Positions 1 through 64,000 of a DNA stretch of 64,000 nucleotides are shown one piece after another. Source of the stretch: Scolanthus callimorphus. Taxonomy: Eukaryota; Cnidaria; Anthozoa; Actiniaria; Edwardsiidae. Under the pieces are notes generated by a model. That model was not told the origin of the DNA and ran no database searches. It saw only the letters and a list, made by a program, of their open reading frames with translations. The position numbers and the translations under genes are program-made. How positions within the stretch are numbered: the stretch's first letter is position 1; the number at the start of each line of letters is the position of its first letter. Location: the NCBI GenBank assembly GCA_033964015.1, contig CM066916.1:13432501-13496500 (forward strand), read 5' to 3'.

Positions 1-151
1 GTGTGTTAGTATGTACACCGGTGGACAAAGATCTTCTGCTGCAAGATTTTTTACACAATTAAGTTATGTAAAATTAACTTCCAGCAAAGTGCACAAGTAC
101 GTTTTCCGAAATAAGTATAGAATAGCAAGAAGAAGAACAATGCTCTCCGGG

Positions 152-755
152 TTAATGGCATTTTAACTTTCCAAGCGTGTGATATCCTTCTTCTACTGAG
201 CCTCCGGTTTCGCCAAAGCGTAACTGGATAACGGGAAGGTGATCCTTGCTGTTCAGCAGTCCACTGTCTTCACGCCATGTGTGGTCGTTTTTTGAGCAGT
301 TACACTTGTACCCGCCAGTGCAACTGTTAGTTAAGCCGCATGCGCACTTATTGCTCCCGACTGGAGCGCCGCCCCATGAAGTCATTTGTTTCCATCACGT
401 GATACCCACCAACCATACCACCGTTTTTCTGGGTCATGCCACAATGCGGAGCCATAACACTCATACTTTATAAACTGTTCACAGTAACTCGATGCACTTG
501 TCAGAATTTTCAGTTGCGTGACGCTAGCGCCTGAGTACGTGACGTCACGGGAGTAGGAACCAGGGATTTCGTAACCCTTGACGCGGGTACGGGTCTCGGT
601 GTCGTGACTGATAACTGTTACGCCAATTCCGTCACGCGCGGTCATGTCACAGTATACTGTGAATGAGGACTCTCCTCCTTCACCATCTGGGTCTATGACG
701 TAGTTACCACTGGGTGCTGATGGCAAGGCGGCCTTGATGTCACGACATGTTGGTT
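152..755 (-). CDS. Contactin-associated-protein-like fibrinogen-type domain, terminal exon (one frameshift)
   Basis: The reverse strand encodes about 200 residues resembling the fibrinogen-like segment of contactin-associated proteins/neurexin IV. It contains a CRDIK start, FTVYCDM, YSGASVTQLKIL, YEC.GSALW, WWVSRDG, SWGGAP, CACG..NSC, WREDSGLL, PVIQLRFG and EEGYHTLG. These are extracellular adhesion or secreted-lectin-type modules. A pyrimidine-rich stretch ending in ATGCAG (760-756) is a good acceptor, so coding starts at 755, with two bases completing a split codon. A TAA follows KLKCH at 152-154. The frame changes once at about 383-386, inside an AAA run between the RDGNK and MTSWGG motifs, where relatives read through. 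This is either a base-calling error or a genuine break. Family membership is secure at domain level; the full protein is not in this exon. Confidence 0.75.
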
Positions 756-1260
756 CTGCATAAAAAAAGCTCATTATCAAATGCATGTCAATCAATCGTT
801 GTTGTTTCTGTCAAATAACCATTGGTAAATGAAAAGCCAGCGGCACGTTTTGCTCGGAGATATCAGCTATAAAAAAGAATTCGAGGATAAGTAAAGTTAT
901 GTATGTATGTATGTAGGTAGGTAAGGGGAATTAGAATAGCTTCAATCCCTGGAAATTTGCGTCAAACGTTACTGTTCTCGTTCGTGAATAAAGTTTGTCC
1001 GACCAAAGAGCTCATATTATATGGACTCTTTGTCCGACGAGTTCTTGTCAAATACAGATCTACGATGCCTTCATAATACGGTAATATGGCTTTGACAGTG
1101 AGTTTTTTTGTTGCATTGTTTAATAGCACACATATTTTACCATAATTTTTGCATTTGTGTCGAGGTCCTCGTTCTGGTCAAGGCGTACGCATCTTTTGTC
1201 CTCCTGCGAGCATTGTGCAGTTAAACAGGGATCCTGGTGAAATAATAATTTACCTAAGGT
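756..1260. other. Intron or intergenic, no gene seen
   Basis: Sequence upstream (on the minus strand) of the CNTNAP-like exon. It contains a short GTAT/GTAG simple repeat near 900-925. Nothing coding is recognisable on either strand. Confidence 0.5.
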
Positions 1261-1465
1261 CTGGCTTCCATATAGTCTTTTCTGTCGTATCTGTCGCATC
1301 AGTCGACCATGAAACAAATGGAAATTGGAATTATTCTGTTGTTTCACGGCTGACTGATACGACAGTATGGAAACCAAGGCTGGTTTCCATATAGTCGTAT
1401 CTGTCGTATCTGTCGTATCCGTGAAACAAAAGAATAATTCCAATTTTCATTGTTTCACGGTCGGC
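1261..1465. repeat. Repeats of TGTCGTATC / GTTTCACGG, inverted and direct
   Basis: Several copies of a short motif (cTGTCGTATC, GAAACAA, GTTTCACGG) occur in both orientations between 1280 and 1465. They resume as ACGACAGATACG after 3771, on the far side of the inserted element at 1472-3765. This is a repeat-rich target into which that element jumped. Confidence 0.6.
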
Positions 1466-1483
1466 TGATAACAGGGTCTGGAT

Positions 1484-1505
1484 GGGGGGGGGGGGGGGGG
1501 GGGGG
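1484..1505. repeat. Run of 22 G next to the left TIR
   Basis: An uninterrupted G tract abuts the left terminal repeat. Similar tracts sit just inside the ends of most other TIR elements in this window. It can form a quadruplex and is a likely site of length error. Confidence 0.8.
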
Positions 1506-3208
1506 TCCGCATGTCGGTAGTCAGTTAAAATTTCAGTAATTTGTCGGTAGTCAGTTAAAATTTCGGTAATTGTCGGTAGTCAGTTAAAATTTTCGGTAGT
1601 CGGTAAATTTCAGTTAATAATTAAAAAGTAGTTACATTTAAAATTAAAAACCTTGTTAGTTACTCTCAGGTTTTACGATTGGAGTCTCTTTTAAGATATT
1701 TTGCATTTTCTGAGTAGTAAGCGCTGCAAATCAGTTAATAGTCATTTTCGTGCGATCTGATTGGTTCCTGAATTAAGTAGTAGGGTTGGGTGCAGAGGAT
1801 TTTGGGTAATACAAGGTCAAAATGCAGTGATCCTGCCTCTATAAGTACAATGATTAACGTCATCCCCCCTCAGAGCAGTTAAACGTTTTCGTGATCCCCC
1901 CGCTCCCTATTTGACCTAGTAGAAGCAAGAGTTCATAAATAAGAGTGAACAACTCCGATACAGTAATCGTGAGACATCCTTTGTACAAACCTAGTTATTT
2001 TTAGAACTGTTTTTCTCGCTGAATTATACTGCATGCTATTGGTTTTGTAGCCAATCAAATTCATTTCATCAGTAGCTCATTAAAACTTCGGTATTTACAA
2101 CCGCTCAACCGATACGCACTCTCTTACAAGACTGTATTCTTTAATTGGGCCTTTGTTTTCTGCCTTTGTTGTTCTCCGTGCGTGACCTTAGGGATATATA
2201 AAGAAGACTAAGTACCAATCTAGAAATAACTAGGTCTGTCTCAAGGTTCTCTCACGCCCTATTATCATGATGTACACTCTTATGTACTCTTATGTACTCT
2301 TGGCAGAAGACAATTTACAGATAGAGGGGATCGCATATTTCTTTCGTTGCGCGCGAAGCGCGCCCGAATTTTGATAAACGCATTTCATCAAGCCTCAGAG
2401 AAAGTGTAGATGAACATTCCTTCTTTTTATGTATAGTAAACAAATCCTGTATTGAAGCGCGGCTCAAATGACGAAATTCTATGGCTGTAACGTCGAACTC
2501 ACGCTTACTTTTCTTTCGAACATAGTGACTGCCCGCCAGGCCTATCACTGAATGGCATTTTTGGTAGAGTTTGTTTTTCCTCGCCACGATACACTTGCTC
2601 TTGTAAACGGTGCAAAGGTAGTGTCTTCGTTGCGCGAGTTGCCAAATACTATACTACCATTTGCTTTCAACCCTGAAGCTTGACGAGTTTTTCGCGTAGG
2701 TTTACGTTTCTAACCTGCGTTTTGTCGAGAAATTGTCACGTTTCTCGCTCGCTGTTTGGCTGCTGTTTTGACCGTTATTTTTAAGCCAATCAGCAAGCGA
2801 GAAACGTGTCTACTTCTCGACAAAACGCGAAAAAATCGTCAAGCTTCAGGGTTGAACGAAAATGGTAGTATTGGCGCGCCGAAAGTTTTATTATGTATTG
2901 AGTGAAGTGAAGTAGAAAAATGCAAATGATGGAAAAGTTGTTGGAATAACTACTTAGAAAAATTCTTGTGGTCCCCCCTTTCAGGGCTTCAGGTTTCGCT
3001 CGCCGCAAAATGAAGTGATCCCCCAAAAAATCCTCTGCCCCCCCTCCCCAGGCGATAAATAATGACCGGCCCCTACACGGGAGCCGTAACAATAAAACCC
3101 GGGCCGTTGCAAACCTCCAAAAACTGGAGGGCACGGTAATAAACCAAGGAAGCTTGTAGGTAAAGTTTAAAAAACTCTTTTGCGCGCGAAGCGCGCCGAA
3201 AATTTACG

Positions 3209-3612
3209 CCCTGTCCACACTAACTCCTTTTAAAAGGATCTCCCGTCCACACGAAGGTTTACAAACTTATACGGATTCGCAGCGTGTTTACAAACTTATA
3301 CGGATTCGCAGCGTGTTAGTGTGGACGGGAGATTCGGAAAATTTAGCTACACAAAAAGCGATTAGTTTCTATTTGCGATGACGTGTGCAAGGACAGCCTC
3401 AAATTAAGTGGTACAGTTGACATCATCGTTTTCATTTTTATCCAGATTCTAAAACGATATGTAGGTATGCGGATTAGTTTTGATTCACTTTCGAGAGCGT
3501 TTTCAAACTTATACGGATTCGATGAAAACGATCAGCGTGTTAGTGTGGACGGAAGGCCTGAACGTATCAAAAAGATTCAAACGAAAACGCGTAAGTGTGG
3601 ACGGGGTCATGT
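3209..3612. repeat. Nested element with GTCCACACT / AGTGTGGAC ends
   Basis: The segment begins near CCCTGTCCACACTAAC and ends near GTAAGTGTGGACGGGG, an imperfect inverted pair. A 29-30 bp block around TTTACAAACTTATACGG is duplicated in tandem near 3258 and 3287. It is probably a MITE nested in the 1472-3765 element. Confidence 0.5.
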
Positions 3613-3803
3613 GAAGTTGCCCGTTTATAATACGGGCAAATCATCAATTGTCGGTAGTCAGTAAACATTTTTTTGTCGGTAGTCAGTAACTTTTTCCCCG
3701 TTTTGTCGGTAGTCGGTTATTTTTTAGGCCGTTTGTCGCTAGTCGGTTAACCCATCCAGACCCTGTGATAAGACATACGACAGATACGATTATGTCGCAG
3801 AGA

Positions 3804-3990
3804 TACGTTCCTCGACTCCGTGGTAAAAACAAACGGTTGTGACGTTTTTGCTCCCGTCTAGGGGTGGGCCAGACATTTTCGCAGACTAGAAGGACAAGTG
3901 GTGAGAGCCTGAGACAATGTCTGGCCCACCCCTAGACGGGAGAAAAACGTCACAACCGTTTGTTTTTACCACGGAGTCGCGGGAACGTAC
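3804..3990. repeat. Near-perfect foldback (about 65-bp stem)
   Basis: Bases 3813-3877 and 3916-3979 are almost exact reverse complements (stem includes ACTCCGTGGTAAAAACAAAC) with a 38-base loop. Pairing extends outward to TACGTTCC and GGAACGTA. It could be a MITE with a TA duplication or a recent inverted duplication. No coding content. Confidence 0.75.
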
Positions 3991-4975
3991 CTGCCTTCGA
4001 TTTCAGGCCAATCGACGAGGCTGAAAAGATTTGCATTTATATCATTCAGAGAGGGTTGTTATCAACAAAAAAGGTAAACAAGAAAGCTGAATAGTTGTAC
4101 TTTTATTCTGTGTGGTTTGTTTGAGCAATCGACAATTATTTTCTGGAAAAAAATCGAGGGAAATTTGTGGATCGCTGAGCGTTCGGAATTTTGCAGTTTG
4201 CGGCCTTCCAGAACATATAGTAAGAGTAAGAGGTGACAATAAATTGGTTAAAACTCGCTTAAAAGTGCATTTCTGACCAAATAAATGCTAGTAGTGGTTT
4301 ATTTCGGTACTAAAGGACTAGATAAGGGCGTTTTTCATTTTTTTTTTATTTTTCGTAGGTTCTTTCATTTTAGCGCTCATCGAACTCATTCAAACTTCAC
4401 ACAGCGGCAAAAGAAAACTGCAAACTATCAACTCTGGAGTTCGCTCAATGATCCTGGGGAGCCTGTGGCTAAAGTACGAAAAATCCATCAACTTCGCCGG
4501 TCTACATTTTCTTTGAAAGTGTTCGTTCAGATGAAATTTAGCCACCATTTTGGAGGTACACTATTCCACGTTCTTCTGGAGACCAGAAATATTTAGGTTC
4601 CTCTAAAAAACCTTCAGTAAAGGCCTTCAGAATACGTGCTATCTCTACCACTCGAAAACAGTCCCGAAATGCACGACCACAGTCACAACCACAGCGGGTC
4701 AGCGAATTCAGACACTCACGGCGAAATTTTAAAGCGAGTTTTACAGAAGAAAAACGAGTTTAATAGAAAATAAAATCTCAGGAAAATATCCGGAAAGAGC
4801 AACAAATCCCCAAAACCGTCGAAAATCGAGTGGCTGTCATCTTGAATCCGACTCCAGCCATGTCACGCGATCACGAAAACTCCGGTGACGAGCGATGTCG
4901 CGTTTTTCTGGCGATGGGAGTGCTCGGTAAATTCCTCGCAGAAAAAAATCTATTGATTTGTGTCAATTATATTGG
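3991..4975. other. No gene seen
   Basis: About 1 kb with short open frames lacking any recognisable domain. No terminal repeats were found. Confidence 0.4.
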
Positions 4976-6990
4976 CATATCTATACTATTATAATCGGGT
5001 TGTCTGCGCAAACCTTTCTGATTGGCTAAATCGTTCGCATTCACTCCGCTTAGGCCTGAAGCTGTGTCGCCAAAAGAAAGTTCACAAACCTGCAGAGAAG
5101 GTGGAAATCTCGACAGTGAGCGTGTTTTGGTTGGCAAAGAATTCACCCTTGGCTAAGTTCTAATTCAAGCGATTTCTTAAGCGAGGGACAAAGCTGCCAT
5201 CGCCGCCATTTTGAAATCTCCCACAGAAACTAAAAAACTGGAACTCAGTTCGCAGAGCCGAAAGCACCATAGTCATTCAGACTTCAATGGTTCTGTGACA
5301 GATTCACTGTCAGGAATGTGCAGGGATAATTGTTATTCGAAAGCTTTAAGTTGAGAAAACATTTCATTCTGCTTGAACAAACGTACACTAGTTCCTTGCT
5401 TTTCTGTTCGAACGCTAAGGCGAAATGAGTGAAAAATTTACAAACGAAGGACACACACCCAACGAGAAGAAGGAAATCTCTCAAGTGAGCGTGCTTTTGT
5501 TGGAAAAATTTCACCTTTGGCTAAGTTCTAATTCAAGCGATTTTTTCTGCGAGGTACAAAGCCGCCATCGCGGCCATGTTGAAATCTCCCACATTAACTA
5601 AAAAAGAACTCATTTCCCTCAGCCGAAAGCACCATAGACATTCAAAACTAAATGGTTGTATTACAGATTACTTACTATTATGTGCAGGGACAATTTTAAT
5701 TCGAAAGATTTGAGCTGAGAAAAATTGTCATTCAGGGCCACTGCCTACAGAGCGCACGCTAAGCCATGAATCGAATTCTCTAAAAATAATGATAAACTAA
5801 ATATTTCTTAGAACAATTTTACTTTACCTGTTTCTTCTCTTCCCTTACTGAAATAAAATAAGCATACAAACAATTCCGAAGTCAAATGGTTTTTCTGTGC
5901 TAATAGGCTTGCGTTGTCTATTTTAGCGGGTTCTTCGGACTTAGACAGATTTGAGAGCCGTACTGACTCACACGACACACTGCGTCATTTTCTCCACCAA
6001 AATCAGGGAGACCAGTACAAAACAAACAAAAAAGGTTCTGGGGCTCACTTCATTTATTTCAGCATGCGGAAGGGGATCTTTCTTGAAGGGAGGTCAATAG
6101 TAATGTAAATCAGCAGTTTATGGAAGGGGGAAAGTCAGGTTGAGTCTTCTAGCGTAATAATAATAAACTTTATTATTCAACTTAGACAGATCAGACAGCG
6201 TCACGAAGTGACGGGCTGTTTTCTTGTAACATTTGTAATCGACAATGCTACATGGTTTCATGTTCGTTTTTCTTATATGTTAGTTATAGTTATTTGTGCT
6301 TGCGATTTTGGGTTTCTTTTTTGTAATATATAGACTTCAAAGTCACTGTAGAGAATCCTATACGCGAGCCTTGATCCAATTGAAGTAAGTAACTACAGAA
6401 TATGGACAAAATTGTTAAGATCAAAGCATTATTTCATTTGTTTACCACAGTAATTGGCCTGATAAACTAAACATTGACGCAGTCAACGGTATCATATAGG
6501 AACAGCTGCTAGCGGCGACAATTCATCACTCGAAGAACGTTTTCCTTTCAGTAAGTTTGCAGTTAAGAAAATATCCGAATCCGATCTTTCTGTAAATTAG
6601 AAATATGGATTCAAAACTGTCGTATCTAGGAAAACACCGACCTTCCTCTTGAGAGGCGGAGCCCCTTTGGAGTTGAAATGGCTCACCAACTCAATAAAGT
6701 CTCCCATCTCTTGCGTGGCTTGTTTGGCCTGTTCCGCTGTGACTGGGGATAAGGCTGGAAGCGGTGTTTTTCAAGAGTCCTTTGGTTAGGGCTCAAAAGT
6801 TAATAGAAACGTGCTCACCCGTCGAAATGTGTGCGTATCTGTGAGCTTTCATGGATATGCCACACAAGAAAGCCTTACATCGAGAAAGAATATAGCTGGT
6901 AGATGGCGCTATCTTAGGAATTTGCATTTAAAACACTGTTACCTAACGTGCGCCACTCAGCAATCAAAAGTTACCTGGCATCAGATCAAC
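4976..6990 (+). repeat. Arm 1 of a large inverted duplication
   Basis: This block is found again, reverse-complemented and in the correct mirrored order, as four pieces: 31572-32412 (matching 4976-5825), 25060-25190 (5826-5945), 23474-24060 (about 6280-6810) and 20520-20652 (6811-6990). Markers visible in both arms include CTTAGGCCTGAAGC, ACTTTACCTGTTTC, GGCGGAACAGGCC (in reverse) and GAGCTTTCATGGATA. The block contains two internal near-repeats (5100-5300, 5470-5700) with CGCCATTTTGAAATCTCCCA-like motifs. No gene is recognised in it. Confidence 0.75.
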
Positions 6991-7183
6991 GCTGTATATT
7001 TTCTCGAGCTATACACTTGATCTGACAAAGCTCCTACGGCTGATGTGCAGCTCATCTGCCGGGACAGGAAAACTCAAGGGCGATTCAACTATGTGCACTA
7101 ATCATCAGGCGCGTGAGTTTGAAGGTCCAATACGGAATTTGTTTTTATGTCCACTTTTTTGTCGTCATCCGACACTTCGCTTA
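6991..7183. other. Spacer between inverted arm and Harbinger-type element
   Basis: Unique-looking sequence with no recognised feature. Confidence 0.4.
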
Positions 7184-8018
7184 GGGACGTGTCATTATTT
7201 ACCGGGGGGGGAGGGCTCCCATTTTTTTCAAACAAGGCTAAAAAAAATTAGGACCCTCCCCTTGAACATAACAAAAAAATGTGACCCTCCCCCAATCGTA
7301 GGTAAAAAAAATGCGACCCTCCCCCCCCCCCGAAATTTTCAACATAATGAGTAAAATAAAACTTGAAAATGATAGAGAACTCGTTGCTGGAATCTCTCTT
7401 TCAAGGCTTCAGGTTTCGAGAGGTCCTCCCCTTTCACTCGCCCAAAAATGAAGTGATCCCTCCCAAAATACTCCGACCTCGGTCCTTAAACCAATATATT
7501 TTCGCACGATAATCGAACTTCTGGTTCAGCGTTAATTCCCTGCTGAATATCCCCGATATAGAAGGTCCGTGTTAAATTCCCTGCCCTTCCGTAGATTAAT
7601 GTGTTAAATCCCCGGCCTGACCGCGATACTTCCCGCCCTGTCCCGGGGGTGGGGGCAGGGGTGTCAATTGGTGACAAAAGGAACCGCGGTATTATTCATC
7701 ACCTCGATTATTTACGTGAGAATGTTTGGTAATACACGGGTAAAATGCAGTGATCCTCCCTCCAAGTACAATGATTAACAATGACGTAACGTTTATGCGC
7801 GCGAAGCGCGCCGAAATTTTATGGGGAAGTTGCTGAAATAACCATTATCGCTATTTGTTTAACCCTCTTCATCGTCCAAATGTTGCTGAAAAAAATTATG
7901 ACCCTCCCCAAACAGGAGTGAAAAAAATTTGGACCCTCCCTTAGACACGCGAAAAAAATTAGGACCCTCCCCACAAAAATAGTAGCCCTCCCCCCCCCGC
8001 TAAATAATGACACGTCCC
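7184..8018. mobile_element. PIF/Harbinger-type non-autonomous element, family A copy 1
   Basis: The ends GGGACGTGTCATTATTTA and its reverse complement are flanked by TTA on both sides (7181-7183, 8019-8021). A TWA 3-bp duplication and GGG-starting termini are hallmarks of PIF/Harbinger elements. The arms contain repeated GGACCCTCCC / AAAAAATT blocks. A GCGCGCGAAGCGCGC hairpin lies at 7797-7811. At 835 bp it encodes no transposase. It is shorter than copies 2 and 3. Confidence 0.85.
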
Positions 8019-8259
8019 TTAGCCAATTTTGAAATTCGCGTGTTGCAGATTGATACGCTGTGTCTAGTGTCTGAATAGAGTTCGTAGGATACCGGAGAAA
8101 TGTGTATGGCCCAGTAAGATCTTTTTATATGAAAACATTACTTGAGCGCGAGAGGTGTGACGCCATAGCATTCTACTGCTTAATGGGACGAATTAGGTTC
8201 TAATTGGGGCGTCGTCACTGTTACGTGGATTACAGAAGTAAGAATTTTTGTAACCAGAT

Positions 8260-9294
8260 ATGGTGTTTCGCCGCGAAATCCAAGGCGGAATTAAGGCGTA
8301 TATCCTTTACAGGATAAGAGATGCATGCCATAAGCCTATAGATGTTGCAAGAGATACCGGAGTCTCGTTACGAAGCGTTTATAGAATAAGAAAAGAGGGA
8401 GTTCGGGCTTTAAGAAAAAAGAATCGGAAGCCGAGCTCTGGGCGTCCAAGAAAGATAACTGCCAAATCAGAGAGGTATTAACATATGTTCTGGAAGCCTA
8501 TTCGAGGCATGTGGTCTTGATTTACGCGAAGTAAGTAACAGAACTGTACGCAGAAGACTACACGATCACGGTTACGAGTATCTGCAAAGTAGGAAAAAGG
8601 GGGTATAGAAGAACGCTTGCAGTTTGCCAAGGATGTGAAAAAAAACACACAAAACGACTTCTGGACTTCAGAGATAAACTTTTATTTGGACGGTGTCGGG
8701 TTCTATTACAAGAGAAATCCAGCTGGACAAGCTAGAGCACCACAGGGGCGGATGGAGAAAAAATCTGAGGGTTTAGCGCTGGGATGTACGGCTAAGGGAA
8801 AGAAGGAGGGGTCGGGAGGGAAAACGTGTAAGTTTTTTGTTAGCATCAGTTTCGGAAAAGGGGTAATAGCATGCGACCCTTACGAAAAACTTAACGGGGA
8901 TTTCTTCAGAAGTTATGTTATGAAACATTTTCGCGGACTGTTCAAAAAAGCACAGAAGGCCCCCTCCAAACTTTGGCTACAGGATGGCGATCCGAGTCAA
9001 AATTCGGCTGCTGCTAAAGGGGCATTGAGAAAAGTTAAAGCAGAACTGTTCCCAATACCGCCAAGAAGCCCCGATCTCAATCCTATAGAGAACGTTTTTC
9101 ATCTGGTTAGGAAAGAACTTAACAAACAGGCACTGACTCGCAAAATTAAGAGGGAGAGTTACAAGGAGTTTCAAAATCGCGTAAGGGAAACAATTCTAGC
9201 ATTTCCAGTAAACATCATCGATAATATTATTGGATCGATGGATAAGCGGATAGACTTGATTATAAAAAGCAAAGGCAACCGAATAAAATACTAA
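8260..9294 (+). pseudogene. IS630/Tc1-like DDE transposase, copy 1 (broken)
   Basis: Coding starts at ATG 8260 (MVFRREIQGGIKAY). An N-terminal helix-turn-helix stretch (DVARDTGVSLRSVYRI) is followed by a catalytic domain with FYLDGVGF (first Asp), LWLQDGDPSQNS (second Asp) and PRSPDLNPIEN (Glu), the DDE pattern of the IS630-Tc1-mariner group. Relative to copy 2 this copy lacks about 38 bp after position 8473 and so stops early at 8479. Both copies also share a frame change at a G5 run near 8600. The second open part runs about 8617-9294. The protein would cut and rejoin element DNA in the nucleus. As written it is inactive. Confidence 0.85.
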
Positions 9295-9780
9295 GCAAAT
9301 AACAATTCCTTTTGTTGCATGCCAAATCGTCAGATGTTTCCCGCCAAAATAATTCCGCTACTTCCGGTCTTTTCTCTGTCTACTTCCGGTTTGTAAACCG
9401 TTGACATACGAAACGATTTTTAACATCTTGTAATTATGTTTTTTTGGAGTTTGTTAACTTGGAGAACAATACACTGCTATGATGTCGACGATGCACTTGA
9501 CTAATTACGGTTATTCTAAGCTTAACAACGATTTCCAACGGTTTACGCCTGATTTTGCAGGAAATTAATTTATGAGCATCAAATTTCATTTTAGTAATTT
9601 TGACACCGTAAACCGTTGAAAATGCTGGAAAACGTCTCAACAACTCGAATATTTTCCACTAGTAGTGTAAGCTCACAAATGTAAACCGTCTATGTGAAAA
9701 ATCTAAGTCAGGTTGCTATGTTCTCACGAGAAATAAGGGAAACTTACTCTTTGAATATTTTCGGAGTCTTTTGGTGTTAA
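9295..9780. promoter_or_regulatory. Convergent intergenic region with four GTAAACCGTT iteron-like motifs
   Basis: Between the stop codons of the two converging genes lie GTAAACCGTT at 9393-9402 and 9608-9617, its reverse complement at 9537-9546, and GTAAACCGTC at 9681-9690. The middle two form a 12-bp perfect inverted pair (9536-9547 with 9607-9618), extendable to 17 bp with one mismatch, around a 59-base AT-rich loop. Two CTACTTCCGGT copies lie at 9358-9368 and 9380-9390. Rep proteins of the HUH class bind iterons beside a stem-loop origin, so this is a candidate origin. That role is inference. Confidence 0.5.
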
Positions 9781-11169
9781 TTAGGAACAGACTAGACTTG
9801 CGAAGCACCTACAACATGGGTTTACACGGCGCTGCCTCGCCTCCGAAATCTGCGCTCTAAAGTTGAACGTTCTCCACCTGACAGCCATCATTTCACTCTC
9901 TCGATCATCCACAACTCCGTTCTTAATAAATGTAAGTGGACGCTTGGTTGTTGCAAATATCGGAGTGTCGTCACTGAGCTGGATATCGTGACTAAAGTGT
10001 GTTTTCGGTGCTGGCAAATGAACTACATCTCCTTCCAATAAAAGCAGTAAATCGTGCCAGGGAATCATCTGGGCACTCCAGCGGAAATCATTTAGGAAAA
10101 TGCACTCCTTATCCTGAACCCCTACCCAGGCAAAGCTGCCCGAGGCAGGGTTAGTAAAAGTGTTAAAAATCAGAGTAAGCGGTTTAGGATAAAAGTCTTT
10201 GCACAGTTCGCTGGTCCAGTAATCATGATGTTCCTGTATTTACCGCGGCCTTTCAAAAGCAAATTCTTTATAGCTTCAGCAAAGCCATTAAATTCAATAT
10301 CATTACTTTCAAGTACTTCCTTGGCGCAGTTAAACCAGTCCCTTTCGCTATCACACGTGCAGTCCAATTGTTTTGCGTCTTGTAGTATTTCCATGCGCGT
10401 TTTTCTCGCTCGCTCCAGTTTTTCGCCCGCCCCTTAATCTCCCAGGTTGTATCAATAATTTCTTCAACCGTCTTCCGTGACCTGCTAAGTATAAACTCCA
10501 TGAGGTCTTCTTTTCCCTCAGACTTTTGTTTGTAAGCAAGTGCCTCCAATCCCGTCAAAGCTTTTATATTTTTACTCAACAGCACTTCTGATACTTGTAA
10601 GACAGAAAGTCGTTTTCTCTTGGTTTTCTTACTAGACCCACTTTCTCCTTCCTTTTTATCAGAATTTTTAGCACGACCCCTTTTATTTCTGTTTTCTCTC
10701 ACCTTTTTACTGGCCCTAGTAGTTCTCGGCTCATGAAAGTTCGTAAGATCAGGGTGTCCTTTGCTTTGTTCGTAGTCTAGATCAGTTTTAGTGACATAGC
10801 GCCAGGCACTATAGTAGTTACAGTAATCCCGACTTGAATAATTTACCACTATTCCATACTTCTCCTTCAGATAATCTTTTGAACATTTCCAACGCCTGAC
10901 TCCTTTCAGCTTTATGGAAACATGAAAATGAATCCCTCCTTGCTTGTGTTCTTCTTCAGAGCAACACCATTGAATGACTTTGCCCCCGCCATGTTCGAAC
11001 GACTCAACCAGCATGTTTGCAAAATCGCGTCGGTTTTTACTTTATCTTTATCTACTTGGCTATATGTAACCAAATAAACAGATCTTATCTCGTCTGGAAG
11101 CAATCCAGGATTCTCACTACTAGCAGAAGACTTTTCCGAATCAGAATCGTACTCGTGCAACAACTCCAT
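9781..11169 (-). pseudogene. HUH endonuclease/SF3 helicase Rep-like protein, copy 1 (three frameshifts)
   Basis: Same gene as 18448-19839, read from ATG 11169 (MELLHEYDSD). The frame is broken at about 11035, 10435 and 10185. Each time one base is missing from a short homopolymer that is one longer in copy 2 (T run, T run after CCCC, T run). All Rep motifs are still visible in pieces: YLVTYSQ, IHFHVSIK, YVTK, GPANCAKT, and ATTKRP near the end. The extra base at 11170-11175 also removes the alternative upstream start seen in copy 2, supporting the MELLHEY start. This is either a decayed copy or one affected by homopolymer errors. Confidence 0.8.
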
Positions 11170-11453
11170 GTTTACAAAACTGGATTGCAGCGATAAACAA
11201 GGCGCGTCCAGTCAAGGGCAGTGTCCATAGGCACAGGCTTCCCAAACATGTGAATTTCGAAACAAAGCATGTCCCACGTTTTTAAGTTATGAAAGTCATC
11301 TTTTTCGAAATAAATAAGGCCTTCAATGCATTAAAAAACCTGCTTGAAAATAGGAAAACAAGTCTACTGTATTCAATATACAACAAAACAACAAGACACA
11401 ACCGGTTCTCCTTAAATCATTTCGCTAAGAGAAAGGGGTGCACCTTTTGCCCC

Positions 11454-11723
11454 CAGACAATCTTGGACAAATTGTTGGCAAAATTTTGAGTTTTGTGCAG
11501 AAATCAGTGGGTATGCTGAAATACATACGGATAATGCCAATTCTCGCTCCCCCCCTCCCCCAAATCAATGTTGAGGAACTTCTAGATCATCTGTCTACGG
11601 ACCCAAGCAACATTGACTATAGGGGGGGTGGGGGAGGGGTACAAATCACGCATGGACAGGAGTGAAACGTCATTTCGGTCATTTTTGGGGAAATTGCCAA
11701 GACATTTTGTCCAAGATTGTCTG
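11454..11723. repeat. 270-bp foldback between the two composite units
   Basis: CAGACAATCTTGGACAAA (11454-11471) and its exact reverse complement (11706-11723) enclose a C-rich run (about 11550-11562) and a matching G-rich run (about 11622-11640), so most of the segment can fold back. The outer CAGAC and GTCTG coincide with the end of unit 1 and the start of unit 2. No coding content. Confidence 0.75.
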
Positions 11724-11908
11724 AATAGAGTTCGTAGGATACCGGAGAAATGTGTATGGCCCAGTAAGATCTTTTATATGAAAACATTACTTGAGCGCGA
11801 GAGGTGTGACGCCATAGCATTCTACTGCTTAATGGGACGAATTAGGTTCTAATTGGGGCGTCGTCACTGTTACGTGGATTACAGAAGTAAGAATTTTTGT
11901 AACCAGAT

Positions 11909-12981
11909 ATGGTGTTTCGCCGCGAAATCCAAGGCGGAATTAAGGCGTATATCCTTTACAGGATAAGAGATGCATGCCATAAGCCTATAGATGTTGCAAG
12001 AGATACCGGAGTCTCGTTACGAAGCGTTTATAGAATAAGAAAAGAGGGAGTTCGGGCTTTAAGAAAAAAGAATCGGAAGCCGAGCTCTGGGCGTCCAAGA
12101 AAGATAACTGCCAAATCAGAGAGGGTACTTATACGACAGTTTAATCTTTTGCGTCACGAGAATCCCAACATATGTTCTGGAAGCCTATTCGAGGCATGTG
12201 GTCTTGATTTACGCGAAGTAAGTAACAGAACTGTACGCAGAAGACTACACGATCACGGTTACGAGTATCTGCAAAGTAGGAAAAAGGGGGTATAGAAGAA
12301 CGCTTGCAGTTTGCCAAGGATGTGAAAAAAAACACACAAAACGACTTCTGGACTTCAGAGATAAACTTTTATTTGGACGGTGTCGGGTTCTATTACAAGA
12401 GAAATCCAGCTGGACAAGCTAGAGCACCACAGGGGCGGATATGGAGAAAAAATCTGAGGGTTTAGCGCTGGGATGTACGGCTAAGGGAAAGAAGGAGGGG
12501 TCGGGAGGGAAAACGTGTAAGTTTTTGTTAGCATCAGTTTCGGAAAAGGGGTAATAGCATGCGACCCTTACGAAAAACTTAACGGGGATTTCTTCAGAAG
12601 TTATGTTATGAAACATTTTCGCGGACTGTTCAAAAAAGCACAGAAGGCCCCCTCCAAACTTTGGCTACAGGATGGCGATCCGAGTCAAAATTCGGCTGCT
12701 GCTAAAGGGGCATTGAGAAAAGTTAAAGCAGAACTGTTCCCAATACCGCCAAGAAGCCCCGATCTCAATCCTATAGAGAACGTTTTCATCTGGTTAGGAA
12801 AGAACTTAACAAACAGGCACTGACTCGCAAAATTAAGAGGGAGAGTTACAAGGAGTTTCAAAATCGCGTAAGGGAAACAATTCTAGCATTTCCAGTAAAC
12901 ATCATCGATAATATTATTGGATCGATGGATAAGCGGATAGACTTGATTATAAAAAGCAAAGGCAACCGAATAAAATACTAA
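11909..12981 (+). pseudogene. IS630/Tc1-like DDE transposase, copy 2
   Basis: Starts with the same MVFRREIQGG as copy 1 and keeps the 38 bp that copy 1 lost, giving an open frame to 12295 (128 codons). The frame then shifts at the same GGGGG run as copy 1. The catalytic part continues with GVGFYYKRNP, LWLQDGDPSQNS (near 12660) and PRSPDLNPIEN (near 12755), ending at TAA 12979-12981. Further one-base differences from copy 1 lie in T runs near 12522 and 12785. If all homopolymer changes are errors this would be a roughly 350-residue transposase. If not, it is a dead copy. Confidence 0.85.
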
Positions 12982-13151
12982 GCAAATAACAATTCCTTTT
13001 GTTGCATGCCAAATCGTCAGATGTTTCCCGCCAAAATAATTCCGCTACTTCCGGTCTTTTCTCTGTCTACTTCCGGTTTGTAAACCGTTGACATACGAAA
13101 CGATTTTTAACATCTTGTAATTATGTTTTTTTGGAGTTTGTTAACTTGGAG
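12982..13151. promoter_or_regulatory. Left part of the unit 2 intergenic region
   Basis: Carries the first GTAAACCGTT motif (13080-13089) and ends TTAACTTGGAG, exactly where DIRS begins. The rest of the intergenic region, with the other three motifs, resumes at 18131. Confidence 0.6.
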
Positions 13152-13330
13152 AAATTATATTTCCCCGGAGGGTAGGTACTTACCTGACGGGGAGATGTAG
13201 TTCTTCGAACTCCTTCGGAGACTGATACGAGCAATACATATGCAGATCGCGGCCGCGCGCGGTCTGGGTACCACATTACAAAAAAAAAAAAAAACCTACA
13301 GGCGTTCCTGACTTCCTCTGAGAGAGTGGC
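13152..13330. repeat. DIRS 3' inverted terminal repeat
   Basis: The inner part, from ACATATGCAGATCGCGG through the A tract to GGCGTTCCTGACTTCCTC, is the reverse complement of about 18014-18098. The outer 85 bases diverge partly from the 5' repeat but are exactly complementary to 13402-13486. A NotI-like GCGGCCGC and a 14-A run are present. Confidence 0.85.
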
Positions 13331-13401
13331 GCTGCCATTTATAAACGAATGTCAGTAACCTCGGGAGGGGAGGAAAATGCAGCATTCCGGATGGGGAACT
13401 G

Positions 13402-13530
13402 TATTGCTCGTATCAGTCTCCGAAGGAGTTCGAAGAACTACATCTCCCCGTCAGGTAAGTACCTACCCTCCGGGGAAATATAATTTCTTCTTCACTCCTT
13501 CTCCGACTGATACTCACAATACATATGCAG
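13402..13530. repeat. DIRS internal complementary region (circle-junction template)
   Basis: 13402-13486 is the reverse complement of the outer end of the 3' repeat. It is directly followed by 13487-13530, the reverse complement of the outer end of the 5' repeat (18087-18130). The two element ends are thus joined head to tail in complement, as needed to template the circular intermediate in the accepted DIRS replication model. The junction lies between ...TATAATTT and CTTCTTCAC... Confidence 0.9.
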
Positions 13531-13862
13531 TCTTCGAAGAGTTACTGACTTGAGTACACAATAATAAACTGTAAACATGTGTTTACTAGTGAATGTAAAC
13601 TGCAATATAAAATGTATACATCCTATAGACCCTACTCTAAGTAGTTGAGTTGAGTGGGAAATGAATCCAAGTACTAGAAACATGTAAACATGACATGCAA
13701 AGTAAATATCAAATTGAACTACAAATATTCCATTGTTTGGACTAAATGACCTAAATCCATGGAAATGACCCATTCATAGTAGGTCATATCAAACTATTAT
13801 CATAACATTAAACTTAAAGTTCTAAACAAATATCAAGATAGTTTCTCTGATATCAATAAGGT
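13531..13862. other. DIRS non-coding segment between recombinase and ICR
   Basis: AT-rich, with no recognised motif. The short frames here are not conserved protein. Confidence 0.5.
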
Positions 13863-14900
13863 TCAACCTGAGGCTGTATTCAGAACTGTTGTAGCAAAGT
13901 CTCCTCTGCTGGTGGGTTTGTGGTAAAACCTCTGAAATGTCACTGTCGACGACCAGTCAGCTGCCTCAAGAATGTTCTCCAGCGGCAACCCCGCATTGGC
14001 CGCTGATGTAGTAGAGGCACTACGGGTGGAGTGAGCTGTGAAATGGGTTTCAATCCTGCCAACCTTAGAGTCTTTCTAAGCCACCTGGAGATTGTCTGAC
14101 TTGTAATTGCCTTGTATGGTCTGACATATGAAATTAAAAGCTGAGAACCGGTTCTAACAGGTGCCGTTCTTTCTTGGAAAGCCTCCAAAGATTTGATTAC
14201 ACATATCCTTTGGTCTGTGTATGCTGGAAGATATATTGTTCGTGGGGGGTGACCCTGTCTTGAATTCTTAACATGTGAAGTTAACTTGAATTCCCAAGAG
14301 TTTGTCTTCTTAATGACAGAGTTCAGGTCCAATTTACAGAGCTCATGTGCACGAGCAGCCGATGTCAGAGCCAACAGGGTTGTGAGTTTCAATGTAAGCA
14401 GTTGTTTACTTAAGCTACTTAGTGGCTCAAGTGTAGAAAGATACACTAGCAGTGGTTTGACCTCCCATGTCGAACATAGGCGAGGAGTCGGGGGCTTCGT
14501 TCGAAAGACCCTTTCATAAAACGAGATACAATTGGGTGCTCACCCAGACTGGATTGTCCAATAGGGATGTGCGCTTGGGAGATAGCTGACTTATACACTG
14601 CAATTGTTCTATATTCCAGTCCCCCCTGTCCAGTCAAGCTGGCCAGGAAGGCAAGAACCTGATCCACTGGTGCCGAAAATGGACAAAGACCACGGGTAAG
14701 ACACCAATTTGACCAAGCCTTCCATGGCCCCTGGTACCTTTTCTGGGTTCCTTCAGACCATGATGCCAAAAGTATGTTAATTACCTCTGGTGTGAGACCT
14801 GCTGCCTCATAGGACCTCCTGATATCGGCCATACAGTTAGGCGGAGCGACCGCCACAGCGGGTGTAATGCTTGCAGGTCGAAGGGTAGAGTCAGTAGTGA
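13863..14900 (-). pseudogene. DIRS tyrosine recombinase (two frameshifts)
   Basis: The N-terminal core-binding domain (LTPEVINILLASWSEGTQKR, near 14800-14740) lies at the end of a frame open to 14446. At about 14515 the frame changes to one with LLALTSAARAHELCKLDL, holding the box I arginine. A second change near 14060 leads to HFTAHSTRSAS (H-x-x-R) and QRFYHKP with the nucleophilic tyrosine, ending at TGA 13863. All catalytic residues of the family are therefore present but spread over three frames. The recombinase integrates the circular DNA. Either two small indels have killed it or they are sequence errors. Confidence 0.85.
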
Positions 14901-16970
14901 TTTCCCCTGCGGAAGACGCCAGGGAGGGGCTGTTAACATTAACTGAATCTCTGGATACCAAGGTTGGCCGGACCAGTCCGGTGCAACCAGTAGGCATGTT
15001 GCTTGGTCCATCCAAACTTTCTGCAGGACTCTGGTTAACAGTGTTACTGGGGGGTGAATGAAACTCTTCCACTTGCTCCAGTCCTGTCGAAACGCGTCCA
15101 CCGCTACTGCCCCCGGGTCCGGGTGCCAAGACACGTAAGCTGGCACTTTGTGGTTGAGCCGGGATGCAAACAGATCTATTTCCGGAGTGTAGTATCTCTC
15201 TGTTATCTGCCTGAAAATCTGAGTGTTGAGGGTCCACTCCGTTCGAGAATTGAATTCCCTCGATGCTCGGTCTGCTTCGACATTCAGCACACCCTGTAGA
15301 TGGCGGGCTGTCACCCATGTTCCCTTGTTCAGTAGAAGAGACCAGATCTCCAGGGCGATTAGTGACAGAGTAGGTGACCGTGTCCCTCCCCTTCTGTTGA
15401 CATAGGACACTGCTGTAGTGTTGTCCATTTCGAGAAGTATATGGCGAGGGGTAGACTTCACTTGTCCCAGAAAGGACTGAAGAGCTAGTAAGGCTGCCTT
15501 GAGTTCTAGGCAGTTGATGTGCTGCTGGGCTTCCGATGTGCCCCATCGACCCCCTGTCACTGTCCCATTGCAAGTTGCTCCCCACCCCAGTAACGATGCA
15601 TCGGTCTGTATGACCAGGTCGAATGGGGGGGGGGGGGGGGGTGTTATCTCCTGTCTGTTGAATGTGTAGATGTTTGGTGCAAGCCACCACTCCAGGTCCT
15701 CCAGTGTCTGTCTCGATAATGTTATTCGTACTTTCTTTTTCCACCCTACTGTGTGGAATGTAAGTGCATGAAGGCGCTGTAGTGATCGATAATGTAGGGG
15801 GGCGGTCCAAACACCCGTCTGTGCTGCATGACTCATGCGGCCCAATAGGCTCGACAGCTCTCCTAATGTTGTTTCCTGTGACTTGACCATCTCTCGACAA
15901 GAGTTCACAATCGTCAGTATCTTTTCCTCGGGTAAGGATATTGTCATCCGGGACGTATCCAACATAGCCCCCAAAAACACAAGCTGATTTGTTGGGGCTG
16001 GCGAACACTTCTCTATCTTCACAACAAACCCTAGGTTCGATAACATGTCCAGTACTTGCTGGAATATCCTCACTAGTGTCTGTTCGTGCTCGTGTAGAAT
16101 CAGAATGTCGTCCAGGTAAATTACTGTCCGCAGTCCCTGAGAGCGGAGTCGTGCTACTACAGGGTGGAGCACTTTCGTGAAGACCCGGGGCGCAACCGAG
16201 ATTCCAAATGGGAGACACTGGAACTCGAGAACAGTTTCTTCGAACACAAAGCGAAGGTATTTCCTGGACTCCCTGTGAATGGGTATCGAGTAGTACGCAT
16301 CCTTCAGATCGAGCTTCATCATAAAGTCTCCGGGGTGTAGTAGGGAACGTACTGTATGGAGGCCCTCCATTTTGAATTTCTCTTTTGCAAGAAAACGATT
16401 CAGAGCCTTCAAGTTGATTACTGGGCGAAACTCTCCTGTCCCTTGGCCCTTCTCCACTAGGAATAGGGTTGATATGAACTGTTCTGGGTGGGGGTCCACT
16501 ACTTGGACTGCCCCTTTCTGCACAAGAGAGTGGATTGCTTCCACTAAACATTCCCGTGGTTGACCTTTGCGGGGTCTGGTCTCTCTGGCCCTCCACTGTC
16601 GTGGGGGTCTGGTAAAAGGGGTTTTGTATCCCTGAATCGTGTCCAAAATCCATTTGTCCGTAGTTAAGTCTCTCCATTTTCTGGTGAAATGTCTTAGCCG
16701 ACCTGCGTGATGGTCGGCATAGTCAGCTGTTGTTGGTGGATTTGGTGTTGGTAGACTGTCGGGATCCCGAGTTGGATTTACTGAACTTGTAACTTGGTCC
16801 TGCTTGTCGTTGTGAGTTGGCCGGGTATCTCCGTTTCGGGTCATACCGTCCCCTCTGTGGGGTGTCATTCCGAAAGGACTGGGGCTTTCGGAAGGGGCGC
16901 GTCTCCTTGGGTTTGTTGATGAGCTTGGTGTTGGATGCCCCATGGTCATGCTCAGACTTGATTTTTTCAT
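14781..16970 (-). CDS. DIRS reverse transcriptase/RNase H polyprotein
   Basis: Open frame of 729 codons. Reverse transcriptase motifs in order: FRPVINLKALN (about residue 180), KLDLKDAYYSIPI (about 217), LPFGISVAPRVF and VIYLDDILIL (catalytic YLDD, about 285). RNase H follows: VIQTDASLLGWG, CLELKAALLALQ, LEMDNTTAVSYV and LNVEADRASREF, giving the four acidic residues. The C-terminal part (PEIDLFASRLN, DAFRQDW, PDWSGQPWYP) is typical of DIRS pol, where an adenine-methyltransferase-like domain is often noted. A run of G around 15626-15642 encodes six prolines. It overlaps gag by about 250 bases in a different frame, and the recombinase frame overlaps its 3' end. This is the only intact core ORF of the element. 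Confidence 0.93.
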   Translation of the reverse strand: MKKSSLSMTMGHPTPSSSTNPRRRAPSESPSPFGMTPHRGDGMTRNGDTRPTHNDKQDQVTSSVNPTRDPDSLPTPNPPTTADYADHHAGRLRHFTRKWRDLTTDKWILDTIQGYKTPFTRPPRQWRARETRPRKGQPRECLVEAIHSLVQKGAVQVVDPHPEQFISTLFLVEKGQGTGEFRPVINLKALNRFLAKEKFKMEGLHTVRSLLHPGDFMMKLDLKDAYYSIPIHRESRKYLRFVFEETVLEFQCLPFGISVAPRVFTKVLHPVVARLRSQGLRTVIYLDDILILHEHEQTLVRIFQQVLDMLSNLGFVVKIEKCSPAPTNQLVFLGAMLDTSRMTISLPEEKILTIVNSCREMVKSQETTLGELSSLLGRMSHAAQTGVWTAPLHYRSLQRLHALTFHTVGWKKKVRITLSRQTLEDLEWWLAPNIYTFNRQEITPPPPPPFDLVIQTDASLLGWGATCNGTVTGGRWGTSEAQQHINCLELKAALLALQSFLGQVKSTPRHILLEMDNTTAVSYVNRRGGTRSPTLSLIALEIWSLLLNKGTWVTARHLQGVLNVEADRASREFNSRTEWTLNTQIFRQITERYYTPEIDLFASRLNHKVPAYVSWHPDPGAVAVDAFRQDWSKWKSFIHPPVTLLTRVLQKVWMDQATCLLVAPDWSGQPWYPEIQLMLTAPPWRLPQGKSLLTLPFDLQALHPLWRSLRLTVWPISGGPMRQQVSHQR

Positions 16971-17760
16971 GAAACTTGCTAGGAAACAAGTGTTTGTCAG
17001 TTGGGATTCCCTCTTTGAGGGTCCTCTTACCGATTTCGGTTAAATACTCTGAGAATCGACGTTGGCGCCAGTCATTCAATCTGGCATTTGCATTCCCTAG
17101 CATGACAAGTGCATCCTCCAACATTTCCTTGACGAGTTCTGGGTCAGGTCCCACTTCCTCATCTTCACCCTCACCCTCACCAAGGGATGTATCGAGGTGG
17201 GTAAGCGCTGCCAACAATGGCCTTGCTACAGTAATATATGCAGCTTGTTTCTCTGCTAGTCCATCATCAAACGCCAAGGCACTTTTGGTCTTGGCATATC
17301 CATGCCGCTTGCGCAGCTCCTCCTTCATGCCCGCTTCCATGACTGGTGCAGTCAGAAAGTTCTCTGTGTCTTTTACTGGTGGGTATGAGTCCATCACCTC
17401 CTTCCATTTCTCCTTGGACAGGGCTTTAGCGAAGGCCTTGGTTGTTAGCTCCAGTAGTTCAGCTGAAATCTGTGCTGATTTTTCCTCCTCGAAAAATCTA
17501 CTCCCTCTCGATGGAGATGGCTTATCCGTCTCTATGGAGGGTTTGGGGGTGGCAGTTGTTGCCCCATTAGCATCTCCAGCTTGTTGCTGACCCGCCGGGG
17601 TGTGTTAGTGGCGGTTAAACCGCTCGTGAACAGGTTGGCCATCACTGTAGGTAAGGATTTCGCAATAACCTTTTCTAAGGTCTTTTCTAAGGCCTGCTGG
17701 TCATGCGGTGCAGCTCCCGCCGATAGGATCGGGGCTGACTCGCTTACTTTGTCCTGGAAG
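16723..17760 (-). pseudogene. DIRS gag-like protein (one probable frameshift)
   Basis: A basic, hydrophilic protein lies upstream of RT, open from about 17600 to 16723. It includes ELLELTTKAFAKALSKEKW, AEKQAAYITVARPLLAALTH, an acidic stretch EGEGEDEEVG, and a tail rich in Arg, Asn and Ser. The first ATG in frame is 17397 (MMDSYPPVKD), but coding similarity clearly extends further 5'. Near 17600 the frame shifts to one running back to about 17760 (QALEKTLEKVIAKSLPTVM). There a TTTGTCTTCCAG looks like a splice acceptor, so a spliced leader exon is possible. It packages element RNA in related retroelements. Confidence 0.7.
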
Positions 17761-18013
17761 ACAAATAAGGAAGGCGGTCAATGACTCATGCCTTATGTTT
17801 GTGCGTGTATCGTCGAGACGATAGGTGCGGAAGGATCCGCTTTAATCTCTCTCAAAACGAGCCATCCTGTGCCTGAAAAGCAAGAAAAGGGTTAACAAAG
17901 ACTTTAACTTACTTCCTCTGTGGTCTGGTCCTCCATGTGGAAACTCTAGAGGAATAATTAATCTGAAAAACTGTGATACGAAAGTTGTGGTCGACCGAAT
18001 GCAAGCCACGAAA
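17761..18013. other. DIRS 5' leader
   Basis: Between gag and the 5' terminal repeat. A possible acceptor at its gag-proximal end was noted; nothing else is recognised. Confidence 0.5.
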
Positions 18014-18130
18014 GAAAGAGGAAGTCAGGAACGCCTGTAGGTTTTTTTTTTTGTAATGTGGTACCCAGACCGCGCGCGGCCGCGATCTGCATATGTATTG
18101 TGAGTATCAGTCGGAGAAGGAGTGAAGAAG
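18014..18130. repeat. DIRS 5' inverted terminal repeat
   Basis: Reverse complement of the core of 13152-13330, including the shared GCGCGCGGCCGCGATCTG segment and the T run. Its last 44 bases are also complementary to 13487-13530. Confidence 0.88.
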
Positions 18131-18447
18131 AACAATACACTGCTATGATGTCTACGATGCACTTGACTAATTACGGTTATTCTAAGCTTAACAACGATTT
18201 CCAACGGTTTACGCCTGATTTTGCAGGAAATTAATTTATGAGCATCAAATTTCATTTTAGTAATTTTGACACCGTAAACCGTTGAAAATGCTGGAAAACG
18301 TCTCAACAACTCGAATATTTTTCCACTAGTAGTGTAAGCTCACAAATGTAAACCGTCTATGTGAAAAATCTAAGTCAGGTTGCTATGTTCTCACGAGAAA
18401 TAAGGGAAACTTACTCTTTGAATATTTTCGGAGTCTATTGGTGTTAA
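18131..18447. promoter_or_regulatory. Right part of the unit 2 intergenic region with three iteron-like motifs
   Basis: Continues the sequence cut by DIRS. The reverse-complement motif is at 18203-18212, GTAAACCGTT at 18274-18283 and GTAAACCGTC at 18348-18357. The stem pair is 18202-18213 with 18273-18284. The Rep gene stops just beyond, so this is its 3' side. Confidence 0.5.
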
Positions 18448-19839
18448 TTAGGAACAGACTAGACTTGCGAAGCACCTACAACATGGGTTTACACGGCGCT
18501 GCCTCGCCTCCGAAATCTGCGCTCTAAAGTTGAACGTTCTCCACCTGACAGCCATCATTTCACTCTCTCGATCATCCACAACTCCGTTCTTAATAAATGT
18601 AAGTGGACGCTTGGTTGTTGCAAATATCGGAGTGTCGTCACTGAGCTGGATATCGTGACTAAAGTGTGTTTTCGGTGCTGGCAAATGAACTACATCTCCT
18701 TCCAATAAAAGCAGTAAATCGTGCCAGGGAATCATCTGGGCACTCCAGCGGAAATCATTTAGGAAAATGCACTCCTTATCCTGAACCCCTACCCAGGCAA
18801 AGCTGCCCGAGGCAGGGTTAGTAAAAGTGTTAAAAATCAGAGTAAGCGGTTTTAGGATAAAAGTCTTTGCACAGTTCGCTGGTCCAGTAATCATGATGTT
18901 CCTGTATTTACCGCGGCCTTTCAAAAGCAAATTCTTTATAGCTTCAGCAAAGCCATTCAATTCAATATCATTACTTTCAAGTACTTCCTTGGCGCAGTTA
19001 AACCAGTCCCTTTCGCTATCACACGTGCAATCCAATTGTTTTGCGTCTTGTAGTATTTCCATGCGCGTTTTTCTCGCTCGCTCCAGTTTTTCGCCCGCCC
19101 CTTTAATCTCCCAGGTTGTATCAATAATTTCTTCAACCGTCTTCCGTGACCTGCTAAGTATAAACTCCATGAGGTCTTCTTTTCCCTCAGACTTTTGTTT
19201 GTAAGCAAGTGCCTCCAATCCCGTCAAAGCTTTTATATTTTTACTCAACAGCACTTCTGATACTTGTAAGACAGAAAGTCGTTTTCTCTTGGTTTTCTTA
19301 CTAGACCCACTTTCTCCTTCCTTTTTATCAGAATTTTTAGCACGACCCCTTTTATTTCTGTTTTCTCTCACCTTTTTACTGGCCCTAGTAGTTCTCGGCT
19401 CATGAAAGTTCGTAAGATCAGGGTGTCCTTTGCTTTGTTCGTAGTCTAGATCAGTTTTAGTGACATAGCGCCAGGCACTATAGTAGTTACAGTAATCCCG
19501 ACTTGAATAATTTACCACTATTCCATACTTCTCCTTCAGATAATCTTTTGAACATTTCCAACGCCTGACTCCTTTCAGCTTTATGGAAACATGAAAATGA
19601 ATCCCTCCTTGCTTGTGTTCTTCTTCAGAGCAACACCATTGAATGACTTTGCCCCCGCCATGTTCGAACGACTCAACCAGCATGTTTGCAAAATCGCGTC
19701 GGTTTTTTACTTTATCTTTATCTACTTGGCTATATGTAACCAAATAAACAGATCTTATCTCGTCTGGAAGCAATCCAGGATTCTCACTACTAGCAGAAGA
19801 CTTTTCCGAATCAGAATCGTACTCGTGCAACAACTCCAT
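18448..19839 (-). CDS. HUH endonuclease/SF3 helicase Rep-like protein, copy 2 (intact)
   Basis: 463 codons from ATG 19839. An in-frame ATG at 19914 exists but its lead is out of frame in copy 1. N-terminal rolling-circle endonuclease: motif 1 YLVTYSQ (residues 32-38), motif 2 IHFHVSIK with the HUH pair (81-83), motif 3 YVTK with the presumed nicking tyrosine (125-128). A very basic linker (155-187, KKTKRKR) is NLS-like. C-terminal superfamily 3 helicase: Walker A GPANCAKT (319-326), Walker B ECIFLNDFRW (356-365), motif C ATTKRP (407-412), and an arginine-rich VDDRESEMMAVRW. This matches the architecture of CRESS-DNA-virus and plasmid Reps, which nick an origin and unwind DNA. The usual Walker A Gly before Lys is Ala here. 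It converges on a transposase and is copied with it. It could be an endogenised viral Rep or a transposon Rep. Confidence 0.85.
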   Translation of the reverse strand: MELLHEYDSDSEKSSASSENPGLLPDEIRSVYLVTYSQVDKDKVKNRRDFANMLVESFEHGGGKVIQWCCSEEEHKQGGIHFHVSIKLKGVRRWKCSKDYLKEKYGIVVNYSSRDYCNYYSAWRYVTKTDLDYEQSKGHPDLTNFHEPRTTRASKKVRENRNKRGRAKNSDKKEGESGSSKKTKRKRLSVLQVSEVLLSKNIKALTGLEALAYKQKSEGKEDLMEFILSRSRKTVEEIIDTTWEIKGAGEKLERARKTRMEILQDAKQLDCTCDSERDWFNCAKEVLESNDIELNGFAEAIKNLLLKGRGKYRNIMITGPANCAKTFILKPLTLIFNTFTNPASGSFAWVGVQDKECIFLNDFRWSAQMIPWHDLLLLLEGDVVHLPAPKTHFSHDIQLSDDTPIFATTKRPLTFIKNGVVDDRESEMMAVRWRTFNFRAQISEARQRRVNPCCRCFASLVCS

Positions 19840-20126
19840 GTTTACAAACTGGATTGCAGCGATAAACAAGGCGCGTCCAGTCAAGGGCAGTGTCCATAGG
19901 CACAGGCTTCCCAAACATGTGAATTTCGAAACAAAGCATGTCCCCGTTTTTAAGTTATGAAAGTCATCTTTTTCGAAATAAATAAGGCCTTCAATGCATT
20001 AAAAAACCTGCTTGAAAATAGGAAAACAAGTCTACTGTATTCAATATACAACAAAACAACAAGACACAACCGGTTCTCCTTAAATCATTTCGCTAAGAGA
20101 AAGGGGTGCACCTTTTGCCCCCAGAC

Positions 20127-20519
20127 TGTAGGTCATGCTTATCCAAAGCTCACCGAGACCCAGCGTATAAATCATGTCTTTTATTTTCACTTGCCAGTCT
20201 GTTTTATTATTTAGTTCTAGGCAGTCGAGAAACACGTGATCGATATGTTAAGCCACTTCTGGGCTCTTTGAGTTTGCCTTAGGAAATTAAACGCCCTGTA
20301 TTTGGCATCGACTGATAGCGTGTATCTTCCGAGCTCGGCCCTACTTGCATTATTCAGTTGCTTTCTTGCTTACTCTAAGTGCTAGTTTACAGAATTTTGT
20401 ACCATTTTTGGGGGAAAAATTGGCCTTTTTTCGTCTTATACCCTAAAAGATACCTGGAACCCGAATTTTAACCCCTAAAAGATACGACGAGCACCCCGCC
20501 CGACGAAATATGGGAGTCG
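20127..20519. other. Spacer after unit 2 with a fragment of the 55978 repeat family
   Basis: Mostly unassigned. About 20430-20519 matches one end of the hAT-like element at 55978-56356 (CCCTAAAAGATAC, ACGACGAGCACCCC, ATGGGAGTCGCCC). No gene seen. Confidence 0.5.
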
Positions 20520-20652
20520 CCCTATGATGCCAGGTAACTTTTGAATGCTGAGTGGCACACGTTTAAGATCCTTTCTCTGTGTAAGGCTTTCTCGTGGTAT
20601 ATCCATGAAAGCTCACAGATACGCACACATTTCGACGGCTGAGCACGTTTTT
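20520..20652 (-). repeat. Arm 2, block matching 6811-6990
   Basis: Reverse-complement match through CAGGTAACTTTTGAATGCTG and ATCCATGAAAGCTCACAGAT. It is interrupted at 20653 by the element carrying the palindrome array. Confidence 0.7.
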
Positions 20653-20905
20653 AGCGGAGCTCCTGCGCGGGCCGAAGGCCCGCGCAAGCGGAGCACCATA
20701 CCTAAGGGAAAAACGTATAGTATACTATCGAGTTGATTTTTGAACGTCACGGGCATTATGGATCATTTTGATGACGTCATTGATGACGTAAGGGCACGTG
20801 ACTTTGGTGTAGAGTTCCTCTTATGGTCTTTGAAACTTTGTCCAAGTTTGGCTCCTTCGGGAGATATGATTTTTTCTTTATTTTTCTGGTATTAAACCTA
20901 TAGCG

Positions 20906-20944
20906 TACGCCGTCCGTCCGTCGTCCGTCCGTCCGTCCGTCCGT
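20906..20944. repeat. CCGT microsatellite
   Basis: Tandem CCGT units with one imperfect unit, immediately before the palindrome array. Confidence 0.9.
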
Positions 20945-21739
20945 GTACACATGGGAACTATGTGGTATGCAAAGAAAAAATTATATCTCCTCAAGGGAAC
21001 ATGCTAAGACAACCAAACTTGGAATATTTTGTCTATGCCACAAGGGGGGTGCTGTAACACGGACACGTGATGTGACGTCATCGATGACGTCATCTATGCT
21101 TGAAAAATCAATATCTCGTGAAGACTCTAACCAACCAAACTTGGGTAATGTAATCGATCCAGGTGCGAGTTGTTCAAAGGTGGATTAAATTTAAACCAGG
21201 TTTAGTTCTGAACCACTTTCGAGCAACTGGACCCAGGTCACCAGATGAGCGAAATGAAGTGGTCACGTGATGTGACGTCATCGATGACGTCATCTATGTT
21301 TGAAAAATCAATATCTCGTGAAGGGAAGACTCTAAGACAACAAAACTTAGGTAGTGTAGTCTAGGCCACCAGATAAAGCAAAATGAGGTGGTCACGTGAT
21401 ATGACGTCATCGATGACGTCATTTATGCTTGAAAAATCAATATCTCGTGAAGGGAAGACTCTAAAGCAACCAAACTTGGGCAATGTAATCCAGGTCACCA
21501 GATGAGCGAAATGAAGTGGTCACGTGATATGACGTCATCGATGACGTCATCTATGCTTGAAAAATCAACATCTCGTGAAGGGAAGACTCTAAAACAAACC
21601 AAACTTGAGTAATGTAATCCAGGTCAACAGATGAGCGAAATTAAGTGGTCACGTGATATGACGTCATCGATGACGTCATCTACTCTTGAAAAATCAATAT
21701 CTCATGAAAGGAAGACTCTAAAACAACCAAACTGGGTAA

Positions 21740-22777
21740 GGGACGTGTCATTATTTACCGGGGGGGAGGGCTCCCACTTTTTTCAACAAGGCTAAAAAAA
21801 AATTAGGACCCTCCCCTTGAACATAACAAAAAAATGTGACCCTCCCCCAGTCGTAGGTAAAAAAAAATTGGGACCCTCCCCCATGTCATTATATGCCTTC
21901 TGAAAAACCTGTCAGATAGACTATTGTCCGAGTGAAGCAATGTCTTTCATTCTTATTAATAGCAGAAATACTTTTTCCTTACTTCTGTCAAAGCTAGCGC
22001 TGTTATTATTTATCGCCTCGATTATTTACGTGAGGATTTTGGGTAATACACGGCAAAAATGCAGTGATCCTCCCTGTATAAGTACAATGATTACCGTGAT
22101 TCCACCTCTCTCGTCCCCTATTTCTCCTAGTACTGAAGACATTTTACAGAAAAGGGGGGTCGTACATCTTTCGTTGCGTTCGCCCGAATTTTGATAAACG
22201 AATGTTATCAATCCTAAGAGATAGGGTAGATGGACATGTTTTGTGTACGGTATAGTAAACAAAGCCTGTCAGGAGCCCAGGAAGTACGGTACCTCAACTA
22301 TAGGTTAGATGAAAGCTTCTATTGATGGGCTCCTGAGCCAACAAGGTATATTATTCATGTGCACAAGTGCGCGCCGCAAATGATGTCAAAAACTCACGCT
22401 TTCCTATAGGGTCTTCTTTCAAACATATAGTTACTTGCCCGCCAGGCCTATCATTGCAGGGCATTTTTTGGGAGAGTTTGCTTTTCCTCGTCAAGAAAAC
22501 TTGTTCTTGTAAACGGCGTGAGGGTGGTGTCTTCATTAATTGCTCAACGTGTATATTAGATGTCATTCTTTATGAAATTTTTATAGAGAAGTTGCTGAAA
22601 TAACCACTATCGGCATCTGTTTTACCCTCTTTATCGTCCAAATGTTGCTGAAAAAATTATGACCCTCCCCCAAACAGGAGTGAAAAAAATTTGGACCCTC
22701 CCTTTAGACACGCGAAAAAAATTAGGACCCCCCACAAAAATAGGAGCCCTCCCCCCCGCTAAATAATGACACGTCCC
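21740..22777. mobile_element. PIF/Harbinger-type element, family A copy 2
   Basis: Same termini as copy 1 (GGGACGTGTCATTATTTA), flanked by TAA (21737-21739, 22778-22780). Neighbouring array units contain the uninterrupted site CTTGGGTAATGTAATCC, so the insertion point and the 3-bp duplication are confirmed. At 1038 bp it has no transposase. It contains an 75-bp segment with CAGGAGCCCA / TGGGCTCCTG ends near 22268-22336. Confidence 0.9.
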
Positions 22778-23473
22778 TAATGTAATCCAGTTCACCAGAT
22801 GAGCGAAATGAAGTGGTCACGTGATGTGACGTCATCGATGACGTCATCTATGCTTGAAAAATCAATATCTCGTGAAGGGAAGACTCTAAGACAACCAAAC
22901 TTGGGTAGTGTAGTCTAGGCCACCAGATGAGCAAAATGAGGTGGTCACGTGATATGACGTCATCGATGACGTCATATATGCTTAAAAAACCAATATCTCG
23001 TGAAGGGAAGACTCTAAAGCAACCAAACTTGGGTAATGTAATCCAGGTCACCAGATGAGCGAAATGATGTGGTCACGTGATATGACGTCATCGATGACGT
23101 CATCTACGCTTAAAAATAATATCTCATGAAAGGAAGACTCTAAACCAACCAAACTTGGGTAATGTAATCCAGGTCACCAGATGAGCGAAATGAAGTGGTC
23201 ACGTGATGTGACGTCATCGATGACGTCATCTATGCTTGAAAAATTAATATCTCGTGAAGGGAATACTCTAAAACAACCAAACTTTGGTAGTGTAGTCTAG
23301 GTCATTAGATGAGCGAAATGAAGTGGTCACGTAATATGACGTCATCGATGATGTCATTTATGCTTGAAAAATTATATCTCGTGAAGGGAAGACTCTAAAG
23401 TAACCATGTAAACCATGTACACATGGGAATCCCTTTCATTCACACAGAAAATTTTATAACCAGGAGCTCCGCT

Positions 23474-24060
23474 TTTAGCCAGTGGCTTAATCTATATTAT
23501 TGACTTTGAGCCTCTTTAAGCCTTAACCAAGGACTCTTGAAATACATTGCTTCCAGCCTATCCCAGTCACAGGCGGAACAGGCCAAACAAGCAACGCAAG
23601 AGATGGGAGACTATTGAGTTGAGCCAACTCAACTCCAAGGGGCTCCGCTTCTCAAGAGGAACGTCGGTGTTTTCCTAGATACGACAGTTTTGAATCCATA
23701 TTTCTAATTTACAGAAAGATCGGATTTCGGATATTTTCTAACTGCAAACTTACTGAAAGGAAAACGTTTCTTCGAGTGATGAATTGTCGCCGCTAGCAGC
23801 TGTTCCCATATGATACCGTTGACTGCGTCAATGTTTAGTTTACCAGGCCAATTACTGTGGTAAACAAATGAAGTAATGCTCTGATCTTAACAATTTGTCC
23901 ATATCTGTAGTTATACTTGAGCGCGAATTTTGAGGTTAGGTTCAATTGTTTCTATGTTCATCAATTGAATCAAGGCTCGCGTATAGGATTTTTTATAGTG
24001 ACTTTGAAGTCTATATATACAAAAAAAAGAAACCCAAAATCGCAAGCACAAATATCTATT
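23474..24060 (-). repeat. Arm 2, block matching about 6280-6810
   Basis: Reverse-complement match through CCAAGGACTCTTGAAA, GGCGGAACAGGCC, TTTTCCTAGATACGACAG and AGCAGCTGTTCC. Its inner half (about 23920-24060) is followed by a diverged partial copy at 24090-24230. Confidence 0.75.
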
Positions 24061-25059
24061 ATTATGGAGTTGAATTTATTTATTTAGAACGCGAATTTGA
24101 GTGTTGCGTTGATTTTCAATGAATACCGGCGCGAGTCACTGTGTATCGTGTGTAGCATTCTTGAACGAGAGTGCATTTGCAGTCTATACATTACAAAAGA
24201 AACCCCAAATCGCGAGCACAATTAACCAAGTTACTTTCTGATTAAATTTCCAGCTAGTGAAATGAATTTAAGAGGCAAACAAAGTAATGTTTCAAATTTA
24301 TCAAGCAATATTATGGAGCAACAACATGACAATAAGCCTATTCATGTGGAACTTTGAGATGAAGTGGGTATCAAACCTTGTGAAATAATATGGTAAAACC
24401 GTACCGGATTAAAATTCCTTTTAGCACAATATCTCAAGGAAACATTGATAAAAATGTGCGTGCGAGGTTTCATTTCGTTGGGAAAATGCCGAGTAAGTAA
24501 TAAATTGCGGAAGAAGTTTGCACGCGCTTTGAAGTTTTTCCAGATAACACTGATTTGCATAGCAACGCTTTGAGCAAAATTATTCATCCTACGAATTCTC
24601 GATCTTTAAACTGTCCACTGCATGGGATATTGTCATCTTTCTTCATAATGTCTGATTGATTATAAGGCGCCATTATTTCTTGTGCAGGGAAATATAAAGG
24701 AAAAAACAAATGCTCTCACTCCTGTTGCTATGCTTCGTTTTAGTCCGTCTTCTAAAGTTGAATACTATTTGTCTCTTGAATCAATTAAATTGGTGCTTGG
24801 ACGTAGTGCGCAGAAGCGCACTTAATCAGCTCATTAACTCGGTTCGTAACTAATGTGATATTAGGGAAGAGGTCAAAACAATTGTACTCGAATGTTGCCC
24901 AATTTGTTCAGGGGAGGTGGTGGGTACCGACATCTACCCCCTTAGTAGTACCCAATACCCTTTTTCAGACGTAATTTTCTCAGAGCATGATCTAGGGGTA
25001 CCTGATTTTATTGCACATATGGACTCCTCTCGCTGCGCGAGGAAAGCGTTGGAGCATAG
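24061..25059. other. No gene seen
   Basis: The first 170 bases partly repeat the end of the preceding block. The remainder is unassigned AT-rich sequence. Confidence 0.4.
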
Positions 25060-25190
25060 GTCCGAAGAACCCGCTAAAATTGACAACGCAAGCGCGCCTA
25101 TTACACAGAAAAACCATTTGACTTCGGAATTGTTTGTATGCTTATTATATTTCAGTAAGGGAAGAGAAGAGAAACAGGTAAAGTACTAGA
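25060..25190 (-). repeat. Arm 2, block matching 5826-5945
   Basis: Reverse-complement match through TCCGAAGAACCCGCTAAAAT, CATTTGACTTCGGAATTG and AGAGAAACAGGTAAAGTA. The next part of arm 2 resumes only at 31572. Arm 1 is continuous at the equivalent point (5825/5826), so about 6.4 kb has entered arm 2 here. Confidence 0.75.
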
Positions 25191-25462
25191 AGTTTCTAAA
25201 AGAAAGTGAAGTGCTGCGAGGAATAACTGGGGGGTGGGGGGGGGATGAATTTACTTGATCATTTCCATACAAATACTGTATTTTTCCTTTGGAAATTCCA
25301 GAGGGGTGGGGGGTCACTTTTCGACACTCTTCCGTTGGGGGAGGGTGGGGAGGGGAGGGGAGCGGGTATGGATATTTTCTGGAACCCACCATGGGCGGCA
25401 CTAGTTTATGCCCAACCCCCCCCCCCCCTGCTTCCAGAATTAACAATAGCTTACCCCCCTTA
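25191..25462. other. G/C-run-rich flank
   Basis: Contains several G and C homopolymer runs and the left part of a repeat whose other side continues at 29357 (CCGCCC, CCATG, TTTCCTGGAA motifs). Open frames here are low-complexity and not credible genes. Confidence 0.45.
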
Positions 25463-26247
25463 GGGACCGGTCATTAATTAAGTCGGAGGGGGGGGGGGGG
25501 GTGGAGGAGAAATCGGGGCCCTGAAAATTTTTTAAGCGAACACAAGGGGGTCTTGAAAGGCGAAAAATGGCAGTTAAGGGGGGTCTTGAGAAAAAAAATA
25601 TTTTGTCTTTATCAGCAAAAAGTCTAAAAAAAATTTCGGCTCGCGCTCCGCGCTCGCCATCTACACAATCCTAACACTCCTGATCATTTTAAGAGACCCA
25701 CATACTGCCTTCAGAAGAGGGGGAGGGGGAGGTGACTTGCGAGGTAACTTGCCATGATATATCCATTGTGGGAGACCTTATGTTAGGCCTGGAAATGGGA
25801 TTGGAGTCACTGGGACTGGGATTGGCCAATAGAACTAGTAATGGGGAAAATGTTAAGGAAGGTTAATTTGCCTTTAACTGAACCAACAATCAAATATCAA
25901 TGTCTGTGAAGAGTGGCTTTAAAAAATTTGTGAACTGCTTTTAAAATTTTGCCCTACGACTGCAAACAAACACTCTGTACACATGTCTAAAAGTCACTTT
26001 TAACGCTGGGAATTTGAAAACTTTGACTGGGATTTCTGTGAAAAAAAAAACTTCAGGACTGGGATCTTGCGAAACTTTTACACCGAGAAATGGGATTTGG
26101 ACCCCCTTCGGACCTGTTTGAATAATTTTGACTGACATGGATGGAGGGGAAGGGGGGGTCCTGAAATGTTTCAGTCTCTCAGAGGGGGGCTCCCGAAAAC
26201 AATCAATGCTATTAGGTGGGGTTCTTGAAAATTTTTTGGATCACAGG

Positions 26248-29200
26248 CCGTGAATGTAAGAGGGAGAGCTCTTATTGATACCTGCACTGCGTTTAACTGC
26301 GAATATTTAATGGTCGGTAAGTATGGGATTTGACTGGAAAGAAAACATGTTTTAAATATAACGGTAGTAGTCTTGTGGATTACGTTATAGGTCAGCTGAA
26401 TTTTTAGAGAAAAAATGATTTTTATCGGTTAACTCCTTACAACCACACTTATCTGACCATTGTGTCCTTACATATAGCATCAGAATACCAATCAGTCAAT
26501 CAAAAGAAAATATCAAGCTAAAAATATCACCATGACCAAACATAGCCAAGTTATTTGGAGCGATAAAGCGAAAGTAAAAATACAAGAAATGTTACGTTCA
26601 GAGCATGTACAAAATAAGATAAATGACATCTTGGAAAACAGTGATGTAGAAATCATGACAAGGAAATTTTCTCAGTGTCTAACTGAAATAGGAGAGCTGT
26701 CAGGTTTAAAAGTAAAAAAAGAAGTTCAAACCGGGGACACAAAATGACCGGCCATGGTTTGACAAAGACTGTACGATCGAGAAGTGCGCCTTAAATCCCT
26801 CGGAAAGGGAGGTTTGTGATGACCCTAACAACTCTGTTTTACGACTAAACTTGCACAACAAGAAAAAGGCATTCAAAAAGCTATGTAGACGAAAGAAAAG
26901 AAAGCAATTCCAAAAACAAATTTCCGACCTTGACTTCGGTGACGCAAAATCCTTATGGAAAAACATTAAAAAAGTATTAAGTTGGGCAAAAATAAAGAAA
27001 ACGTCGAGCACATGGCAGAGTAACTGGAGAGGAAATTTTATGACCATTTTAAAAATCTGAACGAAGGTAGCAATGCACAAACGATTAATTTGGAAGGAAA
27101 TGTTGATGCCGAGGAAGGCCCTTTAGATTATCCGATAACATTGGAAGAGGTAGAAAACGCATTTGGGAAAATAAAGAAACGTAAGGCGCCGGGGCCAGAC
27201 AATATCTCCAACGAATTTCTACAAGCAGGCAAAGATTCATTAAAAAATCACTTAAAGACCCTTTTTAATAACATTCTAACTAGTGAACAGTATCCTGAAT
27301 CATGGAATGTTGGTCATATAGTTCCTATTTTAAAAAATCGGACCCATCAAGGCGGAAAACTATAGAGGTATTACTTTACTTTCAGCCTTAGGGAAAATTT
27401 TCACTTCGATACTCAACTCGAGCTATACGAACACCTAGTCTCACAGGGGTTGTTGAAAAAGGAGCAAGGCGGTTTTAGAAAGAATCACGGCACTGTAGAT
27501 AGCATTTCGGTTCTGAAGTCGGTAATAGACAAATATGTTAAAAGCAAACCAAAGAAAAAGAAAAACCTGCTGTTTTCTTGCTTCATTGATTTTCAAAAAG
27601 CCTTCGACTGTATCCCCCGTCAAAAACTGTTAAAGAAATTACAAAGCGTTGGGGTATTCGGAAAATTCCTTAAATTAGTAGCATCAATGTATACAACCGT
27701 AAATCAGCAGTAAAACTAGGTGACACCGTAACCCCAGCTTTCGAGTGTAAAACCGGCGGTGAAGCAGGGATGTATGATCAGCCCCACTCTATTTAATCTT
27801 TACTTACATGATTTACCCGACTTACTCAATCAACAGAATAATGAGGATGTAAAATTAGACGAGAGCCCATTGAGTTGCCTCATATATGCCGATGATCTAG
27901 TGATATTCTCAAAATCGGAACGTGGCTTACAAAGATATTTGCATGTAGTCGAAACTTTTTGTGAGGAATCAGGTCTGAAAGTGAATATAGAAAAGACAAA
28001 AATACTTATTTTCAATAACAATGGTAAAACAATGAGTAATTGTAGTTTCTCTCTCGATGGAAGGAGACTTGAAAATGTTAAATCGTATAAGTATTTAGGC
28101 TTACAGATGTCAGCATTTGGAAATTTCACACTCGCCAAGCACGACTCAAGAAGACAGCTCTCAAAGCTCTTTTTAAGTTCAAAAAAGAAATGGGCGATTT
28201 TTTCCGATCGAAACCAAAATTAACGCTTAGACTTTTTGATGCACTGATATTACCCATACTCATTTACGGCAGCGAAATATGGGGAATAGAAACCACTACC
28301 TCAAATGATAAAGAACCAATGGAACAAGTACATACTAAATTCTGCAAAATGTTGCTAGGAGTTAACAAATATGCAAGTAACAACGCATGCAGAAGCGAAC
28401 TTGGAAGATTTCCGTTAAGGACACAAGCACAGATAAGGTCCCTAAACTTCTGGCTTAAACTTGCCAGCCCTAGTACTTCCCCAAAATTATCTAAAATTGC
28501 TTATCATGACTGTCAGAACTCAGAAAACAAAGCATTTTGGAGCACGAAAGTAAAAAATCGACTGAACCAGATAGGATTCGCAGAAATCTGGCTCAACCAA
28601 GACAGACTCGGAGAAAACACAACTTAATTGGGCAAACTATTAAACAACGAATCAAAGATATTGAAATTCAGACATGGCTAGGCGAGATCCACAATGACTG
28701 CAGAAAAGAGAGCAACCAACAAAATAAGTTAAGAACGTTTAGGAAATTTAAGATCTCTTACGATTTGGAACCCTATCTTAATCAAGTCCCCAATATTAAA
28801 CACAGAACTGCATTAACAAAATACGAATAAGTAGCCATAAACTAGAAATCGAAGTCGGGCGACACAAGAAGCCATATCAAAAAGTAGAGGAAAGACTTTG
28901 CCGTTTATGTTGCAATGGAGAAATAGAAGATAAAAAAACACTTCCTATTAAATTGTAGTTATTTTAAATTGAACGGAATAAACTTTTCAAACAGATAGAG
29001 CAGTCATGGAAAATTAAGACAAGCAGAATATCAGACAATGAGCTCTTCCTCTTACTGATAAATCCACCTGAAAACTTAAGCAAAATTATTTCAAATATAT
29101 TTTTAATGCATTTACTGCAAGACAGAATTTTCTTTCCTTTAATGGCCAATAACAGCATGATCTACTGATAAGATATATATCCTAAATGTTGGTTTTGCTT

Positions 29201-29289
29201 TAATTATTTATTAATTTATTGGAATTACACCGATGTAAATTTAGTCATTTACAAAGTGCCAATAAAACATGTCTATGTCTATGTCTATG
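26248..29289 (+). mobile_element. 5'-truncated non-LTR retrotransposon (LINE)
   Basis: Inserted in the family B element with TCACAGG on both sides (26241-26247, 29290-29296). The 5' end starts inside an endonuclease domain. The 3' end is a TCTATG simple repeat following AATAAAACATG, typical of target-primed insertion. About 3.04 kb. Confidence 0.85.
26250..29166 (+). pseudogene. LINE endonuclease tail + reverse transcriptase (multiple frameshifts)
   Basis: The first part shows the end of an AP-endonuclease (GRALIDTCTAFNCEYL, SSLVDYV, LSDHCVLTYSI with the SDH motif). After a frame change at 26530 a linker leads to reverse transcriptase: RKAPGPDNISNEF (27180), QGGFRKNHGTVDSI (27465), FIDFQKAFDCI (27585), KQGCMISPTLFNLYLHDLP (27762) and SCLIYADDLVIF (catalytic YADD, 27875), then a thumb region. 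A C-terminal LCRLCCNGEIED segment near 28900 looks like the Cys-rich tail of I/Nimb-type LINEs. At least five frame changes make it non-functional. The clade is uncertain. Confidence 0.85.
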
Positions 29290-29356
29290 TCACAGGTATT
29301 TTCTCCTCCACCCCCCCCCCCCCCCCCCCTCCGACTTAATTAATGACGGTCCCTTA

Positions 29357-31571
29357 TAGAATTCCTAGCCTAGCTCCAGGCAGAATTCCGAGCATGAAAG
29401 TCCCCCCCCCCCATTCAGAATTTCCAAATGCCGCCCGTCCCCGGGGTATATATATTTCCTGGAATTGCCCAATATGCAAAAAAATTCTCACATTCTTATT
29501 ACATGATTCTTATAAAAATAAATAGTATCTAAAATAAATAAAAAGTGGTGTAATAGTTTCTAGATTTCTGCTTCTTTCTTATATTTGCCCTTTTACTGTA
29601 CACGTATGATGAATTATGGTTTTGAATGATAGTATAAGATTGTCAAGGTTATAACAGAATTGCTCTGGGGGGCGGGAGTATGGTTAATTTCTGGAACCAC
29701 ACATTTCACTAGAGCCGTAATAGAGTCACTGACATAATATTGCCTTTTAATGTTTGTAGTTGTTATAGCTTTGAGTGTTTTTCTTGCATTCATTGATAGT
29801 GATGCACAGCTGTAAAATATAAAATAAAAATATGTAATAGGGAGGAATAAAGGAAGGATTAAGAAAGAGAAAGTAACTTAACCTACCTACAGCAATGAAA
29901 CACACATGAAATAAAAGGGTTTCACGCCCTTCAATCAAAGGCCTTATGGCCTCGACTGAATCCACCTCTCTCGACATTGTTTATTCTGGATATCACAAAA
30001 ATCTAATCCAATAATTGTTTATCATCCCCGGCATGTTCAATTGTTAAAATGGATAATCAATATTGATAGATACCATGACAAAATTAACAAATATATCAAA
30101 AATTGATTGAAATCTATAAGGGGGATCTCTGTGAGTAATCGATTTCTCAATCAATGCTATCGATTATATTTATTTCATCAATTTTCGGTTGTTCAATGTT
30201 TCATATAACTGTTTGGTTTGGTACTGCATAGGCTCAATGTTTACAACAGGCCTTAGTGAGATCCATCCCTAACACAAATTTCAGGCACCATTAAACGTGA
30301 ATTAACAACATGACAAGGACACATTTGTTTATTTGCATTCGCCTTCATGATATAGCTATTTCATATCTACCAGTATACACAGTTAAGATAACAATAAGGA
30401 ACATAGCATGGAGCCTAGAAGGTACTCACACTATACAATCATATAATTGATAAGTTGATTGGCCGAAAATTTTTGAGTATCAATGATTATCAATTAGCTG
30501 ATACACTCGATACCAAGTAATTATTATTGATTGTTATCAATTGGATTTTCGCTATCAATTCTTATTGATTAATGAACGGAATTATCATTAGGCCCTGCCA
30601 TAAAAAAAATGTACCCCCGGGTTATGACCTACATGTAAATGTAATAACTAGTTAATTTGCTCACCATCACATCAGCAGCCCCCAAGAATTTAGCAGTCAC
30701 CCCCAAGAATTTAGCGTTTTCAGGCCTTGACCCCCCAAGAATTATTTCAACCTTCGAGCTCCTACCCCTGAAGAATTCGGGGGGTACAGAAACAAAATGT
30801 CATAGCACATTTGTGGACTTTTTCATGGTTCATGATAATAATGAATAAACTATCAATATTTCCGAGCCTGTTTCTTTTTGACCCCAGTCCAGTGCTTTGA
30901 CTAAAGAAGATCTGAGCTAAGAGAGGCCTTTTAAAAAACTATCACCCAAACAGTACTTTTAAGTTTTAAACAGTTGTGGAACGGCCCTAAACTCTAAAGT
31001 AAGCCCAAGTAAGCTGCATAACATGTGTCGATGCAACTGCAAAACAAACGCTTACTTTTATAAACTAAAGTTTACTTTCAAAAGAACTCCTTCCACTAAT
31101 TCGGCGAAATAAATCTCATGTATCTGATGCATCGTTCCCCACTGGAAATATCATTTGGATGTGAAGTAAACTCGCCGCCTTGTTGTTGCCGCCATCTTGA
31201 ATTTTCAAATGGTTCAAATACGCTGTAAAACTGTAGAGAGCTCGCAAAAGTTTGATTCTCGGAGGAAGCCTTGAAAAACAAACAGCCAATAAATATCCAC
31301 TAAGTGCTCCATCCTTAAGTAAGAATTCCAGCCAGGATATCCTCTGAAACTCTCGCCAGATGTGGACTTTTGGTACACACAAGGTGATGCATGGAAGCGA
31401 GGCTGTGGCTCCGACAAACCGAGCGCACCAAAGCTCACGATATATATTCTTGCGCGGGACTGGCGGGATGTCCGTGAACAGCGGGAACAAACAGCGGCGG
31501 GAAGGAAGGCAAATTTGAAAATGCCTGGGAACAAAGATTAGTGTCGCTGCTCGGCCTGAGGGCCTCGCACA
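29357..31571. other. No gene supported
   Basis: 29357-29470 continues the repeat begun before 25460. 30000-30600 is AT-rich, with many ATTGAT/ATCAAT motifs in both orientations. 30660-30790 has repeated CCCCCAAGAATTTAGC-like blocks. On the minus strand around 31190-31200 a CAAGATGGCGGC (YY1-box/ATG context) precedes short open frames up to 124 codons, but none has a recognisable domain. Confidence 0.4.
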
Positions 31572-32412
31572 AAAATTGTTCTAAGAAATTTTTACTTTAT
31601 CATTATTTTTAGAGAATTGATTCATGGCTTAGCGGCTCTTGTAGGCAGTGGCCTTGGCAAAGGTGTAAGTTTGCTCAAACTTGTCTCAATGAAAATTTTT
31701 CGAATTAAAATTGTCCCTGCACATATAGTAGTAATCTGTAATACAACATTTAGTTTTGAATGTCTATGGTGCTTTCGGCTGAGGGAAGGGTTTTTTTAGT
31801 TTATGTGGGGGATTTCAACATGGCCGCGATGGCGGCTTTGTCCCTCGCTGAAAAATCGCTTGAATTAGAACTTAGCCAAAGGTGAATTTTCCAACAAAAG
31901 CAAGCCCTTGAGAGATTTCCTTCTTCTCGTTGGGTGTGTGTCCTTCGTTTGTAAATTTGTCACTCATTTCGCCTTAGCGTTCGAACAGAAAAGCAAGGAA
32001 CTAGTGTACGTTTGTTCAAGCTGAATGAAATGTTTTCTCAACTTAAGCTTTCGAATAACATTATCCCTGCACATTCCTGACAGTAATCTGTCACAGAACC
32101 ATTGAAGTCTGAATGACTATGGTGCTTTCGGCTGTGCGAACTGAGTTCCAGTTTCTTAGTTTCTGTGGGAGATTTCAAATGGCGGCGATGGCAGCTTTGT
32201 CCCTCGCTTAAGAAATCGCTTGAATCAGAACTTAGCCCAGGGTGAATCTTTGCCAACAAAAACACGCTCACTGTCGAGATTTCCACCTTCTCTGCAGGTT
32301 TGTGAACTTCTTTGGCGACACAGCTTCAGGCCTAAGCGGAGTGAGTGCGAACGATTTAGCCAATCAGAAAGGTTTGCGCAGACAACCCGATGATAATAGT
32401 ATAGATATAAAA
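31572..32412 (-). repeat. Arm 2, block matching 4976-5825
   Basis: Long reverse-complement match: TTAGAGAATTGATTCATGGC, TTTGTCCCTCGCT, GAAAGCACC (inverse), GCCTAAGCGGAGTGAGTGCG and ACAACCCGATGATAATAGTA. Outside 32412 similarity stops, giving the outer border of the inverted duplication. Confidence 0.75.
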
Positions 32413-33325
32413 TATATAATACAATAAATAAAGGGATAATATTAATGGTAGATACAAAGATAATGAATATATAAAATACATAAATATAGAATAATAATAA
32501 TAATAATAATGAATAAATAAATAACTAAATAAAATTGAGTATGTCTTAAAAGTGTAAATCAAGTCTAAACAAATGTGTCTTAAGAAGACCTTGAAACTTG
32601 AAATGTTTATATGTTAGATGATAGTATGGCCTGTCGGAGTAAAGGTAAATGATTCTTTTGCCTCTAACTAAATTTTCCTTATTATTAATGCAAGGGAAAT
32701 TTAGTAGACAAAATAATACATTGCCTTTTACTTACTAAATTTCCCTGTTGGAGAGAGAAATTTAGTAAATACAATGATTATTTCGACTACTAAATTTCCC
32801 TTGCATTTATAAATGGTGAATTTAGCTAGTAAATAAACCGAGGCGATCTAAGCCCATGGAAATATATTGTTCGCAAAGAGCCTAAAAAGGAATACACAGT
32901 GCGTTAACTCTCGAAGCTTGAACTGATGCGATGGAAAGGAAACTCAATAAAATATGCATTAATGAAAAAGTTGCCATATTTGAGGTGAAGAAGAAGGTTT
33001 AAAATGAGATCACTTGTCACTGTTGTCAAGATACGAAAATTTAAACGAAAAATACCACCACGACATTTAAGGTGTTCTAACTATAATCCTCCCGACCCAT
33101 ACTTTATGGACGTCGTTGCCCTTGTTTATATGGCAGTCATCTTTCACTAAGTTTTTTATTCCAAATTTAAGACGTTTTCGACAAACATTTAGTTAAGCTT
33201 TTTATAGTTTATCCTCTACTTTCTATTCTTTGTTTGCTTTAGTTGATAAAAATATGTAGTATTGCTTTGTTTGGCTTTTGGACACCATTTCTATACCTGC
33301 CACAATTTATTTTTTAATTGCTTAC
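32413..33325. other. AT-rich repeats
   Basis: 32413-32530 is an ATA/AATA-rich low-complexity tract. 32640-32850 has alternating GGAAATTTAGTAGAC and CTACTAAATTTCCCTTG motifs that can fold back. The same set returns at 34085-34350. No gene. Confidence 0.55.
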
Positions 33326-33635
33326 CTCCAGGCTATAATGAGTGGTGGGGAATTGTCAACCCGCGAAGCGTTAGGGCTGAAACATATCAGTAGATAATAA
33401 ATCACATTTCAATCCTGCTCCTCCATTTGCTATGTTAAACGACAAGCATTCTCTTTCCCTCGTGCAGAACATGGAGCACTCATGGCATCCTTAACGACGA
33501 AAGACGCAAACTTGGTGCCATCAAAGCTTTGTTCCCTTGTTTGATAAAAGTTTCGGAAACTTTTGGTAATTCATCGGCAGAAATATGTAAAAGTAAATGT
33601 GAAAGACAGTAGGCTGTTGTCAAGAATAAAGCCAT
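33326..33635 (-). pseudogene. Signal-peptide/PAN exon, broken duplicate
   Basis: Aligns with 35876-36187 and begins with the same ATG (33635, MALFLTTAYCLS). It is 310 bp instead of 312 because single bases are missing after GCACCAAGTTT and in the ATGATGTGCTC region, so translation stops after SLRMP. The splice donor GTAAG at 33325-33321 is kept. Confidence 0.75.
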
Positions 33636-35875
33636 TCGCTCAAAATTCGGGAAAAATCTGCTATGCTTTCAGAACGATAACATGCTAGAAGGTGATTTTT
33701 ATAAAATGAGACAAATTAAGTTTAGGTTGTTATGTTAGAAATTTTTAGCAGCTAAAATTAAATAACTCATGAATAATGAACGAAAAAATGTCTTTGCACC
33801 GTGAATCACTTTACAAACATATGAATAGGGAGCGAGAGAACCGTAACAGTAAAAAGGGCTTAAATCCCCATTATTTTGCAGATTTCAAGAGAAGTGATTA
33901 ACACTAGTTGATATAACGAGCCGAAATAGTACGAACTCGAAATCGAGGAGAAATTAATTGTCAAAATAATTATATAAACTTTACGGTGACATGACCGAAC
34001 CCAAATATGCATCTCATCTACTACACCAACAGGTCTGAACACTAATTTAATCTCTGTGTGGGGAACTCTGAGTCAAAACATTTTTAGGGAAATTTAGTAG
34101 ACAAAAGAGTCATTTGTCTGTTTCTAAATTCTCCTGTCGGAGTAAAAGATAAAGCATTCTTATGTCTACTAAATGTTCCTTACTATTTATGCAAGGAAAA
34201 TTTAGTAGACAAAAGAATCATTTTTCTTTTACTTATTAAATCTCCCTGCTGGAGAGGGAAATAGGTAAAATACAAAGGATTTTTTTCGTCTACTAAAATT
34301 CCCTTGCAATAATAATGGGAAAATTATCTAGTAAATGTCCTTCGGAGAACAAAAAAAACCCCGAGGCGATCATGGTATCAAAGAACGTAAAAAGAATACA
34401 CGTTCGAACTGACGTGTCGGAAAGTTAAGTCACTAAAAAGCGTTTAATGAAATTAATGAAATAAAGTTTATTTATTATTTATTTAATAGCTTCACCAATT
34501 CACAAAATAATTTACAAAAATAAACAATAGCACGAAAAAAATACAAACAAATGATAACAAAACTTTGGTGAGGGTCGCACAACAGAGCGACAGTACTCCC
34601 AGCAGACAGTACTCCCAGCAAGTTTGGATAGAATTCATTGGGCCGATTTTATGTTATTCGAGAGGACTTTTTAAGGCTCCAAAATGTCAAAATTATTATG
34701 CCGCGAAGGTTTTCCTGTAAAAAAAATGGCTGATATTTGCGTAATTAGAAGATCCTTGCCGCCCGAATTATCTACAAACCAATGCAATATGTCAGCCAAA
34801 TTTCCCTTCTTTGAATCCTTTCGATTTTGTTTGGCATTGTTAAGTATCGACAAGTAAACTGCAAAAGTTGAGAAATTTTAGCCAGAATTCTAAATCTTGC
34901 GTTTTTCTCACCTGACAAAAATCCCATATGTTAATTCTTTTGCAACTTCCGTAAATTGTTTTGAATATATACCAAAGATAACACCAAAGTCTCGAGTTCA
35001 TTGAAGTATTTTAAGGCACCGAGAAAAAAAATCCAAACTTCATTACTCTTTCGGTTGCTTGTCCCGGTTTTTCATTGTACTTTGTTTTCGCCTGTTGTGC
35101 TTTCATGTCGGTTTTCCCTAAAGCGAGCCACATTCCAACAAGGAATCGACCACTGCTTCTACGGCTGGGGACTGTCTGGGAGTACTGTCTGCTACTCAGG
35201 GATTAGTGCGAGGGGTGTCATTTTAAAAGTTTAGGTCGAGCAACGCTTCTACTGGCCCCTAATAATAAACAAGGGTGTAGTTATTACGTTGCTATAGCAA
35301 CTCCGATCACAACAAAATACACATTACAATAAAGTTCAAACCCTCCAGGGTAAACATGTGAAAGCTCAGACCGGTACAAGTTTGTGTACTTGAACGGCAG
35401 GCAAACAAAGTTTGGTGGTCGAGAGCAGAAAAAATTGTAGGCAGCCTCCTTAAGTGCGCCCGTTTTGAGACTAAGAACAGAAAAATTAGAAACACATTAA
35501 ACACGGATATAAATATATATACTAAGCTAAGTAGTTATTCTAGTAACAACAGGAGTAACTAGTTGTCATATTTGAGGTGAAGAAATAGAGGTATCACTTG
35601 TTTTAAAATATACGACTGAATTTTCGCGAATTTATGCCATTTAAACGAAAAATACCACTATTACATAAGGTGTTCTGGAACTGTAGTCCTCCCGGCCCAG
35701 ATTATATGGACGTCGTTGCCCTTGATATATAGCAGTCATCTTTCTTAAGTTTCTTCCAAATTTAAGGCCTATCGTTTTCGACAAAATTTTAGTTTATCCT
35801 CTACTTGTTTCTTTGCTTTAGTTGATAAAAACATGTATTGCTTTTGCTTGGCTTTTGGACAAATTGAGTGCTTAC
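33636..35875. other. No gene seen
   Basis: Contains the second set of TAAATTTCCC palindromes (34085-34350), an ATTTATTTATT tract near 34465, and a CAGTACTCCCAGCAG repeat pair at 34590-34620 whose inverse is at 35173-35195. This suggests a small inserted element between them. The short frames are not recognisable. Confidence 0.4.
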
Positions 35876-36187
35876 CTCCAGGCTATAATGAGTGGTAGTA
35901 GAATTGCCAACCAGCAAAGAGTTGGGACTGAACATATAAGTAGATAATAAGTCACATTTCAATCCTGCTCCTCCATTTGCTATGTTAAACGACAAGCATT
36001 CTCTTTCCCTCGTGCAAAACATAGAGCACATCATTGCATCCTTAACGACGAAAGACGCAAAACTTGGTGCCACCAAGGCTTTGTTTTCTTGTTTGATAAA
36101 AGTTTTGGAAACTTTTGGTAATTCGTCGGCAGAAATGTGAAATATGAAACGTGAAAGGCAGTAGGCTGTTGTTAACAATAAAGCCAT
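35876..36187 (-). CDS. Secreted PAN/apple-domain protein, first exon
   Basis: ATG 36187 begins MALLLTTAYCLSRFIFHISA, a signal-peptide-like hydrophobic start. It is followed by a PAN/apple core with CSMFCTRERECLSFNI and a CDLLSTYMF segment (paired cysteines). The exon ends GGAG at 35876 before a good donor (GTAAGC), after 104 codons in phase 0. PAN modules bind protein or carbohydrate outside the cell. In anthozoans such a first exon often precedes EGF and CNTNAP/fibrinogen-type modules like that at 152-755. The next exon was not found. Confidence 0.7.
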
Positions 36188-36240
36188 TCGCTCAAAATTC
36201 GGGAAAAAAAACTGCGATGCTTTCCGAACGATATGTTAGC

Positions 36241-37587
36241 AGGTGCTGTTATGAAGTGAGACAAGTTTGATTTTAGGTTCTCTTCAGCAATTCGGAAATA
36301 GCAGCTGAAATGAAATTAAATCAAGTGCCGCGGAACTCATGAATAACGCATGACAGAAATGCATCGTGAATCACTTTACAAAGCTTGATTTCGACCCAAG
36401 GCGGGAGGACGGGACAAGGCTCTGACATGCGGGAGTCTCCAGCAAAATACAAGCACAAGCCGAGAGGGGTGGTGAATAGGTTTTCGGATCGGCGGATTTG
36501 GGCCTAAATAGCACACGGATTACGGATTTTAAGAAAAAATTCGAGCGGATTTTTCGGATTCTTAAAACGTACCGGATCACGGATCTATTGAAAACTCGAC
36601 TTCGGGTTCTGATAATCGCAACTGCGGATTGTGTCGATTGTTGTCTGTAGGGCCTGTAGACAAATAGCCCTGGATGTTCGAATTTGTAGGCCGTTAATAT
36701 GTTTTCGCATTTCACATCCTTAATTTCGCATAATATAAAAAATACCCTCACGCCGTTTATAGAACAAGTGTATCTTGACGAGGAAAAATAAACTCTCCCA
36801 AAAATGCCCTGCAGTGATAGGCGTTCCGGGCAGTCACTATGATCGAAAGAAGACTCCTTAGGTTAGCGTGAGTTCGACGTTACAAGCATTGAAATTCGTC
36901 ATTTGGGCCGCACTTCATGCACATGAATAATAATAATAATTTCGTCATAAATAATTTGCGGCGCGCAATAACATAAAATACAGGCTCAGGAGCCCATCAA
37001 TAGGAGCTTTCATACATAGTTGTGCTAGCGTATTTCCTGGGCTCCTGAAAGGCTTTGTTTACTATACACAAAAAAACGGAATGTTTATCTACCCTTTCTC
37101 CGAGGCTTGATGAAATGCGTTTATCAAAATGTGGGCGCGCTTCGCGCGCAAGGAAAGAAAAATGTAACCCCCTCTTTCTGTAAAATCTCTTCTTCTAGGC
37201 GTCAAATAGAGGACGGGGGATCACGAAAACTTTTAATAGTTCAACTGTTTTGTTAGCTCGATGGGGCAGAATTGATATACGCTTAGGGACATTCTCTAGC
37301 TCATTAACTCGGAATCTATTAAACATTCATGAGTTGTTTTAGAGGCACCTGATTGGCGGTTAGTTAACGACTCCCTTGACGTTCACTGAAACGTAACGTC
37401 GCACAAACTTCGGATATGTGCGAACAATCTCCGAAAACTATCTTATCCCTCGGAAACTCAGTCAAGAGGAAATGATTGACAGGATTCATTTGCGATGATT
37501 GACAGGACTTGTTTTCGAAAGACGATAGCTATGAGCCTGAGTCTTGAATTAGCCCAGGAAAGCTGTGTACAATGCTTCCAAGCTTTC
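36241..37587. other. Unique and repeat-derived sequence, no gene
   Basis: 36450-36620 has degenerate CGGATT repeats. 36770-37260 is an inverted copy of the family A core, with CCCAAAAATGCCC, GGTTAGCGTGAGTTCGACG, a CAGGAGCCCA/TGGGCTCCTG pair (36987-37048) and the GCGCGCTTCGCGCGC hairpin (37135-37149). It lacks family A ends. Confidence 0.5.
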
Positions 37588-37590
37588 TTA

Positions 37591-39450
37591 GGGACGTGTC
37601 ATTATTTAGCGGGGGGGGGGGGGGGGGGGGGGAGGGCTCCTATTTTGTGGGAGGGTCCTAATTTTTTTCGCGTGCCTAAAGGGAGGGTCCAAATTTTTTT
37701 CACTCCTGTTTAGGGGAGGGTCATGATTTTTTTCAGCAACATTTGGACGATAAAGAGGGTAAAACAGATGCCGATAGCGGTTATTTCAGCAACTTCTCTA
37801 TAAATATTTCGGCGCGCTTCGCGCGCATAAAGAAGGAAATGTAGTATAATGTTTCTGTAACGAAAACACTACCCTCACGCTATTTACAACAACGAGGAAA
37901 ACCAAAATCTCCCAAAAATGCCCGTAATGATAGACCTGGGCGCAGTCACTATATGTATGAATAAGACCCCATAGGTAAGCGTGAGTTCGACTGTCACGTA
38001 GTGCCCTCCGTAAATTAATCCTATTATCATAGTGGTTATAATTAGGTTATCATAAGGAATAATACAGTAATGATAATTAGAAACTCTATTGTTTCTAGAA
38101 AGCAATTAAAAATCATAACAATAAGTTAGTAATTTCATCACAGTAGTTTACATCTTTATTGCATTTAGCACCTTGTAATAGGGCAATCAGACTTATGTAA
38201 TCTAGCTTCTTTTCAATCTCGGAACAATTAATGTCACAAGTTTTGAACGTAAAATTGTATAAATACGCGCAGAAAAATGTTGAAGGAGAGTTGAGTTGGA
38301 AGCGGCACGTACGGTTCGTAGTTGAAGTGTTTGGCCGAGGGCCGGGAGAGTTCTCCGTTATATTTTGCAGATTTGGCACGCTCACAGCTGGGAATCACCA
38401 GTTGGGATTCACGATAGTCAGAGGTGGATTAAAGTGTTAATTGGAAACTGCTAGTTGAAGGAGAGGAGAAGAGAGGTAAACAAAGAATCAAGTCGTGTGC
38501 ACAAGGGAAAGGAGCTGAACGAAAACAGAAATTTGGCGTGTAAAGTTGGAGTTGGAGTTATTGGAGTTGGAGTTTTATGGAGAGACACATTTACGGAGAT
38601 TGGATTGTTTTTTTGTTGCAAGTTACGGGATTGTTTTACGAACGCTTGAATGGAAGGACATATATATAGTAAGGTAACAAAGAGAATTTGTATGAACTGA
38701 AATATAAAGGAATGTAAATCAACCAATTATGCTAGGACATTGAAAGTTTGCAACGGAACGTTATATGAAGTATTTATTAGTATTTATTTAGTTATTAGTT
38801 ATTGGCCATAAGCCATCATTAGTATTATTAGTAATTATATTATTGCTATTGTAGTATTTAGAATTAAAATTAAACTAATTGTTATTCTTAGTATCGGGTC
38901 TTTACTGGAAGGGGAACACGTCAGTGCGCGGACACAGGGGGCCCACATTTTCCTGTGACACGGAACGTCACATCGACGTTACAAGCATAAATTCGTAGAA
39001 ATAGAAATTCTGAGGCTTGATGAAATGCTTCGCGCGTGTATTCAGTAGTAGGTCAAATAGGGGACGGGAGAGGCGGGATCCCGTTAATCATTGCACTTAT
39101 AGAGGGAGGATTACTGCATTTTTACCGTGTATTACCCAAATGCCTCTCACGTAAATATTCGAGGCGTTAAATAATGACCGAGGTTCCTTAGCTTTGACAG
39201 AAGTAGAAAAGCGTATTTCTGTTATTAAGAAGAATGAAAGAGACGTTGCATCACTTGAACAAGGGTCTATCTGACAGGTTTTTCAGAAAATATAAATTAC
39301 ATGGGGAGGGTCCGAATTTTTTTTTACCTTCTACTGGGGGAGGGTCCCATTTTTTTTGTTAGGTTCAAGGGGAGGGTCTTAATTTCTTTAGCCTTGTTTG
39401 AGAAAAATGGGAGCCCTCCCCCCCCCCCCCGGTAAATAATGACACGTCCC
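37591..39450. mobile_element. PIF/Harbinger-type element, family A copy 3
   Basis: Ends GGGACGTGTCATTATTTA and inverse, flanked by TTA (37588-37590, 39451-39453). A 22-G run follows the left end and a C run precedes the right end. The core is oriented opposite to copies 1 and 2. It carries a 981-bp solo LTR, without which it would be about 0.88 kb. Confidence 0.88.
37992..38972. mobile_element. Solo LTR (981 bp) with TCGAC duplication
   Basis: Starts TGTCACGTAG and ends AACGTCACA, the TG...CA termini of LTRs, flanked by TCGAC on both sides (37987-37991, 38973-38977). The uninterrupted host sequence GTGAGTTCGACGTTACAAGC is present at about 36867-36886 in a related repeat, confirming the site. 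It contains a TATATATA near 38662 and ATTAGTATTATTAG-rich sequence. No internal region remains, so it arose by LTR-LTR recombination. Confidence 0.88.
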
Positions 39451-39459
39451 TTATCAAGT

Positions 39460-40640
39460 CAAAAATTTTACAACTGTTCAACGCTGACAAATATAAGTAT
39501 TTGTAATATAAGGATTTGTAATATAAGGATTTGTAATTTATAACTTTCGTTGATGCGAGTGTGATGTTCTTTTGCAAAATGGCGCTTAAAGTTGCCTGAA
39601 TAAGCGAGTGAAACGTCGCCATGTTGTTAGCGTTCAATCGTTATTTGATACCAAACCAAAGCTTGTAATGTATAAGGATTTGTAATTTATAACTTCGCTG
39701 ATGCGATTGTTAATGTTCTTTTGCAACACGGCGCTAAAGGAGCCTGAATAAGACTGATTAGTCGAGAGTAAAACGCCGCCATGTTGTTTTGCTTCAATGG
39801 TTCCTGCCCGGGTTTCTGTCAAATTACACGAAGTATTTGATACCAAACCAAAGCTTGTAATGTAAGGATTTGTAATTTATAACTTTCGCTGATGCGAGTG
39901 TTAATGTTCTTTTGCAAAACGGTGCCGAAAGTAGCCTGAATAAGAGAGTGAAACGCCGCCATGTTGTTTAGCTTTCAATGGTACCAGCTCGTGTTTCTGT
40001 CAAATTTACACGAAAGTTTGATACCAAACCAAAGCTTGTAATGTTAGGATTTGTAGTTTATAACTTTCGCTGATACGAGTGTTAATGTTCTTTCCAAAAC
40101 GGCGCTAAAAGAAGCCTTCTTGGTTCCTGTCGCTTGTTAAGAATTCGTGTTCGTATATTTCTATAGCCTGCGCGAAACCCGTGAAAACCTACAGAGGTGA
40201 CAGATTTAAAAGTTAAAAGTTAAGCTACATGAAGCAATCGCCATTGTTGTTAAGGCTACAAAGCTTTGCACTTTTAACTTGAACTTTTCCAATGCGCATA
40301 GTCTTGGAAATACCAAGTATTTCATATCAAAATCAAGCTTATTTCATAAGGATTTGTATTTTATAACTTTCGCTGATGCGAGTATTTACGCATTCTTGAA
40401 AACGGCGCGGGTTTCGGGGCAAAGTTAAACAACATGAAGCATCGCCATTGTTGTTAAGGCTACAAGCTTTGCACTTTTAACTTGAACTTTTCCAATGCGC
40501 ATAGTCTTGGAAATACCAAGTATTTCATATCAAAATCAAGCTTGTTTCTTAAGGATTTGTATTTTATAACTTTCGCTGATGCGATAGTATCAGCAATGAG
40601 TTTGAAAACAGCGCCGAAGAACGAAGAATGGACTGGCATT
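39460..40640. repeat. Tandem repeats of about 180-210 bp
   Basis: Units restart at AAGGATTTGTAATTTATAAC near 39520, 39675, 39865 and 40045, each with GCTGATGCGAGTGT, TTCTTTTGCAAAA and GCCGCCATGTTGTT. A second unit type (GAAGCATCGCCATTGTTG...) occurs twice near 40220 and 40435, each running into the same TTTATAACTTTCGCTGATGC segment. No coding content. Confidence 0.75.
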
Positions 40641-40728
40641 TAAGCTTTGCTCGTGAAGCCTATGGTTTCAGTTATTTTAAGGCTAACGCTTTCAAAAATT
40701 GCCGATCGGTGAGCCTTTAATAAATGAC

Positions 40729-41131
40729 GACCGGTTAGCGCAGTGGTAGAGCGCCGGGCTTATGTTCGGGAGGTTGGGAGTTCAAACCTGGCCGGGCCAA
40801 CACTCAGGGTCTTTTTCTAATAATTGAGGAGAAGGTGCTGCCTTTGCTCTAACATCTGCAAATGGTTAGACCTTCGCGTCTTCTCGGATAAGGACGTTAA
40901 ACCGTAGGCCCCGTCTCTCACATACACTACACTAACCGGAACCAGAGGGACGTTAAAGAACCACTAGGACCGTCGGAAGTTGCCCAACCTCAGTGTCACA
41001 GAACTCACAATACTAACACACACTCATGTTTATAAAGCTGGTTCTTATAGGATGAGTTATCCATTAATGTAAAGCGCTTTGAGCCGCGAGGATAAAGCGC
41101 TATATAAGCACGTTATTATTATTATTATTAT
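40729..41131 (+). mobile_element. tRNA-derived SINE
   Basis: The head resembles a tRNA, with an A box TAGCGCAGTGGT (40735-40746) and a B box GAGTTCAAACC (40779-40789). The body contains AAATGGTTAGACCTTCGCG, GGCCCCGTCTCTCACA and GGGACGTTAAAGAACC. The tail TAAAGCGCTATATAAGC is followed by an ATT repeat. This is a widespread invertebrate SINE layout, transcribed by Pol III and mobilised by a LINE. Confidence 0.8.
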
Positions 41132-41300
41132 TATGATGTTTTAGTTGATAAAATATTCTCATAATTCGAGAATAAAAAATAACGCAGACTGCTAGCAAAC
41201 GAAAGCCACGCTTATTATTTACAATACAATATTCGAAAAATCCCGCCTAGCTTCAACGTTGATCCAGGAAAATTTCCCTGATGGGTTGTAACTGATAATT

Positions 41301-41620
41301 ATGTACAAGATACAAAATGGCCTGGTGGATCTAGGAAATAACATCGTCCAGCCCCTTCATCGCAAGTCACGCCACTTTAACTGTCTGGCACTTCTCATTC
41401 CACCTTCACGCACGGACTATCATAAATATTCATTCGTCCCCAGGACAACGCGTGACTGGAACTTTCTGCCGGACACAGTGGTGATGGCCCCCAGCCCTGC
41501 ACTCGCGTCGAATTTTAATTTTTCACACCAGCACAGCACAGCACAGCACACGCCCACAAGAATCTTCCGCACAGAAGGAGGTGGGCTCATAAGGAAGAAG
41601 AAGAAGAAGAAGAAATCGAG
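41301..41620 (+). pseudogene. 3' fragment of a LINE reverse-transcriptase ORF
   Basis: MYKIQNGLVDLGNNIVQPL, SRTDYHKYSFVPRTTRDWN and LP match the extreme C-terminus of L2/CR1-like LINE ORF2 proteins. The fragment ends in an AAG microsatellite (about 41598-41615), taken as the LINE 3' tail. It lacks all catalytic motifs, so it is a short 5'-truncated insertion. Confidence 0.75.
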
Positions 41621-43450
41621 TGAAAGAGGAGGAGCTAATTTCCAGCTTGAGAGTGGGAAGGCTTAGCTTAAAAAGCAGGGTTTCCTTGGGAGAATAGAAA
41701 GAGCTCAACTCGGGTACCTCGATATGCATACCACTTACGTCGGAATGAATATAAATTAGGGAATTAGCTCATTACTGAAAAACAAACTCCCCGTACAGGC
41801 GGGATATAAATATCAATCATATTTTTTAACTATAGTTAGTGAATAAAGATCAAAATAGAGCCTTTTCCGCTGCTACTTTTTTTAAAGTCTATAGAAAGTT
41901 TAGCAGAAAAGCCATTCTAAGTTTTAACACGACCATTTCCCCAACAAAATGACTCTCAAAATACCCCAAGTTCGAATGCCATTTACAGGCCCAATTCACA
42001 TCGGTCATAAAGCGCGCGGAAATCGGCACCGTCCGCATGCCCTTGTAGCCAGCGGTCGCGCGCGTGAATGTACACTTTGTTATTCAAAATGGCGGATCGA
42101 TTGTCGAACTCTTTGTGGGTTTTGTTATAAAATTGCCGACAGCCCACTAGCTACATTTGTAAATAGAACTGCTAAGAATTCTAAGTGGCATTGCTTTCAG
42201 ATTGTTCGGAATAGGTTGTAAGCGCGAGAAACTATGACGTCAGGAACAAACTAGAGAGGAATGACCTCTCAACCAAAACAAACACGGAGCCGCGGTCTCG
42301 GTGTCAGTCCAGGTTCAGGAAACATTTCCTTCAGTAAGTTCAAGGTGTCCATAGTCAAAGCCTTAAGTTGTTTCACTAAGTCAAAAGCCACGGTATAGAC
42401 GTTAATAAAACGCTTTCGTTGCGGCCCTGTTGTGAGAAACACGATTGGACTTTAAGACCATTGAATCAGCGCTTACAAAACGCGAACGTTTTGCATATGT
42501 TAAGCAGACGCAGCATTTCCAGGCGAGTCTCTTTAGAAACCTTTACTATTAATAATAGACAGGTTATATCCGATAAGATGACTCAAAGGTTTGAGCTGCA
42601 CGGCTTTGGTTGCTAGAAGTTCATATGCTCGCATTTTTAGATTGGATCTTATGGACAAAACATATCAAATGTAGTGTGCGTGGAAGATCCATAGTAAGAG
42701 GCGAGTCCGTTGGCGGTTTTCCTGAAAACCGCTCTTAGATAGCTAAAGTATTTGGAAGACCGGTTTCGGTATCCTGAAAAGGGTACCTTCGTCAGTTCCG
42801 TATAGCTAAGTCTGAGATCGTCGGTGCGCTCGTATTCACAAGCAGTAGGGGACAATCTCGCTAGTCGGAAACGAACAACAGCATATATATGCAAGTCGAA
42901 AGCAATTCATTGCGCATGAGCGACTTAGAAGTTACTGGCAGCTGATTGGTTTATCCAATCAGAACACACAACAAAGAGCTATTGTTAGTTCCCGCGTCTT
43001 GTCATTGTGATGTTTCACAAAATGCAAATAGACGGAGAGATTTAGTTGCTCAAATGTGTGAAAATTTTGCCAGTAGACGTTGAATTCTGTTTAACAGTTC
43101 TATTATTGGCAAAAGGTGGACTGGTAAAAAAAGCCCGGTTGCCTGGCTCAAATGTAGGTTTACGAATAGCGTTAGGGTTACAGGGGCTAGTGGAGTTTAA
43201 GACCGAAGTCTAAGTCAAGTACATGTTATAAATATTGCCGACAGCCCACTAGCTACATTTGTAAATAGAACTGCTAAGAATTCTAAGTGGCATTGCTTTC
43301 AGATTGTTCGGAATAGGTTGTAAGCGCGTTTTAAAGTCTATAGAAAGTTTAGCAGAAAAGCCATTCTAAGTTTTAACACGACCATTTCCCCCACAAAATG
43401 ACTCTCAAAATACCCCAAGTTCGAATGCCATTTACAGGCCCAATTAAGAT
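41621..43450. repeat. Region with a circularly permuted duplication
   Basis: Segment X (41881-41996, TTAGCAGAAAAGCCATTC ... TTTACAGGCCCAATT) precedes segment Y (42131-42228, GCCGACAGCCCACTAGC ... GGTTGTAAGCGCG). At 43231-43446 the two recur in the order Y then X, directly joined. Otherwise no gene. An AAAATGGCGGATCG promoter-like motif lies at 42087. Confidence 0.65.
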
Positions 43451-45309
43451 GTTTAGACAAACAAAATGTATGCTTGTCTAAAGTAATGTTTCACTTATCG
43501 AAACCCGCCGCTACTTTTTTGTGTAAGTGAAGTATATTTTCAAGAATGAGTTTACTCCCGGGGGGAGGACTCCCCATATTTTCAAAAAAAAAAAAACAAT
43601 CTCGGGAAACATCTTCCCATTCATGGGAATTCCGACAATTCCCGAGGCTGGGTAAATCCCATGGTTCGGAAAAAAAAGGCCTCCAGATTTCCCAAGCTTA
43701 AAGTTCATCCCATTGATGGGAAAATAAATCACATGGGTGGAAATTTATGAGTTTCACATGGTTGGGAATTCGCAATGCCATCGAACATGATTCCTATGGA
43801 TGGGATTTAAGTGGTTACTGACCCAACTTTGGGAATTCAAATCAAATCCCTGGTTACTTTTAATTAAGGCATGGGTCCAAAGCAAATCCAAGGGGGGTGG
43901 TCTATCTCTTAATGGTTTTATATATGCTTATGGGTGTTGTTGAATATAAATTGCATTTGGCATTATGAACCACCTTAACGATATTTGGTTTCCATAGCAA
44001 CAAATCTAGGAACCTTTGACCTTAAAATATATTTTGTATAAACCTCTTTGGGAGGGTACATATCAAGAAAATTCCCTTAAAAATTGTCGACTTTCTTCAA
44101 CTTCCTTATAAGGAAGTATCTGCATACCATATTTGGAATCCCAGTAAGTTTTTCACTATTTCTATTGACGACGTAGAATACTTCGAACTCAACCAGAACT
44201 CAAATACACTCGAGAAAATATGTTATGTGATTTTCCGCTGTGTTTTTCACGGTCAAGAAACTGGAAACAAGGTAGACAAGACACCACAGGAAGCCCGCTC
44301 TGTCTCTAGAAAGACGACAATGTTTTCTTGATATGGGAAGACGAATAATATTTCGTATTCTTTTTGGTGATATTAGAAGAGCAAAGTGGTACTCAAATAA
44401 ATCAAATGAGGATGGCTGGAAATGTTATTTACAATCATGTTTTTTACTGGTATGTAATTTGATACCTCTCATTATCTCAAAATCAGAATTGCTTGGACTT
44501 GGTAAGTTGAATCGTGGCAGCTTTGGGGCTCGGACGTGAGGCCTTTTTGGTAGCCTGGTGACTAATTTGCGGATTCATCCGACAATCCACTTCGGCAGCT
44601 CGTTTCTCACTCGTTGTTTACCAGGAACTGTGGTCGACGGAAATTATATGAAATCATTCAAGATCGGAAGGCGGGAAGCCATGGCCGAAGGAAGCAGCTT
44701 TGTTCTGATACCAAACATGACGGGTTTCGGAAAACAGAAGGCAGATTTCTGCTCTACTGGAAAGTGGCAAAATTCGAAAAACACAGAACATAGTCGTCAG
44801 CAGCTATTTTGACCCTTGTTTTACTTTTTCCATGGAGTTATTAATCCCTTTGCATTAATGTTCAGTGCGTTCTTGAGTCTTCAAACCAAAACGCTATGTT
44901 TTTAGTTTTTTGAATTTCCGTTTTGATTTCGCGCGAGACCATTTCTAGTTCTTTAGAGATCTGTGTTTTGGACGAAAATATCGCCCAGAATCAGTTGGTC
45001 AGGTTCATTTGAAATGGGAAAATCTTACGGAGCTTAGAATAATTTGAAGGGCATGGCAGTGAGTGGAATACTTCCAGTTCCAGTAGCAAGATAATGCTGG
45101 TAGATGTGAAGCAATTAGGGCTTACTTCAGAAGGAAGAGTCTTGGCTAGAAGAGGTAAGAACTGAACAACAGAAATATCAAAACATTTCTCCTGATTCTT
45201 CTGTCATTTTCGCGGGTTTTTCACTGTAGAGCCATGTGTTTTTATTTTCGTGTGTCGGTTGTAAGCTTATACATCTTTCTGTGGATAAACTGCACTTCGC
45301 TATAACAGA
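43451..45309. other. No gene seen
   Basis: 43550-43870 carries CCCGGGGGGAGGACTCCCC and repeated TTCCCATTCATGGGAATT-like motifs, probably one end of another MITE. The rest, including frames up to 84 codons near 44560, has no recognisable domain. Confidence 0.4.
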
Positions 45310-45312
45310 TTA

Positions 45313-46224
45313 TGTATCAGTCAATTCCAGCGGTGACCATCCCCCCCCGGGACACCGTGGGGCATTTGCACACCACTGCCTTCCCTGGGGTGGGGAATTT
45401 TGACAATTTTGCTGGCCCTGGGTTCGGGAATTGTTTTTCCCCGGGGGAGGGGGGTGGGGAATTTTGGTTTTCTCATCTCAAGCGCGTCGCGACTACAACA
45501 CCAGTTATCATAACTATCGATTGGCAGTTACAATGTCCCAGTTACAGAAAATAACGCCACATAAAATATAATGCAGAGCATGGCCCGTATACACCACGTT
45601 TGGGGAAGACACATTTGCACATTTCGCAGTTAACGTCTTCTATAGAGAAGAAACAGATTTCGCAATTTCGTCTCAGTGGAAAAACATAAAAATGACTTGA
45701 CACTATAAACAGAGGTCCAATTTCGCAAACAGTCACGTAACATAATTACTGCGAAATAGTTGCCCTGCAAATAGAATAAAGGTAAATTTCGCATTCTTGA
45801 GAGATTCCGGGGGCAATTTGCAGCCAAATGGCTACAACCGCGAATGGCCTAGGAATGTCTACCGATATTGTACTAATACCTTAGCTTCACTTCTTTATTT
45901 ATATTTTGTCTCACTTTCAGTGAAATGAGAACTCGTTCACAGACGAGAAAACATACATTTAAAAACGAATTATAAATGCTCGGACAGTATAAATGGAGTT
46001 GAAGTTTTTGTTGTGAAGCTTTGTCATGCAGAGTCCATGGAATCTTACCGTCTTTTTCTCGTCCCGGGGGCGGGGCATTTGTCCGCTTTTTGTGTTCCCC
46101 GCCGTGGGGTATTTTGCATTTTTCCTAGCCCGGGGGTGGGGAATTTTCAGTTTTATTTTTAAAAATGACCAAAATCCTGGGGGTTGCCCGGGGGGGCATG
46201 GTCACCGCTGGATTGACTGATACA
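45313..46224. mobile_element. Harbinger-like element with 37-bp TIRs
   Basis: TGTATCAGTCAATTCCAGCG continuing through GTGACCATCCCCCCC is matched in reverse at the right end (one base shorter). TTA flanks both ends (45310-45312, 46225-46227). Inner arms repeat GTGGGGAATTTT and GGGGCATTTG. 912 bp, no transposase. Confidence 0.8.
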
Positions 46225-46227
46225 TTA

Positions 46228-47923
46228 GTTGAAGATATTTCGAGTTAATAATCCTCCTTGTAGTATGCAGTACTTAAATTAATTTCCTTTTCTCCACTTA
46301 CCACCTTTAAGCGATTGTAAAAATTGTTAGAAAAGTTAGCTCTTTTAATTCATATCCGAGCGGCTCAAACCGCGCGTTTCGTTTCGTCTGTGAAACTTAA
46401 ACTAGCACTACACCTCCAAAATTGCATCTCCAAAATTGCTCAAACAATTTTACAGCTCAAAGAAGTTGAAATCATAGTCCACTGCAGTTTGATAAATCTT
46501 TTTTCCCGCACAGAATTCAGAATGTATAGTAGGTGTTTTTAAGCTAAACTCAAGTTAGAAGTCTGAAAAGCATTTTGTCAGAAATGAAAATCAGTGTAAA
46601 TCCAATTTCCCAATCATTCAGAAAGTAAGCTGATAAACTTATGGTCTACACTTCCACATGAAGTTATGCTTTTGTTTATCTCAAAAGTAACTAAAAGGAG
46701 AAGCTTCCATTTAATTGAAAGGAATGATTTTCAGCACAAAAGAGGCCAATGTCTTACTTATGAGCTTACCGTGCAATTTTTCCCCTGCATATTTTTTCTA
46801 TGCTTATAAAATGCAGTGACACTTGTGTCTATCAAAATGTTTCTGTACTTACAGAATCCTGCACTGTATATTTGAATTGAAAAAAAAAAGTGACACAATG
46901 ATGCTTTTGTTTATCCCACTTCCATTTCATTAACTGAAAGGGATGATCTTCAGTACAAAGGAGTCCAAAGTCTTCTACTGTGTAATTTTCCCCCTGCATA
47001 TTTTTTCTGTGCTTAAATTCAGTGACACAAGTGTCTATCAAAATGTTACTGAATCCTGCACTGTATATTTGAATTGTAGAAAAAAAATAAGTGACACAAA
47101 AGTATAAAAGATTAAGAATTATCAGGCATTCAAATGGGACTGGATAAGAAAATAAGGCATGTCAGTCACTTTCAAATAAATTAGGTAATAAGCATTGGAT
47201 AGAAAATACAACATAAATCACACAAAAACTATATTACAGTTATGACTAATATATTTCATGTGTCAGGTTGATAAATATAATTTTCATAGCATTCAGACAA
47301 TGTCAAACAAAATGTTACTGAATTAAAAATGAGGTCCTATGTTTTGCCCCCTGTTTCAAGCTGGCCATAATAGTTGACTGAAATAGCAGACCTACTCACT
47401 TGAGAGCAGTAAATGACACAAGATATTTTTCTTCTTCAAGTATGATTTAGCTACTATGGATTCTTCACAAGCTTTCTACTAATGAAGGTCAGCTGTCTCA
47501 GTTTTGGAAACTGCACTGTCTGCACTGCAGATAACAAAAGGAATTAAGTGACTGATGTAAAAATAGTAACCACCATCTAGTAACCACCACCTTTTTAAAT
47601 GGTAACATGCTTCTACTGAGTTAATTCAAAATTGAATGGCAAAACTGCAATTTGTAAACTTCTCCTGGAACTAGTTTTACAGATAGAGGACCATTGTATA
47701 TAATGCTTTGGGAATTCCATTAAAGAGCAAGTGCCAGTTAAATAAATAAGTACCCTGATAACAGTGATAAGTGCAGAAGAGCACTGAAATGACAATCAAC
47801 TGTCCCATAAGTGGGTTGAAAATTTTTTATTAAAGCCTGAAGCAATCCATTTTACCAATGTTGACATTCTTTGCTTTTCATCATTTCTATATAATATTCT
47901 CGTACAAGTATATCACAATTCAT
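46228..47923. other. Unassigned; contains a roughly 200-bp tandem duplication
   Basis: About 46670-46890 and 46895-47095 are diverged direct copies (AATTTTTCCCCTGCATATTT, GTGTCTATCAAAATGTT, CCTGCACTGTATATTTGAA). Nothing else recognised. Confidence 0.5.
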
Positions 47924-50096
47924 AAACAATGGAGCCATTTCACGCTATCTGGAGATACCAATCAGAGCTGGAAAGATTCTCCCTCGGGAACTGATCTTGT
48001 CCCACAAACAGTATTTCAGGACTTCCGAAATCAGTCCGATGTGCAGCACTTTTTGCTTTTTATGACAGTATAAACTGAGATCATCTGAAGATAAGGATAT
48101 CTGGTAATCCTTATAAGCGGGATCGGAATATTTTTGGAGTGTTTTTAAGGAAAACCCTGGTATGTTTGTGGGACACAACAACAGTAACTATGGCTTTGAA
48201 TGACAGGTCGGAACTATGAATAGACCGATCCCTATTTTGACGATAGCTCCGCCCACTCATAGCAAACAATAGGAAGTTTTCCCTACGGAATTCAAAATGT
48301 CCGAGCAACAAACTTGAATATCGAAGATTGTTCAATAATTATTCAGCTTTTCAAGATAAAAATGTAAAATCCAAATTGCATGCAACAACTTCTAACACCT
48401 CCCTGCAATCGGTGTCTTTTCCGCGCTCTATGCCAAAGATAAAATTTGGCTTGTCCGACGTAGCAGTAACTAGGGGTATAACAATGAATGCGGGATCGGT
48501 GAAAAAAGTGCAAAAAGCTGGTAGTCATCAGTTTTATCAGCTACTTTGGAAACATTTTACTGCTGGCTCATTTCCATCTGCTAACAGTCAAGGCAAAAAT
48601 TAGCTATTTGTTGTCAATAGATGTATTTGTTTAAAACAGAGAATAAAATAAAATTATTTCATTTTTCTAGCTTATTTTATTAGGAGTCAATATAAGCAAA
48701 CAGAATTTATGTCAAAATCAAACAAACCAACTTGCTTATAATACTGTTCTGTCAGATATCCCCCTAAAAAAAGGCAGAGATGTTTTCCATGACAGATATA
48801 GTTGCCACAGTGAGGGTGAAATATGTAAACTGGATGGTACTGAAGTTATCCCAAGCTTCACTCATATGTCACGCCAAGAAACTGTGAGCATGCACGTAAG
48901 CAAGTGAAGTTTAGAAAGTATGCAAGTTCAGACATTCATTCATTCTTGAGCTTATAGGGTGTTATAGTCCATTTTTTAATTACTCCTTGATTTATTTATA
49001 CTGTAGTTTTTAATATCATTTTACCTTAAATGTTATTGGCCTATCTTCTAGTATGAATGAAAGATATAGCCTCTCACAGGTTTTGAGATCTAGGCATTAT
49101 AACACAAAGGCAGTCATTACTACCAACAATTTTCCTCTGGTAATCCTGATATTCTTTTTCTCTCATTGGAGACTGACATGCTTTAGATGTGCCAGACTGA
49201 GTAACAAGTTTCCGTAACGCAGAATGCATACAAATATCCATGTGTCCATGACCATGTCCCTAGTCAAATATCAAGGCCCCATTCAACAGTGCAGTTCTTC
49301 ATGGTGTTAGTTTTTTAAATCAAATTTTGACAAACTCTTGTATCTTAGTTACACTCCATGACCGAGCAGCATACTCAAATGTTGAAATATGTCAATCGCT
49401 ATCTTCTGCTGAAACATCAGGCAGTTCTTGTAAGCCATAATCATCGCTTGTGACGAAAAGTACGCTTTGAAATTTGCAAGGAATGGGAAGGAATTTACAG
49501 AGAAAGACGATAAATAGGAGACGTGGTGGCGAACTTTTACACGAGTCCAACTCATTTTGTTGAAATTCAAGAGAATCTGTACAGTAAATGTTTTGTTTCT
49601 CGACAACAACATCCCCTGAAGCTTTTTCTTGCAAAACTCCTCATCTTGGGCAGGGTATGACGGTTAAGGGTGGATTTACCTATCTTTTTGAGCCGTTGCT
49701 AGGGAAAATTTAAAAAATCATAACTCTGCGAAATGAATATGTTCAAGGATAATATTTTACAGGAAAGGTCCATTTTGGAAAAGCTTTGAAAAATGATGAC
49801 GTCATCGAAACAGACCTGTCATTCAAAGCCATAGTTACTGTTGTTATGTCCCACAAACAAACCAGGGTTTTCCTTAAAAAAAGTCCAAAAATATTCCGAT
49901 CCCGCTTAGGATTACCAGATATCCTTATCTTTAGATGATCTTAGTTTATACTATCATAAAAGGCAAAAAAGTGCTGCACATCGGACTGATTTCGGAAGTC
50001 CTGAAATACTGTTTGTGGGACAAGATCAGTTCCCGAGGGAGAATCTTTCCAGCTCTGATTGGTATCTCCAGATAGCGTGAAATGGCTCCATTGTTT
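47924..50096. mobile_element. Element with about 285-bp terminal inverted repeats
   Basis: 47924-48209 and 49813-50096 are close reverse complements, from AAACAATGGAGCCATTTCAC at the outside to GACAGGTC inside. CAT lies outside both ends, possibly a short target duplication. The 1.6-kb interior has frames of up to 91 codons (48328-48603) with no recognised domain. A TCGGAACTATGAAT motif occurs both inside the left arm (48209) and outside the right arm (50099). Confidence 0.65.
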
Positions 50097-50112
50097 CATC
50101 GGAACTATGAAT

Positions 50113-52990
50113 TCTTAGTGGAACCTGCCCAATTTGTGGCTACATAACCATGTAGGCATTGTGCATAAGACCTAGCATGGATTTGCAGATAAATTAGAAA
50201 ATGAATTTTTTACGGATGATTTTGTGTGTTTTAAAACCATTCAGATGCGATAACTCAAAAAGTTTTCACATATTCGCTAATCCCATGCTAGGCTCTATGG
50301 AAATCAAGTTAAACAACACTTTACCGTCCCAGGCCCCCTAGCTCATCTGTAAGGCATGCGTGGTTACATGCGTGGTTACATAGCTGGCTTCTTATTGGTG
50401 AACTAGACTGGCAGGGAAACCATTTCGATGCTTGCTCTTCCGAGAACCGGCATGCGCACTTGTTTTTTGAAGGTTGTGATGTACTTTATGGCGAAAACAA
50501 GCAAATATTTCCTCAAATATATCAAAGATAATGATAAATTCGACTAGAAATCATCAGAAAGGATCAACAATCTGCATGTGTGTTGGAAAAGGCGAAAAAG
50601 TCAAGAAATTTGCCCATCAGGATGAGAATGTGCCGGGCCGGTTTGGCTTTAGTTTTCATGCTCGCGTAGACAACAATAAAGACAGGTTATTTGCACTTGA
50701 CGATTTCCTCTTATCTCTTATGGGCAATCATAGAACTGGAAATGAAGAGAACGAAATCAAGGACTGAGTAGTTTGAAATGTAGAGAATCATGATCTGTTT
50801 ACACTCCAAAATTGAGTAAAAATGACGTTTTGCAAGAACGTAAGAACTCAGAACAAAAGCGAATTTCGTTGTAAATCTTGAAACCAGGTAAGTGAGCTCT
50901 TGTAGCTGTTTGAAATTTTTACTGTGATCTGTATATTTTGCCTTTGTTTGTATCTATTAGCATTCCTTCCTTTAGTTTCCTAGTGTTTCAAAAACTATTT
51001 TATCTAGTTTGCAAACCGTGTTTAGTTTTACTCGAAAAAAAAATAATGATCGTTATTTACGGGAAAACGAGCGTGTCGTATAATCAATCAATCAACTTTA
51101 TTTCTGTGCCACGAGAGCCACCTGTAGCTTGTGAAAAAGACTTATACTTAATATGGGGACACAACAAGAGAGTAAGTAATAATAATTACCACTTTCTGGG
51201 ATCATTCCTCTTCCAAAAACGATTAACTTCATCTGTCTGTACCTGAACATATTTTGTCAAACTCGAATCAATTTGACAGCAAAAATACTTTTGCTCAACT
51301 CTCCAGCGGTGCTGTGTTGACTTTTCGCTTGACTTTCTCGTCTCATTCTGTGACAATTTGAGTCAACAACACAAAAACTAGGAGAACATTGTTATTCGGA
51401 AGATTAATGGTAAAACGCTTCTTGAAATGTGAACAACTCGTACGGGTTTCCCCGAAGAAAAAATACCGGAAGTAAAAAAGATTCCCGCTCTTTTGAGCGC
51501 GCGCGTCTTCAGCCCTTGACGACGATCTCCATGGTAACGAGATAGGTAAATCCCCCTTTAAACTCATTATAAATATTGAGAAAACATCCTTCCTTTGCAC
51601 TGCTCCGTGTTCGACGCGCCGCCATCTTGCTACTATCACAGAAATATGCAACCGCTGACCGCGACTCAAGTCTTTGCAACGTACCGCTTTGGCGCGCATT
51701 TAGGCCCGCTGTGCATCCTCATTTGAAATGTATTTTACACCCGATAGTCAACATTATAAACCACTTTTGACTGAAGGGCCAAACTGATTTACCATGCCTC
51801 CCGTGGCTTCAAAGCAAATAAGGCCTTTGTCACGCTCTGCCAGGTAACGCAATCGGTTACCATGGTTACAAAATATTTCAAAAGAACTGTCCCAACTTGA
51901 GGAACAACCTTAACGAATAACTGTTTGTGCTAGATATTTTCTCTTCCTTGCAGAAATTTTTATAGTATTTTTTAACATTTTTGTTGTTAGACCCGTGCCT
52001 TAAGTTCCCTGAGTATCGTCTTCCGATCGATGGGATAATTAAACCCATACTTGGGAATGGTGCAGGTGGTTGAACCGAGAGGTTCGTGCATGGCGAAATC
52101 ATTTCCCATTGCCGAGGAAGGAATTTGAATGATAAGGGAAAACCACTGATATTTGTATTTTGATTATCATGGTCGTGTGACCATGTGAGTGAACCATGGG
52201 GGTTACATATAACTTAGTTGAGACATGTAACGACGAACCAAGCTCCGGATTATTCGCGGTTTCTTTATGACCATATTTCGTCAATAATGAACTCTCGACT
52301 GCTAACCCAAGCAGGTTTTCTCTTCATAATATTTCATTTTTCGCTCAAATACAGTAGAACAACAGTTGTAAGTGATAATATGCTAACATTTAACATCTTG
52401 AAGTCTTGCAACAACATTATTTTCAAAATCTGTTCAATTGTTTATTCTGCGACTATTCCGCAGCTTGGCACTAAAGCAATGTACGTTTGTTACACTTTCA
52501 ACTCACTTATATGTTTCTGGTTGTAATTATCTGACTTTTGCACATGTATTCTAAATTACTTAATAGACAATCTACTTTTTGCGAAGTGACACGAAGTGCA
52601 AACTATTCGGTCAATATTACTCATAAACGTCAAAGAACGGTGTATGCATCGCATGATCACTGCATAAGCTAGAGCGCGGATCATGTTATATTTCAAGAGT
52701 GATATTGTTCCATAACTTGGAGCAGAAACACAAATGCCCGTTGACAATAGGTCTTCAAATTGAAAGTTCCACAAGACGCAGGTGATCTCTAGAGGATCTC
52801 AGTGTTCTTTTTGGGCAGTAAAACTGCAGAAGATCCTCAAGATAGTGTGGGCCAGGGGTAGGACATTCGTACCAAATGCCATCCCCTTAACGTTCTGAGA
52901 AACGTAATAATAATAAAAAAACAGTGTACAAGTTAATCACATTTTTTCAGTTGTTCTTAAGCCATAAATATATAGATTTAGCCTCTCGCT
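50113..52990. other. No gene supported
   Basis: 51080-51180 looks like a reversed retroposon 3' end (AATCAATCAATCAACTTTATT). 51500-51690 is locally GC-rich with CCATGGTAACGAG and GCCGCCATCTTGC (YY1-box) motifs, possibly a promoter, but no adjoining exon could be identified on either strand. A 78-codon frame at 50531-50767 is unrecognised. Confidence 0.4.
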
Positions 52991-53339
52991 ACAAGCAGAG
53001 CTCCCGGTTACATATATTTTTCTGTGTTAATGAGACAAAAGGTTGCCATTGTACATAGCCTGTCACCATCATACCACGTGACTATGCACTTGCACCCCTT
53101 GCAGCTAAGACAACTTCACTCAAGTTTCGTTGTGCGAGGTTCACCCCTTCCCAAGATACCTTGTCTCGTTTGATGACGTCATCGATGACATCATGCCACG
53201 TAACCCCGCAGGCGCACCCCATTGCCACTTAGATAATTTCACCCAAGTTTGGTTGTCTGAGGCTCATCCCTTCCCAAGATATATACCTTTTCTTGTTTGA
53301 TGACGTCATCGATGACATAATAATAATAATAAGAAGAAG

Positions 53340-53450
53340 ATAATTATAATAATAATAACAATTATAATAATAATTTTAATAGATTAATATAGCGCCATAT
53401 ACACTAGCTGCTCTATGGCGCTTTACAATACCACAATTAAAAACAATTCT
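53340..53450 (-). repeat. Reversed SINE tail
   Basis: An ATA-rich tract followed by AGCGCCATATACACTAGC and ATGGCGCTTTACAA is the reverse of the SINE tail type seen at 41060-41131. Only the 3' end is present. Confidence 0.6.
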
Positions 53451-53550
53451 ATTAAAATCAACTAATTCAGTAATAAACTATAAAAATAATCTATAGCATC
53501 ATCACCCATCATACCACGTAACCACGCTGTTGCACCCCCCTTGCCACTTA

Positions 53551-53759
53551 GGCCTAGTATATACGCCACTTTTATCATGAGCCGATCCAACCTGTTGCCG
53601 TGAATACGCGAAAAGTGGGGCATTTAAATGGATTCTACATTACCGGTATGATTTAGAATAGTCTAGGTGACAGGCAGACCAGAGATGGACGAACAATATT
53701 GTTTTATCGAGATTTGCAATTGGATCGGCTCATGATAAGAGCGGCGTATGTTCTAGGCC
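53551..53759. mobile_element. 209-bp Harbinger-like MITE
   Basis: Ends GGCCTAGTATATACGCC and GGCGTATGTTCTAGGCC, continuing through TATCATGAGCCGATCCAA as inverted repeats, with TTA on both sides (53548-53550, 53760-53762). The neighbouring unit reads GCCACTTAGATAATTTC without interruption, showing the empty site. Confidence 0.85.
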
Positions 53760-54010
53760 TTAGACAACTTCGCCCAACTTTGGTTCTCTGAGGTTAATCC
53801 CTTCCTGAGATACAAACCTATTATTTAGCTCCGCTATAAAACTGGTCATGAGTTGCCTGTGCGACGACGGACACACGAACAACCGGAAGTCCATGAAAAC
53901 AAGGTATATACACTTCCTGCTATTTCTTTTTCCGCCTGCATGTAAGTATGTGGCATGTGGCCTCAGTCAGGGCCATGGGGCGCCGAAGGCTCCCGTGGGA
54001 GCTCCACTAT

Positions 54011-55969
54011 CAATAAACAGTCTGGATGCCCCCTTGATTTTCTATTTGCACGATTTTCTGTCTGTTTTGTGCTAGCCCTCATTTTTGATTCGCTCTGACT
54101 GTACCGAAACATTGAAAACAGTAATTGTGATTTTTATTTTAGATGGCTGAAGTGTTATATTTATACCCTAATGCAAAGATAATAACACTATTATGTTGTC
54201 CTAACAACCATGTGTCACGCGACAATCAACAAACGTGTCACGCTAAGATGTATACATAAGAAAATACTGTAGTAGACGATAGATAACACGAGATAATAAG
54301 TACGTACAGTAAAATAAACAGATATGCTCATCCTTTCAGGCGTAATCGGCTGAAACCTACAGCAGTTTTCTCGTCTTTAAACATCATCTAATGGACTATT
54401 ATTACATGGATGGCAAGCACGCCATGGGGTTTTTTGTATTTTGTCACACTTCGGTTCGATAAAGATTATCATTCGACTCATTTGGATCAATGAAGTAGAA
54501 CATGGCATGATTTTGGTAACATCAAAATCTACTTGACTTCCTAATCTTGCTGAACAGAAGACCGAGGGCCATAATTGTAGATCCCGCAATTAGAAGTAAT
54601 GTCTACACGGCGGCAGGTGAGTAGAACGAAACGGATTTGTAAACACATGAATTTCAAACTTCTCTAGTTGATTATAACATGAATACTGTATAGTAAAGAG
54701 AAAATTTCTAGAATAAAGTCTTGCAAGGGCCTTGAATTGTCAGCACCGTTTGCATCAGAAAAAGTAATTATTTGGAATCAAACAGCTATAGTTTGGCTGT
54801 GTCCTGACTCCATCTATTGGAATAATAGCGACGTTCTTACAAATCTGCTGTTTTAGTTTCTCAGATAGTAGAGACTATAAAATTTGAATAAATTAAAGTC
54901 CATCATCACCTTGAATGATTTACCTGTCATTACGAGCCGTTTAATTCAGAAAGGAAAATGTTGCTGAAATAATATGTAATATGGAAGGCAATCCAGGGTA
55001 TAAAACAACTCGTAATAACTTACTCGGTTCATGAACATTTTTTTAAAAATAGCTTATAACTTGGTGCATGTGGCAGTAAAGGCTGGGCCCAAACCAGTTC
55101 AAGATCTGATTTAACTTAATTCGACACTTTGTTGAGTCGCCCATGTTATTGTTGTTGATGGGGATGCCAAACCAATTCAACATTGAAACTTTGTTGACTT
55201 ACGATGTGACTGGTCCCTTGACTACGTTGAATTGTTTTGGCACCCCGTTCAACATAGCTGGGTGATTCAAATGTTGAATCAGATGTCATTTGAATTGATT
55301 TGGCCCAAGCATAACACTTGGATCAAAGAGATATATTTAAATGTCTTTTCTATTTGGCCATTTTAAAGCAGGATGAGCTATCCATGTAATCCAGTTTAAC
55401 AGTGATCCAGTTTTATATATCGTGTGTTGAATTAGGTGCTGAATATGTAATGTCGTGACCTTGATGACATAGTCAAATGACGTTTAAAAGATCAGTATAT
55501 GCGCAACAGAAGGCGAATTTATAACAGAACCTATCAATTTAGGAATTAAGCACATTAAATTGATTTTATATGGGTGTATCTTAATGGTACAAAAATCCTT
55601 ACAGATCGTTATGCTCACGTAATATCTATCATATCATTTCCGGGTGCCACCACGTGAGACGCGTGTACGTACGTCATAGCAACTTTTAAATAGTACGCAA
55701 TTAAAAATAATACGGAATGATCTCGAAAGGAACACCGAGCTGTTAAGAGTAAACAATATGAATGAGGTTTATTGTGTATTTCTTTGCAAAGGCTTGGAGT
55801 CGTAAAACACTCACAAAATATCATACGGAATCGCACTGGTATATCATACTCCCATCATACTGTTACAGGTTACATTACACAAGGGCGAACAATCGCGATT
55901 ACGTGACGAATCTCCGATTAAGTTAAGAGTCACGTCACAGGGGATAGCGGTTGAATACTTCGTTGTCAG
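54011..55969. other. No gene seen
   Basis: AT-rich sequence with only short frames. Around 55090-55290 TTGAATTG/CAACATTGAAAC-type words recur loosely. Nothing supported. Confidence 0.4.
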
Positions 55970-55977
55970 GTCTACAA

Positions 55978-56356
55978 CCCGGGGGGGGGGGGGGGGGACT
56001 CCCATATTTTTGGGGCGGGGTGCTCGTCGTACCTTTTAGGGTTTAAAATCAGGCCTCTGGTACCTTTTAGGGGGTAAAATTCGAAAACGTGTAATTTTTT
56101 CCAGATAGGTACCTGTTAGAGGTCCGTTCCAGCAAATCAAGCAAATCACACTTGTTGGTAGCCTGAATTTCAGACGTATTTTCCCTGTAAAAAAATACGC
56201 GAGAAAATTACTAGGGAAAATCAACTAGCGACGCCATGTTTGGTACCTTTAGGGGTCAAAATCAACTAAGCGACGCCATGTTTGGTACCTTTTAGGGGTA
56301 AAAACGAAAGTTCCCGACGAGCACCCCCGCCCCAAAAATGTGGGAGTCCCCCCGGG
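55978..56356. mobile_element. hAT-like MITE (379 bp, 8-bp TSD)
   Basis: Symmetric ends CCCGGGGGG...CCCCCCGGG with inner ACTCCCATATTTTTGG and GGTGCTCGTCG arms, mirrored at the right. GTCTACAA flanks both sides (55970-55977, 56357-56364). Inside are repeated TACCTTTTAGGG(G)TAAAA blocks. An 8-bp duplication suggests hAT, but the termini are not diagnostic. Confidence 0.75.
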
Positions 56357-56364
56357 GTCTACAA

Positions 56365-57233
56365 CCAAATCGGAGGACATGAGCAACGTTTCTGAAAATC
56401 ATGAACTAGAGATTCCTTGGTTTGCATGTGACGTCACTGGCGGCCATGTTTGGTGGTGCAGAACACAAGAAAGTTCATTTGCTCCTTTTATTCAGGGCAC
56501 CAACATGGCTGCCGTGCTTTTGTTATTTTATTCCCAAAGGAATGATTGCAAATCAAGATATGTCAGATGAGTGTCGAATGTAAACACACATTTACTTTTT
56601 TTGTGTTTTCTTCGCGTTTCGATTGGCTTCTGAGCACCGTGACATTGTTCTCCCAGCCAATAAAATTGCAAACAAAAACCAAAGAAATGATTACTTGCGT
56701 TTAGTTTTGCAGTCGTCAGTGTGTTCATATATCGCTATAAACGACCCTTTAAAATACCGGCAGAGAAATGAAAGTTTTGTTTCGTGAAACTGAGGCATTC
56801 CATCACAATTGTCAACTCTCCCGGTTTTGCCGGGAGTCTCAATATTTTTTATCTCCCTGTCTCCCGGGTTTTTAGCAAGATCTACCGAAAAAAAGTTTTT
56901 TTTGGGGGGATTTCGAAGTACTTTTGTAGCATTTCTCAGTTTCTACATCGCTTTGTTTTCTGTCATGACAAAGATTCCACGCTACACACCCTCAAATCTC
57001 CACATTTTTATTTCGATGGGTTGACGTCCCTGCATAGTGAATTTTGTTTGTGCTGTTATGTAGCTCACCTGATTTGACATGGTGACATGTGAGCATGTGA
57101 GACGCATGAGGACTATTCGAACATTTAAATGCATAGATAATATAACTGTCTGAGAGAAAATGACGTCTGTTATCTTTTGTTCGGCGTCACAGAGCGACGG
57201 GTCCTTTTCTGGTCATATCACTAAAAGCACCAT
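56365..57233. other. No gene seen
   Basis: Upstream of the NPHP3-like exons. It includes TTGCATGTGACGTCACTGG and GGCGGCCATGTTTGG, promoter-like words, but no exon was recognised. Earlier exons of the gene may lie here. Confidence 0.35.
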
Positions 57234-57484
57234 ATGTTATAGCCCAAACCGTTCTTTCGCGCTGTGAATTTTAAAAACGTGGTTTGATGTTGCTTGTTCC
57301 CCCAGTCAAACTAAGCCAATCAGGTCCTTGTTCTGTTTAACCTAGTGCAGTCGACTGGGTTTCCGTCGCGACAGAAAGCCAATCGACTGCACAAGGCGAA
57401 ACAAAGCAACCTGATTGGCTTAGGATTGTTTGACTGGCGGGACAGAAAAATGTGCAGCGCGAAACAACGATTGGGCTATAACAT
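57234..57484. repeat. Foldback MITE
   Basis: ATGTTATAGCCCAA and TTGGGCTATAACAT form the ends. Inner complementary parts include GTCAAACTAAGCCAATCAGG with CCTGATTGGCTTAGG and GTGCAGTCGA with TCGACTGCAC. 251 bp, non-coding. Confidence 0.75.
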
Positions 57485-57633
57485 TCTGACTTGGGGCGCG
57501 TATATTCTTTAGCTCGCCATTTGGTGCATTGTGCAGGGCACGTACAGTTGAACGTTTCTGTAACAACGCACGCTTCCCTTCTTTTATCGCATCTTTTAAT
57601 AATCTTTTAATAATCCATTTGTATTACGTTTAG

Positions 57634-60600
57634 TTACGCCAACAGCGGCTGGAGCGCAAAACAGCCCGTGTGTTCTTCAGCTCGCCATTTGGTGGTCTGG
57701 AGGAGGAGCGGGAAGAGCTGACCAAGAAATACTGGCCTCAGCTCGAGAGCTTGTGCAACAAGGCTGGTTATGAGTTCATCCCTGTGGATTTGAGATGGGG
57801 GATCACGTCCGAGATGTCCAGTAGTGCCGTCACCATCAGAGTTTGTATGAGTGAGATGGACAGGTCGGATATGATAGTCGGCTTCTTGGTCAGGTTAGTT
57901 GCACTCTTATGCTCGGTACCAATTTACCCACTAAATGTAAATGTAAATGTATGCACTTATCTACCGCAAATATCCATATTCATGTTCAAATGCGGTTTAC
58001 AGTTGTGGATGTCTGATCCCTAAGATGCAGACTGCAATTTTATCCATGCAGTTTACGATCATGAGTGGTTGTTTGATGTATCATTCTGTGGTGAGCACTG
58101 TGGTTGTTTAACGTCCCTTGCATAGCTAGTGGTTAAGCATTGGGCTGAGAGACGGGACCTCGGTTTATTGTCTCATCCACTAGCGACACAAGGATCATAA
58201 GTATCGCAAGAATTAGGCCTTAAGTTTCTTGTGTCTTGGTCTCGACATAGCGTAATATAAGAAAACTTGTCGTCGAATGTTTACACCAAATTGGTGTAAA
58301 AAACACATGGCAACTGGACAATGATAATGACTAATACCCCTAGTATCTGTATCGTTTCACAGCGCTATGGTTGGCATGGCGACAACGAGCTGCTACAGAA
58401 GAGTTTCGATGTGGCGGCTGAGAAGTACGAATGGCTGAATGAATACAGAGATCGTTCGGTAACAGAACTGGAGTATCTCCATGGACATTTAAGGGATCCC
58501 GGGGCACGCGCGGCTTGCTTCTTCTTCAGAGACAAGGTAAACTGAATTGACCACAATGACGTGTGACGTCGTTAAATGTCCACCGTTACATACAAGATCC
58601 CGCGGCTTGTTACCTGGACTGCAAACGGTGGATATGAAAAAGAATCTGGTTCACTATTGAAATGTCTTTTTATGATCTCTGTCAAAATCATCTTCCTCAT
58701 TATCATCATCAGATCACCACCCTCCACAACAACATCATCACATCCTCATTGTATGTGTGTCCTTCACTCGTCAAAGAAATGTAGACACGGGACAAGTAAA
58801 CAAATAACTGACTTATAAGTAAGCCACTGGCATCACCATAACTGAGTGGAAGAGAACTCTATACGAAACAGTTTTGAATGATTAGAACCAGATTAATTTT
58901 TACCACATCATTTCACTTCACAGTTCTTGGAACCGTTGAGAGCAGCTAAGACCAGAGCCGCTCTTGAAATGAACTTAACGAGGAAATGTAACGTACTCTT
59001 CGTCAAACTAATAAATTATGAATACCGCTCACCACGAGCGCCCAAGGCCAAGGCCATTTGAGATAATCAAATGAAATTGTCCAATATTTCGGTTCCTTTG
59101 CTAGGCTTATGATGATATGAAATTAGAGGAAGCTATTGAAGGCGGCGACGAGCGTCAGATCCGAAAATTTCGCGCATCTACTGATGGCCCGAATGCCAGC
59201 AAGTTTTTGGATGATCTGAAGAAGCGGATCGAGAATACTAAAGACAAGGTAAAAACTTACCGTACACAGTTATAATTGACACTGAAGGAACAGTATTGCC
59301 CAAAGCGAAGGGGGTAAACGTATGCTCACACACTGACATCTACTACTTCAATTCTTAGTGCCTTGCAGTTTACCCCAAATACCGAACTCCACAAGAGGGT
59401 GCTCGCCTGATGTTCGACACAATTCAGAAGCATCTCCAAGATGTTCTCCTGGCGGCACCAGCCGAGAGCCTTACACCAGAGGACATAGAAAATATCCAAC
59501 ATGACGTGTTCCTTGCAAGCAAGAGGGGCATGGGAGGCTCCTATGTAGGCGGAGCTAAATACCTGGAGATGATCGACAAGCACCTTGCACAGACAGCACA
59601 GGGGTCAAATAAACCTTTGCTTGTTCTAGGGAACGCAGGTGGGTCTAGAACACTGACTGCAAAAGTCCGGCTTATCTCCAGTGTAAGAACTCACCAGCTG
59701 CGTCACAAAGCTTTCTTTGTTTGGTAGAACGAAGATTGAACCAATCATGATTAAATAGTAACTAAACACAAAAGGTGTTTAATACTCCTGGACAGTGATT
59801 TACAGGAACGTGTAAGCTCAAATAGCGGTTCCAAATAACCTTTCCTGAGTGCAGTGCGCGTCCCGGACCTACAATGCTTTTCCCATAGCTCAACGGGAGA
59901 GCATTAGCTCATGAAAGCCAGTGTTGTAGGTTCCCGGCGATCCAATCCCATTTTCCTTCTTCTGCTCTGGGAGATTATATAATTTCTCTCAAACAAGTAT
60001 GATGCGGTTGATGAATTTGTCTCGAGGAAGCCCGCCGGGGAATACTTACAGTGTCTCTAAGGCCACTTAACATTCAGCAGTGCACTTTAGTTGTACTACC
60101 CCTACCTCAGCATTATGTTAAGCATATTCACATCTCTGGCTTCACTAACTGTTCGTACTTGATAATAATTAACCAGAAGCAGGAACCATCAACCAGAAGC
60201 CTCTATCACCTTTAGCGCCATTCACTGTTTACCAACATCGCCATTCTAATGCTAATGTGCCAACCGTAGATTGATTAGCGCCCTTTGTTCTGTGAACCAA
60301 TCGATCTCTGGTTGGCACATTAATAACAATGGATGACATCAGCGCGAACAGCGCTATTGGTGGTCGTCCAAAGCACAGGAGTTGATTATAGATCTTTTTG
60401 ATTTCGGAAATTGAGAATCCTGACAGAAATGATTCTTATTCTCTTTATCATAGGTAGCGGCAAATCTTGTTTACTGAGTAACTGGATCACCAACCATCAG
60501 GAAAATAACCCCGCAGATATCGTGATTTATCATTTTGTTGGCTCATCTAGTGAAAGTACAGGTAATTTAAAATGAAGATACGAAACAAAAGCAAGGAAAC

Positions 60601-63600
60601 AAAACCGACGTCAACTAACAAATCAAAAATGAACTATTCGAAGCACTATATACCGCGACGTGTTAAAAAAAAAGCCGTGAAGTGAAAAAAAAAAAGTGCA
60701 ATTGGGGCCCGACCGGGAATTGAACCCGGGACCTCTCGCACCCTAAGCGAGAATCATACCTCTAGACCATCGGGCCGTGATGTTGGGACAAGGGACTGTA
60801 AAAGTTCATTTACTGGATTTATTTATTCACCTGTTTACACCTGTCACAGTCAGTTGTCACTTGAATGATTTCAAGTACCTGTCAAATGATCAAAACGGTG
60901 CATATAACAACAAAGCACCGTAAACATACAATCTTAACAAATTCTAACTTACCACATGAAAATTCTGTTAGACGAAAAGATTAAAAGGCTATTTTTAAGG
61001 ACCCGCACTTAACACTGAAAGGGCCGGGGTCTAAGAAAATTATTTTCGACTGACACACTGAGCTTTGGTCACTTGCTGCGGTCACAATTAGAGCGCGCAG
61101 CTGAAGTTTCACTCGATTGCCTGACGCTCAAAAGAAGGCAAAGAAGGCATTAAGTCTCCCTCCAGATGACACCATTCCCCTTGACTAATTTCCCTCCCTA
61201 AGAGCTTACCATGACGCGCACAGACACTTAAAACAATAAAGATTTCCCCTCTTTCCAGTACCTGCTTCTATATTGGCAAGATTAGCGGGAGAGCTCTTTC
61301 AAGAAATTAAAGAGTTCCAAGAAAACAACAACACGCAAACGGAGAAAAGTATTGGGTCTATGGATGAACTGCGACCGAGAGTAGACGAAGGGGAGAAAAA
61401 TCTTGCTAGGAAACTCAGAGCTCTTACAGAAGTTATCAAGGACGCCGGTCCAAGGGTGTTGATTGCAATCGACGCACTAAATAAAGTTGATGTCGAAGGG
61501 CAAACCACGAAGGTATGAGGAAAAGTAAAGCAAAACTTAAAATATCATGTATACGTTATGATAGAGTCTGATGCACTTTCTCTTCCTGCGTCTGATCATC
61601 TTTACCGAAATATCAGAAGTTATGTACTTCTGAAAACATGTGTTCTTTCACGTGCTTTATAATATAGCTACGATATAACGCGCGCTCTGATTGGTCCAAA
61701 TCTATGCTCTATTTCACCGATAAAGTAATGGTTCTCTCCCGCTATATCATAAAAGCATTAGAGCACAACTTTCTATGACTTTATCGGCGAATAGAGCACT
61801 TGAGTTGCTGGGAGGGACACTCGAAACATTTTAAAATCACACGCCTGCGGCTCGTGATTTTACAACGTTCTCGTGTCTCTCCCAACATCACGGGTGCTCT
61901 ATTGCGCCGATAAAGTCATAGAAAGTTGTGCTCTAATGCTTCAGTATTGACCAATCAGAGGGCGCGTACTATTGTTTTGATACTTGTATGCCTACCCACT
62001 TTCCCACACGCTAAGATAGAGCTCGATGCACTTCCTCCCATTGCGTCTGATCAACTTCACTGAAATATCTGTTGTATTGACCAATCAGAGGGCGCGTACT
62101 ATTGTTTTGATACTTGTATGCCTACCCACTTTCCCACACGCTAAGATAGAGCTCGATGCACTTCCTCCCATTGCGTCTGATCAACTTCACTGAAATATCT
62201 GTTCTATCACGTGCTGTATTGACCAATCAGAGGGCGCGTACTATTGTTTTGATACTTGTATGTCACCCACTTTCCCACACGCTAGGATAGAGCTCGATGC
62301 ACTTCCTCCCATTGCGTCTGATCAACTTCACTGAAATATCTGTTGTATTGACCAATCAGAGGGCGCGTACTATTGTTTTGATACTTGTATGCCTACCCAC
62401 TTTCCCACACGCTAAGATAGAGCTCGATGCACTTCCTCCCATTGCGTCTGATCAACTTAACTGAAATATCTGTTGTATTGATCAATCAGATTGGCGTACT
62501 ATTGTTTTCATACTTGTATGCCTACCCACTTTCCCACACGCTAAGATAGAGCTCGATGCACTTCCTCCCATTGCGTCTGATCAATTTCACTGAAATATCT
62601 GTTCTATCACGTGCTGTATTGACCAATCAGAGGGCGCGTACTATTGTTGCCATAAAGAATCATTGTCTGACTAACCAGATTAGTCAGACGCTACTATAGA
62701 TTCCGATAAACTTGACCTCCCGTTGCCTCAGATCAACTTCACTGAATATTTGTTCGATCACGTGCCCAAACCTAACAAGCAACAGACATGCTTTTATATC
62801 ATAACATAACAGTACGTTCCGAATCGTTCAGCGATGTTGTGGCAGACAAAAAGCATCGGTGAAGTTGACTCTAGTAGAGAAGTCGGAATAAAGTGAAATG
62901 AACTAAAAAAGTTATTTTCTCTTGTTTCTTCAGACCCTTTATTGGCTTCCCAAGAGTTTACCGTCAAATGTCCATCTTCTACTATCAACTCTCAATACCG
63001 ACACAACAAACATACAAGAACTTGAGGGCCGGGGGTGTGAAAAGATAGAAGTTCTGCCTCTCCAGCACGAAGAAAGGGAAGAAATCGCACTGGTGAGAGG
63101 GTTTGGGAAGCGAGATACAGGGGGAGGGGGAGGAGGAGACAAGTGGGGGTTCGAGTCAGGGTACAAGCGAGAGCCGGGCAGAGAAGTTCCGGCGGCCGAA
63201 TCGAACCGTACTAAATTGTGTCAGAGTCGGACCGAAATTCCATAGGCGTCGTGGGATTATGCGGCCAGGATGTCCCAGAACCATTTTTATCAGAGCCGTG
63301 CCAAAGATTTCTGTCGTGCAAATGGGGCTTGAAAGGCGCATAGTTTTTATGAAACACGTGAAAAACGCAAGCATAGATAACTCTAACACTTTGTTAGCCG
63401 TAGGGAAGTGGATCAAACATAAGAAATCTTACAGATAAAGGTTATTGCTTATTACGAGCTATCTCTTATTTGTAGGCGACTTTAAAAATCCGAGGAAAGA
63501 CGTTATCAACGGAACAAAGAGAAAGAATATTCAAGAAAGAGCAGACAGAAAACGCGTTGTACCTCAAAACACATCTCCAGGTTAGTAAATAAAGAGCAAA

Positions 63601-64000
63601 GGAGAATATACATATGTTTATGTACACGTCCTATACAAAACAAAGAGCAAAAATCAAACAAAGAGCCCTGAAGCAATCCGGTTGGCAGAAGTTAGTCTGT
63701 CCCTACTTACCAGGAGGGTCTTTGATTTAGAAACTGAATGCCCATACAGATGTGGCACTCATATTTTCACATAAGCTATAATATGATGCCATCTATTTGA
63801 AAATCACGCGCGCGTCCTGCAATCTGATTGGTTGACACCAATGAAAAAGATCACGTTCAGAGTTGTCTATTCCATGTATACACGTTTAGTATCGCCGGAG
63901 ATCTAGCGCTTTATTTCTTTCTCTGGACATAAATAGCAACGCTTCCACTTTCTTATAACAGGAGCTGTTAAGTTTTGGCGAGTTCTTCCAACTTGATGCT
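57634..64000 (+). CDS. Nephrocystin-3-like DUF4062-NACHT NTPase, nine exons, 3' end outside window
   Basis: Exons with GT-AG borders and matching phases: 57634-57888, 58363-58536, 59105-59248, 59359-59638, 60454-60561, 61259-61512, 62934-63092, 63476-63580 and 63962 to beyond 64000. The N-terminus has the DUF4062 signature (ARVFFSSPFGGLEEEREEL, PVDLRWGITSEMSS, SDMIVGFL + RYGWHGD, RSVTELEYLHGHL, ACFFFRDK). Walker A GNAGSGKS is split by intron 4, and Walker B is LIAIDALNKV in exon 6. Later exons (NVHLLLSTLNTDT, NALYLKTHLQ, ELLSFGEFFQL) fit the NACHT C-terminal region. TPR repeats would follow in this family. Related proteins (NPHP3, TTC41/GNN, TEP1) act at cilia or as signalling NTPases, and cnidarians carry many paralogues, so the exact orthologue is not assigned. 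The true start codon probably lies in an upstream exon. Confidence 0.88.
59880..59955 (+). repeat. Degenerate tRNA-like sequence in intron 4
   Basis: CATAGCTCAACGGGAGAGC resembles an A box and GGTTCCCGGCGATCC a B box, but the arms do not pair into a good cloverleaf. Probably a SINE head or tRNA relic. Confidence 0.35.
60705..60776 (-). tRNA. tRNA-Pro (anticodon AGG)
   Basis: Reading the minus strand from 60776, GGCCCGA pairs with TCGGGCC at the 3' end. The D arm holds TGGTCTAGAGGTATGA (A box), the anticodon stem-loop TCTCGCTTAGGGTGCGAGA has AGG in a 7-base loop, and GGTCCCGGGTTCAATTCCC gives the T arm and B box. The discriminator is C, as usual for eukaryotic tRNA-Pro. An 11-T run about 12 bases downstream (60685-60695 on the plus strand as A) is a Pol III terminator. 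It lies antisense within intron 5 of the NPHP3-like gene. The sequence is clean enough to be functional. Confidence 0.93.
61755..61939. repeat. Foldback in intron 6 (46-bp arms)
   Basis: GCATTAGAGCACAACTTTCT...AGAGCAC at 61755-61800 is the near-perfect reverse complement of 61894-61939. A MITE-like hairpin. Confidence 0.75.
61944..62655 (+). repeat. Intronic minisatellite, about 128-143-bp units, six copies
   Basis: TATTGACCAATCAGAGGGCG begins units at 61944, 62074, 62217, 62345, 62475 (one variant base pair change) and 62617 (partial). Units share CTACCCACTTTCCCACACGC and GAGCTCGATGCACTTCC. Longer units carry an extra CTATCACGTGC. It fills much of intron 6 of the NPHP3-like gene. Confidence 0.88.

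What the first reader, a model, noticed from the sequence alone, without database searches (positions are those of the whole stretch)
8068..20126. A DDE transposase and an HUH/SF3 Rep gene that travel together
Seen: two collinear 3.4-kb units, each with an IS630/Tc1-like transposase converging on a Rep-like gene, with the intergenic region and upstream flanks also shared. Known: DDE transposases cut and paste double-stranded DNA, while HUH Reps act by rolling-circle nicking; the two chemistries are rarely in one element. Inference: this may be a hybrid transposon, or a transposon that captured a CRESS-type Rep (or the reverse). I know of no named family with this layout.
Basis: partly seen in the sequence, partly recalled or inferred. 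Interest (0 to 1): 0.88.

Follow-up and report, generated by a model that had tools for sequence, protein, structure and literature searches.

The report
Jumping gene with two copying machines
An animal-like genome carries many copies of a mobile DNA element that pairs a cut-and-paste enzyme with a virus-like rolling-circle replication protein between two repeated ends, which suggests that one element may both jump and copy itself as a circle.

Summary
The window holds a head-to-tail dimer of a ~3.97-kb transposon; the second unit is split by a ~5-kb DIRS-like insertion. The complete element, read at 16 insertions elsewhere in the same 597-Mb genome, is TA-[~265-bp repeat]-core-[~265-bp repeat]-TA. 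[quoted passage not shown] The core carries a Tc1/mariner-type transposase (363 aa) converging on an HUH + SF3-helicase Rep (463 aa); copies with both frames open exist.

The pairing is not local: in capped hit lists 66 of 86 Rep loci and 66 of 100 transposase loci are convergent partners, none same-strand, across families roughly 36-60% identical. Seven TDRs aligned share an inner hairpin motif; two array loci showed no TDR at the junction read.

Scars, solo TDRs and abutted TDRs suggest Tc1-like cutting at TDR ends. Head-to-tail arrays, and left ends resembling their own right ends (p about 0.004), fit Rep-driven copying between TDRs, but unequal crossing-over or gene conversion would do; Rep's role is inferred. 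Exceptions: a Rep-less transposase array and a Rep locus without detected transposase.

Closest known: KolobokP (same architecture, other enzymes) and a truffle Rep+transposase element. Filed as a new variant.

The parts
8065..8069 (.). Left TA (8065-8066) plus 3 bp GTG (8067-8069) where the outer left TDR of unit A is missing
   Evidence: Complete copies read TA-[CAATCTTGG..CCAAGATTG]-TCTGAATAG; here TA-GTG-TCTGAATAG. That this is an excision scar is inferred.
8070..11457 (+). Core of unit A (TCTG...CAGA): broken transposase converging on broken Rep
8260..9291 (+). Transposase of unit A, Tc1/mariner type, broken
   Evidence: aa 1-363, 88% id, 4 stops inside; DDE_3 on ORF 8617-9294
9531..9623 (.). 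Intergenic inverted repeat between the convergent 3' ends
   Evidence: 17-bp arms; score 14 vs maximum 10 in 30 shuffles
10406..11041 (-). Part of Rep of unit A, frame broken
   Evidence: C6:13442906-13443541, 96% id, aa 45-256
11458..11719 (+). Terminal direct repeat shared by the two units, bounded by TIRs CAATCTTGGACAAA.../...TTTGTCCAAGATTG
11547..11639 (.). Inner hairpin of the TDR; TCAATGTTG at 11565-11573, CAACATTG at 11608-11615; candidate Rep site (inferred)
   Evidence: TCAATGTTG invariant in the 7 TDRs aligned; whole TDR folds with z -4.7
11720..20125 (+). Core of unit B, interrupted by the insertion at about 13154-18130
11909..12853 (+). Transposase of unit B (aa 1-321 part), broken
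   Evidence: C6:13444409-13445353, 7 stops inside
13154..18130 (-). DIRS-like retroelement inserted between transposase and Rep of unit B; not part of the element
   Evidence: absent from unit A; RT PF00078, Phage_integrase E=0.0021, inverted end repeats
18448..19839 (-). Intact Rep of unit B, 463 aa: HUH endonuclease + SF3 helicase
   Evidence: HxH codons at 19591-19599, YxxK Tyr at 19465-19467
20126..20130 (.). 3 bp CTG (20126-20128) and TA (20129-20130) where the outer right TDR of unit B is missing
   Evidence: Complete copies read CAGA-[CAATC..GATTG]-TA; excision inferred

Best explanation
A composite-ended DNA transposon of the Tc1/mariner superfamily with a second, rolling-circle replication module. 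Shown: transposase and Rep sit convergently in one core between two TDRs; each TDR is itself a TIR-bounded unit flanked by TA when outermost; the TDRs found carry an inner hairpin; TDRs also occur solo, abutted, and shared between tandem units. Proposed mechanism: (1) the transposase cuts at TIRs and inserts mostly at TA, moving TDR-core-TDR or one TDR alone; (2) Rep nicks at the TDR hairpin and copies from one TDR to the other, releasing or regenerating one-TDR circles and head-to-tail concatemers; (3) these give the transposase new TDR-core-TDR substrates, so both ends of a new copy descend from one TDR. Step 1 is well supported by anatomy; steps 2-3 are inferred. In circular form the plan would resemble an ambisense ssDNA virus or plasmid: hairpin between divergent gene starts, in several families a second hairpin between convergent gene ends, with a transposase where a capsid gene would sit.
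Against: No circle or replication intermediate was observed. KolobokP makes such arrays and solo repeats without a Rep (PMC9587614). A Rep-less array with intact transposase exists (L061), so arrays need no Rep in cis. One Rep locus has no detectable transposase (L034). Array junctions in L031 and L033 show no TDR hairpin or motif, even with one mismatch; L031's may be an excised TDR, L033's is unexplained. L034's TDR was found by the motif itself, so it does not test it; one TDR of L030 and one of L028 carry a changed motif. The mean left-right difference within an element (3.1) is not smaller than left-left between elements (2.5); gene conversion would also link the ends. A T/C column in the C-tract and six homopolymer indel columns are shared by different elements. 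The both-flipped copy (L018) can be one inversion of the core. In-genome co-divergence is not significant (7 families, r=0.37, p=0.076). No Rep relative was confirmed in IMG/VR, GTDB genomes or phage records.
Confidence: 0.6

Rival explanations
1. A KolobokP-like composite transposon in which arrays, solo TDRs and similar ends arise by unequal crossing-over and gene conversion between TDRs. Rep does not replicate the element; at most it nicks TDRs and provokes recombination, as was proposed for the KolobokP homing endonuclease.
For: Same architecture and by-products in KolobokP without Rep (PMC9587614); Rep-less array L061; array units locally identical.
Against: HUH, tyrosine and helicase motifs are all conserved, more than nicking alone would seem to need (inference); the inner hairpin is the main invariant inner block of the aligned TDRs.
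Confidence: 0.28
2. Rep is a passenger or regulator (for example of transposase expression) and the transposase does all the moving.
For: TA duplications, scars and solo TDRs need only the transposase; L061 lacks Rep.
Against: Rep is open with slow second codon positions in seven families and pairs with the transposase in 66 of 86 listed loci.
Confidence: 0.08
3. Endogenous copies of an ssDNA virus (CRESS- or parvovirus-like) that uses a transposase for integration.
For: Rep fold matches viral Reps; inferred ambisense plan; many matching contigs in other assemblies are 3.4-4.4 kb.
Against: The two copies with both frames open hold only two ORFs above 130 aa, transposase and Rep; the IMG/VR scan confirmed no relative; unit-length contigs are also what collapsed repeats give.
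Confidence: 0.03
4. Chance neighbours duplicated locally.
For: Tandem duplication in the window.
Against: Genome-wide convergent pairing across families with about half their residues changed.
Confidence: 0.01

Closest known systems
KolobokP composite-like DNA transposons (Kojima and Bao 2022, PMC9587614)
   Same: Internal region between two long terminal direct repeats, each with short TIRs; solo repeats; head-to-tail multimers sharing a repeat; excision of single repeats; a DDE transposase plus a second nuclease inside.
   Different: [quoted passage not shown] Here Tc1/mariner transposase, HUH-SF3 Rep, repeats of about 160-290 bp with an inner hairpin, mostly TA duplication.
Geminivirus-like transposon of Tuber melanosporum (Liu et al. 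2011, PMC3198968)
   Same: Rep-like gene and transposase genes in one repeated element with TIRs.
   Different: 37-bp TIRs, no obvious target duplication, one interrupted and one truncated transposase ORF; no terminal direct repeats in the passage read; relationship not tested.
IS630-Tc1-mariner DNA transposons
   Same: DD34E transposase, Mos1/Sleeping Beauty-like fold, TIRs, TA target duplication.
   Different: Ordinary members have no Rep and no terminal direct repeats (general knowledge, recalled).
CRESS-DNA viruses and parvoviruses
   Same: HUH nuclease plus SF3 helicase in one protein; hairpins; inferred ambisense plan.
   Different: No third large ORF that could be a capsid in the two open copies; chromosomal element with a transposase.
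Helitrons
   Same: HUH nuclease in a eukaryotic mobile element.
   Different: Helitrons carry a long RepHel protein (PMC6431247, passages) and no DDE transposase (recalled).

Membership tests
IS630-Tc1-mariner superfamily | DD34E catalytic triad | tested here: met
   D162 and E296 invariant, D261 at least 90% conserved among 23 sequences, 34 residues between the last two; assignment as catalytic residues inferred from position
IS630-Tc1-mariner superfamily | TA target duplication | tested here: met
   14 of 16 insertions TA/TA, 2 TG/TG; 5 of 5 solo TDRs TA/TA
IS630-Tc1-mariner superfamily | transposase fold and domains | tested here: met
   Mos1 and Sleeping Beauty top matches for relative P0121; DDE_3 and HTH_Tnp_Tc3_2 above cut-off for the L009 copy
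KolobokP | terminal direct repeats with own TIRs, solo repeats, multimers | tested here: met
KolobokP | Kolobok-type transposase | tested here: not met
   Tc1/mariner type by profile and fold
KolobokP | His-Me finger nuclease | tested here: not met
   second gene is an HUH-SF3 Rep; no other ORF above 130 aa in L009 and L011
HUH-SF3 replication proteins | HxH, YxxK and Walker A motifs with both folds | tested here: met
   H82, H84, Y126, K129, G320, K326, T327 invariant or at least 90% conserved among 24 sequences; motif names recalled
CRESS-DNA viruses | capsid gene | tested here: not met
   only two ORFs above 130 aa in L009 and L011, transposase and Rep
CRESS-DNA viruses | circular genome | not testable with these tools
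   only integrated copies were readable
Parvoviridae | hairpin ends that flip independently at the two ends (recalled) | tested here: inconclusive
   17 complete elements: 16 with both ends in the usual orientation, 1 with both flipped, none mixed
Tuber Rep transposon | common descent of Rep and transposase | not tested
   no sequence of it was fetched

The most novel reading that the evidence does not exclude
A dual-mode mobile element: integrated, it is a cut-and-paste Tc1/mariner transposon; excised, it is a self-replicating ambisense circle driven by its own HUH-SF3 Rep from a hairpin origin that lies inside the transposon end, so that the same ~265-bp module is both transposase end and replication origin. 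Such elements would link ssDNA replicons and DNA transposons, with the transposase in place of a capsid.
Probability: 0.4. Interest if true: 0.9.

Novelty: new variant of a known kind. Interest (0 to 1): 0.78.

Why it matters
Cut-and-paste and rolling-circle chemistry are usually held by separate elements. A lineage that keeps both, across families differing at about half their residues, makes the question of how transposons and ssDNA replicons exchange parts directly testable. With KolobokP it also shows that TIR-bounded direct-repeat ends go with two different transposases, each time beside a second nuclease, which hints (no more) that such ends need one.

Tried and rejected
Chance association: rejected. 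A separate MITE between the window units: rejected, the 262-bp piece is the element's own terminal repeat. Parvovirus-like independent flipping of ends: not seen, but the one both-flipped copy equals a core inversion, so I do not use it as evidence. Relatives in viral contigs (57 pattern matches), prokaryote genomes (20 pattern matches) and phage records: none confirmed. A sequence search of solved structures gave only weak AAA-type matches. Rep's place among Reps: only weak profile hits (PF23343 below cut-off in the window protein; parvovirus, papillomavirus and geminivirus profiles in some of 24 relatives). A genome-wide count of the non-autonomous relative did not complete. The intergenic palindrome scan found none in 3 of 8 families, L030, L033, L035. 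No inverted repeat reached the scan's threshold in the L028 non-autonomous core. Dropped before counts: L058/L059, same flanks as L021; the one shared contig length below 3.4 kb (1621) was left out of the distance test. The second unit of the L011 dimer was kept as a TDR pair. Literature: ten searches of an open-access library listed no description of a Tc1/mariner element with a Rep; subscription papers and Repbase reports were not searchable, so this does not show absence from print. Read: PMC3198968 abstract, passages and one part of section 3; PMC9587614 abstract, passages, sections 8 and 15; PMC6431247 and PMC6668415 passages only.
Full report
What is in the window. Two collinear units are present. 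Unit A runs from the TCTG at 8070 to the CAGA at 11457; unit B from 11720 to 20125. They share one 262-bp repeat at 11458-11719. Unit B is interrupted at about 13154-18130 by a DIRS-like retroelement. Both transposases and the Rep of unit A are broken; the Rep of unit B is open. A and B differ by 4 mismatches over 2.0 kb on the Rep side and 1 over 1.4 kb on the transposase side, indels apart; against the dispersed copy L009 each has 9 and 4-5.

True ends. All 20 loci fetched match unit A; 15 of them have a match that begins exactly at window 8068 (3 more at 8069-8070) and 18 have one that runs past 11458. Reading the flanks showed why: a ~265-bp repeat stands at both ends, in the same orientation, beginning CAATCTTGG and ending CCAAGATTG. 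The whole is TA-[TDR]-TCTG...CAGA-[TDR]-TA, about 3,975 bp in most copies. Of 16 insertions with both outer flanks read (15 monomers, 1 dimer), 14 have TA on both sides and 2 have TG. Of 14 copies scanned, two (L009, L011) have both frames open: a 363-aa transposase and a 463-aa Rep.

The pairing. Merging the capped hit lists gave 86 Rep and 100 transposase loci; 66 of each are convergent neighbours, 65 of the 66 gaps being 0.38-1.12 kb, and none lies on the same strand within 6 kb. Of four unpaired loci opened, three had the partner (L062, L063, L064) and one did not: L061 is a 2.83-kb tandem array with an open transposase, the hairpin motif and no Rep. Of the seven divergent Rep loci fetched, six have the transposase and one, L034, has none detected. 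In other assemblies, 13 contig lengths coincide exactly between the top-120 of 562 Rep relatives and the top-120 of 1,130 transposase relatives: 1 below 3.4 kb (null 0.94), 8 at 3.4-4.4 kb (null 1.12, maximum 6 in 2,000 trials), 4 above (null 0.03). Equal length is only a proxy for the same contig. The two proteins' distances correlate over the 12 pairs at 3.4 kb or more (r=0.54, p=0.0005) and over all 19 (r=0.42, p=0.0002), but not significantly over the 7 in-genome families alone (r=0.37, p=0.076). Third codon positions differ more than second in every pair compared, roughly 1.3 to 2.7 times (some transposase frames were partial).

The terminal repeat. In L029, L030 and L035 the two ends carry direct repeats of about 256, 285 and 160 bp, 97.6-100% identical within an element and bounded by their own TIRs. 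Four TDRs folded as single strands are more stable than all 200 shuffles (z -4.7 to -7.2). In an alignment of seven TDRs the invariant blocks are the extreme ends and an inner hairpin with TCAATGTTG on one arm and CAAC.TTG on the other, within C-rich and G-rich flanks. Limits: the L034 TDR was found by that motif and so does not test it; one TDR of L030 and one of L028 carry a changed copy; the junctions read in arrays L031 and L033 show neither motif nor inverted repeat. A non-autonomous relative (L028 6862-8083) keeps the outer 15-bp TIR, the TCTG/CAGA inner edges and the hairpin. This is what one expects of a site that a protein of the element needs, and Rep is the natural candidate; that is inference. 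A second hairpin lies between the convergent gene ends in five of eight families scanned.

Signs of cutting. In the window the outer repeats are missing and 3 bp stand between TA and core. Of 12 TDR loci that I picked from the 44 matches, mostly those without a near Rep, five are solo with TA on both sides, four are two TDRs abutted (spacers CA, TA, TCA, TG; in L041 the second TDR is truncated, in L043 two bases of an arm are lost too), and three border a core; a fifth abutment is in L015. These spacers are what joined Tc1-type ends with short overhangs could leave (inference). One array junction on C29 is 258 bp shorter than its neighbours, about one TDR.

Copying. Over all 86 Rep loci, the 16 neighbouring pairs within 12 kb are all head-to-tail, 14 of them 3.2-4.0 kb apart. 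In 17 elements the left TDR is closer to its own right TDR than to reassigned right TDRs (p=0.0045 for substitutions, 0.0031 with gaps), as if both ends were copied from one. Two substitutions (one in the C-tract) each sit in both ends of a single element, L026 and L024; a T/C column in the C-tract and six homopolymer-length columns are shared between different elements. The mean within-element difference (3.1) lies between left-left (2.5) and right-right (4.3) between elements, so the signal is modest, and gene conversion would give it too. One element has both TDRs flipped relative to the core, which one core inversion explains as well.

Reading. The element is a Tc1/mariner transposon with KolobokP-like paired ends and a Rep. 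The transposase part of its life is well supported. That Rep drives rolling-circle copying between TDR hairpins is the simplest role for a complete HUH-SF3 protein beside such ends, and would explain arrays and linked ends, but KolobokP has similar arrays without a Rep, the L061 array has none in cis, and L033 shows no TDR where one is expected.

Novelty. The architecture is known from KolobokP and the gene pair has a fungal precedent; the combination, its Tc1/mariner base and the two-signal terminal repeat were not listed in the ten library searches. I rate it a new variant of a known kind.

Noticed in passing
13154-18130: DIRS-like retroelement with RT, a weak tyrosine-recombinase match and inverted end repeats, inserted in unit B.
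   Followed up: partly
6344-6863 and 20594-24000: Inverted repeat arms of 40-140 bp, 79-98% complementary, flank the region about 14-18 kb apart.
   Followed up: no
20974-23406: Repeat of about 128 bp in two tandem blocks.
   Followed up: no
L061 1-4000 (C1:9363301-9367300): Tandem 2.83-kb array with open related transposase and TDR hairpin motif but no Rep.
   Followed up: partly
L028 6862-8083: Non-autonomous relative with 242-243-bp TDRs, TA flanks and a different core.
   Followed up: partly
L029 2946-3043: Intergenic hairpin with the repeated unit CGATAAACCA in its arm, reminiscent of iterons; similar motifs in L031, L032, L034.
   Followed up: partly
L033 4064-5120: Array junction of a divergent family without a recognisable TDR, motif or inverted repeat.
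   Followed up: partly
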